Below, piece after piece: positions 1 to 64,000 of a DNA stretch of 64,000 nucleotides. Below the pieces are notes generated by a model. That model searched no databases. It had not been told where the DNA came from and saw only the letters and a program-made list of their open reading frames with translations. The stretch comes from Haladaptatus caseinilyticus (GTDB lineage Archaea; Halobacteriota; Halobacteria; Halobacteriales; Haladaptataceae): NCBI RefSeq assembly GCF_026248685.1, contig NZ_CP111036.1, positions 1,240,001 through 1,304,000 on the forward strand, written 5' to 3'. Position numbers and translations under genes: made by a program. The first letter of the stretch is position 1; each line of letters starts with the position of its first letter.

Positions 1-395
1 AAAACGACGTGTACGACCACGTCAACGGTCTCGGGGAGAAACTTCGATCGGGACTGACCGACATCCTCGCCGACCACGCGCCGGAATATACCGTGGTCGG
101 ACAGGACAGCATGTTCAAGGTCGTCTTCACGCGCGACGGGCCGCGTGATTTGGAGGGACAATGTGATGCGGGCTGCATGCAGAATCCGGACTGTCCGCGA
201 TTCGACTACTGCCCGAAGGACAAAACGGACGTTGACCGTGCGGAAACCGACCGCTGGGAGCGTCTCTTCTGGCCCGCCATGCTGGACCAGGGGATCTTCC
301 TCACGGCGAATCAGTTCGAATCGCAGTTCATCAGCTACGCCCATACCGAGGAGGATGTCGAGGAAACGTTGGAGGCGTACAAGGAAGCATTGTAG
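1..395 (+). CDS. hemL: Glutamate-1-semialdehyde 2,1-aminomutase, C-terminal part (cut by window edge)
   Basis: The reading frame is open from the first bases (first full codon at 3) and ends at 395, so only about the last 131 residues are present. HemL is a PLP enzyme that converts glutamate-1-semialdehyde to 5-aminolevulinate, the first committed tetrapyrrole precursor. The C-terminal piece reads like the small domain of HemL, ending in the family-like stretch [20 protein letters not shown]. Just before it lies a cysteine cluster with spacing C-x3-C-x5-C-x5-C (about positions 168-220), which I believe is a haloarchaeal feature. hemC and hemD follow within 3 kb, which supports the call. The PLP lysine lies outside the window. 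Confidence 0.9.
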
Positions 396-467
396 ACTCC
401 CTCCGATGGGCTCGTCGTCCTTCCGCAGGCGACATTCGTTTTATCCCCCCGTCCTAACAGGGACGTA

Positions 468-947
468 ATGAGACGCCCACAGCTCTCCGGCGACCGGGTA
501 CAGTCGCGCTGGTGGTACTGGATCGCGGCGGTTCCCATCGTTTTCGTTTTTTGGTTGGTGACCGTCGCGTGGGTCGCGTTCGCCATGTCGATTGACCCTA
601 GTTTCGTCGGTGATTCCGCTCCGTCGTTTTTCGTCCGTCTTCTCGTCGCCATCCCGCACGCAACCGTCGTCTCACTGGTGGCGGTCGGAATTCCGTTCGC
701 CGTTCTCATCGCGATCCTCCCGCTCGCGGTGTTTCAGGATACGGTCGCAATCAACCGTGCTGAAACTGGATGGGAGCCGTCGAGCCGGAACTTCGCCCTC
801 TCCGGGTTGCTTGGACTCATCGCAGCAGTCGTAGTTGGGATTTTCACCATCGATATCTCGCTCGCCATCATCGCCGGATTCGTCCTGAGTGTTCCCTTCG
901 CACTGTATTATCTTCGGGAACGTCACGAGAAGCTCGGCGTTCCGTAA
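468..947 (+). CDS. Four-helix membrane protein of unknown function
   Basis: A 159-aa protein with four clear hydrophobic segments (about residues 18-40, 52-82, 106-128 and 130-148), a basic N-terminus and a charged C-terminal tail (YYLRERHEK). A TATA-like box (ttttat, about 439-444) lies some 26 nt before the ATG, so the transcript is probably leaderless. It sits between hemL and hemC on the same strand; such a placement could mean co-inheritance with heme genes, but the own promoter argues against a tight operon. I recognise no catalytic motif. Confidence 0.75.
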   Translation: MRRPQLSGDRVQSRWWYWIAAVPIVFVFWLVTVAWVAFAMSIDPSFVGDSAPSFFVRLLVAIPHATVVSLVAVGIPFAVLIAILPLAVFQDTVAINRAETGWEPSSRNFALSGLLGLIAAVVVGIFTIDISLAIIAGFVLSVPFALYYLRERHEKLGVP

Positions 948-1379
948 GAATGCGGATCTCGTGAGGCTGTCGATGATTTCTCTGCTCTCGATGGTTTTCT
1001 GGAACGACGACTCACAGCATCGCCCGAATTGCTGGCTCCAAAAACCGCCTGCGGACAGTCGTGCCGACCGCTCCCCCGATTGTCCGCGACGTTCCCTCTC
1101 CTCCCCGGGTGTTCGGACATCTGCGCCAGCGGTCGGCGCAGGTGTTCCCGCCGTGCATCCTGAAATCAGCAGGTCGATTAATAGCCATGCTGCTGCCGGT
1201 GACACAACCGGTAGAGTGCTTGCCGCTTCCCGTGTGAGCAGAACCGTCCTCCGGTGCTTTTGTCGAGCTTTTACAGGGGAACGGACGGGGTCTGCTCGAA
1301 TCGCGCAGACTCCGTCTTTTGACCGTCGTAAAAGGTCGGTTGCGAAGATGGTTTTACTATCCAGTGCGGAGGGGAGGAT
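948..1379 (+). other. Gene-free stretch before hemC
   Basis: No open frame here has haloarchaeal codon character or a recognisable domain. The end of the stretch holds the hemC Shine-Dalgarno sequence (GGAGG at about 1368-1378, directly before ATG 1380). I see no repeat or RNA gene. Confidence 0.5.
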
Positions 1380-2492
1380 ATGAGCAAGCGCGGAAAGGAA
1401 CTCACGTTGGCGACGCGGGGGTCGGACCTCGCCATCCGACAGTCGGGGGAGGTAACGGCGGCACTGGAAGACCGTCGGTTCTCGGTCGAACTCGTCGAAG
1501 TGGAGACGACTGGCGACCAGTTGGACGACGCACTCATCACGGAACTCGGAAAGACTGGTGCGTTCGTTCGTGATTTGGACCAAAAAGTGCTGGACGAGGA
1601 GGTCGATGGAGCGATCCATTCGATGAAGGATATGCCGACCGAACATCCGAACGAACTCATCGTCGCGGGCGTCCCCGAGCGCGCGAGCGCGAACGACGTG
1701 CTGGTTACGCCCGATGGAAAGCCCATCGACGCGCTCCGGGAGGGTGCAGTCGTCGGCACGTCAAGCCTTCGTCGGAAAGCCCAACTGCTGAACCATCGAC
1801 CGGACCTCACGGTCGAACCCCTGCGTGGAAACGTCGATACGCGAATCGAGAAACTGCTCGCCCCGGTGCTTCAGGCTGAACACGAAGAACGTACTGAGGA
1901 AGAAAAAGAACGGAAAGCGCACTCCGGAAAGAAGGACAGCTACGAGTTCCCCTACGACAAACGTGTCGAGGAGTGGTTCGACGACCTCGCCGAAATCGAA
2001 CGACAGGCACTCGAACGCGACGTCGATACCGAGTACGACGCCATCGTTCTCGCCGAAGCGGGACTCCAACGAAGTGGGTTAGCACATCACGTGGAGTACG
2101 ACAGACTTCCGCGCAGTCAGTTCGTCCCCGCGCCCGGTCAGGGTGCGCTGGCAGTCACCACGCTCGATAACGAACGTTCCCGGGACATCAACACGGTTCT
2201 CGACCATCCACGGACACGGGTCGAAACGACCGTCGAGCGGACTATTCTTCGCGAACTGAACGGTGGTTGCATCGCTCCTATCGGGGTCCACGCCATCATT
2301 CAGGGGGAGAACGTTCACGTCGAGGTACAGGTGTTCAGTCAGGATGGATCGGAACAGGTCTCCCTCAAACGCGACGTTCCGATTCAAACCCACGTCACTG
2401 GCGCAAAGAACGTCGCAAGCGACCTTGCGGACCGCGGTGCCAGAGACCTCATCGCCGAAGCGAGACGAGAAACGGGGGCTGACGAGGAATGA
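1380..2492 (+). CDS. hemC: Hydroxymethylbilane synthase (porphobilinogen deaminase)
   Basis: Joins four porphobilinogen units into hydroxymethylbilane in the cytoplasm. The N-terminus carries the family signature (LATRGSDLAIRQSG), followed by the D/E-K-A-L-like stretch (GAIHSMKDMP) and GTSSLRRKAQ. The dipyrromethane-cofactor cysteine is Cys297 in RELNGGCIAPIG. At 370 aa it is longer than bacterial HemC (about 310 aa) because of a highly charged insertion at about residues 160-205 rich in E and K. The ATG at 1380 has a strong ribosome binding site. The stop codon overlaps the hemD start (ATGA), indicating translational coupling. Confidence 0.96.
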   Translation: MSKRGKELTLATRGSDLAIRQSGEVTAALEDRRFSVELVEVETTGDQLDDALITELGKTGAFVRDLDQKVLDEEVDGAIHSMKDMPTEHPNELIVAGVPERASANDVLVTPDGKPIDALREGAVVGTSSLRRKAQLLNHRPDLTVEPLRGNVDTRIEKLLAPVLQAEHEERTEEEKERKAHSGKKDSYEFPYDKRVEEWFDDLAEIERQALERDVDTEYDAIVLAEAGLQRSGLAHHVEYDRLPRSQFVPAPGQGALAVTTLDNERSRDINTVLDHPRTRVETTVERTILRELNGGCIAPIGVHAIIQGENVHVEVQVFSQDGSEQVSLKRDVPIQTHVTGAKNVASDLADRGARDLIAEARRETGADEE

Positions 2493-3220
2493 AAATCGCC
2501 GTTTTCCGCCCGGATGACGAACGACTCGAGGATGCGGTTTCCCTGCTCGAATCGCTCGATGCAGAGCCGGTTCCGGACCCGATGCTTGCGGTTCGTCCGA
2601 CTGGAAAGAAACCACGACAAGCCGATTTCGTCGTCCTGACGAGCAAGACGGGCGTCGAACTAGCACACGAGGCTGGGTGGAATCCCGGGGACGCCACTGT
2701 CTGCGCAATCGGCGAAGGAACCGCCGCTGCATTCCGCGAATACGGCTACGAGGTCGATATCGTGCCGGACAAATTCTCGTCACACGGATTGGTCGCCGTA
2801 CTCGCGAACCGTGTGCAGGGACAACGCGTCGAAGTCGCTCGGAGCGACCACGGAAGCGACGTTCTCACGGATGGCCTCGCCGACGTTGGTGCGAAAGTGA
2901 ACGAAACCGTCCTCTACGAACTCGTCCGACCGAAGCGGTCGGGAGATTCCACAGAACTCGCCGCCAATGGTGAACTCGACGGTGTTTTGTTCACGTCGTC
3001 GCTCACGGTCCAACACTTCTTAGAGGCCGCAGAAGACCGTGGGATTCGAGAGGAAACGCTGACCAACCTCGAAGACATGGTCGTCGGCGCGATCGGTGGT
3101 CCAACTCACGACACGGCCCGTGACCACGATATCCGAGTCGATGTGGTCCCCAAAACCGCCTCTTTCGACCGATTGGCACGTAAAGCGGTCGAACGTCTTC
3201 GGGAGAAGGCGGAGGTTTAA
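2489..3220 (+). CDS. hemD: Uroporphyrinogen-III synthase
   Basis: Closes and inverts ring D of hydroxymethylbilane to form uroporphyrinogen III. HemD sequences diverge strongly; the call rests on length (243 aa), the start FRPDDERLEDAVSLLE, the conserved-type segments FVVLTSKTGVEL, CAIGEGTAAAF and GVLFTSSLTVQHFLE, and on its 4-nt overlap with hemC. No uroporphyrinogen-III methyltransferase gene lies between or after the two. Confidence 0.92.
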   Translation: MKIAVFRPDDERLEDAVSLLESLDAEPVPDPMLAVRPTGKKPRQADFVVLTSKTGVELAHEAGWNPGDATVCAIGEGTAAAFREYGYEVDIVPDKFSSHGLVAVLANRVQGQRVEVARSDHGSDVLTDGLADVGAKVNETVLYELVRPKRSGDSTELAANGELDGVLFTSSLTVQHFLEAAEDRGIREETLTNLEDMVVGAIGGPTHDTARDHDIRVDVVPKTASFDRLARKAVERLREKAEV

Positions 3221-3247
3221 ACGAGAAGACGAATCAAGGATGTATCG

Positions 3248-4660
3248 ATGAGTCCTCCGGTTCCGGAACTGAGCGAGTGTGCGACAGCCTGTGCGGACAG
3301 AATACGCGATGCAGATGAAATCCTTCTCGCTTCGCATATCGACGCCGACGGCCTGACGAGCGCCGCGATTGCGTCGTCCGCGCTGTCTCGCTCCGGAATC
3401 CCGTTCGAAACCGTGTTCAGTAAACAACTCGACGCGAAGGAAATCGAAGCGATCGCGGCGACCGAATACGATACCGTCCTGTTTACGGACTTCGGAAGCG
3501 GACAACTCGACATCATCGCCGAGCACGAATCCGCCGGCGATTTCACGCCCATCATCGCCGACCATCACCAACCGGCGGATGCGGACACGGAATTTCATCT
3601 CAATCCGCTTCTGTTCGGCCTCGATGGTTCCTCGGAACTTTCCGGTGCAGGAGCAAGCTACGTCCTCGCGCGGGCGCTCGAACCCAGAAATGGCGACAAC
3701 CGCGACCTCGCGGCCCTTGCCGTCGTCGGTGCCGTCGGCGACATGCAGATCTCGGATGGCGAACTCGTGGGTGCAAACACCGGTATCGTCGAGGAAGGTA
3801 CCGAAGCCGGCGTCGTCGAAACTGGAACCGATCTCGCGCTGTACGGGAAACAGACCAGGCCGCTTCCCAAACTGCTCGAATATGCGACCGACGTGTACAT
3901 TCCCGGTATTTCGAACAACAAGAGCGGTGTTCTTCGATTTCTCGACGGTGTCGGTATCGATTTGAAAGCGGACGGCGATTGGCGTCGCTGGGTCGATTTG
4001 ACCGACGAGGAGCGCCAGACGGTCGCCAGTGCACTGGTCAAACGCGCGATGCGGAAGGGCGTTCCTGCGCAGAAAATCGGCGGACTCGTTGGGACCTCCT
4101 ACACCCTCGTTGCCGAGCCGGAAGGGACCGAACTGCGTGACGTAAGCGAGTTTTCGACCCTACTGAATGCTACTGCGCGCTACGAACGGGCGGATGTCGG
4201 TCTCGCTGTTTGCCTCGGCGACCGTGGTGAGGCATTAGAACGCGCACGAACCCTCTTGACGAACCACCGCCGTAACCTCTCGGAAGCGATCAGTTGGGTG
4301 CAGTCCGAGGGCGTCAATCGAGAGGAGCACGTTCAGTGGTTTCATGCCGAAGACCGTGTCCGCGAAACTATCGTCGGTATCGTCGCCGGAATGGCCGTCG
4401 GTGCCGACGGTATCGACCGCGGAACGCCCATCTTTGCCTTTGCCGAAAAGAACGACGAGGAAGTGAAAGTTTCCGCACGCGGAACGCCGGGCCTCACACG
4501 CAGCGGGCTTGATCTTTCGGTCGTAATGAAAGAGGCGTCGCGTGCCGTTGGCGGTGATGGTGGTGGTCACAACGTTGCGGCAGGAGCGACGATACCGAAG
4601 GGTGAAGAACGAACGTTTATCGACCGTGCGGACGAACTAGTTGGCGAGCAAATGAGATGA
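3248..4660 (+). CDS. DHH-family phosphoesterase, RecJ-like single-strand nuclease
   Basis: Probable Mn-dependent single-strand exonuclease of the archaeal RecJ/GAN family, acting in DNA repair or replication. Visible motifs: SHIDADG (motif I, residues about 28-34), FTDFGSG (motif II), IADHHQPAD with the DHH triad (about residue 100), VGAVGDMQ (motif IV) and, in the C-terminal DHHA1 domain, GGHNVAAGA near residue 445. Length 470 aa is typical for the haloarchaeal members. It begins 27 nt after hemD and may be read from the same transcript. Whether it partners GINS or acts alone cannot be told from sequence. Confidence 0.9.
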   Translation: MSPPVPELSECATACADRIRDADEILLASHIDADGLTSAAIASSALSRSGIPFETVFSKQLDAKEIEAIAATEYDTVLFTDFGSGQLDIIAEHESAGDFTPIIADHHQPADADTEFHLNPLLFGLDGSSELSGAGASYVLARALEPRNGDNRDLAALAVVGAVGDMQISDGELVGANTGIVEEGTEAGVVETGTDLALYGKQTRPLPKLLEYATDVYIPGISNNKSGVLRFLDGVGIDLKADGDWRRWVDLTDEERQTVASALVKRAMRKGVPAQKIGGLVGTSYTLVAEPEGTELRDVSEFSTLLNATARYERADVGLAVCLGDRGEALERARTLLTNHRRNLSEAISWVQSEGVNREEHVQWFHAEDRVRETIVGIVAGMAVGADGIDRGTPIFAFAEKNDEEVKVSARGTPGLTRSGLDLSVVMKEASRAVGGDGGGHNVAAGATIPKGEERTFIDRADELVGEQMR

Positions 4661-5640
4661 GCGTCTCACCGGTAATGACGCTGTATTCCTTTCGATAATC
4701 ACTGAGCCTGTCGGTTCGAACGTTGCCGTGGATATTCGCTATCCCGAGTGGATTTGATATCTCAGCATAGGGTTTACGCAACATCTCTCGTCGATTTCAC
4801 AGACCTATCGGAAACGGCCCGAGGCCTCGATTCTGTACCGAACCGACACTCGACAATCCGGACCCTGGTGCGCGTCGAACGAAGTAGTCCATTTTTCGAG
4901 TCTAATCGGATACATCGGGAGGATATCCACATCGTGGTTCCGTTCTTGGTGTCGTGGGGTCCAGGCGATCCGTAGCGGTATTCGAGCTTTGCCGAAGAAA
5001 GACGGCGAGAGCGTTGCCCTTCCCGTGTTTCTCCCACGATTGCCGAAGCGGACCACTCTCGTGTGTATATCGCCTATCGCTATACAAAATCGTACTGTGG
5101 AGGACGGACGCTTGGGTACTGTCGTTACAATCGTAACCGTACTCGAGAAGAGGTGTACGTCTAGCGAAGGCATATCGGCAGTGCACGGCACCTAGCGGGA
5201 TCAAATAACTACGAAACGACTATCGAAACCATATTACTGACAATCGATAGTTTCTCGCTCATCCCCAGGTGTCTACGACTATACCGGGTTGACACCCGAT
5301 TCGGATGCAACCCTTGCAACTATGACTGCTGGTTCGGTTTTTTTGGCCGGTACTCGCAACCGACTCTGGATTTCGATGTCGGGCATTCTATCCGTTCGAC
5401 CGGGACTGGACGGCCGTTTCGAATATTTCGTCTCCGGAACTCGATGCTACCCACTAGTTTTACGGGTTTCCTTCGACACCGACGCCGGGGATTTGGTGTG
5501 AGTGACGATACCGCCGGTGCCGCTGTCCAAAATCGACGTTACGGTATCGATAACGGGATGAAGATACGAGAACGGTGGCCCGGATTGAAGTCCCGACTTG
5601 GCGACGCACCTGTGGGGAGTTTTGACTCCCGTGTGAATCC
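4661..5640. other. Gene-free stretch of about 980 bases
   Basis: No frame on either strand gives a recognisable protein, and the short open frames have proline/arginine/serine-rich shadow composition without haloarchaeal acidity. Base composition is less G/C-rich than the flanking genes, especially around 5195-5255. An inverted repeat ACTATCGA / TCGATAGT (5219-5226 and 5244-5251) is the only structure I see. It may be eroded mobile DNA or a long regulatory region. Confidence 0.45.
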
Positions 5641-5904
5641 ATGACAAGAAAACTGAGAAGCGCGCTGGTCATACTACTCGCTGGCAGTATTCTCGCTGCC
5701 GGTTTTGCCGGAACGACTGCCGCACAGGACCGACAGATGACGCAATCGCAACTCGACTCGATGTCGTGTGCTGAACTCGATGCTACGTATCAGCACGGTA
5801 TCGCGCGCGTTCAAAATAGCGACATGCCGCCGGAGCGAAAGCGAAGCCTCATGCAGCGCGGTACCACGCTCTACAACCTCTATAAATTCCGCAAAGGTTG
5901 CTAA
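5641..5904 (+). CDS. Small secreted protein, function unknown
   Basis: An 87-aa protein with a Sec-type signal peptide: basic start (MTRKLR), hydrophobic core at residues 8-24 and a likely cleavage near TTAAQ (about residue 29). The mature part is about 58 residues, with two cysteines (Cys43 and Cys87, the last residue) that could form a disulfide outside the cell, and a basic C-terminal half (ERKRS, KFRKGC), unusual for an acidic-proteome haloarchaeon. The ATG at 5641 fits the signal peptide. No family recognised. Confidence 0.7.
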   Translation: MTRKLRSALVILLAGSILAAGFAGTTAAQDRQMTQSQLDSMSCAELDATYQHGIARVQNSDMPPERKRSLMQRGTTLYNLYKFRKGC

Positions 5905-6017
5905 GCGGGTCACAACTTTTCGTACACCGAGCGCCGTTGGACCGTTATGCGGCGCTCGGAATCCGGAGAATCGAGACCCCCAGAGTGATTAAGACAACCC
6001 AAGTTGAGACACTCGGC

Positions 6018-6545
6018 ATGTGGCCGTGGGGACATCTGGCGGTGGGATACATCGCGTACTCCGGATTTCGACGAACCTGGTCAGCGCGCCCGCCGACTGA
6101 TTACGAAGTTTTCGCACTCGCCCTCGGAACGCAGTTTCCGGATATCATCGATAAACCGCTTGCGTGGGGGTTCGGCGTCTTGCCGACGGGTCGTTCGCTC
6201 GCACATTCGCTACTGACGGCGAGTTTGTTGCTCGCCATTACGTACGGTTACTGTCGACGAAGGGGTATTCGAAACTTCTGGGCTGCCTTCGCAATCGGAT
6301 ACCTCACCCATCCATTTGCTGACGTGTTTCAACCAGTTTTGCTCGGTCAATACCAATACGCAGTGTTCTTACTCTGGCCCATCCGTTCGTTCCCGACGAA
6401 CCATCCTGTCTACGTTTCGCCGTTCGACGCGTCGGGATTTTTCGCGTTCGAACTCCTCCTCGTGGCCGTGGCACTCATCGTCTGGCTATTCGATGGTACC
6501 CCAGGATTGGACGTTGTCACGGCTTCGACGAACACCCGAAAGTAG
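6018..6545 (+). CDS. Membrane-bound metal-dependent hydrolase-like protein (DUF457/YbcI type)
   Basis: A 175-aa integral membrane protein. The start MWPWGHLAVGY places a histidine right at the beginning as in the DUF457 (YdjM/YbcI) family; further conserved-type sites are PDIIDKP, GRSLAHSLL and YLTHPFADVF, giving the His/Asp set thought to bind metal. Four to five hydrophobic segments follow. The frame is open upstream to 5898, but the extra residues are not family-like, so I chose the ATG at 6018. The real substrate of this family is unknown. Confidence 0.8.
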   Translation: MWPWGHLAVGYIAYSGFRRTWSARPPTDYEVFALALGTQFPDIIDKPLAWGFGVLPTGRSLAHSLLTASLLLAITYGYCRRRGIRNFWAAFAIGYLTHPFADVFQPVLLGQYQYAVFLLWPIRSFPTNHPVYVSPFDASGFFAFELLLVAVALIVWLFDGTPGLDVVTASTNTRK

Positions 6546-6721
6546 TAGAATCACACCCGGACGGAGCGTGTGGTAGAACTCGCCCTACGGAACGGTCGAT
6601 AGTGGACATCTGATGTGAACTCGTCGGTGAAGAGATTGCTCCGCTTCGCCTAGTGATGTGCTCCGCCGACTGATGCAGGGGCAACAACCGCGAAACGACG
6701 AATACGCGCTCCGTTCGTCCT

Positions 6722-7999
6722 TCATAACTGGATTCTCGATTCGGGGTCGAGTGGGTCGGTCCCGCCGAACTGAAGCAGCTTTACGTCGTTTTCGACGAAC
6801 CAGGGTTCGAGTACATCGAGTTCGTCTACCGATTTCGGGTGTGGAACGAGTTGTAACACCACGTCCGGTCGGTGCTCGGCCAGCACCGATTCGAGCGTTT
6901 CGTACGTCATTCCTTCCACGTGCCGGTCGTAGTGGTTCACCCGATAGCCGTCGCTCCGGAGCGAATCGACGATTTGTATCGCTGAGCTATTCCGACAGTC
7001 GTACGTTCCCGGCTTGTAGGCCGCTCCGAGAGCGACGATTTTCGGATCGACGTACTCGGCGAGTGAACGACGGACTTTCCGGGCGGCGACAGTGGGCATC
7101 TTGTCGTTGATTCGCCGTGCACTCGTTATGAGGTTCGAATACTCCGGATTGATCTCGTCGAGGAACCACGGATCAACCGGCAGGCAGTGACCGCCGACAC
7201 CGATACCCGGCGTGAGAACATCGACGCGAGGATGATTGTTCGCTAGTTCGATGACTTCATTCATGTTGGTGCCGAGCCGTTCGCCGATGAGCGCGAACTC
7301 GTTCGCCAATGCGATGTTTACATCCCTGAACGTGTTCTCGATGAGTTTACACAGCTCCGCCGAGAGTAAGTCTGTGGTGTAGATGGTTCCCTCCACGAAC
7401 GGTCGATATATCTCTGTCGCACGGCGAATACTCGTTTCGTCGATTCCACCGATAACGCGGTCGTTCGTTCGAATCTCCTCGAAGACGTTTCCCGGAAGTA
7501 TTCGTTCAGGGGAGTGCGCGAGAGACACGTCATCTCCCGGTTCGAATCCGGCCTGTTCCAGTCGCGGAACGACCATCTCTTCGCACGTCTGCGGCGGGAG
7601 CGTTGATTCGATGTTTATCAAATCACCGTCCGTGAGATGCGGAATGATGGACTCCAGCGCGCTCCGAACGTAACTTAGGTCGGGTGACTTCGTCGGATTT
7701 GCAAGTGGTGTTGGGACCGAAATGATGAACGCATCCCCTTCGACCGGTTCGGTCCGGACATCGAGGTTCTCCGTTACATCGTCGCTCGCCAGTAGGGATT
7801 CGAACTCTGCTTCGTCGAAGTTGAGCGTTCGGTCGTTGATCGCTTTCACCACGTTCTCGTCGATATCGACTCCGACGACGTGTTTCCCGTTCTCGGCGAG
7901 GAGCAGCGCGAGTGGCAAACCGATGAACCCCATCCCCACCACGACGACGGTTTCGACGGACTCTCGTGTGGTCGATTGATCGGTGCTATTCGACGTCAT
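6722..7999 (-). CDS. wecC: UDP-N-acetyl-D-mannosamine dehydrogenase (nucleotide-sugar dehydrogenase)
   Basis: Oxidises UDP-ManNAc to UDP-ManNAcA with NAD. The N-terminal Rossmann fold shows VVVVGMGFIGLPLA (about residues 18-31); the middle domain carries the substrate helix region (ELCKLIENTFRDVNIALANE), and the catalytic cysteine is Cys272 in GIGVGGHCLPVDP. Length 425 aa is normal. It lies downstream of wecB on the same strand, separated only by an epimerase remnant, and together they make UDP-ManNAcA for N-glycans or exopolysaccharide. Exact sugar specificity is inferred from the neighbour. Confidence 0.92.
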   Translation of the reverse strand: MTSNSTDQSTTRESVETVVVVGMGFIGLPLALLLAENGKHVVGVDIDENVVKAINDRTLNFDEAEFESLLASDDVTENLDVRTEPVEGDAFIISVPTPLANPTKSPDLSYVRSALESIIPHLTDGDLINIESTLPPQTCEEMVVPRLEQAGFEPGDDVSLAHSPERILPGNVFEEIRTNDRVIGGIDETSIRRATEIYRPFVEGTIYTTDLLSAELCKLIENTFRDVNIALANEFALIGERLGTNMNEVIELANNHPRVDVLTPGIGVGGHCLPVDPWFLDEINPEYSNLITSARRINDKMPTVAARKVRRSLAEYVDPKIVALGAAYKPGTYDCRNSSAIQIVDSLRSDGYRVNHYDRHVEGMTYETLESVLAEHRPDVVLQLVPHPKSVDELDVLEPWFVENDVKLLQFGGTDPLDPESRIQL

Positions 8000-8226
8000 G
8001 CTTCCTCGCTCTGTCGCCCGAATCCGCGGATAAGATGATAGACGAGGTCACAGTTTCGTTCCCCGAAAACACGCTCGATTCGTCGGTACGTACTCACACC
8101 ACACTGGTAGTAGCGCTGGCGTTCGTTCGACGGTCGGTCAGCAACCAAAACATCGTGCCCCCTCGATTCTTCAGTAAGTGGCGCCTCGGTAGCATCCACT
8201 CCCCCCGTAACTAAGAAGACGGACAT
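7996..8226 (-). pseudogene. Remnant of an NAD-dependent sugar epimerase/dehydratase (N-terminal piece)
   Basis: The 76-residue frame from ATG 8226 looks like an eroded start of an extended SDR protein: MSVFLVTGG matches the beta1 strand and start of the Gly-rich loop, GHDVLVADRPSNERQRYY resembles the beta2 region, and CDLVYHLIRGFGRQSEEA resembles the family pattern D-x-V-Y-H-L-A-A-E-F-G-R. The loop has lost its glycines (VDATEA instead of G-x-G-x-x-G), and the frame ends in TGA overlapping the wecC start, so about 230 residues are missing. A TATA-like box (about 8271-8281) survives upstream and may now drive wecC. An ATG at 8253 in the same frame is also possible. Confidence 0.65.
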
Positions 8227-8291
8227 GGCATAGAAACAGTCATTAGCTATCATTAACTAGTTTGTGGGCTTAGGTATATACTCCTGAGCGT

Positions 8292-9392
8292 CTAGTGGTT
8301 GCCCTCTACCGACTCGGCAAGTTCGTCAAGAATCCCTTCCGCTGCCGTGCCGTCCCCGAATGGATTCGGCCAATTGGGCGTGACAGTGAGCATCGACTTC
8401 GCACCCGACCGTATTCCTTCGGGGTGGGTTCCGACGAGGGTATTCGCACCGACATCGAGCGTCTCCGGGCGCTCGGTCGACGTGCGCATCGTCACGCACG
8501 GCGTGTTGAGAATACAGGCTTCCTCTTGAACGCTGCCGGAGTCCGTAAGAATCACCTTTGCACTGTTCTCGAGGTGCAGGAAATCGAGGAAATCCTGCGG
8601 TTCGATCGTCTCGATCGTCTCCGGTATGGGGAGGTCGAACTCCGATACGCGATTTTCGGCTCTCGGATGAATCGGATAGACGATATCAAGTCCGGTTTCG
8701 TTCGCAAACGAGTGGGCACCACGCAGGATGTTCGAAAACCGTTCGCGGTCATCGACGTTTTCGGCTCGGTGTGCCGTCATCAGAGCGAACGCCCCCGGAG
8801 TAAGGTTGTTTTCCGAGAGGATCGAACTTTTGTCGGCTGCGATTCGTCGATGCTGCTCGACCGCATCGACGATGGTGTTTCCGGTGACGGTGATTTTTCG
8901 GTCGGGAATCCCTTCGGATAGCAGAAGCTCGCGTGATTTCTCGGTAGGAGCGAACAGGAAATCCGCCGCGTGGTCAGTAAGCACTCGGTTGACCTCCTCG
9001 GGCATCTCACGGTCGAAACTTCGCAAACCCGCTTCGATGTGACCCAACTCGCTGTCGAGTTTTGCCGTCGCGAGCGCTCCAGCGAGAACGGAGTTGGTAT
9101 CGCCTTGGACGAGGACGACATCCGGATTCTCATCGACGACGATGTTCTCGATTTTTCGGAGCATCTCGGCGGTCTGTCGGCCGTGTATATCCGAGCCGAC
9201 TTCGAGATTGTAGTTCGGTGTCGGTAGATCGAGCTGTTCGAAAAAGATCGAATCCAGGTTTGCGGAGTAGTGCTGGCCCGTATGCACGACCTTGTTCGAC
9301 ACTCCGTTCTCGTCGCACCTTCGTATGAGCGGTGATAGTTTGATGATTTCCGGACGAGTCCCCAAGATTGTCACTAACGTTAGATCCCCCAT
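8292..9392 (-). CDS. wecB: UDP-N-acetylglucosamine 2-epimerase (non-hydrolysing)
   Basis: Interconverts UDP-GlcNAc and UDP-ManNAc. The protein starts with ILGTRPEIIKLSPLI (the family start), has HTGQHYS at about residue 36, VLVQGDTNS, HIEAGLRSFDREMPEE, VTGNTIVDAV, HRAENVD and, near the C-terminus, LTDSGSVQEEACILNTPCVTMR, all characteristic of WecB/MnaA. Length 366 aa is full. It is the first gene of the minus-strand run wecB-(remnant)-wecC. Confidence 0.94.
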   Translation of the reverse strand: MGDLTLVTILGTRPEIIKLSPLIRRCDENGVSNKVVHTGQHYSANLDSIFFEQLDLPTPNYNLEVGSDIHGRQTAEMLRKIENIVVDENPDVVLVQGDTNSVLAGALATAKLDSELGHIEAGLRSFDREMPEEVNRVLTDHAADFLFAPTEKSRELLLSEGIPDRKITVTGNTIVDAVEQHRRIAADKSSILSENNLTPGAFALMTAHRAENVDDRERFSNILRGAHSFANETGLDIVYPIHPRAENRVSEFDLPIPETIETIEPQDFLDFLHLENSAKVILTDSGSVQEEACILNTPCVTMRTSTERPETLDVGANTLVGTHPEGIRSGAKSMLTVTPNWPNPFGDGTAAEGILDELAESVEGNH

Positions 9393-10293
9393 CCCGAACC
9401 TAGTGCCAATCGCTGATACAAAGAGTGCTTCCGTTTATCAGGTCATGTCCGGACATAAAACATTTCGGTGGATGGGTTCGATTTCGTCGCATCGACGGAG
9501 AACTGTTGCTCACGGACGGTTCTGTCGGTGGTTTCGTGTCTGTTCGTACATTTTTCCACAGGAAATGTCCGTTCGGTATGATCACGTGTGCACTCGTCGC
9601 GCTGTTGACGCTCGTCTGTCGGCTTGAGGGTCGCTAGAATGCTGTTCGCCGGTTCGTCGGCCCGCTCCAGTGGAACGACCCATCCCTCAGTTCCACCCCA
9701 ATCTGTGTGCATCGGCGAACTGGGACTGAATGTCTTGTCGATCCGCAGTCCAGGCTTACTGGAACGGTCCAGTAGTCGTGTCCTTCTACACGACGAACAG
9801 TGTTTCATATCGATACTGTATATTCACTCATCATAACCGATCACTAAGCAGTGATTTTTCCCAAACCTCCCTCGCTCCATCGGTGGTCGAACAGTTGATA
9901 CCACTCTGTTGCACCCGCTTGCGGTTCGGTAGGGTCATTTTTGGAGGGGCCGCCGCTTCGGGAGGGTAATGGGTGCTCTCATCGGTTCTCGTCGATGAAA
10001 ATGGCGGTCTCATTCGACTATCGCGTATTGTCGTGTCGTATCTGGCAATTAGTGTCGTCCTTCCTGATATTCTTCCAAAATACTAGAAAAATATCTAGAT
10101 TAGTAGGTCGGAATCGACTAAATAACAATGGAGATCGGTGCCATAGCAGGCCGACGTTGTTTATGATAACAATAGCTTGCCGTAGCACCGGTATTTCGCG
10201 GTCGCTGAGGAAAAAGCAACGGAGAACGAACGATGGACTCGAATCTAGCCGGACGTCGGAAAAACGTACCACCGACACACGAGGGTGATTTTC
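9393..10293. other. Divergent gene-free region between wecB and glmS (about 900 bases)
   Basis: The region between two divergent amino-sugar genes holds no convincing gene; open frames here have shadow-like composition. The part at 10070-10170 is A/T-rich with TATA-like sequences (for example tttatgata about 10158) that may serve glmS, and ctttgtatcag around 9418 may be the wecB TATA box on the minus strand. Confidence 0.45.
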
Positions 10294-12099
10294 ATGTGTG
10301 GTATCATCGGCTGTGCAGGGCACGAAGGGGATACCGTCCCTGTGCTTCTGAACGGCTTGGCGAGACTGGAGTACCGCGGCTACGATTCGACGGGACTGGC
10401 GGTCAGCAACTCGGATATTCACGTCGTCAAGCGGGAGGGAGAACTCGACGAACTCGTCGAGACGGTCGAATCGGAGATCGAAGTCGATGGGGTGGCTGGG
10501 GTCGGACATACACGTTGGAGCACACACGGAAAACCGTCGGACGCCAACGCGCATCCGCACACGGACTGTGAAAATCGGGTTGCAGTCGTTCACAACGGCA
10601 TCATCGAGAACTACCAATCGCTCCGTGACGACCTGCGCTCGCTGGGACACGAGTTCGAGAGCAACACGGATACCGAAGTCATCCCGCATCTCGTCGGTCA
10701 CTATCTCGACGCCGGTTCGTCGCCGAAAGCGGCGTTCCATCGTGCGGTCGAGAAACTGGAGGGAAGCTACGCGATTGCGGCGGTCTTCGAATCGCGAAAG
10801 GAGGTGATGGCGACCCGCCAGGATTCGTCACTCGTCCTCGGCGTCGGCGATGAAGCCACCTACGTGGCGAGCGACATGACTGCGCTGATCGAGCGTACCG
10901 ACAGTGTCATTCACCTGGACGACGGTGAATTCGCCTTCCTTTCACCCGACGGATACACGATCATCGACGAGGATGGTGAGCGACAATCGAAGGCACAGAC
11001 GACCATCGAGTGGGACGTCGAAGAAATCACAAAGGGTCATCACGACCATTACATGATAAAGGAGATTTACGAGCAGTCGGCTGCACTCCGTGAATGTCTC
11101 CGTAACCGGTCCACCACCGACCGACTTATTTCGCTCGATACTTTCGACGACTATCACTCCGTAGACCGGGTTCATCTGGTCGCCTGCGGAACCAGCTATC
11201 ACGCGGCGCTTTTCGGTGCACAGATGCTCCGCGAGCGTGGGGTTTCGGCACAGGCGTTCTTAGCGAGCGAGTACGCGATGACTCCAGCACCTGTTCAGGA
11301 CGGTACGCTGGTCGTCGGCGTCACGCAGAGCGGCGAGACGGCCGACACGCTCGCTGCACTTCGTGCGGCCGACGAGCGAGGTGCTCGAACGCTCGCGCTG
11401 ACGAACGTCGTGGGTAGCTCCGCCGCTCGGGAGTGTGACGAGGCGCTCTACATCCGCTCCGGACCCGAAATCAGCGTCGCCGCAACGAAGACGTTCGCGA
11501 GTCAGCTCGTCACACTCACCCTGTTCGCACTCCACTCGTCATCGACCGAGTCGAATCACGAGACTCGACGACTCGTCTCGGCACTCGACGAGCTTCCGGG
11601 ACAGATTCAACGCCTCTTCGACACGACCACCGCGGGGGAGATCGCTAGCCGCCTCGCGGACGGTTCGGGATACTTTTTCATCGGGCGTGGGTTGCAGTAC
11701 CCCGTCGCGTTAGAGGGGGCGTTAAAGATGAAGGAGATAACCTACGAACACGCGGAGGGGTTTGCCGCGGGCGAACTCAAACACGGTCCACTCGCGCTGG
11801 TGACGGACGAGACGCCTGTCTTCGTTTCGGCCGTCGGTGACAACGAAACTGTCCGAAAAACGGTGGCGAACGCCGAGGAGGTGAAGGCACGCGGTGCGCC
11901 GCTTGTAGCTATCACTGATGGGACGTCATCCATCGAACGCCTCGCTGACGAAGTTCTCAGAGTTCCATCGACGAGCCGAGAGTTGGCGCCGGTACTCGTA
12001 AACGTCCAGTATCAACTGTTGGCTTACCACACGGCCAGACACCTTGGACGAAAAATCGACAAACCACGAAACCTCGCGAAGAGCGTCACCGTCGAGTAA
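10294..12099 (+). CDS. glmS: Glutamine--fructose-6-phosphate aminotransferase (isomerising)
   Basis: Makes glucosamine-6-phosphate from fructose-6-P and glutamine, the entry to UDP-GlcNAc. The start at 10294 gives MCGIIGC, so that Cys2 becomes the N-terminal nucleophile of the class-II glutamine amidotransferase domain after Met removal; the in-frame GTG at 10285 would bury it and is rejected. GATase motifs: GHTRWSTHG, HPHTDC, NGIIENY. Two SIS domains follow (CGTSYHAA, TQSGETADTL; then GRGLQYPVALEGALKMKE). The C-terminus ends in KPRNLAKSVTVE as in the family. 601 aa. Confidence 0.96.
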   Translation: MCGIIGCAGHEGDTVPVLLNGLARLEYRGYDSTGLAVSNSDIHVVKREGELDELVETVESEIEVDGVAGVGHTRWSTHGKPSDANAHPHTDCENRVAVVHNGIIENYQSLRDDLRSLGHEFESNTDTEVIPHLVGHYLDAGSSPKAAFHRAVEKLEGSYAIAAVFESRKEVMATRQDSSLVLGVGDEATYVASDMTALIERTDSVIHLDDGEFAFLSPDGYTIIDEDGERQSKAQTTIEWDVEEITKGHHDHYMIKEIYEQSAALRECLRNRSTTDRLISLDTFDDYHSVDRVHLVACGTSYHAALFGAQMLRERGVSAQAFLASEYAMTPAPVQDGTLVVGVTQSGETADTLAALRAADERGARTLALTNVVGSSAARECDEALYIRSGPEISVAATKTFASQLVTLTLFALHSSSTESNHETRRLVSALDELPGQIQRLFDTTTAGEIASRLADGSGYFFIGRGLQYPVALEGALKMKEITYEHAEGFAAGELKHGPLALVTDETPVFVSAVGDNETVRKTVANAEEVKARGAPLVAITDGTSSIERLADEVLRVPSTSRELAPVLVNVQYQLLAYHTARHLGRKIDKPRNLAKSVTVE

Positions 12100-12283
12100 C
12101 TCGCAGATCTGCTTATTTCCGATAGACGCTGGAGCTATCACGACTGAACTACCGTGATCGACCAACGGACCGAACGCACGTAAACTGTGGCACGGTACGG
12201 TTAGGACGCCGAAATCCGGACGTTTTGGGCCAATCTGTTCGTCGGGCGATACAATCAACTCGGTTCACGTGGTGGCGGAGTAT

Positions 12284-12385
12284 ATGCGTTCGCTCTATCG
12301 ATACGTGTCCGCCGGGCCGAGTGCGATGCGACCTTCGACCGTCGGCCGTCACGTTCTGGAAGGGGGCGGCCGACGACCGGCATGA
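12284..12385 (+). CDS. Possible 33-aa leader ORF coupled to the FtsX permease
   Basis: An ATG at 12284, preceded by a purine-rich ggtggcggag at 12271-12280, opens a frame of 33 codons whose TGA overlaps the permease start by four bases (ATGA at 12382-12385). The peptide is basic (several Arg) and matches no family I know. The permease itself has no obvious Shine-Dalgarno sequence, so this ORF could deliver ribosomes by termination-reinitiation. It may equally be chance. Confidence 0.3.
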   Translation: MRSLYRYVSAGPSAMRPSTVGRHVLEGGGRRPA

Positions 12386-15369
12386 CGCGAACGTATCGCC
12401 AACCGTTGCTTACGCGATGGTCACGGCGCGACCGTCTCACCGTTCTGGTCGTCGCCGTTATCGTCGCATTCCTCGTCGGGACCACGCTGTTGTTGCTCTC
12501 CGTCGGAACCGAGACCGAAGCCGTCTCGAACAAGTTTTCGGACTCGATGACGGTCACACAGTACGATTCGGTTGCGACCGCACGGAGCAATGCGAATCGG
12601 TCTGATATCGTCCTCCCGACAGCGACCGTTACGAGGAACGGTATCGAACACCAAATCGTCGGAATCCCTCCGGATTCGCCGACCGTTCTCTCCGATTATT
12701 CGGTCGAATGGCGAACGGCCCGTCTTCCTCCGCCACCCGACACGGGAATCAAGGGCGGGGTGGAGCGGCCGACGACGCGTCGATTCGAAACCGACGAGGG
12801 TTCGGTTCGACTCCGCGTTTCACCCTACACCGGCGATTCGGTGTTTCCGCGGTCGTGGTACGTTGGAACCCCATCGACCGTTCGTGAGGTCGGTACGTCT
12901 GGTGCGTTCGTCGTCGAAGCAAACGCCGGAGATAACGGCTTCGCGCGTCTCCGGACCGACGGCACGGTAACCCCGTCGCTGTTCCTGTACTTCCTCGCCG
13001 GGGTGCGGGAGGTGCTTCGGGTGTTGTCCGGCGTGACGATACTGGCGGCCGTCCTCGTTCTCGTCGTTCTCTACAACGTGACCCGGATGAGCGTCCGTGA
13101 TAGGATGACCACGATTCGAGTCGTTCGCACGACTGGTGCGACTCCACGGCAGATTCTCGGGTTGTTCGGCCTCAGAGCGGGGCTGCTCACAGCGACCGGT
13201 GTCCTCCTCGGCTATGCAGGGGGCGTCGTATTCACCCGTCTCGCCGTCAACGTCGCCATTTACGCGGGGGTTTCCCTCTCACTCTCTCCGCAAGTCACGA
13301 CCACATCGCTCGTCGTCTTGCTCCCGATGTTCGGTAGCGTCGTCGCCGTCGGCTTCTTCGCGGGTCTACTGGCCGCGTGGCCGGCGGTTTCGGGAGAGCC
13401 AGCGTCGTTGACGGGTCTCAAAACCCCGTCCGGGTCACAACAGACGTCCCGTCTCGGATTGCTCCCGAACCGTGCCAGTACTACGCTGTTGCGATGGCGC
13501 GCGCTGATTCCGACCGCGACCACCTTGGCGGTGTTCGCGCTCATCGTTCTCCTCTCCGGTTCGTTGGCGACCGCGCTGACGCCGCTTGCCAGTCCGTCGA
13601 GCGGAACTGTCACGGAATCGGGCGCGCCGTACCCGATGGCGAGTCGCATCGACGCCGAGTATGCGTCCGTCCTACGTTCGCAGGGTATCGAGGCCAGCCC
13701 CGAGATACTCGTCCCACAACTTCACGATGGGCAACCGTATCTCGCCCGCGGGGCGAACTTCAGTTCGTTCACCACCGTCTCCGACGCACGGCTAGTTTCC
13801 GGGCACGCCCCGAGAACTAAATACGAGGCGGTTATCGGCCACGACCTCGCGACGACGCTCGGTATCGATATCGGTGATTCGATTACCCTCGGTGGGGCGT
13901 CGTCACCTACCGTGACGCGAGTTCATATCGTCGGCACGTTCGACGCACCCGGCGTCCTCGACGACCAACTCGTCGTTCCACTTCCAACCGCACACGACCT
14001 CTCTACGGCACCCGGGACGGTTCAGTTCATTAGAACTGACGGTGGAACGCCGGATTTCTCCGGTGCCGATGACGGCGCTATCACGGTGACCGGCGTGAGT
14101 GCACCGCCGACCGCGGAGGTCGGCAAGCCATTTACCGTGACGATGAATGTACAAAACTTCGGACAGGAGACGGGAGAACGGCGAATCACCGCCCGTATCG
14201 GCGGTGAATCGGAATCCGTCACTGTCTCGCCAGCTCCCGGAGAGCGTTCGAGCAGACGGGTGAATCTCACCGTCCAGAATCCCGGAAACTACACGCTTCG
14301 CGTCGGGTCGCGTGAAAAGCGCATCGCCGTCTACCGACAACCGCCGCTATCCCTCGATGCCGTCCCGAACCGCGGACAGCCGGGAGAACGAATGCTCGTC
14401 CCGGTTCTGACGCCGAACGGTGAGCAGGTATCCGGTGCGACCGTCGAAATCGCAGGGACGACAGCGACGACGAACGAGCGTGGAGTCGCGACTGTTCCAC
14501 TCCCGAATCGGACGGGAAACTACACGATAAGGACCACGAAAGGTGCCCGGACGGTATCGTCGCACGTCGTCGTCTCGGAGGACGCATTGCACCCGTTCGG
14601 AGCACGGGTTCGGGTGACGCCGGATACGGCCAGCATGTATGCTCGCCCGACGGCTGAAGTAGTGCTCGTCAACCCGTGGGGGCGAACGCAGACTCGGACG
14701 ATATCAATCGTCACACCGGGGAAGACGGTCACGAAGAACGTGACGCTCCCGCCGTATCGAACCGAATCGGTATCCGTCAGCCTCTCCTCCGATACAGGGA
14801 AAGAACGGCTCGCACCCGGCGACTACACCGTTCGAATCGTTTCCGGCGGCGACGTCCTCGCGACCGACCAGTTTTCGATCGTCGGAGACGAGCGTCTGTT
14901 CTCCACTGTGGCACAGAACAGCGAGTACGCGCAGGGATCCGGTATCGGCCACGCCGTTCGGAGCGTGTTCGGTGATCTTCGAACGCTGTTGGTTTCGATG
15001 GCGGTCCTCGCTGGCATCACCACGGTAGGAAGCACGGCGGCGACGTTCGCACAGAGTGTTCACGCTCGCCGACGGACCGTTGCGATTCACCGAGCTACTG
15101 GTGCCACGCGGCGACAGGTTCTCCGGCGCGTTCTCGCCGACGTATGGCGGATTTCAGTCGTGTCGATACTCATCGGAATCACGGCCGCGATCCTCATCGG
15201 AATTTTCCTCGAACGAATGGGGCTGTTGACCGTGTTTGGGGTTCAGCTATCGATTTCGGTGTCCGCGCAGATCCTCGCCACGGTGGCCATCGGGTCGTTC
15301 CTCCTCGCTAACATCAGTGCGCTCGTGGTGACGATTCCGTTCCTCTTCGCCGACCCGGCCGACCGTTGA
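12382..15369 (+). CDS. ABC transporter permease: two FtsX domains with Ig/CARDB-like extracellular domains
   Basis: A 995-aa MacB/FtsX-type permease. A first membrane helix (about 18-41) is followed by an external MacB-like region, a first FtsX domain with three helices (about 195-330; LLNVT-type segment VLYNVTRMSVRDRMTTIRVV), a further helix (about 375-400) and a large external part (about 400-840). The latter contains a CARDB-like domain (about 565-650, VQNFGQETGERRI) and two more Ig-like modules (one with SGATVEIAGTTATTNERGVA), plus several N-x-S/T sites. A second FtsX domain closes the protein (about 855-995). The ATPase gene follows 52 nt later. Such systems usually export lipids, peptides or lipoproteins, or act mechanically; the substrate here is unknown. 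Confidence 0.85.
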   Translation: MTRTYRQPLLTRWSRRDRLTVLVVAVIVAFLVGTTLLLLSVGTETEAVSNKFSDSMTVTQYDSVATARSNANRSDIVLPTATVTRNGIEHQIVGIPPDSPTVLSDYSVEWRTARLPPPPDTGIKGGVERPTTRRFETDEGSVRLRVSPYTGDSVFPRSWYVGTPSTVREVGTSGAFVVEANAGDNGFARLRTDGTVTPSLFLYFLAGVREVLRVLSGVTILAAVLVLVVLYNVTRMSVRDRMTTIRVVRTTGATPRQILGLFGLRAGLLTATGVLLGYAGGVVFTRLAVNVAIYAGVSLSLSPQVTTTSLVVLLPMFGSVVAVGFFAGLLAAWPAVSGEPASLTGLKTPSGSQQTSRLGLLPNRASTTLLRWRALIPTATTLAVFALIVLLSGSLATALTPLASPSSGTVTESGAPYPMASRIDAEYASVLRSQGIEASPEILVPQLHDGQPYLARGANFSSFTTVSDARLVSGHAPRTKYEAVIGHDLATTLGIDIGDSITLGGASSPTVTRVHIVGTFDAPGVLDDQLVVPLPTAHDLSTAPGTVQFIRTDGGTPDFSGADDGAITVTGVSAPPTAEVGKPFTVTMNVQNFGQETGERRITARIGGESESVTVSPAPGERSSRRVNLTVQNPGNYTLRVGSREKRIAVYRQPPLSLDAVPNRGQPGERMLVPVLTPNGEQVSGATVEIAGTTATTNERGVATVPLPNRTGNYTIRTTKGARTVSSHVVVSEDALHPFGARVRVTPDTASMYARPTAEVVLVNPWGRTQTRTISIVTPGKTVTKNVTLPPYRTESVSVSLSSDTGKERLAPGDYTVRIVSGGDVLATDQFSIVGDERLFSTVAQNSEYAQGSGIGHAVRSVFGDLRTLLVSMAVLAGITTVGSTAATFAQSVHARRRTVAIHRATGATRRQVLRRVLADVWRISVVSILIGITAAILIGIFLERMGLLTVFGVQLSISVSAQILATVAIGSFLLANISALVVTIPFLFADPADR

Positions 15370-15421
15370 GGAGGGTGATCCGGCATACACCTTTGTGTCT
15401 CCGCGTTGCATCCGGTTTCGA

Positions 15422-16084
15422 ATGACTGCAACAGTGCTCGAAGCGGATTCGGTCGGCGTCCTGCGAGGCGGGACCGAGATTTTGCGCGACGTCTCGCTCA
15501 CGGTACCGGAAAACGCGAAAATCCTCGTCCAAGGGTCGAGCGGCGCGGGGAAGACGACTCTGTTCAATCTCCTCGGATTGTTGGCGACCCCGTCGAAGGG
15601 GACGGTCCGGGTCATGGGGACGGACGCGGAGGAACTCTCGGAACGACGACGTGCCCACCTTCGCCGGGAACATATCGGCTTCATCTTTCAGGATTTTCAG
15701 CTCATCCCCGACCTCACGGCGTGGGAGAACGCCGCACTCCCACAGGATCACACCGGTACTCGCGACGAGGAGTGGCTCGAAACGCTGTTCGCGAAACTCG
15801 ACATCGGCGACGTCAGGGAACAGTATCCGGCGACGCTCAGCGGCGGCGAGAAACAGCGCGTTGCGACCGCGCGAGCCTTGTCGAACCGACCGGGGGTGCT
15901 GTTGGCGGACGAGCCAACCGGGCAGCTCGACCCAAAGACGACGGAACAGGTGCTCGAACTCGTCTTCGAACTCCGCGCGGACACCGAAACCGCGCTCGTC
16001 ACCATCAGTCACGACCCACAGCTGAGCAGTCGGTTCGACACCGTCGTTCGTATCGAAGACGGAACCGTCCGGGCCGCGAAATGA
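15422..16084 (+). CDS. ABC transporter ATP-binding protein (LolD/MacB type)
   Basis: The 220-aa nucleotide-binding partner of the preceding permease. Walker A is GSSGAGKTT (about residues 37-45), the Q-loop follows at FIFQDFQLIPDLTAWEN, the ABC signature is LSGGEKQR, Walker B is VLLADEPTGQLD and the H-loop is TISHD. I chose ATG 15422 because VLEADSVGVLRGG after it matches the domain start; the in-frame GTG at 15395 adds nine non-conserved residues. The single NBD fits a homodimer bound to the permease. Confidence 0.92.
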   Translation: MTATVLEADSVGVLRGGTEILRDVSLTVPENAKILVQGSSGAGKTTLFNLLGLLATPSKGTVRVMGTDAEELSERRRAHLRREHIGFIFQDFQLIPDLTAWENAALPQDHTGTRDEEWLETLFAKLDIGDVREQYPATLSGGEKQRVATARALSNRPGVLLADEPTGQLDPKTTEQVLELVFELRADTETALVTISHDPQLSSRFDTVVRIEDGTVRAAK

Positions 16085-16122
16085 CCGCGACGAATCGTGG
16101 TCGCTCCACAGGTGGTCTTCGA

Positions 16123-17124
16123 CTAGAGGAGGACAGTGAGAATTCCGAGCACTGTCGTGCTGACGACGATGAAGCTCACCAGCACGACTGCGACCGGTTC
16201 GAATCCGGTCGAGCGTAGGTCGTCGAGCCTCAGTTCAAGCCCTAACCCGGCAAAGGCGAGCATGAACAACCAGTTCGAAGCGTGCTCCAGCGACGTGACT
16301 TGGTCCGCGCTGATGACGCCCACACTGGCGAGGATCATGAGGAACAGGAAGCCGAAGACGAACTTCGGGAAGGTTCGCCAGAGGTGGCTAGTCTTTTCCT
16401 TCCCCGGCCGTCTCCCATCGCCGGGACGTCGCAGATAATACAGTGCGTATCCGGTTGCCGCGAGGCCGATAAGCGCGTTTCGAGCCAGTTTGACGAGTAC
16501 TGCCCACTCTCCCGCGGTTTCCGAGAACGCGAATCCGACTGCAGTGACTGGTCCCGTACTGAACATCGTCAAACCCGCCCAGACGCCGAAAACCCTGTCC
16601 GAGAGACCGAGCGCGTGACCGACCGCCGGATAGACGAGGAGCGTCAGCGTGTCGAACAGAAGGACGGTCCCGGCGGCGTAGGCGATCTGTCGCTCGTCGG
16701 CGTCGATGCTTCCCGCGACGGCGACGACTGCCGACACGCCGCAAATGCTCGACCCGGCAGCGAGTAGCGACCCCGTCTTTTGCGTGATGCCGAAACAGCG
16801 TCGTGAGAGTAATTCGACCGAGAGGATGGCGACTGCGACCGTTCCCACGATGAGGGCGAGTATCGTCGGCCCGGCACCGACCACGCGGTCGAAGGCGACG
16901 CTCGCACCCATCACGACGATTCCGGCTTCCAACCAGAGTTTGTGGGTCTCGATGCCCGCTTTCGCCCAGCCCAATCCTCCGGCCGTATTTCCGACGAGGA
17001 CGCCGACGAGGATCGTGGCGATGAGATAGTCGATGCTCGGGATAATCGTCGCGATCCCCCGCCCGAGAAGACCGATTCCGGCGAGAAGCAGTATACCGGA
17101 CAACAATTCTGTTCGGTCTTTCAT
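16123..17124 (-). CDS. YeiH/UPF0324 family transporter (putative sulfate exporter)
   Basis: A 333-aa membrane protein with about ten hydrophobic segments. Family features: LLGRGIATIIP near the start, TILVGVLVGNT, ETHKLWLEAGIVVMGASV, and the central LAAGSSICGVSAVVAVAGSI around residue 130, typical of UPF0324. Members are linked to sulfonate/sulfate export in bacteria, but transport has not been shown for haloarchaeal versions as far as I know. It starts four bases after a 40-aa membrane ORF on the same strand. Confidence 0.88.
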   Translation of the reverse strand: MKDRTELLSGILLLAGIGLLGRGIATIIPSIDYLIATILVGVLVGNTAGGLGWAKAGIETHKLWLEAGIVVMGASVAFDRVVGAGPTILALIVGTVAVAILSVELLSRRCFGITQKTGSLLAAGSSICGVSAVVAVAGSIDADERQIAYAAGTVLLFDTLTLLVYPAVGHALGLSDRVFGVWAGLTMFSTGPVTAVGFAFSETAGEWAVLVKLARNALIGLAATGYALYYLRRPGDGRRPGKEKTSHLWRTFPKFVFGFLFLMILASVGVISADQVTSLEHASNWLFMLAFAGLGLELRLDDLRSTGFEPVAVVLVSFIVVSTTVLGILTVLL

Positions 17125-17128
17125 CGCT

Positions 17129-17251
17129 TTACCACGGAATCGACCCGCCGGCCAGCACGACTCCGAGAAGGCACAAGGCGACGAGCACTGCCTGCCAGTC
17201 CCGGTCGAGGTTGCCGACCCATCGTCGTACCGATGTGAACGCTCGAATCAT
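17129..17251 (-). CDS. 40-aa single-pass membrane microprotein upstream of the YeiH-type transporter
   Basis: ATG at 17251 (minus strand) opens a 40-codon frame ending at 17129, four bases before the transporter start. The peptide has a basic, amphipathic N-terminal part (RAFTSVRRWVGNLDRDW) and one hydrophobic helix (QAVLVALCLLGVVLAGG), ending SIPW. Composition and exact spacing fit a real small membrane subunit or assembly factor translated with the transporter. It is too short for ordinary gene finders. Confidence 0.5.
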   Translation of the reverse strand: MIRAFTSVRRWVGNLDRDWQAVLVALCLLGVVLAGGSIPW

Positions 17252-17481
17252 GTGGTTACGCCTCTCCCCGTCCTCTAACTATCGTGTACCAGTTCGTCCC
17301 GCCACGAATATATTCCCTTTCGTAACGGCCAACGAGTCGTGTCATCATCTCTCATGTTTCTCTCAGGCACGGAGTTCGTCGAAGTCGAATCGGTCGGCGA
17401 TGATCTCGTCGGTGTTTTTCGCCCCGTCGCTTCTGTCTCCGAATAGTCCCATTTTTACCCACCCCTCCCCACGTTTCGGGC

Positions 17482-17808
17482 ATGACCGAGTTCGACCCCG
17501 AGAAGTTCGAGGACAAGTACGTGCACTACTTCAACGAACTCCAGCGAGCGTACAAAAACGCGTTTAACTACATGAACGAACGACACGATTCCCAAGTGAT
17601 TCATGCCATCGACCAGCAGGTGCTGAACGAGAGCGAACCCTTCTACGATGGGAATGGCGAATTCCGCATCGAACTCCCCGACGACCCTGCCGACCGCGTA
17701 CAGGGAGTCGTCGTCGCGGACGACAAACTGGAAGAACTACTCGAAGCCTACGTCGAACGGATCGAGTCCGAACTGCGTCGCGTCTTCGGACTTCAGTCGA
17801 GTAATTAA
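17482..17808 (+). CDS. Conserved haloarchaeal acidic protein (DUF5783-like)
   Basis: A 108-aa soluble, acidic, mostly helical protein beginning MTEFDPEKFEDKYVHYFNELQ. The segment AYKNAFNYMNERHDSQVIHAIDQQVL and the following ELPDDPADRV look like a conserved haloarchaeal family I recall as DUF5783; I am not sure of the number. No catalytic motif is visible. It stands alone between divergent neighbours. Confidence 0.75.
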   Translation: MTEFDPEKFEDKYVHYFNELQRAYKNAFNYMNERHDSQVIHAIDQQVLNESEPFYDGNGEFRIELPDDPADRVQGVVVADDKLEELLEAYVERIESELRRVFGLQSSN

Positions 17809-18071
17809 AGTTCGCAACTGAGTGCCTATTCTACGGTTTCTCCGACACTTTTCGAGTGCTCCGTTCACGCCGCCATCAAAAACCTCTCGACGATTTTGAG
17901 TAGTATTTCCCGTAGATTCATCGTTGCCGCTCCGATTCGCGAATGCGCTCCATACGCCTCGTCGGATTCACTGGAAGCCGTGGGCAGAGCCGGAAACGAC
18001 CGGCGAAAATCGCCGATTTCGACCCGATAACAGTGGAAAGGCCTAAGGATGCTGGAACCATACCTCGGCAC

Positions 18072-18419
18072 ATGAGCACCGAAACTCAGGAAGACGGCGA
18101 CGACCTCGAAGAACGGGTCAGTAACTTCCTGCGCCGTAACTTCCCGCAGATTCAAATGCACGGTGGGAGTGCCGCCATTCAGAACATCGACCGCGAGACC
18201 GGCGAAGTCACCATCATGCTCGGCGGCGCGTGCAGTGGGTGCGGTATCTCCCCGATGACGATTCAGGCTATCAAAAGCCGAATGGTCAAAGAGATCCCCG
18301 AAATCGAAAAAGTCAACGCCGACACCGGCATGGGCGGCGGCGGTGGCGGAATGAGTCCGTCCTTCCCCGGCGAAACCAGCGATGACGGCGACGACGAAGG
18401 TCCGCAGGCACCATTCTAA
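18072..18419 (+). CDS. NifU C-terminal-domain Fe-S scaffold/carrier protein
   Basis: A 115-aa protein with one NifU C-terminal domain: FLRRNFPQIQMHGGSAAIQNI, then LGGACSGCGISPMT with the CxxC pair that binds a labile Fe-S cluster, then IKSRMVKEIPEIEKV. The glycine-rich, acidic tail (about residues 85-115) is haloarchaeal. It should hold or deliver Fe-S clusters to apo-proteins. The frame is open further upstream (to 17943) but the ATG at 18072 begins the conserved, acidic N-terminus. Confidence 0.92.
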   Translation: MSTETQEDGDDLEERVSNFLRRNFPQIQMHGGSAAIQNIDRETGEVTIMLGGACSGCGISPMTIQAIKSRMVKEIPEIEKVNADTGMGGGGGGMSPSFPGETSDDGDDEGPQAPF

Positions 18420-18500
18420 CAGCGGTATTTTTAGTTTTCGGCCGATTCCACGCATGGAATCACGATATTTATCCCACCGGACGCTGTAGCAGGCGACAGT

Positions 18501-20003
18501 ATGACGAACGACGACGCCACGGCGCAGAACGTGGTATTCGTTGTGATGGATACGGTGCGTAAAGATCACCTCTCTGTCTACGGATACGACAAACCGACGA
18601 CGCCGGGCCTCGAACGGTTCGCGGAGGATGCGACCGTCTTCGAGCAGGCCGTTGCTCCCGCTCCTTGGACCCTGCCGGTTCACGCCTCGCTGTTCACTGG
18701 AATGTATCCCAGCGAACACGGTGCGAGTCAGGAAAACCCCTATCTAGAAGGCGCGACGACGCTTGCGGAGACGCTTTCGGACGCCGGATACGACACGTCT
18801 TGTTACTCTTCGAACGCGTGGATTACGCCGTACACCCATCTGACGGATGGATTCGACGACCAGGACAACTTCTTCGAAGTGATGCCCGGCGACTTCCTCT
18901 CCGGACCGATGGCCAAGGCGTGGAAGATGATGAACGACAACGAGAAACTCCGCACTGTCGCGGACAAACTCGTCAGCCTCGGCAATGTAGCACACGAGTA
19001 CCTCGCCAGCGGTGAGGGTGCGGACTCGAAGACGCCACAGGTCATCGACCAGACCATCGAGTTCATCGATAACTCCGATGGCCCGTACTTCTCGTTCATC
19101 AACCTGATGGACGCCCATCTGCCGTACCACCCGCCGAAGGAGTACCGACAGCAGTTCGCGCCGAACGTCGATTCGACCAAGGTGTGCCAAAACTCGAAGG
19201 AGTTCAACTGCGGCGCACGTGATATCAGCGACAAGGAGTGGGATGCGATTCGTGGCCTCTACGACGCCGAAATCCGCCATATCGACGACCAACTCCAGCG
19301 CCTGTTCTCGTGGATGCAGGAGAACGACGAGTGGGACGACACGATGGTCGTCATCTGTGCCGACCACGGCGAACTCCACGACGAACACGACCTGTACGGA
19401 CACGAATTCTGTATCTACGACCCGCTCATCAACGTCCCACTGATGGTCAAACATCCCGAGCTGGATGCCGACGTGAGCGACCAACAGGTCGAACTCATCG
19501 ATCTCTACCATACCGTCCTCGACCACGCTGGCGTTTCCGGGTCTCGCTCGACCCGGCCGCTCGACGAAGCGCGGTCGCTTCTCAACGCGAATTACCGTTC
19601 GTTCGCCGAGGACGTACCGGGCGACGGCGAGTGTGCGTTCGTCGAGTACTACCGCCCCGTCGTCGAGTTGAAGCAACTCGAAGAGAAAGCAAAGCGCGCG
19701 AACATCGAACTCGACAAGGACTCGCGCTTTTACTCGCGGATGCGCTCCGCTCGTCGCCCCGATGCTAAGTACATCCGCAACGAACGAATCGCCGACGAGT
19801 TCTACCACTTGGACGAGGACCCCGACGAACTTCACAACGCCCGCGGCGAGGGAAGCGAGGAGGAAGTCGAACTCGAAGCGGCGCTCTCGGACTTCGAGGA
19901 GAGCGTCGGCGGCGAGTGGAAGGACGTCTCGGACGACGACGTGTTGGGCGATATGAGCGACGACGCGAAAGACCGATTACAAGACCTCGGTTACATAGAC
20001 TAA
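18501..20003 (+). CDS. Sulfatase-superfamily protein with Thr instead of the formylglycine residue
   Basis: A 500-aa alkaline-phosphatase/sulfatase superfamily enzyme. Metal-binding segments: VVFVVMDTVRKDH (Asp17, Asp22) and, later, VICADHGELHDEHDLYGHE. The usual sulfatase site C/S-x-P-x-R is replaced by WTLPVH, with Thr57 as the likely nucleophile, as in lipoteichoic-acid and phosphoethanolamine transferases. So phosphoryl or sulfuryl transfer to or from a surface polymer is as likely as sulfate ester hydrolysis. There is no signal peptide or membrane anchor, so a cytoplasmic or membrane-associated role is possible. A TATA-like box (gatatttat, about 18463) precedes the ATG. The next gene starts after one base. 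Confidence 0.88.
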   Translation: MTNDDATAQNVVFVVMDTVRKDHLSVYGYDKPTTPGLERFAEDATVFEQAVAPAPWTLPVHASLFTGMYPSEHGASQENPYLEGATTLAETLSDAGYDTSCYSSNAWITPYTHLTDGFDDQDNFFEVMPGDFLSGPMAKAWKMMNDNEKLRTVADKLVSLGNVAHEYLASGEGADSKTPQVIDQTIEFIDNSDGPYFSFINLMDAHLPYHPPKEYRQQFAPNVDSTKVCQNSKEFNCGARDISDKEWDAIRGLYDAEIRHIDDQLQRLFSWMQENDEWDDTMVVICADHGELHDEHDLYGHEFCIYDPLINVPLMVKHPELDADVSDQQVELIDLYHTVLDHAGVSGSRSTRPLDEARSLLNANYRSFAEDVPGDGECAFVEYYRPVVELKQLEEKAKRANIELDKDSRFYSRMRSARRPDAKYIRNERIADEFYHLDEDPDELHNARGEGSEEEVELEAALSDFEESVGGEWKDVSDDDVLGDMSDDAKDRLQDLGYID

Positions 20004-20004
20004 C

Positions 20005-21054
20005 GTGACTGATGAGTCGGCACCGGACGGCGGCAAAGCGCTGTCCGCAGGACTTTCCGAACGCTTGGGTACCGGCAAGCTACTGGCGGGGTTCGTCGTC
20101 GCAGGTGTCCTGCTCTACCTGCTGATCGTCGTCGCCGGATGGCGGCGCGTCATCGACGCCCTGCAAGGAGCGGACTACACCTGGGTCTGGATAGCCTGCG
20201 CTTCGACGATCGTCGGACTTGCCGCGTGGGGCAAGGCGTGGCAAATCGTCCTCGCAGTGCTCGATATCGAAGTGAAATTCAAACGGCTCGTCGTTACGTA
20301 TTTCGCGGCGACGTTCGCCAACTACGTCACCCCACTCGGACAGGCGGGCGGTGAACCGTTCATCGCCTACATCCTGTCGCGGGATACGGAGGCAAACTAC
20401 GAGGATAGCCTCGCCAGCGTCGTAACGGCGGACTTACTCAACCTCCTGCCGTTTTTCAACTTCGCGGCGCTCGGGTTGAGCTATCTCCTGCTTCGAGCGT
20501 CGCTTCCGGACAACGCGAAGACGCTCGCACAGGGACTCGTCGTGCTGGCGTTCGGCGTTCCGGCGATCGCCTACGCCGGATGGCGATACCGTGACCGTGT
20601 CGAGGACCTCGTCCTCGGGCTCGCTCGTCCATTTGCCACTCGAACGTCTCGACTGACCATCGAGGGTGTTCGGAAACGTATCGAGCGATTTTACCAGGCG
20701 TTGGAGCGAATCGCGGATGAACCACGTGAACTGCTGTTCGCGCTCGTCTTCTCGTACACGGGATGGATATTCTTCGCCCTGCCGCTGTACTTCGCCGGGC
20801 GATCGCTCGGCCTTCCGCTCGGGTTGGTTCTCGTGCTGTTCATCGTTCCGGCGAGTACGCTAGCCGGGATGACCCCGACACCGGGTGGATTGGCGGGCGT
20901 CGAAACGGCCCTGGTCGTGCTCATCGTGGGACTCGTCCCGACGATCACCACGGGGTCGGCGGTTGCGGCCACGCTTATCTATCGCTTTGCGAGCTACTGG
21001 TTCGTTCTCGGGGTCGGCGGTCTCGCGGCGTTGTTCGTCATCATGCGGTCGTGA
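20005..21054 (+). CDS. Flippase-like membrane protein (lysylphosphatidylglycerol synthase TM region family)
   Basis: A 349-aa polytopic membrane protein with about eight helices of the UPF0104/MprF-TM/AglD-C-terminal type. Typical segments: YFAATFANYVTPLGQAGGEP (about residues 95-115) and PGGLAGVETALV (about 293-304). Such proteins move or help move lipid-linked substrates. It starts with GTG one base after the stop of the sulfatase-like gene, so the two are translationally coupled and probably act on the same lipid-linked surface material. Confidence 0.87.
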   Translation: MTDESAPDGGKALSAGLSERLGTGKLLAGFVVAGVLLYLLIVVAGWRRVIDALQGADYTWVWIACASTIVGLAAWGKAWQIVLAVLDIEVKFKRLVVTYFAATFANYVTPLGQAGGEPFIAYILSRDTEANYEDSLASVVTADLLNLLPFFNFAALGLSYLLLRASLPDNAKTLAQGLVVLAFGVPAIAYAGWRYRDRVEDLVLGLARPFATRTSRLTIEGVRKRIERFYQALERIADEPRELLFALVFSYTGWIFFALPLYFAGRSLGLPLGLVLVLFIVPASTLAGMTPTPGGLAGVETALVVLIVGLVPTITTGSAVAATLIYRFASYWFVLGVGGLAALFVIMRS

Positions 21055-21072
21055 ACGTCGCGCTGAACGTTT

Positions 21073-21969
21073 TCACCGTACGTTGCCTCGTTCCCACGTT
21101 TTCATCAGATCGAACAAAATTCGGTTCACCGGCGTTTCGATACCGTGCTCGTGCCCGCGAGCGATGACGGATCCGTTTATCGCGTCGATTTCGGTTCGTC
21201 GACCTGCCTCCACGTCTTGCCGCATCGAGGACGTGTTCGAGACGGTCGCTTCTGCGACCGTCTCGACTGCTGAAACGGCGTCTTCATCGGTCAATTCGAC
21301 GCCGTCAGCGCGGGCGACGCGTGCGGTTTCGCGGGCCGCATCCGCCGCGATTTCGCTGACATCCCCCGAAAGGACGGCTCCGTTTTCGACACGAGAGAGT
21401 GCTGTCACCGGATTGATCGCGGCGTTGACCGCGAGTTTCTCCCACAGCCTGCGCGGCATGTCGTTGGCTATTTTGGTCTCGATTCCGGCAGTGCCGAAGG
21501 CGTTTCCGACACGGCGCGCCGTGTCGGAAACGCCTCCTTCCCGCGCGCCGAGGACGACTTCCCCGATTCCCGTGCATTCGACTTCTCCGGGGGCGGTCAG
21601 GACCGCGCCGTAGCTCGCAGTTCCGGCCAGAACCGGGCAATCGAGATGCTCGGCGAGGAGGCTCTCGTTTCCCAACCCGTTTTGGAGCGAAAGAACCGCG
21701 TCGAACTCCCCGGTCGCCAATTCCCGGGCCGCCGTGTCTGTCTGCGATGCTTTGACGGTCACGACGGCACAGTCGGCTCGCAGTTCATGTCCGTTGTCAG
21801 TCGCGTTCGGATGGACTCGAAAGTCGAACTCGCCGCCGACGTGGAGGCCAAATTCGTGCACCTCACTGGCGTGTGGATTGCGGGCGACGAGCGTTACCCC
21901 GTGCTCACGGGCGAGCAAGCCACCGACAAGACTGCCGAGACTTCCGGCACCGAACACGACGATATCCAT
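21073..21969 (-). CDS. panE: 2-dehydropantoate 2-reductase (ketopantoate reductase)
   Basis: NADPH-dependent reduction of ketopantoate to pantoate in CoA synthesis. N-terminal Rossmann loop FGAGSLGSLVG (about residues 5-15), VKASQTD around 72, SLQNGLGNE around 93, and the catalytic-type lysine in RRLWEKLAVNAAINPVTAL (about 175-195). C-terminal ApbA domain ends DAINGSVIARGHEHGIETPVN. 298 aa. Haloarchaea carry several paralogues, so the physiological substrate is inferred. Confidence 0.88.
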   Translation of the reverse strand: MDIVVFGAGSLGSLVGGLLAREHGVTLVARNPHASEVHEFGLHVGGEFDFRVHPNATDNGHELRADCAVVTVKASQTDTAARELATGEFDAVLSLQNGLGNESLLAEHLDCPVLAGTASYGAVLTAPGEVECTGIGEVVLGAREGGVSDTARRVGNAFGTAGIETKIANDMPRRLWEKLAVNAAINPVTALSRVENGAVLSGDVSEIAADAARETARVARADGVELTDEDAVSAVETVAEATVSNTSSMRQDVEAGRRTEIDAINGSVIARGHEHGIETPVNRILFDLMKTWERGNVR

Positions 21970-22056
21970 ACTCGATCGAAGGAGGGAACGGTGGAAAATT
22001 CAGTCTTCCGTTCGGCACTCCATTTTTCGTTCGGTGCTCGAGTCGCTGTCAAGTGC

Positions 22057-22380
22057 TCAGTCTTCCGTCCAGTAGTAGATGTCCTCTTTCGGGACGTCAC
22101 AGTTCGGGCAGTTGTCCGGAAGGCCACCGTCCAGGTCGCCCATCTCACCGCAGTTCGAACAGCGCCACATCAGTTCCGCTTCGCCGAATTCGTGCCCCGC
22201 GCGGGCGTGACCGATGGAGAGGGCTTCGTACCCTTCCCGCATCGTGACGTAGAATCCCGACTCGTCGAAGCCACGGATGGTGCCGAGTTTGTTCCCGTCC
22301 TCGTCGTGTACTTTCTGTCCGAGTTCGATTTTCTCCACGTCGGTTTCCTCGTCCGGTCGCTCGCCAGAGTCACTCACCAT
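22057..22380 (-). CDS. Small rubredoxin-like zinc-ribbon protein with a PRC-like N-terminus
   Basis: A 107-aa protein. Residues about 15-65 resemble a PRC-barrel-like sheet (LGQKVHDEDGNKLGTIRGFDESGFYV); the C-terminus has a two-CxxC zinc ribbon (WRCSNCGEMG ... PDNCPNCDVPKEDIYYW), like rubredoxin-type ribbons in haloarchaeal DUF7130 proteins. Likely a metal-bound structural or electron-transfer module; function unknown. Confidence 0.8.
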   Translation of the reverse strand: MVSDSGERPDEETDVEKIELGQKVHDEDGNKLGTIRGFDESGFYVTMREGYEALSIGHARAGHEFGEAELMWRCSNCGEMGDLDGGLPDNCPNCDVPKEDIYYWTED

Positions 22381-22595
22381 GGCTCACGATTCGTCGTTAT
22401 TCATCTTAAATCCGACCGCCGTCACGTGCTTTCTATCGGCTGTTCGTCGGAATAGCGGGTAACTCACGGCTGGACCTCGATCTGGAACGTCGACATGACC
22501 GTACCGTTTTACGACCGGTTTTGCTTGTATTTGCAAGCATCACGTTCAGGCATCCGTTTTCCCAATATGGTACCACGAGAGACGGTGCATTCATA

Positions 22596-22907
22596 ATGGA
22601 CATCCATTTTGACCCGAAACATAGTCAGGTGACGACTGACCATCAGACTATCAAACAGTGGGTCGATGAGCACGATGGTAGCCCTGTCGCGGTCGAAACG
22701 ACGGCCAACGGTATCAGTATCCCTCGACTGCAGTTTCCGGATTCTACGGACGATCCCGATAACGTCACTTCCATTTCGTGGCGTGAGTGGTTCGAAACGT
22801 TCGACTCAGGTGATTTTGCGTTCGTCTACCGGAAGGGGACGAAAGACGAAAACGTGAATCAGTCGTACAAATTGGTCGACCGAAAGGTCGCGAACGAACA
22901 CGTCTAA
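22596..22907 (+). CDS. Conserved hypothetical protein, 103 aa
   Basis: A small soluble protein starting MDIHFDPKHSQVTTDHQTIKQWVDEHDG. It has mixed alpha/beta character with aromatic-rich SISWREWFETFDSGDFAFVYRKG in the middle. I do not recognise the family, though haloarchaeal genomes commonly hold similar proteins. The ATG at 22596 gives the coherent N-terminus; the frame upstream is not protein-like. It precedes pheA by 48 nt on the same strand. Confidence 0.7.
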   Translation: MDIHFDPKHSQVTTDHQTIKQWVDEHDGSPVAVETTANGISIPRLQFPDSTDDPDNVTSISWREWFETFDSGDFAFVYRKGTKDENVNQSYKLVDRKVANEHV

Positions 22908-22955
22908 TTTGCCATTCCCGACGCGCTTTTGACCGCCGAATCGGAACTCCCTTAC

Positions 22956-23768
22956 ATGGAGGCAGTCACGCTCGGTCCGGCAGGTACCTACTCGCATCGT
23001 GCCGCACGTGCAGTTGCGGACGATGTCGTATTCCGCGAGTCGGTTACTACCATCGTGGAAACGGTCGCCGATGGGGAATTCGCCCGCGGTGTCGTCCCGA
23101 TCGAAAACAGCATCGAAGGGAGCGTTACGGGAACGCTCGACGCCCTCGCCGAGAACGATATCGCCGTCGTCCGCGAACTCGTCACGCCGATTCGGCACGC
23201 TCTCATCGCACAGGATTCCGACTTCGAGACGGTCGCCAGCCACGCACAGGCTCTTGCACAGTGCCGCGCGTACCTCGAAGAGGAGTATCCCGACGCGAAG
23301 CGGGAGGCAGTCGCCAGCACTGCCCGCGGCGTCGAACGTGCACGTGCAGACCCCTCCGTGGCAGCGATCGCGCATCCGGACAACGCCAACGAACTGTCCA
23401 TCCTCGCCGAAGACATTCAGGAACGAACCTCGAACGCGACGCGGTTTTTCGTCGTCGCGCCAGCGAGCGAGCGCTCACGCGCGGGGGGCAAAACCTCCCT
23501 CGTCGTCTATCCGAACGCGAACCACCCCGGACTTCTGCTCTCGCTGCTCGAACCGTTCGCCAAGCGCGATATCAATCTCACACGGGTCGAATCGCGTCCG
23601 AGCGGTGAGCGCCTCGGGGACTACGTCTTCCACGTGGATTTCGAAGCGGGGCTGTACGAGAAACGCACCGAAAAAGCCGTCGCCGAAGTCGAAGCGTTGG
23701 CTGAGAACGGATGGGTTCGTAGGCTCGGTTCGTACGATACCGAACACGTCCTGTTCGGGTCGGCGTGA
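22956..23768 (+). CDS. pheA: Prephenate dehydratase
   Basis: Converts prephenate to phenylpyruvate in phenylalanine synthesis. The PDT domain shows LGPAGTYSHRAA (residues about 5-16), VVPIENSIEGSVTGTLDAL, SHAQALAQCRAYL and the TRFFVV motif (about 172) with the catalytic Thr. A regulatory ACT domain follows from about residue 190 (LLSLLEPFAKRDINLTRVESRPSGERLGDYVFHVD split by GD-Y-x-F), with the ESRP Phe-binding motif, so feedback inhibition by Phe is expected. ATG 22956 begins the domain; an upstream GTG is not needed. Confidence 0.95.
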   Translation: MEAVTLGPAGTYSHRAARAVADDVVFRESVTTIVETVADGEFARGVVPIENSIEGSVTGTLDALAENDIAVVRELVTPIRHALIAQDSDFETVASHAQALAQCRAYLEEEYPDAKREAVASTARGVERARADPSVAAIAHPDNANELSILAEDIQERTSNATRFFVVAPASERSRAGGKTSLVVYPNANHPGLLLSLLEPFAKRDINLTRVESRPSGERLGDYVFHVDFEAGLYEKRTEKAVAEVEALAENGWVRRLGSYDTEHVLFGSA

Positions 23769-23810
23769 ATTTTTAAGCGGTAGCGCGTTGAACTGTTTTG
23801 TGGTGATTGG

Positions 23811-24248
23811 ATGACACGACGAAAAAATCCATTCGACGATTTAGAAGAGATGTTCGAACGCATGAGCAGACAGTTCGAGGATATAGGGAGCCAATTCGGT
23901 GGCGGCAGGATGGACTGGCAGGCCGGTGCGATATCGGTCGATGTGGCCGACCACGATGATGAGTTCGTGGTCACCGCCGATCTACCAGGGTTCGAAAAAG
24001 ATGACATCGACGTCACGCTCCGGGACAACCGCCTCCGAATCTCGGCGGAACAGGAATCGGAAATCGAGGAGGGTGACGAGGAGTACATCCGTCAGGAACG
24101 CAGTCAGCGGTCGATGAGTCGAACCATCACGCTTCCCGACCCGGTGGACGAATCGAGCGTCTCCGCGGAGTACCGAAACGGCGTCCTAACGATTACGCTT
24201 CCGAAACTCGGCGGAAGCGACGAATCGCACTCCATCGACGTCAACTGA
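23811..24248 (+). CDS. Hsp20/alpha-crystallin small heat-shock protein
   Basis: A 145-aa ATP-independent chaperone. The N-terminal arm (RRKNPFDDLEEMFERM) is followed by the alpha-crystallin domain at about 40-135: DEFVVTADLPGFEKDDIDVTL, LRISAEQE, and the closing A-x-x-x-N-G-V-L motif as EYRNGVLTITLPK. A TATA-like element (atttttaagc at about 23768) lies some 40 nt upstream. It would hold unfolded proteins under heat or salt stress. Confidence 0.94.
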   Translation: MTRRKNPFDDLEEMFERMSRQFEDIGSQFGGGRMDWQAGAISVDVADHDDEFVVTADLPGFEKDDIDVTLRDNRLRISAEQESEIEEGDEEYIRQERSQRSMSRTITLPDPVDESSVSAEYRNGVLTITLPKLGGSDESHSIDVN

Positions 24249-24305
24249 CCGGAACGACCGTTCCCGACCACAAACGGCTTGTCACTTCGGTCGCTATCGC
24301 CGACC

Positions 24306-24758
24306 ATGACGCTCAAAGCAGGCGATAGCGCGCCCGACGTGACCGCGGAAAATCAACACGGCGAGACGGTCTCGCCCGATTTCGAATCCCCGACGGTCGT
24401 CTACTTTTATCCCCGCGACGACACGCCGGGTTGTACCGTGGAAGCGAAGCAGTTCGACACGGAACTGGAGACGTACCACGACGCTGGTGTGACGGTTTAC
24501 GGCGTCTCGACCGACGACGTGGAAAGCCACGAGGCTTTCGCGGAAAAGTTCGGCCTCGATTTCGACCTGCTCGCGGATACGGATGGAGCGATTGCGGATG
24601 CGTTCGGCGTGACAGTCGAGGACGACTTTACGGAGCGAACCACGTTCGTCCTCGCTGATGGCGAGGTACAGGCGGTTTACGGCGGCGTTGATCCCGATGG
24701 CCACGCTCGGGACGTGTTATCGGACATGCTCGACGACGACCTTGTCGCTTTGAACTGA
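24306..24758 (+). CDS. bcp: Peroxiredoxin of the BCP/PrxQ type
   Basis: A 150-aa thiol peroxidase. The AhpC/TSA fold starts LKAGDSAPDVTAENQHGE; the peroxidatic Cys lies in YPRDDTPGCTVEAKQF (about residue 45). The second cysteine found five residues later in E. coli BCP is replaced (EAKQF), so it works as a 1-Cys enzyme or uses another thiol partner. ATG 24306 is chosen because the conserved N-terminus begins there. Confidence 0.93.
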   Translation: MTLKAGDSAPDVTAENQHGETVSPDFESPTVVYFYPRDDTPGCTVEAKQFDTELETYHDAGVTVYGVSTDDVESHEAFAEKFGLDFDLLADTDGAIADAFGVTVEDDFTERTTFVLADGEVQAVYGGVDPDGHARDVLSDMLDDDLVALN

Positions 24759-24845
24759 TCGAACTCATCGCAATAGTTACCACAATCCGACAGACCGGAC
24801 AGTCTGGTCTGCTAGCTCTTTCACTCGGGGGTACGAAGTGATGGT

Positions 24846-27686
24846 ATGGACTACGACCCACGGGAAATCGAATCGAAGTGGCAGTCCCGATGGACGGAAG
24901 ACGGCCGGTACGAGGCCACTCCGTCCGACGAAACTGCCACCTTCGTTACGGTGCCGTACCCGTATCCGAGCGGTGGGATGCACATCGGGCACGCACGGAC
25001 GTACACCGTTCCCGACGTCTGGGCGCGCTACCGCCGTTTACAGGGCGACAACGTGCTGTTTCCAATCGCGTGGCACGTTACTGGCACGCCCATCGTCGGC
25101 GCCGTCGAACGCCTGAAAAATCGCGAGAAAACGCAGTTGTCAGTGCTACAGGACACCTATCACGTCTCCGACGAGGATTTGTCCGAAATGGAGACACCGA
25201 TGGGGTACGCTCGCTACTTCATCGAAAACAGTTACAAGAGAAACATGCAGTCGCTGGGGTTGTCCATCGACTGGCGACGGGAGTTCACGACGAACGACGA
25301 GCGCTACTCGAAGTTCATCACGTGGCAGTACGAAACCCTGCACAAACGCGGCCTGGTCGAGAAAGGACTGCATCCCGTGAAATTCTGCACGAACGAGAAG
25401 AATCCAGTCACGACCCACGACCTGCTGGAAGGTGAGGATGCCGAGTTCCAGGAGTACACCCTCGTAAAATTCGATTGGGATGGAATCACGGTTCCGATGG
25501 CGACCCTGCGACCCGAGACGGTGTACGGCGTGACGAACGTCTACATCGACCCCGATGCGGCATACGTCGAGGCGAACGTGGACGGAGAGCGATGGGTCGT
25601 TTCCGAAGCGGCGGCCGGGAAACTGGAACTGCAAGCCCACGATGTGGCGGTTGGCGACCAGTTCGCGGGTGAACGACTCGTCGGAGAGTACGTCACAAAC
25701 CCGATTACGGACGAAACGGTGCCGATACTGCCTGCGGAGTTCGTTGATAGCGACAATGCGACTGGTATCGTGATGTCCGTCCCGGCCCACAGTCCCGACG
25801 ATTGGATTGCTCTGCAGGAAGCGAAGACCGACGACGCTCGGATGGCGCAGTATGGCATCAACCCTGCGGATATCGAGGTCATCGAACCCAAATCCATCAT
25901 CGACGTGGAGCGCTACGGCGAGTTCCCCGCGAAAGACGCTGTCGAAGAACACGGTATCGAGGGCTCTTCCGACCCGGCATTGAAAGAGGCCACACAGGAG
26001 GTGTACAACCGCGAGTTCCACAGCGGAACACTGCGCGACATGTACGGCGAGTACGCCGGTGAGGTCGTCGAGGACGTGCGTGACGAGTTGAAAACGGCGT
26101 TTCAGAAACGAGGTTCGTTCGACACGATGCACGAGTTCAGCGAGGACGTCGTCTGTCGCTGTGGCGGTACCGTGGAAGTCGCGGAACAGGAAACGTGGTT
26201 TCTGTGCTATGATGACGCCGAATGGAAGGCGGAAGCTCACGACGCTGTCGCCCGATTGGACGCGATTCCGGCGAATACCCGCGAACAGTACGACCACACC
26301 GTCGATTGGCTGAACGGGTGGCCTTGCATTCGGAACTACGGGTTGGGGACGCGCCTGCCGTGGGACGACCGGTTCGTCATCGAACCGCTGTCGGATTCGA
26401 CCATCTATATGGCCTACTACACCGTCGCCCATCGATTGGCGGAGGTTTCGCCGGAAGCGATGGACGAGGAGTTTTTCGACACGTTGTTTTTCGATGCTGG
26501 TGACAACGAAACTGCCCGTTCCCTCCGCGAGGAGTGGCAGTACTGGTATCCCGTCGATTACCGCTGCTCCGCGAACGATTTGGTCAGCAACCACCTGACC
26601 TTCTTCCTGTTTCACCACGCGGAGTTCTTCGAACCGGAACACTGGCCGCAGGGCATCACCGTGATGGGAATGGGTTTGCTGGAAGGTGAGAAGATGTCTT
26701 CCTCGAAAGGGAATGTCGTCTTGCCGGAGGAGGCCATCGAGACGTACGGTGCCGATACGGTGCGCTTTTTCCTGATGAACAGCGCTGAACCGTGGCAGGA
26801 TTACGATTGGCGAAGCGATGAGGTCGAGAGCACACAGACCCAACTGCGACGGTTCTGGAACCGCGCTACCGAAGCGATCGAGTCGGACGCAATCAGGGAC
26901 GACGAGGAACCCCTCGACCTGCAGCGGATCGACCGCTGGTTGCTGTCGAAACTGCAAGCGACGGTGCGGGAGGCGACGACGGCGTTGGATCGGTTCGAAA
27001 CGCGAAGCGCGAGTCAGATCGCCTTCTACGGCTTTGAGGAATACCTGAAGTGGTATCGAAAGCGCACCGGGACAAATCGTCCGGGTGCACGCTGGACACT
27101 GCGAACCGTTCTCGATACTCGCCTGCGCCTGTTAGAACCCTTCGTTCCGTTTATGGCGGCGGAACTGTACGAGCAGTTGACGGGCGAACCAATCGCTTCA
27201 GCGTCGTGGCCCGAGCCGAACCCGGAGTTCGAGAGTACCACGACTGAAATCGAGGAGTCGCTGGTCGAAGGATTGGCCGACGACGTGCGCGACATCATGG
27301 ACGTGACGGACACCGACCCCGAGACGATTCGAGTGTACGTCGCCGCCGACTGGAAAGGAAAAGTCCTCGCCGAAGTCGTCGAAACCGACACGAACGTCGG
27401 TGCCGTGATGGGAAGCGTCATGCAGGACGAACAACTGCGCGAGAAAGGCGACCAAGTGAACCAACTCGTGCAAAAACTGGTCGAAGACGTGCGCGAACGA
27501 CCAGACGATGAAGTTGACGCGCTGGCCGACGTTGACGAACTGTCGGTGTACGAGGAGAGTCGGGAGTTCTTCGAACAGGAATTCGACGCCGACGTGGAAA
27601 TCTCCCGCGAAGGTGAGGACGTGCCCGACCCTGCCGACAAGGCACAGCATGCGACGCCACTGCGACCAGCCGTGTATCTGGAGTAG
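24846..27686 (+). CDS. leuS: Leucyl-tRNA synthetase
   Basis: A 946-aa class-I synthetase of archaeal type. HIGH-like motif YPSGGMHIGHARTY at about residues 38-51, the CP1 editing domain in the middle (LRPETVYGVTNVYIDPDA with the conserved T-rich entry and DD-W-I-A-L), KMSKS as GEKMSSSKGNVVLPEEA near residue 617, then the anticodon-binding domain and an acidic C-terminal extension. ATG 24846 follows the divergent-free leader at 24759-24845. Full length. Confidence 0.97.
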   Translation: MDYDPREIESKWQSRWTEDGRYEATPSDETATFVTVPYPYPSGGMHIGHARTYTVPDVWARYRRLQGDNVLFPIAWHVTGTPIVGAVERLKNREKTQLSVLQDTYHVSDEDLSEMETPMGYARYFIENSYKRNMQSLGLSIDWRREFTTNDERYSKFITWQYETLHKRGLVEKGLHPVKFCTNEKNPVTTHDLLEGEDAEFQEYTLVKFDWDGITVPMATLRPETVYGVTNVYIDPDAAYVEANVDGERWVVSEAAAGKLELQAHDVAVGDQFAGERLVGEYVTNPITDETVPILPAEFVDSDNATGIVMSVPAHSPDDWIALQEAKTDDARMAQYGINPADIEVIEPKSIIDVERYGEFPAKDAVEEHGIEGSSDPALKEATQEVYNREFHSGTLRDMYGEYAGEVVEDVRDELKTAFQKRGSFDTMHEFSEDVVCRCGGTVEVAEQETWFLCYDDAEWKAEAHDAVARLDAIPANTREQYDHTVDWLNGWPCIRNYGLGTRLPWDDRFVIEPLSDSTIYMAYYTVAHRLAEVSPEAMDEEFFDTLFFDAGDNETARSLREEWQYWYPVDYRCSANDLVSNHLTFFLFHHAEFFEPEHWPQGITVMGMGLLEGEKMSSSKGNVVLPEEAIETYGADTVRFFLMNSAEPWQDYDWRSDEVESTQTQLRRFWNRATEAIESDAIRDDEEPLDLQRIDRWLLSKLQATVREATTALDRFETRSASQIAFYGFEEYLKWYRKRTGTNRPGARWTLRTVLDTRLRLLEPFVPFMAAELYEQLTGEPIASASWPEPNPEFESTTTEIEESLVEGLADDVRDIMDVTDTDPETIRVYVAADWKGKVLAEVVETDTNVGAVMGSVMQDEQLREKGDQVNQLVQKLVEDVRERPDDEVDALADVDELSVYEESREFFEQEFDADVEISREGEDVPDPADKAQHATPLRPAVYLE

Positions 27687-28050
27687 CCTCCGAGGCTGGC
27701 TTCTTCAACCACGTTTGGTTTGGCGACCAACGACTGGTTGGTCTCGTGGTCGGTGGGCCGTCCCATCTGTCAACGGGAATCCCGCTCGCGCTCAGGATTC
27801 AGTGTATTTCGTCCTCGTGGCGGTATATGTGTAGCCTTCGTGCTGTGACATCCTCTCGACAGGCAAACGAGCGACGATGGAGCGTGAACCCGATTCCATA
27901 TCCGAAATCACGGCTGAACGACCGCGATAGCGGAAAAAGCGGGCTTACGGCGAATCCGTGCCGACGGAAGTCGTATCTTCGAGAGACGAACGTGGTCTCT
28001 GCCGTCGTTTTGTGCGAATGCTTATCATTTCCGCAGCCGTTTACATTCCC
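27687..28050. other. Gene-free stretch between leuS and a small membrane-protein gene
   Basis: No gene seen. Just after leuS is a short inverted pair (accaa ... ttggt, about 27723-27742) that could form a weak hairpin. At the right end, gcttatcattt (about 28018-28029) is a likely TATA box for the gene at 28051, about 25 nt before the ATG (leaderless). Confidence 0.45.
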
Positions 28051-28278
28051 ATGAGTCAAGGGGATTCGGGGACACAGCCAGTGAAGAAGGCGATTCGGAC
28101 GGTCACGCCATCCTATCGTGGGCACCCGGACAGCGAAATGAACGCTATCGGAATCGCGCTGTTCCTCGGGCTAGTCGTACTGATGGTTCCACTGTTACCG
28201 TTTCTGGTAATCGTGTGGCTCATCTCAAAACTGACCGAAGCATTCGCACAGAAAGCGCCGATAGGCGAGGAGGAATAG
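28051..28278 (+). CDS. Small single-hairpin membrane protein (75 aa)
   Basis: Starts MSQGDSGTQPVKKAIRTVTPSYRGHPDSEMNAIG and continues with one long hydrophobic stretch (about residues 36-62, IALFLGLVVLMVPLLPFLVIVWLI broken by PLLP), ending in an acidic tail (GEEE). I recall similar short haloarchaeal proteins (DUF7535-like) but the function is unknown. ATG 28051 lies at the expected distance for a leaderless start from the TATA box. Confidence 0.7.
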   Translation: MSQGDSGTQPVKKAIRTVTPSYRGHPDSEMNAIGIALFLGLVVLMVPLLPFLVIVWLISKLTEAFAQKAPIGEEE

Positions 28279-28302
28279 CGACGGGAAAACAGCACAACGG
28301 GA

Positions 28303-29292
28303 TTACTGAACGCCGAGGAGGTCGAATGGGTAGCCGTTGTCGTTCTCGTTTGCGTGTTCGTAAACGACGTGTGCCGCGGCCACGTCCTGAATCGCCAGTC
28401 CGGTGCTGTCGAAGACGGTGACGCCGTCGTCCTCGGTTCGACCCGAGAGGTCGCCGATGACGATGTCACCGATGTCGCCGTGAATGTCGTCGTCCGAGAG
28501 GATACCCTCGTTGTACGGAACGTTGATTTCGCCGGAGTGAGTCGTTTGTGCGTGGTCGTCGATGACGAGTTTTGCGTTCAGCAGGATTTCGTCCGCGAGT
28601 TCGTGTTTGCCCTCGGCGTCCGCGCCCATCGCATTGATGTGTGTGTGCTCGCTGAGGTCTTCGGTGGAGACGATCGGGCTTTCGACGGGCGTGACGGTCG
28701 AGAGGATGTCACAGGATGCGGCCTCCGAAATCGACCCGGCGCGAACGTCGAACTCGTCGTCAAAATAGTCGATGAAGTCCGCGACCGCTTCCTCGTTTAG
28801 GTCGCTGATGATGACCTCCTCGATGGGTCGGATCTCCGAGATGGCTTCCAACTGCGTGTAGGACTGGACACCGGCACCGATGAGGCCCATGCTCGTTGCG
28901 TCCTCGACGGCGAGGTAATCGGTCGCTACGGCGGCGGCCGCGCCGGTGCGCTTCATCGTCAGCTCCGTCCCGTCCATGATGGCCAGCGGGAACGCGGTTT
29001 CGGGGTCGCTGTACACCATCGTCCCCATGACGGTTGGCAGGTCGAACTGCTCGGGATTGTCTGGGTGGACGTTCACCCATTTGATGCCTGCGGCGTCCCA
29101 GGTCTCCGCTTCGAGGTAGGCGGGCATCGAACGGAAGTCGCCGTTGTACTGTGGAAGGTCGATGTAGGATTTTGCAGGCATCTGTGCGTCCCCGGTTGCG
29201 TACGCCGCGAACGCGTCTTCGATGGCTCGGATGAGCTCCGACATCTGTGTGTTCTCGTCTACAGCATCCTGATTGAGTAGGAGTGTTTCCAT
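28303..29292 (-). CDS. Alanine dehydrogenase / ornithine cyclodeaminase family enzyme
   Basis: A 329-aa NAD-dependent enzyme of the OCD/mu-crystallin family. Visible: PAKSYIDLP (residues about 39-47), GIKWVNVHPDNP with the substrate Lys (about 69), DGTELTMKRTGAAAAVAT with the R-T-A-A site (about 115), the Rossmann GLIGAGVQSYTQLEA (about 137-150) and NAMGADAEGKHEL. Archaeal members (Archaeoglobus AlaDH) interconvert alanine and pyruvate; ornithine cyclodeaminase is the alternative. It stands alone, so the context does not decide. Confidence 0.88.
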   Translation of the reverse strand: METLLLNQDAVDENTQMSELIRAIEDAFAAYATGDAQMPAKSYIDLPQYNGDFRSMPAYLEAETWDAAGIKWVNVHPDNPEQFDLPTVMGTMVYSDPETAFPLAIMDGTELTMKRTGAAAAVATDYLAVEDATSMGLIGAGVQSYTQLEAISEIRPIEEVIISDLNEEAVADFIDYFDDEFDVRAGSISEAASCDILSTVTPVESPIVSTEDLSEHTHINAMGADAEGKHELADEILLNAKLVIDDHAQTTHSGEINVPYNEGILSDDDIHGDIGDIVIGDLSGRTEDDGVTVFDSTGLAIQDVAAAHVVYEHANENDNGYPFDLLGVQ

Positions 29293-29489
29293 AGTCGGAG
29301 GAAAACGTGGTTCCCACTTAGTTCCATCTTTTACGGTTTTCGCGGTTACTTATGGTGTTTTGAGTATCTTTCGAAAAAGTGTTTGATGGATAGTCGAACC
29401 ATCTGGCGGTGCACCCCAACTCTCAGGCTCGGAAACGTTCTCGTATTGGTGGCAGAAGAGACTGAAAGTAGGTGGGATTACGAACGTCG

Positions 29490-30095
29490 TCAGCACTCGT
29501 CTTCGCTTTGATGCTCACCGCCGTGCTGGTGGTCGTTCCCGTGTTTATGTTCATCCGTCTTCATCGAGTCGTCTTTGTTCTCGTGCTTTTCATTATCTCC
29601 GACAATTCGTACGGAATCCCGTCCGGAAAGTCCGTGTTCGCCGGATTCGTCTCGCTCCCATCGGAGTTCGGCTTCCGTCTCTCCACTCTCGAATCCGGCG
29701 TCCTGAACCGCGAAATGGAGCATCAAATCGTCGTTTCCGTCTCCATCGATGTCTTCGACCGCTTCTTCGTGAACTGGACACGCTCCGCCGCCACTCTCGA
29801 CGGCGGCGGGCGATCCGAATCGATAGCGAATTGCCTCGCTCGTCGGGTCGAACTCGTCGGTTTGGAGGACCGCAACGGGGACGACACCGCGACTGCTGCG
29901 GTCGATTTCGTTCGAGTCGTTGTCGGGTTTCACGTCGATGTCGAGGTTCTCCGGGAAGTGAGCGATGGCGGTACTGCTGAGTGTCGGCACCGCGAGGGCG
30001 GTCAGAGCGATTCCAGCACCGGCTTTGAGGAGGCGGCGACGGCTGGTTTGGTGTGAACTCGTCTCGTCCAGCGGGGTACCATTTTGATTGGACAC
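29490..30095 (-). CDS. Tat-exported protein with a His/Asp-rich tail
   Basis: A 201-aa protein with a twin-arginine signal (SRRRLLKAGAGIALTALAV, about residues 18-36). The mature domain (about 50-165) has the pattern LDIDVKPDNDSNEIDRSSRGVVPVAVL split at 20 residues here, then FGSPAAVESGG and VEDIDGDGNDDLMLHF, resembling a domain seen in exported bacterial proteins (pattern I-D-I-K-P ... G-V-I-P-V-A-I-L ... D-V-N-G-D-G) with an EF-hand-like Ca site. The last 24 residues carry five histidines and many acidic residues, a possible metal-binding tail. Function unknown. Confidence 0.78.
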   Translation of the reverse strand: MSNQNGTPLDETSSHQTSRRRLLKAGAGIALTALAVPTLSSTAIAHFPENLDIDVKPDNDSNEIDRSSRGVVPVAVLQTDEFDPTSEAIRYRFGSPAAVESGGGACPVHEEAVEDIDGDGNDDLMLHFAVQDAGFESGETEAELRWERDESGEHGLSGRDSVRIVGDNEKHENKDDSMKTDEHKHGNDHQHGGEHQSEDEC

Positions 30096-30275
30096 GGCAG
30101 TTGAGAGTCGTCACGGGTGGCAAATAGCGATTCTGGCGTGATTCTCGAAAAGAGGTGTTGGTGTATCTGACTGTACTGAAAACGCACCACTATTCGTCGA
30201 TATCGAAAAAATCTGCGTGAATTAGATAGACAACGATTCGTCGGATTGGGCGTGGAAGTCAGGTCGTTCCGAACT

Positions 30276-31925
<1,650 letters not shown>

Positions 31926-31953
31926 AGTACAGGAGCGACTATGTTTGTGCTTC

Positions 31954-31988
31954 TATATAAGTCTTTATTTCCTACGTGGGAATCCCAC
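31954..31988 (-). promoter_or_regulatory. Thermosome promoter with upstream palindrome
   Basis: On the minus strand, a TATA box (cttatatag, about 31954-31962) lies some 33 nt before the thsA ATG, giving a leader of only a few bases. Directly upstream is GTGGGA-N-TCCCAC (31976-31988), a perfect 6-bp palindrome with one central base. A heat-shock regulator site is a plausible reading but unproven. Confidence 0.6.
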
Positions 31989-32163
31989 TGTCGAATCGAC
32001 AGTCAAATCCACTCTAATCGCAGTAGGGCGGCAGGTCGATTGAATGTCTATGACTCTAGTTAACACGAATCTCTGTCATCGGTTCCCGATTTAAACGACC
32101 TATTTATATACTTCGATAGCCGATGCTCTCCACTTTTCACGTCCGACTCCGTACGTCCGACCG

Positions 32164-33183
32164 ATGCACTCGCTCGACGGTTCGTCCGGAGGCGGGCAAC
32201 TGCTTCGCTCTGCAGTTTCGCTTTCCGCGCTCTCCGGCGAACCGTTTCGGATGACTGGAATCCGAACCAATCGCTCGAACCCCGGTCTCAGACCGCAACA
32301 TCTCGCCGCCGTGCGCGCCGTGGCTCGCGTCTGTAACGCAGAACTTTACGGCGATGCGGTCGGCTCCGAGGCGGTGTCATTTCGGCCGAAGGCGGTCGAA
32401 GGCAACCGATTCGAAATCGATGTTGGAACGGCCGGAAGTACGACACTCGTTTTCGATACGCTCCTTCCGCTTGCGGTGTCACTCGATCGGCCCCTCGCGG
32501 TAACGGTCACGGGAGGTACGGACGTTCGTTGGTCACCGACGATAGACTACTTTCGCGAAGTCAAACTCCCGCTCTGTCGTCAGTTCGGGCTCCAAGTTGG
32601 CATCGATAGCAGTCGAACTGGATATTATCCCTCGGGGGGTGGCGAGGCGACGTTGTGGCTCGCTCCCTCGTCGTTTTCACGAATCGAACTGGCCGACCGC
32701 GGGTCACTCTCGGGAGTACGGATCTACTCGAAAGCGTCCACGTCGTTGGCACAACGGAACGTCGCAGAACGACAGTTAGAGACCGCATATACCCATCTCC
32801 GCGCTGCTGGCCATTCCGTACTCGAACGTCGAACGACCTACGCGAAATCGAACTCACCCGGAACTTCCCTGCTCGTGCGTGCCGATTACGATTCCGACGG
32901 CCGCTACTCCCTTGCCGGATTCGATGTCGTCGGTGAGCGCGGTGTTCCTGCTGAAGACATCGCAAAGCGTGCCGTGAGCGCGTTTTCCGCATTTCACAGC
33001 GGCCGTGGCGTGGTAGACGTGAATATGGCCGACCAACTGCTCGTCTTTCTCGCACTTGCGGGCGGGCGAGTCACCGTTCCTCGGGTCAGTGAACACGTCG
33101 AAACGAGTCTCGAACTGCTATCCGCGTTCGGCTACGACGTTTCACTCGTCCGTAACACACGTTTCACCATCGTCGGAAAGTAG
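32164..33183 (+). CDS. rtcA: RNA 3'-terminal phosphate cyclase
   Basis: Converts RNA 3'-phosphates to 2',3'-cyclic phosphates using ATP. Family features: LDGSSGGGQLLRSAVSLSALSG at the N-terminus (written here in two parts, LDGSSGGGQLLR and SAVSLSALSG), RTNRSNPGLRPQHL, FDIDVGTAGSTTL-like segment EIDVGTAGSTTLVFDTLLP, GYYPSGGGEATLW, and near the C-terminus SEHVETSLELL with the likely AMP-accepting His. 339 aa. TATA-like tatttatatac (32101-32112) lies about 55 nt upstream. Standalone, no rtcB neighbour in the window. Confidence 0.93.
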   Translation: MHSLDGSSGGGQLLRSAVSLSALSGEPFRMTGIRTNRSNPGLRPQHLAAVRAVARVCNAELYGDAVGSEAVSFRPKAVEGNRFEIDVGTAGSTTLVFDTLLPLAVSLDRPLAVTVTGGTDVRWSPTIDYFREVKLPLCRQFGLQVGIDSSRTGYYPSGGGEATLWLAPSSFSRIELADRGSLSGVRIYSKASTSLAQRNVAERQLETAYTHLRAAGHSVLERRTTYAKSNSPGTSLLVRADYDSDGRYSLAGFDVVGERGVPAEDIAKRAVSAFSAFHSGRGVVDVNMADQLLVFLALAGGRVTVPRVSEHVETSLELLSAFGYDVSLVRNTRFTIVGK

Positions 33184-33198
33184 GTGTACTCATCGTCG

Positions 33199-33783
33199 TC
33201 AGTTTGTCTCGTCCCGTTCATCGAACTCCGGTACTTCGGTGTGTCCACGGTAGTGGTTCCGATGATAGTAGATGTTGATCGCCCCGGAGAATGTGACACA
33301 CGTCGCAAGTGCGACCGCCCAGCCGAAATCCGGTATCAGGCCGAGCGGTCCCGCATCCAACCACGCGCCGGTGACGAGGGCGAGGCTAACACAGCCAAGG
33401 ACGAAGTAGTATTCGGACCACGGTAAGTCATTGCTTGGGGCGAGTTCCAAATATACGGCCAGCGTTTCGGCTTTCTCCGTTAGCGCTACGGTTCCTCGTG
33501 CTGGGTCGTAGTGGATGAATCCTGTCTCGTCGAGTTTCGGGAGGTGAGCCTGTTGGAGGGTGTTGTATGCCCGTTTCCGTTGTTGTGACGTCACACCCTG
33601 TTTCGTAATGTCGTTTTCCCACGCCGCGATTTGTCTCGCCAGGTCGCCGATTTCGACCGGCCCATCGCATTGGCGAAGGTGATGAAGTGCATATCGTCGG
33701 CGCTGATTGCTTAGTAGTTGGAATACGACGTCTCTCGACAACGATTCTGTTTCCGCTTCCGTCTCGCCGGCTTGTTTTTCCAT
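33199..33783 (-). CDS. Winged-helix membrane protein (DUF7344-type HTH plus two TM helices)
   Basis: A 194-aa protein. Residues about 18-105 form a haloarchaeal HTH domain (VFQLLSNQRRRYALHHLRQ; DLARQIAAWEND; YNTLQQAHLPKLDETGFIHYD), followed by two hydrophobic segments at about 125-145 and 150-170 and a charged tail. This arrangement (N-terminal DUF7344 with C-terminal membrane pair) suggests a membrane-tethered transcription regulator. Its TATA box lies inside an inverted repeat, so self-regulation is possible. Confidence 0.85.
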   Translation of the reverse strand: MEKQAGETEAETESLSRDVVFQLLSNQRRRYALHHLRQCDGPVEIGDLARQIAAWENDITKQGVTSQQRKRAYNTLQQAHLPKLDETGFIHYDPARGTVALTEKAETLAVYLELAPSNDLPWSEYYFVLGCVSLALVTGAWLDAGPLGLIPDFGWAVALATCVTFSGAINIYYHRNHYRGHTEVPEFDERDETN

Positions 33784-33828
33784 CTCTCGTCTCCCTGTTG
33801 CGACTGTTATTTTCAGAAAAATATTACC

Positions 33829-33854
33829 ACTGGTACTTAATTTTTTATACCAGT
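33829..33854 (-). promoter_or_regulatory. Inverted repeat around a TATA box before the membrane HTH gene
   Basis: ACTGGTA (33829-33835) and TACCAGT (33848-33854) are perfect 7-bp inverted repeats flanking an A/T-only spacer that reads, on the minus strand, as a TATA box. The site lies between the CAP-protein stop and the HTH gene. It could be an operator or a short terminator hairpin. Confidence 0.5.
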
Positions 33855-34472
33855 TCAGCAGAAATTCTGTGTGGCGAAGATACGTTCGTTTTCGGCGTAA
33901 TAGATGCCGATTCCTTCCCGCTCCCAGTTTTCAGAAAGGATGTTTTCCCGATGGCTCGGTGAGTTCATCCACTGTGAGACGATACCGCGAGCGAGTTCCT
34001 CGGCGGTCCGATATCGGACGATAGTGCCGCTTTCGGTTCTTACCTGCTGGTCGAAGTAGGTATACGCGATGTTCTCGCCCGCACCTCGAAGGCAGTAGTA
34101 ATCCGCCGCTTGATACCGGTCTCCCGGCGTTTCCCCCGATGGGGATACGTGTTGGAAATACTGTTTTCTCCCCATCTCGGCACTGTGATTGCGCCCAATA
34201 TCGCGGAGTGCGGCGTCGAACTCGATTGGTTGGAGACCGTGGTCGGTCCGCTCTTCGTTCACGTAGATGTGGATATAAAACTCGACCCAGCGACGAAACT
34301 GTGGGTTGCTTGGGTCGGTAATTTGCTCCGGCCGGTCGTCCGGAACCTCGATTACTTCCGCCCCCTGTAGCGAATCAAGCGTTTCCGCTCCGGGAACGGG
34401 ATAGCCGACGACGTATGCCCCGATAAACAGCATCGCCGCGAGGACGAGGATTGGAGGAACGAGCGAACGCAT
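33855..34472 (-). CDS. Secreted or anchored CAP (SCP/PR-1) domain protein
   Basis: A 205-aa protein with an N-terminal hydrophobic segment (residues 4-23) acting as signal or anchor. The CAP domain spans about 65-203: YIHIYVNEERTDHGLQPIEFD, LRDIGRNHSAEMG, FQHVSPSGETPGDRYQAADY, GAGENIAY, IVSQWMNSPSHRENIL and GIGIYY. The two histidines (NHSAEM and SPSHREN) and glutamates form the usual CAP cavity. Several cysteines (CLRG near 127 and the C-terminal FC) may be disulfide-linked. Role outside the cell unknown. Confidence 0.88.
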   Translation of the reverse strand: MRSLVPPILVLAAMLFIGAYVVGYPVPGAETLDSLQGAEVIEVPDDRPEQITDPSNPQFRRWVEFYIHIYVNEERTDHGLQPIEFDAALRDIGRNHSAEMGRKQYFQHVSPSGETPGDRYQAADYYCLRGAGENIAYTYFDQQVRTESGTIVRYRTAEELARGIVSQWMNSPSHRENILSENWEREGIGIYYAENERIFATQNFC

Positions 34473-34960
34473 TCGGTTTTCCTTCGACCTGGAGAAAGAT
34501 GAACCCCATGCCCATATTTTGCTTTCGCGGATAGCGGCGACGGGTACGAGCGATGGGCGACGAAATCGAGGTTGTAGCCTAATCGTTCGTAACCGATGCG
34601 CGAGTCGATGGTGGCGTTAGCGATGATCTGATCGAGGCTTCGCGTCTATCCGAGGTCAGGGTGTCGTCGTCGCTGAGATGGGGACCGAACGTTCGCTCGG
34701 ACGGTTGAACGTGAGGATATCGAACCTCGGGCAAACCGGGCAGTATCTCTGCAGAAAACGACGAAACGATAGGCTATACGGTACTTCGGAGCATGCCCCG
34801 GCTTTCGACGTCTGCGGTCCGTTCTCGCGTAATCGATAATCGGGTCGAAAACGTGCCGACGATCGCTGGAATGGTTTCCGGCTAATCCGTAACTGTGCTT
34901 CTTCGAGAGTCGCGAAGTCTATGACTGTTGCTACCGTCTATCTATATGTAGGTAGATACC
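34473..34960. other. Gene-free stretch of 488 bases
   Basis: No recognisable protein on either strand. The right end (about 34935-34955, ctatctatatgtaggtag) is A/T-rich and likely holds the promoter of the next small gene. Nothing else identified. Confidence 0.45.
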
Positions 34961-35191
34961 ATGGTCACTGCATACGTCCTCATCAAAGCGAACGTCCCGA
35001 CAGTTGAACAAATACGCGACTCGATTATGGAACTCGATGGCGTCGTCACCGCCCATATCGTCGCCGGTGATGTCGATATCATCGCAAAAATCGACGTCGA
35101 TACGCCGGCGAACGTCAGGGAAACTGTTGCGACCGGTATTCTGTCCATTCACGGCGTCGAGAACACGCACACCTACATGGCGATGGAGTAG
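34961..35191 (+). CDS. Stand-alone Lrp/AsnC ligand-binding (RAM) domain
   Basis: A 76-aa protein consisting only of a RAM/ACT-like domain: MVTAYVLIKANVPTVEQIRD, then IMELDGVVTAHIVAGDVDIIAKIDV split around the loop, and the end ILSIHGVENTHTYMAME. There is no DNA-binding HTH. Such stand-alone RAM proteins can sense amino acids or form mixed octamers with full Lrp regulators; this is inference. ATG 34961 follows an A/T-rich promoter-like stretch at a leaderless distance. Confidence 0.88.
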   Translation: MVTAYVLIKANVPTVEQIRDSIMELDGVVTAHIVAGDVDIIAKIDVDTPANVRETVATGILSIHGVENTHTYMAME

Positions 35192-35406
35192 GACGGTGAT
35201 GAAGTGAACTATTCGATATGTGACCCCTTTTCATGGTATCGTCGTGTCCCCGATCGTGGCTCATCTGCAGCGTCGAAGTCGACTCCACCTCTCGTTCCAT
35301 CCTTTCGCTTGTTCGTACCGGTGTCGTGATGTCGGTCGTTGGCCATCGTTTTGTGGCAGGTAGGTTCTAAGGGATCGGCAATCGAACAGTTGTTGGTGGG
35401 GAAAGT

Positions 35407-35628
35407 ATGGTATCCGAATCGACGAAGCAAGCACTGGAACGAGAACTCGAACGGGCGTATCCGGGGCCCGTCACCGGCCGCTCGTTGGTTTCGCTCGTGG
35501 CGGACGATTCACGGGAAACGGCCGAAACCGCACTCAGCGAGTTGGTGGTTGAAGGACGTGTTGAACGGCGGCGAAAGAAAGGAATGACGAGCTATCGGCT
35601 AGCGAATGGACCTCGGGTCCGACTGTAG
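35407..35628 (+). CDS. Small winged-helix DNA-binding protein (73 aa)
   Basis: MVSESTKQALERELERAYPG begins a compact wHTH: a first helix, a second (GRSLVSLVADDSRETAETALSEL written in two segments, GRSLVSLVADDS and RETAETALSELV) and a wing (GRVERRRKKGMTSYRLANG) that is strongly basic. Likely a small transcription regulator; the target is unknown. It is followed at 35718 by the end of the phosphatase gene from the other strand. Confidence 0.72.
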   Translation: MVSESTKQALERELERAYPGPVTGRSLVSLVADDSRETAETALSELVVEGRVERRRKKGMTSYRLANGPRVRL

Positions 35629-35717
35629 TCCGTCCCGAAAATCATCGCTTGGCACTCATATTCTTGAGTCGAAATACTTCGCGTCTCTACTGGACGGTGC
35701 CCGCTTCGAAGCCGAAC

Positions 35718-37763
35718 CTAGGTCGGCTGGTACGATGCTTCGTCCAGAATGATTCCCTCGTCGTTGGCGACGACTACGGTGTCAGGATTGCTGTTGTTGA
35801 GAACTGCCCCATTGAATCCGGCGTAGAGGGTCGATTCGGTGTCCTCTCCCTGTCCGTTGCGAACAGTGACCGTCTCGCCCGCTCCGAGCGTGACGTTTTC
35901 GAACGTATAGTTCTGTGCCCGTCCTCCTTCGAAGCTGAGAATGAATCCCGACATGTCGAGAGCATCGTTGCCTGTGTTTTGCACTCTGGCGTACTCGTTG
36001 TTGAGGTCCCCGTCCTGATTCGGTCGGATTTCCGTGATTTCGAGGGGTTCTTGGTCCGGTCGCTCGGAGATCAATTCTGCCCCGGGGGACCCAGCCTCCG
36101 TCACGAACGACGCGACGGTGCGAACCGACGCCGTTGGCTCCTCGACGGTTGAGACCGCTCGATAGTCGGTTCGCCACTCCTCTTCGGAGAGCGTACAGCG
36201 GACGTACCCGCGTTCGACGTTGAAGAACCGTTGCCACGGTTCGCTCGCCGACGAACCGTACTGTGTCAAACCGGATGTGTCTCCGAACGACGAGATGGAG
36301 GTCCCGACGTACTCCGTTCCTACGGTTTCGGAGTCGGGATTCGAAAAGTCGGCTTTGAGGTCGTACGCGTAGTTCCGGTGGACGTCACCGGTGATGACGA
36401 CTGGATTGAGGTCGTCATCGTCGGACATGACATCGAGCAACGTCTTCCGGTCGGCGCGGTAACCGTCCCACTTGTCGCCGCCACCGAAGTCCACGTTCTC
36501 CGGACTCGCATCGTTGTCCGTTGCCGCGAAGGGAACTTGCTGTGCAAGGACGTTCCACTGCGATTTGGAGTTCTTCAGTTCGTCCACGAGCCACTGTTCC
36601 TGTTCGTCACCGAGGATGGTTCGATCGGGATTTTTCGCCTTCTCGCTGGACCTCGTCTGGTCGTCGCGGTACTGGCGTGTATCGAGTACGTTGAACTCGG
36701 CCAGCTCTCCGAACGTAAACTGGCGATACAGCGGCATGTCCGGACCGTCGGGCATCCGCGAGCGGCGTATCGGTTGATGTTCCCAGTACGCTTGATACGC
36801 GTCCGCCCGCCGTTCGAGGAACTCCTCCGGTGGGGTCCCTTCGTCTATTTCATCGGCGTAGTTGTTCGCGACCTCGTGGTCGTCCCACGTGATGATCCAG
36901 GGGGATGAAGCGTGCGCGTCTTGGAGATTCGAGTCCGACTTGTACTGTGCGTGCCGGATTCGATAGTCAGCCAGGCTCTCGATTTCCCGTGGTGGTTCGT
37001 GACCGCGGTCCAGCGAGCCTTGCGAACCTCCTTCGTAGATGTAGTCGCCGAGGTGAAACACTACGTCGAGGTCTTCCGTGGCCAAGTGCTGATGAGCGGT
37101 ATAATAGCCGTACGGATAGTTTTGACAGGACGCGAACACAAATCTGAGTTCATCGACGTCCGAATCCACCGTTGGTGTCGTTTTCGTCCTCCCGACAGGG
37201 CTTCGGTAGGACCCGACTGTGAACTGATAGATGTATTCCGTGTTTGGTTCTAACTCTTCGACCTCTACGTGAACCGAATGCGCGTGCTCGGGTCGGGCAT
37301 ACGCGGTCCCCGATCGGACGACGCGACTGTCCTCCCGCTCGTTCTCATCCTGTTCGTCTTCATCCTCATTCTGCTCGTCTTCGTCGTCATCCGAATCGTT
37401 CTCGTTGCCCCTCTCAGTCTCCGAATCGTCATCATCGTCCTCGTCGTCTCCTTCCGTTACTATCTCCCACTGAACCGGGATTTCACGGTCGGGCATCCCG
37501 CCGTCCGCCTTCAGCGGGTCGAGCGCGAGACGGGTCCAGAGGACGACTGAATCGGGCAGCGGGTCGCCGGAGGCGACACCGAGCGTGAAGGGGTTGTCGC
37601 TGAAACGAGCGCCGTCGTCGTCTTCCCCGGTTGCGAACCCGACGCTCCCGAAGGTGGTGAGTCCTGCGACGCCAGTAGCCGTGCGAAGGAACTCCCGTCG
37701 TTTCGCTGAAAGAAATTTATCATTCTGCTCATTTTTCTTATTTTTGCTTCTATCTAGTGACAT
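35718..37763 (-). CDS. phoD: Tat-exported PhoD-family alkaline phosphatase with C-terminal lamin-tail domain
   Basis: A 681-aa phosphatase/phosphodiesterase. Twin-arginine signal at about residues 20-42 (SAKRREFLRTATGVAGL). A PhoD N-domain follows (NPFTLGVASGDPLPDSVVLWTRLA), interrupted by a D/E-rich insert (about 100-145). The metallophosphatase domain shows VFHLGDYIYEGG, IITWDDHEVANNYA and VVITGDVHRNYAYDL. The last about 105 residues form a lamin-tail-like domain (ITEIRPNQDGDLNNEYARVQN onward). PhoD enzymes cleave phosphodiesters to release phosphate outside the cell, with Fe/Ca. A palindrome covers the promoter region. Confidence 0.9.
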   Translation of the reverse strand: MSLDRSKNKKNEQNDKFLSAKRREFLRTATGVAGLTTFGSVGFATGEDDDGARFSDNPFTLGVASGDPLPDSVVLWTRLALDPLKADGGMPDREIPVQWEIVTEGDDEDDDDDSETERGNENDSDDDEDEQNEDEDEQDENEREDSRVVRSGTAYARPEHAHSVHVEVEELEPNTEYIYQFTVGSYRSPVGRTKTTPTVDSDVDELRFVFASCQNYPYGYYTAHQHLATEDLDVVFHLGDYIYEGGSQGSLDRGHEPPREIESLADYRIRHAQYKSDSNLQDAHASSPWIITWDDHEVANNYADEIDEGTPPEEFLERRADAYQAYWEHQPIRRSRMPDGPDMPLYRQFTFGELAEFNVLDTRQYRDDQTRSSEKAKNPDRTILGDEQEQWLVDELKNSKSQWNVLAQQVPFAATDNDASPENVDFGGGDKWDGYRADRKTLLDVMSDDDDLNPVVITGDVHRNYAYDLKADFSNPDSETVGTEYVGTSISSFGDTSGLTQYGSSASEPWQRFFNVERGYVRCTLSEEEWRTDYRAVSTVEEPTASVRTVASFVTEAGSPGAELISERPDQEPLEITEIRPNQDGDLNNEYARVQNTGNDALDMSGFILSFEGGRAQNYTFENVTLGAGETVTVRNGQGEDTESTLYAGFNGAVLNNSNPDTVVVANDEGIILDEASYQPT

Positions 37764-38111
37764 CTTATACGGCGAAATAGTTCAACTATTACGGAATGAG
37801 TGTTTATAATATTGCTATGTCGAAATACGTTCGACAGTGGAGTGAACATAAGAAAGATACGTCCCCATAGCAGTACGCAGGCACAGTGTTACTCTCCGTC
37901 CTCGTGACGAAACATACCGAACAGTGCCGAGTAGTGGAGGCGAAACCAGCCGCCTCTCATCCCCCAATCATTATATAGACTATACAGCCGTAAACCGACT
38001 TTCGCTCAAAACTGTTGCAGGTATCGTTATGTCGGCATGGTAGTTGGTATTGCGTTCGTTGGTTTGGCGAGCACACGCTACGCGATGCTCACCGATTAGC
38101 TCACTCGAAAA
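37764..38111. other. Intergenic region between phoD and tRNA-Ser
   Basis: Holds the phoD promoter: a TATA-like tattataaac (minus strand, about 37804-37813) and the palindrome AATAGTT-N-AACTATT (37776-37790) around the expected transcription start. The rest (37830-38110) shows no gene. Confidence 0.5.
37776..37790 (-). promoter_or_regulatory. Palindrome at the phoD transcription start region
   Basis: AATAGTT-N-AACTATT is a perfect 7-bp palindrome with one central base, 13-27 nt before the phoD ATG and about 25 nt downstream of a TATA-like element, so it would overlap the transcription start. This position suits a repressor that might respond to phosphate. Confidence 0.5.
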
Positions 38112-38193
38112 CGCCGGGACTGGGATTTGAACCCAGAATCCCATACGGGAACACGCTTTCCAGGCGTGCGCTTTGCCATTCGGCCATCCCGGC
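38112..38193 (-). tRNA. tRNA-Ser (anticodon GGA)
   Basis: Reads on the minus strand as an 82-nt tRNA with acceptor GCCGGGA/TCCCGGC, discriminator G, a long variable arm (typical of Ser) and the anticodon loop CTGGAAA (anticodon GGA, codons UCC/UCU). T-loop GGTTCAAATCC is standard. A TATA-like gtttaaacacc (about 38212-38222) lies 25 nt before the 5' end. CCA is not encoded. No intron. Confidence 0.95.
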
Positions 38194-38235
38194 CTATCAA
38201 ATCGTAACCGGGTGTGGTGTTTAAACCCTTCTGTT

Positions 38236-38424
38236 CTAATCGAGAAATCCGTCGGCAGTGTAGGTCAAAACCGACGTGCCGACTGCGACGAAGGCCGTCG
38301 CCCCAACTTTCAGACCAATGTCGTACCGATACCCGGAGTAGAGTTCGTATCCCTGCAAGAGAACGAGAAACACGAGGACGCCGATGACGCCCCACAGGAG
38401 ACTCGCCTTGACGCGGGGGTTCAC
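38236..38424 (-). CDS. Small two-helix membrane protein (62 aa)
   Basis: MNPRVKASLLWGVIGVLVFL starts a first membrane helix (residues 7-28); a second hydrophobic stretch follows at about 40-55 (VGATAFVAVGTSVLTY). It begins three bases after the ridA stop on the same strand and so is probably cotranslated. I recall such short haloarchaeal membrane proteins but no function. Confidence 0.72.
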   Translation of the reverse strand: MNPRVKASLLWGVIGVLVFLVLLQGYELYSGYRYDIGLKVGATAFVAVGTSVLTYTADGFLD

Positions 38425-38427
38425 GGT

Positions 38428-38808
38428 TTACTCGTTGCTGGCGATGGCTTCGATTTCGACGCCGACGCCCTTCGGAAGGTTGGCGACCTCGACGGCGCTC
38501 CGGGCCGGTGGATTGTCCTGGAAATACTCCTTGTAGGAGTCGTTCATCTCGTCGAAGTCCTCGATGTCGTCCATGAACACGGTCACCTTCAGCACGTCCT
38601 GCATGGTCAGGCCTTCCTCCTCGAGAATACCCTTGACGTTCTCCAGACTCTGACGGGTCTGAACCGCGATACTTTCGTCGTCGAGCAGGTCGCCGCTGGG
38701 CGTCATCGGAATCTGACCGGCAGTGAACAGAATGTCTCCGTTCGTGGTTGCTTGACTGTACGCACCGACCGCTTCCGGCGCATCCTGGGTGCTAATAACG
38801 CGCTTCAT
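38428..38808 (-). CDS. ridA: RidA/YjgF-family enamine/imine deaminase
   Basis: A 126-aa trimeric deaminase that hydrolyses reactive enamines formed by PLP enzymes. Family features: STQDAPEAVGAYSQAT at the start, LFTAGQIPMTPSGDL, TRQSLENVKGILEEEGL, VFMDDIEDFDEMN, PARSAVEVANLPKGVGVEIEA with the key Arg (about residue 104). The substrate, 2-aminoacrylate or 2-aminocrotonate, is produced by threonine deaminase, whose gene (ilvA) lies directly upstream on the same strand. Confidence 0.95.
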   Translation of the reverse strand: MKRVISTQDAPEAVGAYSQATTNGDILFTAGQIPMTPSGDLLDDESIAVQTRQSLENVKGILEEEGLTMQDVLKVTVFMDDIEDFDEMNDSYKEYFQDNPPARSAVEVANLPKGVGVEIEAIASNE

Positions 38809-38909
38809 GTCGGTGTGTTCGCCCGCCAGAACTTAAACCTACGTCAAGAGGAGGCGAAATGCAGTCGATAACTGTTTGAACCTCGACACAGGGGAAGAGG
38901 GTGACAATA

Positions 38910-40121
38910 TCAGACGAGCACTTCCACGTCGAAGCCGCTTTCTCGGAGTGATTCGAGCAAGCTATCGACGTGCTCTTGGCCACGAGTTTCGAGGTCGAGT
39001 TCGACCTCCGTCGCGTTCATCGCGATGTCACGGGAGGTTCGGTCGTGCTGGATGGCGTAGATGTTCGCCTGTGCCTCGGCGATAACGTCGAGTAGCTGAC
39101 GGAGCGAACCGGGGCGGTCTTTGAGCACGGTCTTGATTTTTAGATAGCGTCCAGTTTCGACCAATCCGCGCATAATGACGGTCGTGAGGACGTTCATATC
39201 GATGTTACCACCACTCAGAACTGGCACGATGATTTCATCCTCATCATAGTCGAACTTGTTCCCAAGAATCGCGGCGAGTGGCACGGCACCCGCACCCTCC
39301 ACGAGCGTCTTTCCGCGTTCGAGCAGGTAGGCAAGCGCGACAGCAGTTTCCGAGTCGGAGACTGTGACGACTTCGTCCACGCGGGATTCGATGACGTCGA
39401 AATTCTTGTATCCGACCCTCCGGGTCGCGATACCGTCGGCGATGGTGTCCACGCTATCGAGGGTCTGTACCGACCCCTTCTGGAGCGAATCGGCGACGCT
39501 CGATGCGCCCTCGGACTGCACGCCGATGATTCGTGCGTCCGGGTTCTGACCCTTGATTGCAGTGGCGATGCCGCCGATGAGGCCCCCGCCACCGATGGGG
39601 ACGACGACGGTGTCAACGTCCGGAAGGTCGTCCACGATTTCGAGGCCGATAGTTCCCTGTCCGGCCATTACCTTCTCGTCGTCGAAGGCGTGAACATAGG
39701 TCCGACCCTCCTCCTCTTCGATTTCGTGCGCGCGTTCGGCGGCCTCGTCGTAATCCTCGCCGTAGAGCACGGTTTCGGCGCCGTAGTTCTGCGTCGCACG
39801 AACCTTCGAAATCGGGGCGTGCTCGGGCATGACGATTTTCGAATTTACGTTACTTCGTGTAGCCGCGAGCGCGACTCCCTGCGCGTGGTTGCCCGCGCTG
39901 GCCGTGACGACGCCCGCCTCCTTTTCCTCCTCGGAGAGGGTCATGATGCGGTTCGTCGCACCGCGAATCTTGAACGACCCCGTGCGCTGAAACGTCTCCA
40001 ATTTCAGGTGAACCTCAGCCCCCGTCATCCGAGAAAAGGTGTGCGAGTAGTCGAGCGGTGTGTGACGGGCTGTTTCGGCCACCCGCTCGCGGGCCGAACG
40101 CACGTCCTCGAGTTCTAGCAT
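38910..40121 (-). CDS. ilvA: Threonine ammonia-lyase (threonine deaminase)
   Basis: PLP enzyme making 2-oxobutanoate and ammonia from threonine. LKLETFQRTGSFKIRGATN holds the PLP lysine (about residue 55), ASAGNHAQGVALAA is the catabolic-type Ser/Asn loop, PIGGGGLIGG binds the PLP phosphate. A C-terminal ACT domain (from about residue 325, VLKDRPGSLRQLLDVIAE) suggests allosteric control. I start at MLELEDVRSARERV (40121), where conservation begins; an in-frame ATG at 40154 adds 11 residues. Pairs functionally with ridA next door. Confidence 0.93.
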   Translation of the reverse strand: MLELEDVRSARERVAETARHTPLDYSHTFSRMTGAEVHLKLETFQRTGSFKIRGATNRIMTLSEEEKEAGVVTASAGNHAQGVALAATRSNVNSKIVMPEHAPISKVRATQNYGAETVLYGEDYDEAAERAHEIEEEEGRTYVHAFDDEKVMAGQGTIGLEIVDDLPDVDTVVVPIGGGGLIGGIATAIKGQNPDARIIGVQSEGASSVADSLQKGSVQTLDSVDTIADGIATRRVGYKNFDVIESRVDEVVTVSDSETAVALAYLLERGKTLVEGAGAVPLAAILGNKFDYDEDEIIVPVLSGGNIDMNVLTTVIMRGLVETGRYLKIKTVLKDRPGSLRQLLDVIAEAQANIYAIQHDRTSRDIAMNATEVELDLETRGQEHVDSLLESLRESGFDVEVLV

Positions 40122-40323
40122 GGTGGTCGCTAGTTCCCCGGTCCGCTTTACCATTTGGGAAACAGCGGTCGATTTGGTCGTCTCGTCGCGATACGAATCC
40201 GACCCGAGTGAATACTAGACGCAACGAAGACGATCGCTTTCGTTCGAAATTTCGGAACGATGGTGTCGAATTCGTGAGTGAGTACAGAAACGCCTTTCTG
40301 CCCGCCACCCCGCCTACGAAATG

Positions 40324-42666
40324 ATGCAGGTCTCCGAGGCGGTTCCCGAGTTCGCGGAGGCGTTCGCCTTCGAGGAGTTCAACCGGATGCAGAGAGAGAT
40401 GCTCCCCGCGTTACTCGATAGCGAGGAGAACGTCGTTGCCAGCGCGCCGACGGCGAGCGGTAAGACCGCGCTCGCGGAACTGGCGATTTGCAAAGCACTC
40501 CGCGACGGAGGGACCGCGCTATTCATCGCGCCCATGCGCGCGCTGACCAACGAAAAGGAGACCGAATGGGAACGGTTCGAGGAACTCGGCTACTCGGTTT
40601 ACGTCGTCACGGGCGAACGCGATTTGAACCCGCGCCGCGCGGAGCGCGCCGACATCCTCGTGATGACGCCGGAGAAAACCGACTCCGCGACTCGGAAACA
40701 CGATTCCGCACGCTACTCCTTTATCACCAACGTGGACTGCTGTGTCATCGACGAAGTTCACCTGCTGGATTCCGATAAACGCGGGAGCGTCCTCGAAGTG
40801 ACCATCTCGCGCCTTCGCAGGCTCTGTGAACCCCGTATCGTCGCGCTCTCCGCGACGATGCCGAACGTGCGGGACGTGGCCAACTGGCTCGATGCACCCC
40901 CGGAGACGACCTTCGAGTTCGGCGACGATTATCGACCGGTGGATTTGCACGCCGACGTGAAGACCTATACTCACGGTGACAACTCCTTCGCGGACAAATA
41001 CCGCCGACTCTACCGCGCCCTCGACCTGGCGGAACCGCATGTTCGCGAGGACGGGCAAGCGCTCGTGTTCGTCTCCTCTCGGCAGGACACGGTGCAGGCC
41101 GCGAAGAAAACGCGGGACGAAATCGCGGAACGGGATATCCCAATCGGCGCACGCGGGGACTACGATTTCCATACCGAAACACAGGAACTCCGAAACGACA
41201 CCCTTCGAAACTCCGTGCTCGACGGTGTCGCCTTCCACCACGCCGGACTGTCGAAAAACGACCGCGACATGGTCGAAGAGTGGTTCAAGGACGGAAAAAT
41301 TCAAATTCTCTTTTCGACGTCCACGCTCGCATGGGGTGTCAACCTTCCCGCCAGATGCGTCGTCCTCCGGGATACCAAACTTCACGACCCCCTCGAAGGC
41401 GAGGTGGATATGAGTCCGCTGGACGTCCTGCAGATGCTCGGACGTGCGGGCAGACCCGGCTACGACGACGTGGGATACGGCTGGGTCGTCTGTGACTACG
41501 CCGACGCGGACAAATACCGGAAACTGCTCCGTGAAGGGAAAGAGATCGAATCCCGGTTGGCCGAGGATTTGGACTACCATCTGAACGCGGAAATCGCCAT
41601 GGGAACCATCTCGGATTTGGAGGACGTGATGTCGTGGCTCGAAACGACGTTCTACTACGTTCGGGCGCGGAGCAAGCCCGACGAGTACGACTTCGAAAAC
41701 GTCCGCGAACGTGTCCGGAACACGCTCAAGCGTCTCGTCTCCCGCGGATTCGTGGAACGAGGCGACGACCTCAGCATCGACGGAACGCCCCTCGCCATGC
41801 TGACCTCGAAGTTCTATCTCGACCTCGATACGGCGGAGCGATTCCGAAAGGTAGCCCAGAAGGAGAACATCGACACGCCCGCCATCCTCGAAGCGGTCGC
41901 CGGGGCCGCCGAGTTCGACAGCGTGAACGCCCGGCAGTCGGAGCGTGACGCCATCAACTCCGTGCTCGTCGGCCAGGATTCGGGCGATTTGGAGGGCGGT
42001 GGGCGCAAAGTACTCGCCATCCTTCGAGCCAGCATGACCGGTTCGACGCCGGGTGAACTGCGAAGCGATGCGTGGGTTATCCAACAGAACGCGGTTCGAC
42101 TGCTCGCCGCGCTCCGCGCGTTTTTGAAACGGCTCGACCGTCCGATGGCCGCGAATCTCGCGACTCGCGTCGAAGCGCGACTGGAAAACGGCGTGGGCGA
42201 GAGCGCCGTCGGCCTCACGGCGATCGACGGCGTCGGTGCCGGTCGAGCGAACAAACTGGCAAAAGAGGGACTCGAAACCCCTGCGGACGTATGCGAGGCT
42301 GGCGTCGATGGACTCATCGAGGCTGGATTATCGGAAGGCGTCGCGGAACAGGTCGTGGGGAGCGCCCGCGAACTCCCCGACGTGGGTATTGAGTGGGGTG
42401 ACTTCCCCGAACGCATCGCTCGCGGCGAAAACGACATGCAGGAAGTCACCCTGCAAAATCGGGGACAGGGTGAGCAGGCCGTCGTCGAAGTCACGGTCAA
42501 CGGTATCGAAATGACGACAAAATCGACGTATCTCGACGCCGACGCGACGGTTCCGGTCGGCGTCTTCGGCGGTACCGACGACGAGATGGAGTTCGTGATT
42601 CGGGTCTCGTTCCCCGACCTGCCGCTCGTGCCGATTACCGATTCTCGGATCGTGAAGGTCGAATGA
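40324..42666 (+). CDS. Ski2/Brr2-like DEAH-box helicase
   Basis: A 780-aa superfamily-2 helicase. Motif I APTASGKTALAEL, Ia APMRALTNEKE, Ib TPEKTD, motif II DEVH (CCVIDEVHLLD), motif III SATMPN, motif V STSTLAWGVNLPAR and motif VI QMLGRAGRPGYD are all present in the first 400 residues. A winged-helix and Sec63-like ratchet region follow, then a helix-hairpin-helix (LTAIDGVGAGRANKLAKEGL). This layout is like Hel308 and Brr2/Ski2 proteins, but the extra C-terminal beta domain differs from Hel308. Role in RNA or DNA unwinding unresolved. ATG codons at 40321 and 40324 are adjacent. Confidence 0.92.
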   Translation: MQVSEAVPEFAEAFAFEEFNRMQREMLPALLDSEENVVASAPTASGKTALAELAICKALRDGGTALFIAPMRALTNEKETEWERFEELGYSVYVVTGERDLNPRRAERADILVMTPEKTDSATRKHDSARYSFITNVDCCVIDEVHLLDSDKRGSVLEVTISRLRRLCEPRIVALSATMPNVRDVANWLDAPPETTFEFGDDYRPVDLHADVKTYTHGDNSFADKYRRLYRALDLAEPHVREDGQALVFVSSRQDTVQAAKKTRDEIAERDIPIGARGDYDFHTETQELRNDTLRNSVLDGVAFHHAGLSKNDRDMVEEWFKDGKIQILFSTSTLAWGVNLPARCVVLRDTKLHDPLEGEVDMSPLDVLQMLGRAGRPGYDDVGYGWVVCDYADADKYRKLLREGKEIESRLAEDLDYHLNAEIAMGTISDLEDVMSWLETTFYYVRARSKPDEYDFENVRERVRNTLKRLVSRGFVERGDDLSIDGTPLAMLTSKFYLDLDTAERFRKVAQKENIDTPAILEAVAGAAEFDSVNARQSERDAINSVLVGQDSGDLEGGGRKVLAILRASMTGSTPGELRSDAWVIQQNAVRLLAALRAFLKRLDRPMAANLATRVEARLENGVGESAVGLTAIDGVGAGRANKLAKEGLETPADVCEAGVDGLIEAGLSEGVAEQVVGSARELPDVGIEWGDFPERIARGENDMQEVTLQNRGQGEQAVVEVTVNGIEMTTKSTYLDADATVPVGVFGGTDDEMEFVIRVSFPDLPLVPITDSRIVKVE

Positions 42667-42689
42667 ACTGAATCGCAATCCGACGCAGG

Positions 42690-43319
42690 TCAGTTGAGTA
42701 GCTCCGCACGCAGTTCGGCGGGCGACGAAACGACCACGTCCGCCGCCGACAAATCGAGTTCTTTGGCACCGTTCGGATAGCCGATGCAGTAGGCTCCTGC
42801 GCGGGCCGCCGACTGGACGCCGTGTTCCGAATCTTCGACTGCGGTACATTCGTCGGCGTGCCTGTCGAGCAAGCCAGCGGCGTATTCGTAAATCGCGGGT
42901 TCCGGTTTCCCCGGGGCATCGATATCCTCGGCGCTGACCACTTCCGCGAAATCGAGGTCGAACCGGTCGAGGACGATCTCTATCCAGTGGTGCGGAGAGG
43001 AGGAGACGAGGGCGATTTCCGTCTCCCGTTCGCGCAAATCGGCCAGCAGGTCGTGAAAGCCGTCCATCAGCGAGACGTGTTCGCCGTAGAGTTTCGTCGC
43101 GGCCTCGTCGTAGATGGCGATGAACTCCTCTTTCGTCGCGGTCGTCTCGTACTTCGAATCGAGGTAGTCGTAAATCTCGCGGTAGTTCATCCCCGTTATT
43201 TCGCCGGCCTCCACGTCCGCTTCGAGTACTTGGGGGAAAATGGTCTCCTCTTCGAGTTCGACCCAGAAGTCCTCCGAATTCACGATGACGCCGTCCATGT
43301 CGAACAGCACCGCGTTCAT
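42690..43319 (-). CDS. HAD-superfamily phosphatase (beta-phosphoglucomutase-like subfamily)
   Basis: A 209-aa hydrolase. Motif I is VLFDMDGVIV (nucleophile Asp at about residue 8), motif II is ALVSSSPHHW, motif III includes the lysine of PGKPEPAIYEYAA and motif IV is AVEDSEHGVQSA. The helical cap comes after motif I, as in subfamily IA phosphatases/mutases. ATG 43319 gives the usual start MNAVLFDMDG; the codon at 43334 is also in frame. Substrate unknown, probably a sugar or small phosphomonoester. Confidence 0.9.
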   Translation of the reverse strand: MNAVLFDMDGVIVNSEDFWVELEEETIFPQVLEADVEAGEITGMNYREIYDYLDSKYETTATKEEFIAIYDEAATKLYGEHVSLMDGFHDLLADLRERETEIALVSSSPHHWIEIVLDRFDLDFAEVVSAEDIDAPGKPEPAIYEYAAGLLDRHADECTAVEDSEHGVQSAARAGAYCIGYPNGAKELDLSAADVVVSSPAELRAELLN

Positions 43320-43411
43320 TGATTTCGCACCCATTTTTCTGTACTTCTCCTGTCCCGGGCAAAGACCTTCGCCCGAACGTTTAAATCAGAAACCGAGACC
43401 AGTTCGGGGCC

Positions 43412-44161
43412 ATGACCGAAACCATTCGTGTGTTTGCGGGCGACTGCACGATTACGACGGACGGCGACACGAAACGGAGACGACGCGGCGAGGTGGTCGC
43501 CGTACTGAAACCCGACGACACACTGCTCGTTCACGACGTAGACGGCTATCAACCAGTCGAGTGGCTGACCCGCGCCGAAACCGCCCACGCGAGTCTCGAC
43601 GGGGACACGTTTACGCTCGTCGCGGCGACCAGCGACCGACGGGTTCGGGTGGACTGTCACACCTGCTACGGCATCTCCCGGTATCCGGGTTCGAAGGCCG
43701 GGATTCCGGTCGGAATCTGCCCCGACTGCGACAGCGCGCTTACACGGGCGAGAGGGACCGTCTCCTGTCTCGGCCGTGGCCGGGAGTACAGCATCCCACG
43801 CCATGCTCGCGTCGGGGACGACTCCTGTGAGTGCGGCTTGCCGACCATGTATGTCGAACGAGGAGCGGAGCTCGAACTCTGTCTCGATAGAGGCTGTGGA
43901 ACCATCCTCGACGCAGTCGGCGAGCGATTTGACAGGGAGTGGGACTGTCCGGAGTGTGGTGGCGATTTACGAATTCTGCGCAGAGGTGGAATCATTGCGG
44001 GATGTGACCGGTATCCCGATTGCGACACGGGATTCGGCGTTCCGAACGGGGGAATCGTCGATTCGTGTGCTTGTGGACTTCCCGTTTTTCGAACTCCGAC
44101 CGGACGTCGGTGTCTGAACACCGACTGTGAGGAGTTCGAGGATAACGACTCCGCGACCTGA
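43412..44161 (+). CDS. DUF91/NucS-like N-domain with four zinc-ribbon (topoisomerase C4) repeats
   Basis: A 249-aa protein. Residues about 1-90 resemble the DUF91 domain found at the N-terminus of NucS (RVFAGDCTITTDGDTKRRRRGE, VLKPDDTLLVHDVDGYQPVEW). There is no nuclease core afterwards. Instead eight CxxC-like pairs follow (DCHTCYG, GICPDCDS, DSCECGLP, LCLDRGC, DCPECGG, AGCDRYPDC, DSCACGLP, RCLNTDC), making four C4 zinc fingers of the type that bind single-stranded DNA in topoisomerase I. Probably a nucleic-acid-binding protein; role unknown. Confidence 0.85.
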   Translation: MTETIRVFAGDCTITTDGDTKRRRRGEVVAVLKPDDTLLVHDVDGYQPVEWLTRAETAHASLDGDTFTLVAATSDRRVRVDCHTCYGISRYPGSKAGIPVGICPDCDSALTRARGTVSCLGRGREYSIPRHARVGDDSCECGLPTMYVERGAELELCLDRGCGTILDAVGERFDREWDCPECGGDLRILRRGGIIAGCDRYPDCDTGFGVPNGGIVDSCACGLPVFRTPTGRRCLNTDCEEFEDNDSAT

Positions 44162-44656
44162 TTTACCCATTCGAGACGGGGACACCTGTGGCTGACCAAC
44201 CCCGATGGCGCGCGCTGGCACAGGACTGGAGAGTTCACCTCTGGGGGGCCTGCGCTGATAGCGTACAAGAGCTTCGGTTGGAGTCGTGACCTGCTACAAC
44301 GCAGTATACCACAAACGGGTGTGAGCAAATCACGGCTCCGGTGAAAACTGCCACGCACCGCATCGTTCACATTCTCCCCAACCGACTCCCTCCCCGACTT
44401 CCTCACTCGCTGACGCTCGTTTCCAGTCGTCCGCCGGAAGACGCTCCTGCAAAGCGGAGCGAGCAGGTATGTGACGTGTGAGGCCTTCGCTCGCTTCACT
44501 TACGAAGGCCTCACACGCTGCCCGTACGTGCCTCCGAGCGATATGCTTCCGGTCCGCACCGGCACGCGTCACAGTGGCTTTTATCGTTCACACGCACCTC
44601 CCGTGGAGACACCCGAAAGTCGCAGTGCCTTTGATGACTCACATCACATAGAGTGT
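44162..44656. repeat. Gene-free region with repeat boxes and a 15-bp hairpin
   Basis: No gene found. Three items stand out: a box GGCGCGCGCTGGCACAGGA (44207-44225) whose reverse complement nearly matches 53195-53213; a box CTCCCCAACCGACTCC (44374-44389) nearly matching 53107-53122; and a perfect 15-bp inverted repeat at 44475-44489 and 44503-44517. The right end holds a TATA-like gcttttatcg (about 44577) that likely serves endA. Confidence 0.6.
44475..44517. repeat. Perfect 15-bp inverted repeat
   Basis: CGTGTGAGGCCTTCG (44475-44489) and its exact reverse complement (44503-44517) flank a 13-base spacer. It can form a stable hairpin in either strand. It lies 140 nt before endA and is not positioned as a terminator for the preceding gene, whose stop is 310 nt away. 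Confidence 0.85.
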
Positions 44657-45688
44657 ATGAACGGACGCCTACGCGATGGCGAGGTAGTCGTCGGCGGCGA
44701 TGCCCGTCAGCGCTACTACGATTCGCGGGGATACGGCAGACCACTCGACGGTAACGAAATCGCGCTCTCGAGCGTCGAGGCTGCCCATCTCCTGCTTCGC
44801 GGCGACCTCGATTCGGTGGACGAGATGGGGTTTCGTGAGTTCCTACGGGATTCCACTGGCAACGGATTTGCGGCCCGATTCCTCGTCTACGCCGACTTGC
44901 GGGAACGTGGCTTCTACCTCTCGCCGGACCGCTCGGGATGGGTGTCCGAGTCGCTTCCCGAATCGGACTTCGTCGTCTATCCGCGGGGACGTGGGCCGTG
45001 GGACGACGAAGTGTTGTATCGCCTTCGCGTCACAAGCGAACGTGAGACGATCTCCGCGTCACGCCTCGGTGATGTGGTGCTCGCGATCGTGGACGAAGAG
45101 AGCGAAATCACCTATTTCGAAACCGATCGTATCGAAATTTCGGGGACGACGAACCACGACGTCCCGAGCGGTGTTTCAGGATCGCTGCTTGCCGACCGCG
45201 TCCTGCTATGGGACGCGCCGGACGAACTGCACCACGAGTCGTTCTACGGACAGCCGATGGGTGGTCGCGACCCGGCGGGCGTCTTGCAGTTATCGCTGGT
45301 CGAGGCGGCCCACCTCGTCGCGGAAGGAACCCTCTCGGTAGAGGGTGGATACGACGAAATCATCGCCCGTGGTCGGGACGCGGAAGGGGAGCGGTTCGAC
45401 CGGCGATTGCGCGTCTACCGTGCGCTTCGAAATCGGAACGTCGTTCCGAAGACGGGTTTCAAGTTCGGAGCGGATTTCCGAACCTACGCTGACGTCGAAT
45501 CGGTGGACGATCTGGGCCACTCCGAATATCTGATTCGCGTGCTTCCGGACGGACACGCGTTCGCACCGCGTGACCTCGCGTTGGACGTTCGACTGGCGCA
45601 CGGCGTTCGAAAGAAAATGATTTTTGCGCTCGTCACCGAAAACGAACGAATAGAGACCTGGCTTTCGGTTACCCGACTCACACCATGA
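44657..45688 (+). CDS. endA: tRNA-splicing endonuclease (two-domain archaeal EndA)
   Basis: Cuts bulge-helix-bulge motifs in tRNA introns and in rRNA precursors. At 343 aa it has two related halves: an N-terminal non-catalytic copy (VVVGGDARQRYYDSRGYG ... DLRERGFYLSP) and a C-terminal catalytic copy (YGQPMGGRDPAGVLQLS ... LRNRNVVPKTGFKFGADFRTY). The catalytic triad is visible as Tyr in FRTY, His in GHSEYLI and Lys in VRKKMIF. ATG 44657 gives MNGRLRDGEVVVGG, the family-like start. Its stop overlaps the trpS start by four bases. Confidence 0.95.
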   Translation: MNGRLRDGEVVVGGDARQRYYDSRGYGRPLDGNEIALSSVEAAHLLLRGDLDSVDEMGFREFLRDSTGNGFAARFLVYADLRERGFYLSPDRSGWVSESLPESDFVVYPRGRGPWDDEVLYRLRVTSERETISASRLGDVVLAIVDEESEITYFETDRIEISGTTNHDVPSGVSGSLLADRVLLWDAPDELHHESFYGQPMGGRDPAGVLQLSLVEAAHLVAEGTLSVEGGYDEIIARGRDAEGERFDRRLRVYRALRNRNVVPKTGFKFGADFRTYADVESVDDLGHSEYLIRVLPDGHAFAPRDLALDVRLAHGVRKKMIFALVTENERIETWLSVTRLTP

Positions 45689-47301
45689 CACGAGACGACA
45701 CTGACACTACTGACGGTATTGACGACACCGACGATTCCAAATCGCCGTTCGAGACATCGACGTTCGTTCCGGACGGTGGGACCGCTGTCGGCGAAGACGA
45801 AGTCGCACTCGACCCATGGGGGTCGGCGACCGTCTCCGACTATCGGAAACTGTTCGAGGAGTTCGGAATCGAGGAGTTCGACGACGTGCTTTCCGAGGTT
45901 CCTCATCCGCACTACCTGATGCGGAGGGGGGTTATTTTCGGCAACCGAGGCTATCGCCGGGTCGCGGAAGCGATGCAGAACGACGAACCCTTCGCCGCGC
46001 TCTCGGGGTTCATGCCGACGGGCGAACCCCACATCGGGCACAAACTGGTGTTCGACGAACTCATCTGGCACCAACAGCAGGGCGGGGATACCTACGGTCT
46101 CATCGCCGACCTCGAAGCCCACAGCGCCCGCGGTCTGTCGTGGGAGGAAATCGACGAACACTCCCGCGATTATCTACTCTCGCTTCTCGCGCTCGGATTC
46201 GACGCCGAAGAGGGGACGCTCTACCGGCAGTCCGAGAACCGCGAACTCCAAGATCTCGCGTTCGAACTCGGGTCGAAAGCGAACTACTCGGAGTTCCAAT
46301 CCATCTACGGCTTCGACGGGGAAACCAACGTCTCGCACGTCCAGAGCGTCGTCACGCAGATGGCGGACATCCTCTATCCGCAACTCGACGAACCGAAACC
46401 GACCGTCATCCCGGTCGGCCCGGACCAGGATCCCCACGTCAGACTGGCCCGTGACCTCGCGGTTCGAATGCGATTCTTCGGCGTGACGAAAGCCTATGCG
46501 AGTTTCGAACTCGATGAGGACGAACAACTACTCGTTGCGGAACTGTACCGCACACTCGACCCTGCGGACTTCGACGACGATTCGCTTCGATGCGTTCACG
46601 TCGCACAGGCGCTCGACGGAATGACGTCGGACGAACTCGGCTTCGACGCCGAAACTATCGCCTCGGCGAAAGCAAAGCTCGACGAAGCGGGCATGGAACC
46701 GCTTCGCCCTCGGGTTCGGTTCCTCGATCGGAACTCGACGGACGAGGCGTTCGATGCCCTCATCGAGGCTATCAACGGCGAAAAGCGCGTCTTCGACGAG
46801 CATATCGACGTGTTCGAGTATTCACAAGAGGAGGCCGAGGAACTCGCCCGCGAGGTGGAAATGGAAAACGATGGCTATGGGTTCATAATGCCCTCCTCGA
46901 TTTACCATCGGTTCATGACCGGCCTGACGGGTGGGAAGATGTCCTCGTCGGTTCCGGCGAGTCATATCAGCTTGATGGACGACCCGGAAGACGGCTACGA
47001 CAAGGTCAAATCCGCGACGACGGGCGGGCGGGAGACGGCCGAACTTCAGCGAGAAAAAGGCGGCAAAGCAGACGAATGTCCGGTGTACGAACTGTATGCC
47101 TACCTGCTTTCGGGCGATGACGACGAGTTTGCGACGGAAGTTTACGAGGAATGTGTCGGCGGGGAGCGACTCTGTGGCGGATGCAAGGAGCAGGCGGCGG
47201 AGTTGATGCGCGAGTTTTTGGAAGAGCATCAGGAGAAACGCGAAGAGGCAGAAGAGTTGCTGGACGAGTTGGATATTCGATTGGAATCGTCGCGGCGATA
47301 G
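45685..47301 (+). CDS. trpS: Tryptophanyl-tRNA synthetase
   Basis: A 538-aa class-I synthetase of archaeal/eukaryotic type. An acidic N-terminal extension (about 1-70) precedes the catalytic core: FMPTGEPHIGHKLV is the HIGH motif region (about 110-123), VGPDQDPHVRLARDLA the Trp/ATP pocket, and GGKMSSSVPASH the KMSKS loop. The C-terminal half carries the anticodon-binding helices and a CGGCKEQAAELMREFLEEH-like end. Overlaps endA by four bases; the endA-trpS pair is a known haloarchaeal arrangement. Confidence 0.95.
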   Translation: MTRDDTDTTDGIDDTDDSKSPFETSTFVPDGGTAVGEDEVALDPWGSATVSDYRKLFEEFGIEEFDDVLSEVPHPHYLMRRGVIFGNRGYRRVAEAMQNDEPFAALSGFMPTGEPHIGHKLVFDELIWHQQQGGDTYGLIADLEAHSARGLSWEEIDEHSRDYLLSLLALGFDAEEGTLYRQSENRELQDLAFELGSKANYSEFQSIYGFDGETNVSHVQSVVTQMADILYPQLDEPKPTVIPVGPDQDPHVRLARDLAVRMRFFGVTKAYASFELDEDEQLLVAELYRTLDPADFDDDSLRCVHVAQALDGMTSDELGFDAETIASAKAKLDEAGMEPLRPRVRFLDRNSTDEAFDALIEAINGEKRVFDEHIDVFEYSQEEAEELAREVEMENDGYGFIMPSSIYHRFMTGLTGGKMSSSVPASHISLMDDPEDGYDKVKSATTGGRETAELQREKGGKADECPVYELYAYLLSGDDDEFATEVYEECVGGERLCGGCKEQAAELMREFLEEHQEKREEAEELLDELDIRLESSRR

Positions 47302-47387
47302 GAGTTCCGGGGGTTGTCGATGCTGCGCCTCCGGCTTCAGTCAAACGATTGTTTGACCCTACAGAAGGCCTTTCCGGACGGATTCGT

Positions 47388-47636
47388 ATGCAGAACGTAA
47401 TGAATTGGGTTCGCCCGCTACAGGGACTCGGTGCGCTCAGTATCGCCAGCAGTGGTATTTTGATTTGGTACTCGTTTCAGCGCCAGATGTGCACTCTGGC
47501 TTTGGGGAGAGAGGGTCAATGCTCCCCGAATATCGCCTACCTGGCTCCCGGTGTGCTGGTTTTGCTCGTCGGACTCGGCCCTTTGACGTTCGCGTATCGA
47601 CATCGTCCATCGATTCGTTCCTCGAACACGCGGTGA
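47388..47636 (+). CDS. Small membrane protein (82 aa), function unknown
   Basis: The frame from ATG 47388 reads MQNVMNWVRPLQGLGALSIA and has two hydrophobic segments (about residues 9-27 and 48-67), with two cysteines (QMCTLALGREGQCSP) between them on the outside or inside loop. A second ATG at 47400 is also possible. It ends in a basic tail (YRHRPSIRSSNTR). No family recognised; the two-TM hairpin and codon use make it a plausible gene. Confidence 0.55.
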   Translation: MQNVMNWVRPLQGLGALSIASSGILIWYSFQRQMCTLALGREGQCSPNIAYLAPGVLVLLVGLGPLTFAYRHRPSIRSSNTR

Positions 47637-47680
47637 AATCGAGGATTCGTTTCAGCAAAAGGACCGGTAGGTCAGTTCGG

Positions 47681-48145
47681 CTAGCTATCCGTGTCCGTGT
47701 CGGTATCGGTTCCATCGGAGTCGGTATCCCCATCGTCACTATCGGAATCCGTATCTCCATTATCACTATCCGAGTCGGTGTCTCCGTCGTCACTATCGGA
47801 ATCCGTATCCCCGTTATCGCTGTCTGAATCGGTGTCCCCGTTCCCGCTCACCGAGTTAATGGCGGAGTCGCCGGTTGCGGACGATTCCGACTTGGCAGTT
47901 GGCGGTTTTGATGCAGGGGTTGGCTTCCCGATATCCGAACCGAGGCTGTAGAGGATGATAGGTGGAAGAACGTACGCAGCAATCGCCAACACCACGAACA
48001 CCCGATTGATGAAGATGAGTAGACCGAACGCAGTGAGCGCCGCCGCCGAGGCGGCGTGAATCGCAGTATGTGTGTACTCCCGGTAAAACTCCCACAATCC
48101 TCGCAGCCACCGCGTCGTTGTTGACTCCGTTATCATAAAAGACAT
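47681..48145 (-). CDS. Membrane protein with Asp/Ser-rich repeat tail
   Basis: A 154-aa protein. The N-terminal part has two hydrophobic segments (about residues 30-48 and 49-68) and an amphipathic start (RWLRGLWEFYREYTHTAIHA). From about residue 100 on it consists of nine-residue repeats alternating DTDSDSDNG and DTDSDSDDG (four copies), closing in DTDSDG and (DT)n. This gives 27-nt repeats (54-nt higher-order) in the DNA. The highly acidic tail is likely exposed to high salt; function unknown. Confidence 0.75.
   Translation of the reverse strand: MSFMITESTTTRWLRGLWEFYREYTHTAIHAASAAALTAFGLLIFINRVFVVLAIAAYVLPPIILYSLGSDIGKPTPASKPPTAKSESSATGDSAINSVSGNGDTDSDSDNGDTDSDSDDGDTDSDSDNGDTDSDSDDGDTDSDGTDTDTDTDS
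47705..47840. repeat. 27-nt tandem repeats (54-nt higher-order unit) inside a gene
   Basis: Four 27-nt units encode the DTDSDSDNG/DTDSDSDDG repeats. Units one and three are nearly identical and units two and four are related, so the sequence appears to have doubled as a 54-nt block. Unit count may vary between strains. Confidence 0.8.
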
Positions 48146-48192
48146 TCACGAAGTCTACGCTTCCCACGTCTAAGAACCCTTACTCCCACGGT

Positions 48193-48828
48193 TCACTTTT
48201 CGACGACGACACAGGGCGTCGCGGCATCGGCGAACTCCTCGTCCTCGGCATCGACTAGTTCCCAGTAGTTTCGCGTCTCGGCACCAGTCACGTCCCGAAC
48301 CACGTCCTCGTTTATCAGGTTCGCACCACTCAACACGAGTTCGAACGACTCGCGCTTTCGACCCTCGAACTCCCTGTCGAACTGCTCTCGACTGATTTCG
48401 TTCGGGTAGTTCACCACGAGATGGCCACCGTCCCGCACTCGGGAGTAGAGACGCTCGATTGCGCGCCGCGGTTCCTCCACGAAGTAGAGCGTGGCGACGC
48501 AGTACACGACGTCGAACCGGCGGTCGGTATCGAGGTCGGGAAGCGAATCTACCGTGAATCGGAGATTGTCGAGCCCCTGTTCCTCGGCTTTTTCGGCGTT
48601 GTCCCGAACCACCGTTTCCGAGAGGTCGAAGCCGAAAAAGTCGGTGCCAGGGTAGCGTTCCGCGAGGAGGAAGGGAACGACCGCCGGACCGCAACCGACC
48701 GATGCGAAGTCGTCGGGTTGGCCCACGTGCTCGAAAAATCGCTCGGCGAGGTCGGCCATCCGTTCCCCGCCGATGTAGGCACAGCGGTCGTAATCGGCGC
48801 GTCGGTAGAACCGCTCCCAGTCCATCAT
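48193..48828 (-). CDS. Class-I SAM-dependent methyltransferase
   Basis: A 211-aa methyltransferase. Motif I is a modified glycine-rich loop FASVGCGPAVVPFLLAE (about residues 42-58), motif II region GTDFFGFDLSE with the acidic ribose-binding residue, motif III/IV FDVVYCVATLYFVEEP, then GGHLVVNYPNE. The C-terminal segment varies, so the acceptor substrate (small molecule, protein or RNA) cannot be named. It stands alone between divergent genes. Confidence 0.88.
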   Translation of the reverse strand: MMDWERFYRRADYDRCAYIGGERMADLAERFFEHVGQPDDFASVGCGPAVVPFLLAERYPGTDFFGFDLSETVVRDNAEKAEEQGLDNLRFTVDSLPDLDTDRRFDVVYCVATLYFVEEPRRAIERLYSRVRDGGHLVVNYPNEISREQFDREFEGRKRESFELVLSGANLINEDVVRDVTGAETRNYWELVDAEDEEFADAATPCVVVEK

Positions 48829-49099
48829 GGCTCTCCTATCGTGTGGCTGGGAAATAAACTCCTCCGGAACGTTTTTGTCGATTCTGGGCTATCATCCAGC
48901 CATGCCATCCGAATCCCACCGTGGCAGTATCGCAGTCGAGTCACGACCAGCGACGGGATTCGGCTTTTTTACCGCGGCCTAAGCGTCCGGCGGACTCCTC
49001 TCGCGGCGGGAGGACGAAACCGCACGCAGTTTGCCCGATGGTCTTCAGAAGGGCTAAACCGGCGGACAGGGACATACGACCAACGACTATCAAGTGGAG

Positions 49100-50608
49100 A
49101 TGAAGCTACCAGAATCACAGGTCGCGGTGTTGGAAGCCGCGAGCGCGAACGAGGAACAGACTATCGAGGAACTTGCGGAGGAGACGGGTCTGAAACCGGA
49201 GACGGCGACGGGTGCGGTCTTCGAACTCGAAGACGAAGGACTGCTCTCCGTCGAAGAACGAACCGAGGAATCCGTCTCGTTGACCGAGGAAGGTGAGGAC
49301 TACGCCGAAGACGGTCTGCCGGAAATCAAACTCTACGAGGCGGCACTCTCCGCGGGCGCGGACGAGGACAGGATTCAGATGGGCCAGGCCATCGGCCAGT
49401 CTGGGTTGGGCGGACCGCAGGTGAACATCGCGCTCTCGAACTATGCCCGGAAGGGCTACGGGAGTATCGACAGCGGCGAAATTTCCGCAAATCCCGACGC
49501 CGACTCGGAAAACGATACGGAAGCGAGCGCGCTTTCGGCGCTCGCTTCGGGAGAAACCGTAGACGATGCCGACACGCTCGACCAACTGGAGAGTCGCGGC
49601 CTCGTTGAGCGTGCAGAATCGACGGTTCGCTCGGTAACGCTCACGGACGAGGGCGTGACGGTACTGATGGAAGGCGTGGAGGCCGCCGAGACGGTCGGCC
49701 AGTTGACGCCCGAGATGCTCACGACTGGCCAGTGGCGCGACGTGGAATTCGCTGAGTACAACGTGGACGCCGACGCGGAGCGAATCGACGGCGGAAAGGT
49801 CCACATCTTGCGCCAGACGGCGAACAGGGTGAAAGACGTACTCGTCGGGATGGGCTTCGAGGAGATGGACGGGCCGCATGCAGACGCTGATTTCTGGATC
49901 AACGACTGTCTGTTCATGCCTCAAGACCATCCGGCGCGGACCCACTGGGATCGGTTTGCCCTGTCGAACCCGACCGAAATCGGCGACCTGCCTGAGGAGT
50001 TAGTGGAGAAGGTTCGCGGGGCACATCTCGAAGGAATCGGCGAAAACAGTGACGGCTATCATTCGCCGTGGGACGAGGACTTCGCCCGGGCAATCGCGCT
50101 TCGAGGACACACCACATCGCTTTCGATGCGATATCTTTCGGGGTATGCACAGGGCGACCTCGAACCGCCACAGCGGTTTTTCAGCGTCGAAAAGGTGTAC
50201 CGCAACGACACCCTCGACCCGACGCACCTGCTCGAATTCTTCCAAATCGAGGGCTGGGTAATGGCCGAAGACCTCTCGGTGCGTGATTTGATGGGCACCT
50301 TCGAGGAGTTCTACGAGCAGTTCGGCATCACCGATATCCAGTTCAAACCGCACTACAACCCGTACACGGAACCGAGCTTCGAACTGTTCGGGCGTCACCC
50401 CGAGACGAACGAACTCATCGAAATCGGCAACAGCGGGATGTTCCGTCCCGAGGTGTTGGAACCACTGGGTGTCGAATGCGACGTGATGGCGTGGGGGCTC
50501 GCCCTCGAACGCCTGCTCATGCTGATGTATGGCTTCGAGGATATCCGCGACGTGCACGGAACGCTGTGTGACCTCGAATTGCTCCGCGACGTGGAGGTGA
50601 TTCACTGA
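49100..50608 (+). CDS. pheS: Phenylalanyl-tRNA synthetase, alpha subunit
   Basis: The 502-aa alpha subunit. The N-terminal about 200 residues hold winged-helix modules (EEQTIEELAEETGLKPETATG), typical of archaeal PheS. The class-II catalytic core shows motif 1 (HVLRQ-like HILRQTANRVKDVL and FEEMDGPHADADFWINDCLF), DHPAR (PQDHPARTHWD), motif 2 (RFFSVEKVYRNDTLDPTH) and motif 3 (MAWGLALERLLMLMYG). I start at ATG 49100; a GTG at 49094 lies two codons upstream. The stop overlaps the pheT ATG by one base. Confidence 0.96.
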   Translation: MKLPESQVAVLEAASANEEQTIEELAEETGLKPETATGAVFELEDEGLLSVEERTEESVSLTEEGEDYAEDGLPEIKLYEAALSAGADEDRIQMGQAIGQSGLGGPQVNIALSNYARKGYGSIDSGEISANPDADSENDTEASALSALASGETVDDADTLDQLESRGLVERAESTVRSVTLTDEGVTVLMEGVEAAETVGQLTPEMLTTGQWRDVEFAEYNVDADAERIDGGKVHILRQTANRVKDVLVGMGFEEMDGPHADADFWINDCLFMPQDHPARTHWDRFALSNPTEIGDLPEELVEKVRGAHLEGIGENSDGYHSPWDEDFARAIALRGHTTSLSMRYLSGYAQGDLEPPQRFFSVEKVYRNDTLDPTHLLEFFQIEGWVMAEDLSVRDLMGTFEEFYEQFGITDIQFKPHYNPYTEPSFELFGRHPETNELIEIGNSGMFRPEVLEPLGVECDVMAWGLALERLLMLMYGFEDIRDVHGTLCDLELLRDVEVIH

Positions 50609-52320
50609 TGCCAACTGTAGATGTTTCCCCCGGCGAACTGCGCCGACTGACCGGCCACGACGAAAAGGACGACGAAGAGCTCAAAGACGACATGTTCGCG
50701 CTCGGATTGGAGTACGAAGGCGAGACCGATGAGGGCGATATGCAACTGGAGTTCGCGCCTGACCGTCTCGACCGCCTCTCCATCGAGGGCGTGGCACGGT
50801 CGCTTCGCTACCAGTACGGCGACGACCGCGGGGTCTACGTCCCGAAACCGAACGACGCCGATTGGACTATCGAAGTGGATGAGAGCGTTCCAGAGGAGCG
50901 ACCGTACGTCACCGGTGCGATTGCCCGCGGCGTAAACCTCAGCGAGGAGGCGCTCGACTCGCTCATCCAACTGCAGGAGAAACTCCACGCGACGATGGGC
51001 CGAAAGCGCGCGAAAGGGGCGATCGGCATTCATGACTTGACGATGCTGAAAGGTTCCTCCGCGACCGAGGACGGTGGAAACAGCATCCAGTACGTCGGCG
51101 TCGAACCCGGAGGTGACCGGTTCGTCCCGCTCGATTCCGACGCGGAGATGACGCCAGAAAACGTTCTGCGCGCCCATCCAACCGGGGAGAAATACGCCGA
51201 CCTCGTCTCCGAATACGAGCGATACCCGGCCATCTACGACGACATCGGCCTGTTCTCGTTCCCACCGGTCATCAACGGTCGGCGGACGGAGGTGGAGGCG
51301 GATTCCCGGGACCTGTTCATCGAACTCACGGGGACCGATCAGTGGACCATCGACAAGATGTGCACCATCATTTGCTACGCGCTGGACGCCCGAGGTGCGA
51401 CCATCGAGGAGGTCGAAATCGAGTACGACGACCGAACCCTCGTTCGTCCGGATTTGGACGTGACGACGAAGTCCGTTACGCACGACCGAATCGAGACGCT
51501 GCTCGGTATCGAGTTCACCCCGGACGAAGTGCTCGACCTTCTCGCCCGCTCCGGACTGTCCGGCGAGGCGAGCGAAGAAGGGGATTCGGTCGTCTACGAG
51601 GTCGAAATTCCGCCCTATCGGGTGGATGTGCTTCATCCCGTGGATATCGTGGACGATATCGGGCGTGCCTATGGGTTCAACGACCTGTCGCCGCGCTATC
51701 CCGACGTTGGGACGGTCGGCGGCCGACACGAACGCTCGCAACTCGAAGACGCCGCCCGCGAGGTGCTCGTCGGTCTCGGCTTCGAGGACCTGCTCAACTT
51801 CCACATGATCAGCGAGGAGGAGAACTTCGAGCGAATGCGCGTGGAACCAGGAACCGACGTGGTCGGCGGTGGCACTCCGGCGACCATCAAAAACCCTTAC
51901 AGCGAGGATTACACCATGCTCCGAACGTGGGCGCTCCCCTCGCTGCTGATGGTGCTGGAGAACAACACCCATCGCTCCTATCCACAGGATATCGCGGAAA
52001 TCGGTCTCGCAGCACGAGTGGACGAGTCGGAGAACACGGGCGTCGCGGAACATCGAACCGTCGCTGGCGTTCTCGCCCGCCACGACGCCTCCTATGAGGA
52101 CGCCAAGGCACGACTGCAAGCCATCGCGCGGAATTTCGACGCTGACCTCGAAACACCGCCGACGGAGCACCCGTCGTTCATCTCGGGACGTGCGGCGGAC
52201 GTCGTAATCGACGGCGAAACCGTGGGCGTCATCGGCGAGATTCATCCCGAAGTGCTGGTCGGTCATGATTTGGAACTCCCCGTTACTGGATTCGAGTTCC
52301 GATTGGACGCGCTGCGATAG
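50608..52320 (+). CDS. pheT: Phenylalanyl-tRNA synthetase, beta subunit
   Basis: A 570-aa archaeal beta subunit. Domains in order: B1 (MPTVDVSPGELRRLTG), B3/B4 editing region (about 100-260; GRKRAKGAIGIHDLTML), B5 DNA-binding-like fold (about 280-360; LLGIEFTPDEVLDLLARSG, VEIPPYRVDVLHPVDIVDDI), and a catalytic-like domain (about 360-570) that interacts with PheS, ending EFRLDAL. Together with pheS it forms the (alpha-beta)2 enzyme that charges tRNA-Phe; overlap with pheS shows coupling. Confidence 0.96.
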   Translation: MPTVDVSPGELRRLTGHDEKDDEELKDDMFALGLEYEGETDEGDMQLEFAPDRLDRLSIEGVARSLRYQYGDDRGVYVPKPNDADWTIEVDESVPEERPYVTGAIARGVNLSEEALDSLIQLQEKLHATMGRKRAKGAIGIHDLTMLKGSSATEDGGNSIQYVGVEPGGDRFVPLDSDAEMTPENVLRAHPTGEKYADLVSEYERYPAIYDDIGLFSFPPVINGRRTEVEADSRDLFIELTGTDQWTIDKMCTIICYALDARGATIEEVEIEYDDRTLVRPDLDVTTKSVTHDRIETLLGIEFTPDEVLDLLARSGLSGEASEEGDSVVYEVEIPPYRVDVLHPVDIVDDIGRAYGFNDLSPRYPDVGTVGGRHERSQLEDAAREVLVGLGFEDLLNFHMISEEENFERMRVEPGTDVVGGGTPATIKNPYSEDYTMLRTWALPSLLMVLENNTHRSYPQDIAEIGLAARVDESENTGVAEHRTVAGVLARHDASYEDAKARLQAIARNFDADLETPPTEHPSFISGRAADVVIDGETVGVIGEIHPEVLVGHDLELPVTGFEFRLDALR

Positions 52321-52354
52321 AAACGACTGACTGTCTCCTCCTTGCTTTTCGGGT

Positions 52355-52827
52355 ATGGAGTACGAACTTTCCCCGCTCACTGCCGACGACGTGGATGCGA
52401 TCGTCTCGTGGCACTACGACCCGCCCTATGATTTCTACGATATGGAGAGCGACCCGGAAGATTTGGCGCTGTTCACGAATCCGGATAACTGGGACGACAA
52501 GTATGCTGCCTTCGATTTGTCGGGCCAACGTGTCGGATTCTTCTCGTTCGAACTGGATGACGATAGCGGAACGCTCGAAGTCGGGTTAGGGATGCATCCG
52601 GAGGTGACCGACGACGGTCACGGACAGTCGTTCGTCGAGGCAGGATTGGCGTTTGCGCAGGACGAGTACAACCCCGAGCAATTTTCGTTGGCCGTAGCGA
52701 CGTTCAACGAGCGCGCGATTTCCGTGTATGAAGACGTCGGGTTCGAGCGTCGGGGACGTTCATGCAGGAAACGAACGGTGAAGAGTACGAATTTCTCCGC
52801 ATGACTCTCTCGGATTTGTCGGAGTGA
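52355..52827 (+). pseudogene. GNAT acetyltransferase with a frameshift near the C-terminus
   Basis: Frame 1 gives residues up to GFERRG (about residue 132) of a GNAT protein (VGLGMHPEVTDDGHGQSFVE is the acetyl-CoA loop; ATFNERAISVYEDVGF is motif B). It then continues as RSCRKRTVKSTNFSA to a stop at 52804. The other frame, from the same point, reads TFMQETNGEEYEFLRM on to a stop at 52827, which is the expected GNAT ending. One missing G in the GGGG run at 52752-52755 explains it. Either a real recent frameshift or a sequencing error; with it repaired, the protein would be 157 aa. Confidence 0.85.
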
Positions 52828-53281
52828 CCTATAAGAGGCTGCGCCAGAGGTGAGCAACGCGAATACCGAGTGAAATTCCGCGCTGGCGGGGAGGAGTGGG
52901 GACACTGACGGTGCTGTTCCTTGGTGGATGAAGGGCGAGCGAACGAATATGAGCGAGGGCTGGAGAAAATCGAAGATTTTCACGACCGCGAAAGACTCCG
53001 TCTTTCGCAGGCTTCGTTTGTTGTCGGCAACTGCTAGCCACTTCTTGATTATTTCTGCCGTTAGCAGTTGCCGACAACAAATAACCGTCACCGCACCAGC
53101 CACGCCCTCCCCAACCGATTCCTTCCCTCACTCCGTTCGCTCATCATCCCTCGCACGCTGTCAGCACAGGGTTTCGGACGACCGTTGTCCTCAGCCCTGT
53201 GCCAGCGCACGCCACGTGGGAAAATGCCTTTACCGAATTGAGAGACACGGAATTCGACTGTTCGCGGAAAACGTTTTGCAC
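52828..53281. repeat. Gene-free region packed with hairpins and shared repeat boxes
   Basis: No gene found. Four hairpins lie close together: GAAAATC/GATTTTC (52965-52981), GCGAAAGAC/GTCTTTCGC (52988-53008), a 20-bp perfect one (53017-53081) and GCACAGGG/CCCTGTGC (53164-53202). Boxes at 53107-53122 and 53195-53213 match boxes in the 44.2-44.4 kb gap. It looks like a nest of dispersed intergenic repeats rather than a single element. The right end contains the pyrD 3' flank. Confidence 0.6.
53017..53081. repeat. Perfect 20-bp inverted repeat
   Basis: Positions 53017-53036 and 53062-53081 are exact reverse complements (start TTTGTTGTCGGCAACTGCTA) with a 25-base spacer. The stem is long enough to form a stable cruciform or RNA hairpin. 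It lies between the GNAT remnant and pyrD, which converge, so it could serve as a bidirectional terminator or be the core of a miniature element. Confidence 0.9.
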
Positions 53282-54340
53282 TTAGTCGAGGTCCGCACCG
53301 ATAGCGTCCTCGACGCTGTCGAAGCCGTCACGATCGAGCAGTTCGAGCAGTCCCTCGTTGATGTCGCGGGCAACTGCCGGGCCGCGGTAGACGAGGCCGG
53401 TGTACAACTGGATGACGTGCGCTCCGGCGCGAATCTTCCGATAGGCGTCTTCCGCGGTGAACACCCCACCGACGCCGACGACCGGTACGTCCACGCGCTC
53501 GGCAGCGAACCGAATCATCTCCGTGGCACGCGATTGGATGGGTCGTCCGGACAGTCCGCCGTCTTCCTTACGATACTGACTACGGAGCGTGTTGGGACGG
53601 TCGATGGTCGTGTTCGTCGCGATGACGCCGTCCAGACCGAGTTCCGTTACGAGATCGAGCGCTTCCTCGGTTGCTGATTCTGGAAGGTCGGGCGAGAGCT
53701 TCACCAGGAGTGGACTCGCGCCCGCATCCTGCAACGTCGTTAGAATTCGTTCGAGGTTCTCGCGGTTCTGTAGCTCACGTAGCCCCGGCGTGTTCGGACT
53801 GGAGACGTTCACGACGAAGTAGTCGGCGTGCGCGGACACGCGTTCGTAGGAGTACAGATAGTCCTCCTCGGCGCTTTCGAGCGGTGTGGCCTTCGATTTT
53901 CCGATGTTCGCGCCGATGGGGATGTCCGGGAGCGATTGCGTGGCCATCCGTGCCCCGATTCTGTCCGCACCGTGATTGTTGAACCCCATCCGGTTGATGA
54001 TGCCCTCGTCCTCGCGGAGGCGGAACATCCGGGGCTTCGGATTCCCGTCCTGTGCATCCGCGGTCACACCACCGATCTCGACGTGACCGAACCCGAGACT
54101 GGCAAGTGCAGAGGGTATCTGTGCGTTTTTGTCGAAGCCTGCGGCAACGCCGACCGGATTCGGGAACGATTGATCGAACGCAGAGACGGTCAATTTGGCA
54201 TCATCGACTCCGTAGTGTGCGTCGAGTAGTCGTTCGACCGGCGTTCCCTGAATCGCTTCGAGTACAGTGTGGACGGTTCCGTGAGCGGTCTCTGCGGGTA
54301 ACTGAAACAACAGTGGTCTGACGGCGTCGTATCCGTGCAT
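53282..54340 (-). CDS. pyrD: Dihydroorotate dehydrogenase, class 2 (quinone)
   Basis: Oxidises dihydroorotate to orotate in pyrimidine synthesis with quinone as acceptor. The 352-aa protein has a class-2 N-terminal helical part (MHGYDAVRPLLFQLPAETAH), then PNPVGVAAGFDKNAQ, GNPKPRMFRL, NRMGFNNHGAD, VVNVSSPNTPGLRELQ with the catalytic Ser, LVKLSPDLP and GGVFTAEDAYRKIRAGAHVIQLYTGLVYRGP, split here at natural breaks. The frame is open up to 54559, but that extension translates the reverse complement of the next gene, so the ATG at 54340 is used. Confidence 0.96.
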   Translation of the reverse strand: MHGYDAVRPLLFQLPAETAHGTVHTVLEAIQGTPVERLLDAHYGVDDAKLTVSAFDQSFPNPVGVAAGFDKNAQIPSALASLGFGHVEIGGVTADAQDGNPKPRMFRLREDEGIINRMGFNNHGADRIGARMATQSLPDIPIGANIGKSKATPLESAEEDYLYSYERVSAHADYFVVNVSSPNTPGLRELQNRENLERILTTLQDAGASPLLVKLSPDLPESATEEALDLVTELGLDGVIATNTTIDRPNTLRSQYRKEDGGLSGRPIQSRATEMIRFAAERVDVPVVGVGGVFTAEDAYRKIRAGAHVIQLYTGLVYRGPAVARDINEGLLELLDRDGFDSVEDAIGADLD

Positions 54341-54389
54341 CGTTCTACCAGTATAGAGAAACGTATCGCCTGCGGTCTGCCGCGGCGAG

Positions 54390-54587
54390 TTAAAACTCGT
54401 GCTCGACCTCGTCTTTGTCAGCCTTTTGGATAATAATCTTGTCTTCCCGGACCCGGACGAAGACCTCGTCGCCGATTTCCATGCCAGCAACGGCCAGTTC
54501 GTCTTCGTGAAGGTTGACGTGGACGTTGTGGTATTCGCCGTCTTCGTCTTTCGCGCCACTCGGGCTGAGCTTCTTTTTCCGTACCAT
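54390..54587 (-). CDS. Small conserved haloarchaeal protein, AbrB/SpoVT-like
   Basis: A 65-aa protein: MVRKKKLSPSGAKDEDGEYH and then NVHVNLHEDELAVAGMEIGD followed by EVFVRVREDKIIIQKADKDE. The swapped-hairpin pattern (G-x-x-x-G-D-E-V-x-V-x-V) is like the AbrB/SpoVT DNA-binding fold. TATA-like cacttaagtac (about 54621-54632, minus strand) is placed for a short leader. It lies between pyrD and the divergent MC1 gene; probably a small DNA-binding or regulatory protein. Confidence 0.78.
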   Translation of the reverse strand: MVRKKKLSPSGAKDEDGEYHNVHVNLHEDELAVAGMEIGDEVFVRVREDKIIIQKADKDEVEHEF

Positions 54588-54783
54588 CGCGGTATCTTAT
54601 GCAGACCTTCGCCGTAGCATGTACTTAAGTGTTTTCTACCGTACTGTTCCGCTTCGCCGTTCTTACCGATTTCCTATGTACCGTAGCCACTTACCTTGCT
54701 CGGCCTTCGTATTCTCGCCGAAAATCACACGACGGCGGAACACCAATATAAAAAACTATCGCCGAAAACCGCTCATATCGGCG

Positions 54784-54823
54784 ATATATTTATAATGAAC
54801 CCTGTGCTGGATTGGCATGGAGG
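54784..54823 (+). promoter_or_regulatory. Promoter and ribosome binding site of the MC1 gene
   Basis: ATATATTTAT (54784-54793) is a TATA box; transcription should begin about 54815. GGAGG at 54819-54823 lies eight bases before ATG 54832, a proper Shine-Dalgarno distance, so the first ATG (54817) is at the transcript end and is less likely to be used. Confidence 0.65.
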
Positions 54824-54831
54824 AGAAAACC

Positions 54832-55140
54832 ATGGTACGTGACGATGGTAAGCGAAACTTTGCATTGCGCCAATCGGATGGAGATGAATCGAGTGTCTTT
54901 TCGGGCAACACTCCGCGACAGGCCGCACTGAAAGCGGCACGACGACTTGACCCGGGAAGTTCCGAGGACGCCGCGGATCGAATCGAACTGCGTCTTCGAG
55001 AAAAAGGCACTGACAAAGTACACATCTATGAAGGGTGGGCCTGGCACGAGGAGGCTCCCGACGACAAACCGGACTGGATGCCAAGCGAGATAACCGAGGC
55101 AAACGTCTCCAAGCAGGGCATCGAGCACCTGGACGAGTGA
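54832..55140 (+). CDS. MC1-family non-histone chromosomal protein
   Basis: A 102-aa monomeric DNA-bending protein. The MC1 pattern is clear: KRNFALRQSDGDESSVFSGN, TPRQAALKAARRLDPGS, ELRLREKGTDKVHIYEGWAW and EEAPDDKPDWMPSEITEANV; the Trp/Arg residues that bind DNA are kept. In haloarchaea MC1 is the main candidate for compacting DNA along with histones. ATG 54832 is chosen because of the ribosome binding site and the conserved start. The rRNA promoter region begins about 270 nt downstream. Confidence 0.93.
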   Translation: MVRDDGKRNFALRQSDGDESSVFSGNTPRQAALKAARRLDPGSSEDAADRIELRLREKGTDKVHIYEGWAWHEEAPDDKPDWMPSEITEANVSKQGIEHLDE

Positions 55141-55410
55141 ACTGCACGCACTTATCTACCCGAGCGTTTTATCGCGTCTTCTCGATAATATATGATTGTT
55201 CGTACGTACGCGTAAACGTTGACAAAGATTTTTACTCGTCCCCTACAACGGTACGGACGCGCGGGGCACATCCGACCGGACTGAACGCACGACGCGTGGG
55301 ATGACGGTTCGGCCTCCACTCGCGCGATACTATTACAATCCACAACCTGTTAGCTTAGCCTTTCGCTCATCTCCTTAATGCTAGTCAATATACCCCAATG
55401 AGATTCTTCT
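55141..55410. other. Intergenic start of the rRNA control region
   Basis: No gene or clear structure. A/T-rich pieces near 55185-55235 (ttgacaaagatttttactc) resemble promoters but have no associated gene. The tandem rRNA promoters begin at 55411. Confidence 0.4.
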
Positions 55411-55455
55411 TCGACGGCCTTAAACGTATGCCTGCCATTCGTACAAATGCGAAGG
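55411..55455 (+). promoter_or_regulatory. rRNA promoter P1
   Basis: TTCGACGGCCTTAAACGTATG: a TATA box (ccttaaacg, about 55418-55426) preceded by a BRE-like region and followed by the initiation region near 55445. It is the first and most divergent of five copies in the series. Confidence 0.65.
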
Positions 55456-55490
55456 TCGCACGGTGGTCTTCCATTGTGTGATTGCCCAAA

Positions 55491-55530
55491 TCCCATGCCC
55501 TTTATATGGGCTGGAAACGGGATTCGGGCG
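55491..55530 (+). promoter_or_regulatory. rRNA promoter P2
   Basis: Box TCCCATGCCCTTTATATGGG: TATA core cctttatatg at about 55499-55508, with the downstream gggattcggg shared in part with the other copies. About 82 nt from P1. Confidence 0.7.
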
Positions 55531-55540
55531 AAAGAAACCC

Positions 55541-55582
55541 AATCCAATGCCCTTAAGTGTATGGGAGCACTCGGATGTGATG
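55541..55582 (+). promoter_or_regulatory. rRNA promoter P3
   Basis: Box AATCCAATGCCCTTAAGTGT: TATA core cccttaagtg at about 55550-55560, followed by gcactcggat as in P4. About 51 nt from P2, so this is the shortest interval in the series. Confidence 0.7.
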
Positions 55583-55620
55583 TAGACGGCGTCCCTCGGT
55601 TTGGGACGAACGAAACACAC

Positions 55621-55670
55621 TCGATCCGGTGCCTTTAAGTAATACGGGGCACTCGGAAAGGATGTGAACG
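55621..55670 (+). promoter_or_regulatory. rRNA promoter P4
   Basis: Box TCGATCCGGTGCCTTTAAGT: TATA core cctttaagta at about 55632-55641, followed by gcactcggaa. About 81 nt from P3. Confidence 0.7.
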
Positions 55671-55700
55671 CGCCCTCGGCGGTCAGTCGCCGGGGGCGAG

Positions 55701-55750
55701 CGAAATCCGACGCCCTTAAGTATGAAAGGGGCTTCGGATAAGAACGCGAA
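55701..55750 (+). promoter_or_regulatory. rRNA promoter P5
   Basis: Box AAATCCGACGCCCTTAAGTA: TATA core cccttaagtatg at about 55713-55724, followed by ggcttcgg. About 82 nt from P4. It is the promoter nearest the 16S gene and has the most complete box. Confidence 0.75.
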
Positions 55751-55936
55751 GAAAGATACGACGCGATCTGCGGGGCGTTCAACTCGTCCCGCAATCTCGG
55801 ACTGTTTCGGTTCGGCGTCTTGGCTTCTTCAAGGAGCTTCGAAGGGTTTAATACCCTCTTGCGCCTACCAACAAGTCCGAAGGAAATGAGGATTCCACCC
55901 CTGCGGTCAGCCGTAAACGATGGGATCTGATGTTAG

Positions 55937-55964
55937 CCCTGGTAGTTCGGTGACTCCTGGCCAG
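55937..55964 (+). other. 16S precursor processing stem, 5' half (bulge-helix-bulge)
   Basis: CCCTGGTAGTTC (55937-55948) pairs with 57615-57626 over 12 bp. GGTG (55949-55952) pairs with CACC (57608-57611). ACT (55953-55955) and TTT (57612-57614) are the two 3-nt bulges. CCTGGCCAG (55956-55964) pairs with 57599-57607. This is the canonical 3-4-3 bulge-helix-bulge cut by EndA. Confidence 0.9.
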
Positions 55965-56062
55965 TCATTTGGTTCGGGGTCGTCGAACGACGGAACATAG
56001 CACACAATGCATTATGCATTAGTGTCTCCGCCAGACCCACCGAGCATTGTGCTCGGTAAACC

Positions 56063-57534
<1,472 letters not shown>

Positions 57535-57598
57535 AACGAACGAGACCAGGCCGATGGCCTGGCTCACATTAGGGTTTTCGTCGACCTCGGCCACATTT

Positions 57599-57626
57599 CT
57601 GGCCGGGCACCTTTGAACTACCAGGG
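57599..57626 (+). other. 16S precursor processing stem, 3' half (bulge-helix-bulge)
   Basis: Complement of 55937-55964: CTGGCCGGG, CACC, bulge TTT, GAACTACCAGGG. Cleavage in the two bulges would release pre-16S and ligate the flanks into a circle, as shown for other archaea. Confidence 0.9.
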
Positions 57627-57656
57627 TTAACCAAGTCCCTCGTCATCTGGCGAGGT

Positions 57657-57728
57657 GGGCCCATAGCTCAGTGGTAGAGTGCCTCCTTTGCAAGGAGGAT
57701 GCCCAGGGTTCGAATCCCTGTGGGTCCA
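57657..57728 (+). tRNA. tRNA-Ala (anticodon TGC) in the 16S-23S spacer
   Basis: A 72-nt cloverleaf: acceptor GGGCCCA/TGGGTCC (one G-T pair), D-arm GCTCAGTGGTAGAGTGC, anticodon arm TCCTTTGCAAGGA with anticodon TGC, T-arm AGGGTTCGAATCCCT, discriminator A. The standard spacer tRNA of euryarchaeal rRNA operons. No CCA, no intron. Confidence 0.98.
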
Positions 57729-57747
57729 TTACACGGATTGGTTCGAA

Positions 57748-57790
57748 TCGTGCCCCTTAAGTATAAGGGGGCGAAAGGAATCAATCCCTA
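57748..57790 (+). promoter_or_regulatory. Internal promoter in the 16S-23S spacer
   Basis: AATCGTGCCCCTTAAGTATA (57747-57766) repeats the box of rRNA promoter P5 (AATCCGACGCCCTTAAGTAT), with a purine stretch after it. It could start extra 23S-5S transcripts; spacer promoters are known from halobacteria. Confidence 0.75.
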
Positions 57791-57880
57791 CAACCGATGC
57801 ACCAACCCGTGAAAACGTGGTTGGGAAGGGTTCGACGCACGCACTCGGCGACCACCGTGTCGTGCAATGACAACCGTATG

Positions 57881-57914
57881 TACGTGCAATCCAGGCGTCC
57901 ACTGGACTCACATT
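57881..57914 (+). other. 23S precursor processing stem, 5' half (bulge-helix-bulge)
   Basis: TACGTGCAATCCAG (57881-57894) pairs with 60914-60927 (14 bp). GCGT (57895-57898) pairs with GCGC (60907-60910, one wobble). Bulge CCA (57899-57901) faces bulge AAA (60911-60913). CTGGACTCACATT (57902-57914) pairs with 60894-60906 (13 bp). A canonical EndA substrate. Confidence 0.9.
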
Positions 57915-57950
57915 ACGTGAGTTATTACAGTGAATCCAATCCAATTATTA

Positions 57951-60865
<2,915 letters not shown>

Positions 60866-60893
60866 TACCGCATATTGGAATTCACATTCACGA

Positions 60894-60927
60894 AATGTGA
60901 GTCCAGGCGCAAACTGGATTGCACGTA
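60894..60927 (+). other. 23S precursor processing stem, 3' half (bulge-helix-bulge)
   Basis: Complement of 57881-57914: AATGTGAGTCCAG, GCGC, bulge AAA, CTGGATTGCACGTA. Confidence 0.9.
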
Positions 60928-60996
60928 ATCATACGGTTCATCATCGAACCATCGACGATTGGTATCATTATCACGGTTCGATTCCGTGAGTCGACG

Positions 60997-61118
60997 TTAA
61001 GGCGGCCACAGCGACAGGGTCACACCCGTACCCATCCCGAACACGGTAGTTAAGCCTGTCTGCGTTTCGGTCAGTACTGGAGTGCGCGAGCCTCTGGGAA
61101 ATCCGATTCGCCGCCTCC
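60997..61118 (+). rRNA. 5S ribosomal RNA
   Basis: TTAAGGCGGCCACAGCGACA opens the molecule and TTCGCCGCC closes it (GGCGGC/GCCGCC terminal helix). CCCGTACCCATCCCGAACAC is the conserved loop B/C region and AGTACTGGAGTGCGCGAGCC the loop E/helix IV region. About 122 nt. Confidence 0.97.
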
Positions 61119-61133
61119 ATTCATACTTCATTT

Positions 61134-61165
61134 ACCCCACCGAGAGCGGACGCTCTCGGTGGGGT
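61134..61165 (+). terminator. Strong hairpin after 5S rRNA (probable rRNA operon terminator)
   Basis: ACCCCACCGAGAGCG (61134-61148), a 2-base centre, and the exact reverse complement (61151-61165) form a 15-bp stem, followed by TTTCGCTATTTAT. It lies 16 nt after 5S and before the tRNA-Cys promoter, so it likely separates the two units. Confidence 0.75.
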
Positions 61166-61194
61166 TTCGCTATTTATCGCAGTTCGACAAAGAC

Positions 61195-61210
61195 CGCTAT
61201 ACTTAAACCA
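61195..61210 (+). promoter_or_regulatory. tRNA-Cys promoter
   Basis: CTATACTTAAACC (about 61197-61209) is a TATA box some 28 nt before the 5' end of tRNA-Cys. Confidence 0.65.
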
Positions 61211-61233
61211 GCAGAATACAAAGGGAAGACTGC

Positions 61234-61309
61234 GCCAAGGTGGCAGAGTCCGGCCGAACGCAGCGGCCTGCAGAGCCGCCCATCGCCGGTTCAAATCCGG
61301 CCCTTGGCT
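61234..61309 (+). tRNA. tRNA-Cys (anticodon GCA)
   Basis: A 76-nt cloverleaf: acceptor GCCAAGG/CCTTGGC, anticodon stem GCGGC/GCCGC with loop CTGCAGA (anticodon GCA), T-arm CCGGTTCAAATCCGG, discriminator T (U73, as expected for Cys). It follows 5S rRNA as in many haloarchaea, with its own promoter. Confidence 0.97.
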
Positions 61310-61639
61310 TTTGGGTACGAGTAAATTTGGAGTGGTAACTGTAGCGGTATCAGTGAGGGGACTTTCGTCACGCGTGTGGGTCGCATCTGCTTGGAATCGA
61401 TACAAACCGATGACGGATGTCCGAAGGTGACTTGGTATTATCGCTACGCTGGCGGCTGTGTTCGTATGATGTGAGCGTGAGATAACCGATTCTACTGAAC
61501 CGCTATTACTGATACTCATACAATCGTACGATGAACTGATCGAGTTGTGACACGACGATGTCGATGTTTCTGTCGGTTTATTGAGATTCGATATGATGGA
61601 ACTGTAGGAGTATGGCTTTGAAAAAGAGGTGACTGTCGG
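61310..61639. other. Gene-free stretch after tRNA-Cys
   Basis: No recognisable gene on either strand. TTTTGGGTACG follows the tRNA and may end its transcript. Nothing else identified. Confidence 0.45.
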
Positions 61640-61852
61640 TTACGCACGTCGTCGCTGGATATATCCTCCTACCATCGCAGCGAATGCCGTACTGAGGGCA
61701 TCGAGGAATGCAGCCCCGATGTGTTTGCCGAGAGCGAGGTAGATAACGGCGCCAGCGATAAGCCCGAACAATCCTGCGACGATGACGTACTGCCACGTCG
61801 AGAGCTGTTCTGCTCGCGTATCGAGCTCCGTGAGTACGTTGGAAGCCGACAT
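61640..61852 (-). CDS. Small two-helix membrane protein (70 aa)
   Basis: MSASNVLTELDTRAEQLSTW precedes two hydrophobic helices (about residues 21-39 and 46-62), with a basic end (GGYIQRRRA). Glycine-rich helix faces (GLFGLIAGAVIYLALG) suggest oligomer packing, as in holin-like or small channel proteins, but this is a guess. The start at 61852 fits a short leader. Confidence 0.7.
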   Translation of the reverse strand: MSASNVLTELDTRAEQLSTWQYVIVAGLFGLIAGAVIYLALGKHIGAAFLDALSTAFAAMVGGYIQRRRA

Positions 61853-62060
61853 TGTACGACACCTCTATTGAATATCCATCGAACCGGCAATAACTGTGTT
61901 GGCTAAGTAACTATAACTCACCGAATTACTATATCAACGTCCACCGTGTCGGAAATCAGATCGGCTGAGGTCGAGTAGTTGTGACGTATTGACTGATTTC
62001 GGCCTACGATCGCCGAACCTCAAACGCGGATATATCGAGACTCCCACCGTTGGATGCGGT

Positions 62061-63251
62061 ATGGTGACTGCAGACGAACGGACACGCAAATCGACGACGA
62101 TTCCGTGGGAGTCTTCGACGGTTAGAGTTGTCCTCGCGAGTACGGCGCTCGCTCCCTTGGGTGTGCCACTCATCAGCCCTGCTCTCCCGGCCATTCGAAA
62201 TTTTTTCGCGATCTCCGACGCGGAAGCGAGTTTACTCATTTCGGTCTATTTTATCACCGGTATCGTTCTCTCCCCTTTTCTCGGCATACTGGCCGACCGA
62301 GTCGGTCGCCGGGTGGTGCTCGTTCCCTCTCTGTTCATCTTCAGTTTCAGCGGTGGGACACTCGCACTGTCGCCGGATTTTGGGGGTTTGCTCGCGATTC
62401 GACTCGTCCAAGGGACTGCCGCCGCGGGAATCTTCATTACCACGGTAACGCTCATCGGTGATGCGTTCGACGGTGTCCAACGGAACACCGTTCTCGGTGT
62501 GAATACGGCTGTGTTGTCGGCCGGGGCGGCGTTCTATCCGTTGGTCGGCGGTGTGCTGGTCGGCTACGGATGGAACGTTCCGTTCTTTGCCTATCTCGCT
62601 GGCGTTCCAGTTGCGGTGTTCGCCCTGGTGACGCTCGAGGAACCGGAGACCGAGCACAGACCGCGAAGTATTGCGTATCTCAAAGGTGCACTCTCGGCAC
62701 TCGTCGGTCGGCGGACGATCGCGTTCTATGGAACGGCCTTTTTTACCGAACTCCTGCTGTTCGGTTCGGTACTCACCGTGCTCCCGTTTTTGCTTACCGA
62801 GCGGTTTGCTGTGTCCCCGCTGTTTATCGGTCTCGTCATCACGGTCGCGGAAGCAGTGTCGGTGGTTATTGCCTCTCAGAACGGTCGCTTCGCCCGGGTG
62901 TTTTCAGATGGTGTGCTCGTGACACTCGGATTCGCTTGTTATGGTCTCGGACTGTTCGGCATCTGGATTGCATCGTCGGTCATTGTCGTCGGCTTAGGTG
63001 TCGCTCTCATCGGTGGGGGTGTTGGCCTGAGCATGCCGTCGGTGGACGCGGCTATCAGCGGACTCGTCGCGCCCCGGTTTCGAGCTGGTGCGTTGAGTGT
63101 ACGAAACAGTACGACGTTCCTCGGTCGCGCAGTCGGTCCCGTGCTGTTCGCCGGACTCGCTGTGAGCACTGGCTACCGACTCCTGCTGTTCGGTGCGGGC
63201 GTCGTCGCGTTCGCGTGGGGCTTGGTCGTCTTCATCACCACTCGTGGATAA
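62061..63251 (+). CDS. Major facilitator superfamily transporter
   Basis: A 396-aa protein with 12 predicted helices. The MFS signature between helices 2 and 3 is ILADRVGRRVVLVPSLF (G-x-x-x-D-R-x-G-R-R), about residue 75-90. The second half carries a weaker copy (ASQNGRFARVFSDG). Closest in style to drug/sugar exporters of the DHA1 type. ATG 62061 starts the acidic N-terminal segment MVTADERTRKST; upstream codons are not conserved-like. Substrate unknown. Confidence 0.92.
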   Translation: MVTADERTRKSTTIPWESSTVRVVLASTALAPLGVPLISPALPAIRNFFAISDAEASLLISVYFITGIVLSPFLGILADRVGRRVVLVPSLFIFSFSGGTLALSPDFGGLLAIRLVQGTAAAGIFITTVTLIGDAFDGVQRNTVLGVNTAVLSAGAAFYPLVGGVLVGYGWNVPFFAYLAGVPVAVFALVTLEEPETEHRPRSIAYLKGALSALVGRRTIAFYGTAFFTELLLFGSVLTVLPFLLTERFAVSPLFIGLVITVAEAVSVVIASQNGRFARVFSDGVLVTLGFACYGLGLFGIWIASSVIVVGLGVALIGGGVGLSMPSVDAAISGLVAPRFRAGALSVRNSTTFLGRAVGPVLFAGLAVSTGYRLLLFGAGVVAFAWGLVVFITTRG

Positions 63252-63508
63252 CGAGTAATACGAATAACATGATTGGGCGAGATGGGTCGTTCCTCGAGCG
63301 CGACGACTTCGTATTCCGCGTCTCGAATCACAGGAACCACGAGGCCCGTTCCGGTGTTCACGGTGCTAAAGACGCCGAATCTCATACCGTTGGTGTGCTT
63401 TTGAGCGTAAGGAAAGCGTCTGCGGTGAACAATGGGGAGGGGAGAACGGGTTTTGAACGGTGTCGCCAAAAAGTAACCATTATACCCAACGCGGACCGGG
63501 GCTAGGAT

Positions 63509-64000
63509 ATGCAACGAAGAGCAGCGGGCGTTTACATCGCCGTCTTTCTCGTTATCGCTGCCGGAGCGTACTCACTCATCGGAGTCGCTCAGGAGCCGAC
63601 GGTCTCGGTCGAGAATCCCGACAAGACCCTCTCGAAGCAAGGGCAGAAACTCAACGTGGACGGGCGACAGTACAACGTCACGTCTCTCAGCGACGGTTCC
63701 GCGGAGGTCGCGTGGACACAACAGTCAGCCACCTATTCGGCGGAGTTGACGAACAACTCCACGATAGAGCAGAACAACACCACGTTCCGACTCCTCATCC
63801 CGAACCAGTCGAACCCGAACCGAGCCACGCTCCGCGAGGTGCAGAACTTGACGAACGACACCCAGACGATCGAACAGGGCAACCAGACGTACGTCGTCGT
63901 CAACGGCAGCGACAACGGCTCCGCCAACAAATCGCTCGTCCCGGTCGATGAGTACAAACGCCAACAGTACGGCGAACCGGAGACGCGGACGCTGCGACAG
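63509..64000 (+). CDS. Membrane-anchored extracytoplasmic protein, 5' part (runs off the window)
   Basis: ATG 63509 opens a frame that stays open to the end (164 residues). MQRRAAGVYIAVFLVIAAGA is a signal-anchor (helix about residues 6-27). The outside part is polar with many N-x-S/T sites (NNS, NNT, NGS, NKS), suggesting heavy N-glycosylation, and a repeated S/T-Q pattern (VAWTQQSATYSAEL). A TATA-like ccattatacc (about 63476-63486) lies 25 nt upstream. Family unknown; a C-terminal TM helix may lie beyond the edge. Confidence 0.72.
   Translation, partial: MQRRAAGVYIAVFLVIAAGAYSLIGVAQEPTVSVENPDKTLSKQGQKLNVDGRQYNVTSLSDGSAEVAWTQQSATYSAELTNNSTIEQNNTTFRLLIPNQSNPNRATLREVQNLTNDTQTIEQGNQTYVVVNGSDNGSANKSLVPVDEYKRQQYGEPETRTLRQ

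Follow-up and report, generated by a model that had tools for sequence, protein, structure and literature searches.

A dispersed palindromic repeat family of haloarchaeal intergenic DNA, with cores in opposite orientations in related species

Results

The locus between a GNAT gene and pyrD

The window analysed here is a 64,000-nucleotide stretch of Haladaptatus caseinilyticus DNA; an archaeal rRNA operon was found, and the window is haloarchaeal chromosome. A GNAT acetyltransferase gene (52355-52804, plus strand; PF13302/PF00583) and pyrD, for dihydroorotate dehydrogenase (53282-54388, minus strand; PF01180, E 1e-81, with synteny in relatives), converge on a gap in which an earlier note had seen four perfect inverted repeats, one of 20 bp, next to a broken GNAT gene. 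The GNAT gene is indeed frame-shifted near its 3' end, its last ~15 codons being out of frame by comparison with the C-termini of five relatives; against these congeners the shift may be a small insertion or deletion or a sequencing error. Between the GNAT stop at 52804 and the pyrD stop at 53282 there are mechanical open frames only, in agreement with the note's description of the gap as free of coding sequence, and the copies of the repeat described below differ by insertions and deletions, which fits non-coding DNA.

The hairpins of 52960-53213 are real and beyond chance. A count of perfect inverted repeats between these limits, with a minimum arm of 7 bp, recovered all four: a 7-bp hairpin (52965-52971/52975-52981), a 9-bp hairpin (52988-52996/53000-53008), the 20-bp inverted repeat around a 25-nt loop (53017-53036/53062-53081), and an 8-bp hairpin (53164-53171/53195-53202) that is longer when a recurrent CT/TC mismatch is allowed. 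Four or more such repeats occurred in 1 of 1000 dinucleotide shuffles of 52960-53213 and a 20-bp arm in none of them, the longest shuffled arm being 11; the 20-bp arm is also the longest perfect one in the 64-kb window for loops of 3-40. The density of hairpins is not unique, as 15 of 1275 overlapping 254-bp segments, 52960-53213 included, held at least four. Folding of the 396 nt from 52830 to 53225 beat 100 shuffles on both strands as RNA (z -5.8 and -4.5), and as DNA the plus strand gave a z of -6.8 against shuffles. Elsewhere in the window, a perfect palindrome with 19-bp arms and no loop lies at 21498-21535, and five to six perfect inverted repeats (at least 7 bp) per 254 bp occur at ~19550-19900 and 36100-36450.

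Anatomy of the repeat unit

These hairpins are part of a larger feature, at about 52843-53213, made of two non-coding units of ~150-200 bp each that stand head to head. Because of this arrangement, the 20-bp inverted repeat is the pair of heads and its 25-nt loop (53037-53061) the core between them. Unit B (53062-53213, plus strand) runs from its head (53062-53081) through a ACCGCACC stretch, the core word CCTCCCCAACCGATT (53106-53120), a ATCCCTCGCACG block (53146-53157) and a tail hairpin (53164-53202, located by the repeat scan and by stem scoring) to the tail word CCAGCGCACGCC (53202-53213, plus strand), whose consensus in an alignment of copies is CCAGCGCGCGCC. Within its own genome no sequence matched a model of the unit better (E 6.8e-23); the 17 sequences behind the model include this copy. 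Unit A (52843-53036, minus strand; the outer end, near 52843, is approximate) has its head in the left arm of the 20-bp repeat (53017-53036, minus strand; a motif also counted in relatives), followed by the 7-bp and 9-bp hairpins, a CCTTCATCCACC motif (52923-52934) and a tail with an inverted repeat. A may be a divergent, longer version of the unit type displayed by B; stretches similar to A occur in its own genome and in relatives, and A is self-complementary with B at 57%. Across aligned copies, the consensus consists of a head (GCAAATCACGACTCCAAT in relatives, GCAGTTGCCGACAACAAA in the window), a pyrimidine-rich body (CCTCCCCARCCGAYT ... ATCCCTCGCRCG), a variable hairpin and the tail, with the repeated loci of the window's own genome left out of the alignment and of the tail-hairpin count.

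For the 147 units that span nearly the whole model, a tail-hairpin stem score of at least 9 was reached by 89, compared with 9 of 147 shuffled units. A CT/TC mismatch pair recurs in these stems (C-T 77 and T-C 76 cells), as though the stem retained an internal loop, and G-T mismatches numbered 20 against 46 for A-C, a comparison confounded by base composition. RNAalifold on 17 units returned only 5 pairs, the hairpin sequences being too variable for alignment, so this result counts neither for nor against structure.

A widespread family without recent copies among the units fetched

When the window's own genome was searched with 52830-53225, further partial copies were returned; the sequence is multi-copy and not single-copy. 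The model gave ten matches in this genome at E <0.002, all on contig C1, with 150 of 2765 candidates scored. Matches numbered at least 123 in a Haladaptatus relative (G003), at least 113 in G006 (taken as Haladaptatus litoreus) and at least 88 in G007 (taken as H. pallidirubidus), the latter two of the same genus as the window; these are lower bounds, with 150 candidates scored per genome. The core word, with one mismatch allowed, was found 109 times in G003 against 3 for a reversed control, 91 against 2 in G006, 144 against 1 in genome G015 and 11 against 4 in the window's own genome; the congener G008 gave 3 against 3, so that not every relative carries the repeat. Head motif matches numbered 64 in G003, 53 in G006, 30 in G007 and 4 in the window's own genome (control 0). 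The exact core word was present in 142 of 292 genomes sampled from the class Halobacteria, own genome and congeners included, compared with 0-1 for the reversed control. Carriers of a longer word (49 stretches) included Haladaptatus, Halorussus, Halosimplex, Halogranum, Haloprofundus, Halobium, Halococcus and Halorarius, and this word was also seen in several uncultured Halobacteriales MAGs (L157, L158, L160, L165, L174, L178 and others). The plasmid collection consisted of 3 records. The locus belongs to a palindromic, non-coding repeat family that is interspersed and widespread in haloarchaea.

Recent copies were absent among the fetched units, the closest paralogue being at most 88% alike among 66 from G003 and 83% among 37 from G006. 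Concerted evolution by exchange among the copies of one genome was considered and rejected: the nearest copy stood at 0.774 within G006 and at 0.788 in G003, and the same-genome copy was the nearer in 12 of 37.

Pairing of units

At 70 sites in G003 and G006, the commonest arrangement was two units tail to tail ('+-'; 30 sites, 36 with an extra unit), with 22 single units and 5 head-to-head pairs. Core length was nearly constant within each type: tail-to-tail cores measured 38-43 bp in 32 of 33 (~41 bp typical), and head-to-head cores 29 bp in 6 of 9 pairs among the matches listed, the window pair being head-to-head with its 25-nt core. Overall, cores spanned 23-43 bp and were mostly 25-43 bp. 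At L134, L109 and L124, extra tandem head words ~60-80 bp apart were observed next to repeats, outside the composite.

The stems are conserved as stems. The 20-bp arm of the window, TTTGTTGTCGGCAACTGCTA, pairs perfectly, and in the same pyrD gap the head arms of two relatives differ in sequence but remain complementary (TTTGTTGTCGTGATTTGCT in G006, with 19 bp and a single mismatch; 11 bp in G003). Arms that vary between species and nevertheless pair would result if a hairpin served to copy one arm onto the other; selection for the hairpin would have the same effect. The two long arms of one composite were no more alike than random copies (0.67-0.68 compared with 0.66), which argues that arm copying is not general and, if it happens, is local.

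Placement relative to genes

The position of the window copy between convergent genes is what a bidirectional transcription terminator dedicated to such genes would call for, and the earlier note had proposed one. As a role for the family it found no support. None of the 69 sites with both neighbours in G003 and G006 was spanned by a gene (one contig-edge site left out; genes called by a codon-usage script), and 35 sites fell in tandem, 11 in convergent and 23 in divergent gaps, compared with 37.2, 10.7 and 21.1 expected from intergenic length. A scan of the window stretch for loops of 3-8 returned no terminator-like site, and the combination of a hairpin followed by a T-run with enrichment in convergent gaps was not seen. 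Since sites follow intergenic length, the family does not behave as a convergent-gene terminator; no match adjoins pyrD in G001, G002, G004, G005 or G008, and we regard a terminator role as highly improbable.

An element acting at the RNA level, whose hairpins once transcribed would stabilise mRNA 3' ends, act as processing sites or form a small RNA, would account for the strong folding on both strands and for the excess of tail-hairpin stems with their recurrent CT/TC mismatch. However, the balance of G-T and A-C mismatches gives no clear strand signature within its confounding by base composition, placement ignores gene orientation, and cores occur in both orientations. Rfam returned no family at gathering score at this place and chance-level matches below it. 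We judge an RNA-level role to be improbable.

Persistent sites with fast-changing content

Thirty-three of 42 G006 sites lay in the collinear G003 gap, none was seen to be absent, 5 had no G003 locus available for comparison and 4 were classed as partial; the E cut-off for calling sites was a lenient 0.5, 9 sites lacking collinear flanks on both sides were left out, and the sharing is biased upwards because the G003 loci had been fetched for holding the repeat. The pyrD gap itself contained a match in G000, G003, G006 and G007, and none at E 0.01 in G010 or in the five genomes named above. Single units were visible by eye in two pyrD gaps of loci taken as Halorussus (L076 and L084), and in four other loci of the same presumed origin (L077, L080, L081 and L083) pheT and pyrD lie within about 45 bp of each other.

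G003 and G006 share 91% identity over 136 kb of aligned DNA, but within the elements the interiors align at only 0.50-0.60. The orthologous interior ranked first among 65 G003 sites in only 6 of 32 cases, and the closest G003 unit sat in the orthologous gap for only 4 of 32 units, so that fast divergence or replacement beyond inversion also occurs. Units at orthologous loci were slightly more alike than background (best identity median 0.73, n=29, compared with a mean of 0.66). Over 44 edges of 32 sites (L068 being left out here and in the interior ranking), identity fell from 0.85 at 150 bp outside to 0.58 at 40-60 bp outside, recovered to 0.79 within the head, and was 0.50-0.60 at more than 60 bp inside; the idea that the heads mark a sharp breakpoint was rejected.

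Cores in opposite orientation between species

The cores are asymmetric, which makes a clean test of orientation possible. Palindromic arms can mimic an inversion, and for this reason inverted tracts covering whole interiors, as well as head-to-head scores that include the arms (direct, inverted, direct), were not counted. On the cores alone, 7 of 14 resolved sites, among them the pyrD gap, showed an inversion; what is compared is the sequence end states of three or four assemblies. The same loop occurs in opposite orientations at the same locus in relatives.

Tail-to-tail cores were inverted at L150/L128 and L211/L114, with scores above all 200 shuffles, and at L236/L132 and L233/L100, with scores above all 500; L236/L147 was direct. 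A longer tract also seems inverted at L211/L114. Direct orientation was found at seven sites (L142, L149, L203, L206, L208, L216 at 7542, and L235/L140), and orientation was unclear for 4 of 12 tail-to-tail cores in the first comparison and for 4 of 8 comparisons in the second. The partner core was the best or tied-best match among 33 cores in all 10 pairs tested.

Two head-to-head pairs, at pyrD and L220/L106, had cores inverted between G006 and G003 (0 of 2000 shuffles reached the score in either case), and the G007 core at L240 was inverted to both G006 L221 (0 of 2000) and G003 L104 (8 of 2000), these last two being direct to each other. One further head-to-head site was weak, with 48 and 905 of 2000 shuffles, and is suggestive only. 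At L220/L106 the inverted match was clearly better than at other sites (24 compared with at most 16). At pyrD the inverted match of 17 was no better than some other sites and the G003 core matches another site equally; the consensus common to head-to-head cores makes flipping here indistinguishable from replacement by a different copy. The core of the window itself is too diverged to orient (direct to G003 with a score of 8, which 214 of 2000 shuffles reached). As a control, none of 20 repeat-free gaps in the same genomes held an inverted comparison window (391 direct, 0 inverted).

We also considered a duplicate in G007 of at least 40 kb (G007:C1:1420000-1459999 and 1971849-2011848, 551,849 bp apart; L242-L245), which may be an assembly artefact or a recent duplication, as a test of recent flipping. 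It was set aside, as 40,000 of 40,000 positions are identical and it carries no information on this point.

Discussion

Copies of this repeat are dispersed and intergenic, they share sites between the species compared, and at half of the resolved sites their cores stand in opposite orientations between species. The earlier note had likened the locus to bacterial REP/BIME clusters, and the likeness holds for architecture. REP dimers and BIMEs of the GTAG and CGTC families are described in PMC3733652 as high-copy intergenic palindromes, often head-to-head or tail-to-tail, with spacers of 20-100 bp of which some are conserved, and with numbers that vary by species; the haloarchaeal repeat likewise forms high-copy intergenic palindromes in alternating orientation. 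It fails for unit size, tag and transposase. The haloarchaeal unit is ~150-200 bp long, compared with 20-40 bp for a REP unit, and in place of a fixed GTAG or CGTC tag it has the head GCAAATCACGACTCC and the tail given above, with GCTAGC contained in some heads and not fixed. According to the same description, a RAYT (Y1 tyrosine) transposase goes with GTAG families and CGTC families are without one (PMC3733652). Unlike for the GTAG REPs, no Y1/RAYT-type transposase (PF01797) was found in five repeat-rich haloarchaeal genomes (G003, G018, G011, G032 and G035), and the host is an archaeon; the enzyme was present in 30 of 59 genomes, including G006, G007 and G015. On these tested features we refuse the repeat membership of REP. 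The main text of one recent REP survey contains no word starting with 'Halo' (PMC12306157).

Non-coding repeats are described for one haloarchaeon, Haloquadratum walsbyi, as PATEs, small mobile repeats (SMR) and 'SwitchRepeats' (PMC3119063). By that description PATEs have near-terminal palindromes, IS605-type-like ends and no terminal inverted repeats, while SMRs have inverted terminal repeats and a mobilisation given as unknown, with SMR-A at ~110 bp and commonly >95% alike (PMC3119063). In our family, single units carry a near-terminal hairpin and many sites are inverted pairs; the fetched copies, at most 88% alike, contrast with those of SMR-A.

A MITE- or PATE-like element that is still mobile, moved by a transposase supplied in trans, would explain the opposite orientations as repeated targeting of one spot. 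The copies are dispersed, their numbers are uneven among congeners (G003 against G008), the pyrD gap has a match in some genomes and none in others, and the Haloquadratum elements are described as targeting one another (PMC3119063). Against current mobility stand the distance between even the closest fetched paralogues, the 33 shared sites with none seen absent (in a sample biased that way), the lack of Y1 transposase in the five repeat-rich genomes, and the inverted tail-to-tail cores that match their own partner best. Of the features of MITEs, inverted pairs exist, the element ends are not sharp, and no empty and filled pair was both clean and close enough. We consider a currently mobile element unlikely, and of the earlier note's suggestion of a miniature mobile element it is the origin that stays plausible.

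Inversion could alternatively be programmed, with a dedicated recombinase flipping cores of fixed length. The nearly fixed core lengths, the asymmetry of the cores and the inversion at half of the resolved sites would all suit such a system. Lengths of 23-43 bp, on the other hand, are too short for the ordinary looping of double-stranded DNA, and the longer tract that seems inverted at L211/L114 implies that breakpoints may vary. This makes a dedicated recombinase decidedly improbable in our estimation. For cores and arms this short, a hairpin or cruciform intermediate would be a better fit than a loop of double-stranded DNA.

We favour, as reasonably probable, the reading of the family as an old, BIME-like palindromic mosaic distinct from REP, which keeps its position and is remodelled in place by hairpin-mediated inversion. 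Under this mechanism, which we infer, arms in single-stranded DNA would form extruded hairpins or cruciforms; the core would then be flipped by template switching or by exchange between the arms, which could also copy one short arm onto the other, and the locus would be remodelled without a change of position. Transposition probably dispersed the family in the past, after which it would have persisted as a structural DNA element between genes. Words fixed across families and core lengths that are nearly fixed suggest that selection still acts, on a protein or on a DNA shape.

As described in PMC6824564, stem-loop small inversions of plastids likewise show both loop orientations among related species at fixed places, with short arms; the plastid loops are 4-24 bp at separate hairpins, whereas most haloarchaeal cores measure 25-43 bp and are part of a single dispersed family. 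In bacterial invertons, as described in PMC11892184, DNA between inverted repeats likewise occurs in both orientations; invertons generate heterogeneity within a population, whereas the haloarchaeal cores are known here from assemblies of different species.

A more far-reaching possibility, which we hold to be quite unlikely, is a genome-wide invertible intergenic array, with dozens of sites per genome whose asymmetric cores, of two nearly constant lengths (~29 bp between heads and 41 bp between tails), would be flipped by dedicated cellular machinery, with orientation near random between species and position kept by selection. If true, such an array would add to the archaeal chromosome a structural or regulatory layer without a bacterial counterpart.

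We found no description of such a repeat family among the open-licence papers listed, which is weak evidence of absence. For comparative genomics, alignments near repeat loci can mislead. In some haloarchaea the family occupies around a hundred or more intergenic places, and these offer natural, position-matched palindromes for counting inversion. Haloarchaea are polyploid and genetically tractable, so that the way in which short inverted repeats flip, and a possible part of these elements in organising archaeal chromosomes, can be put to a direct test.
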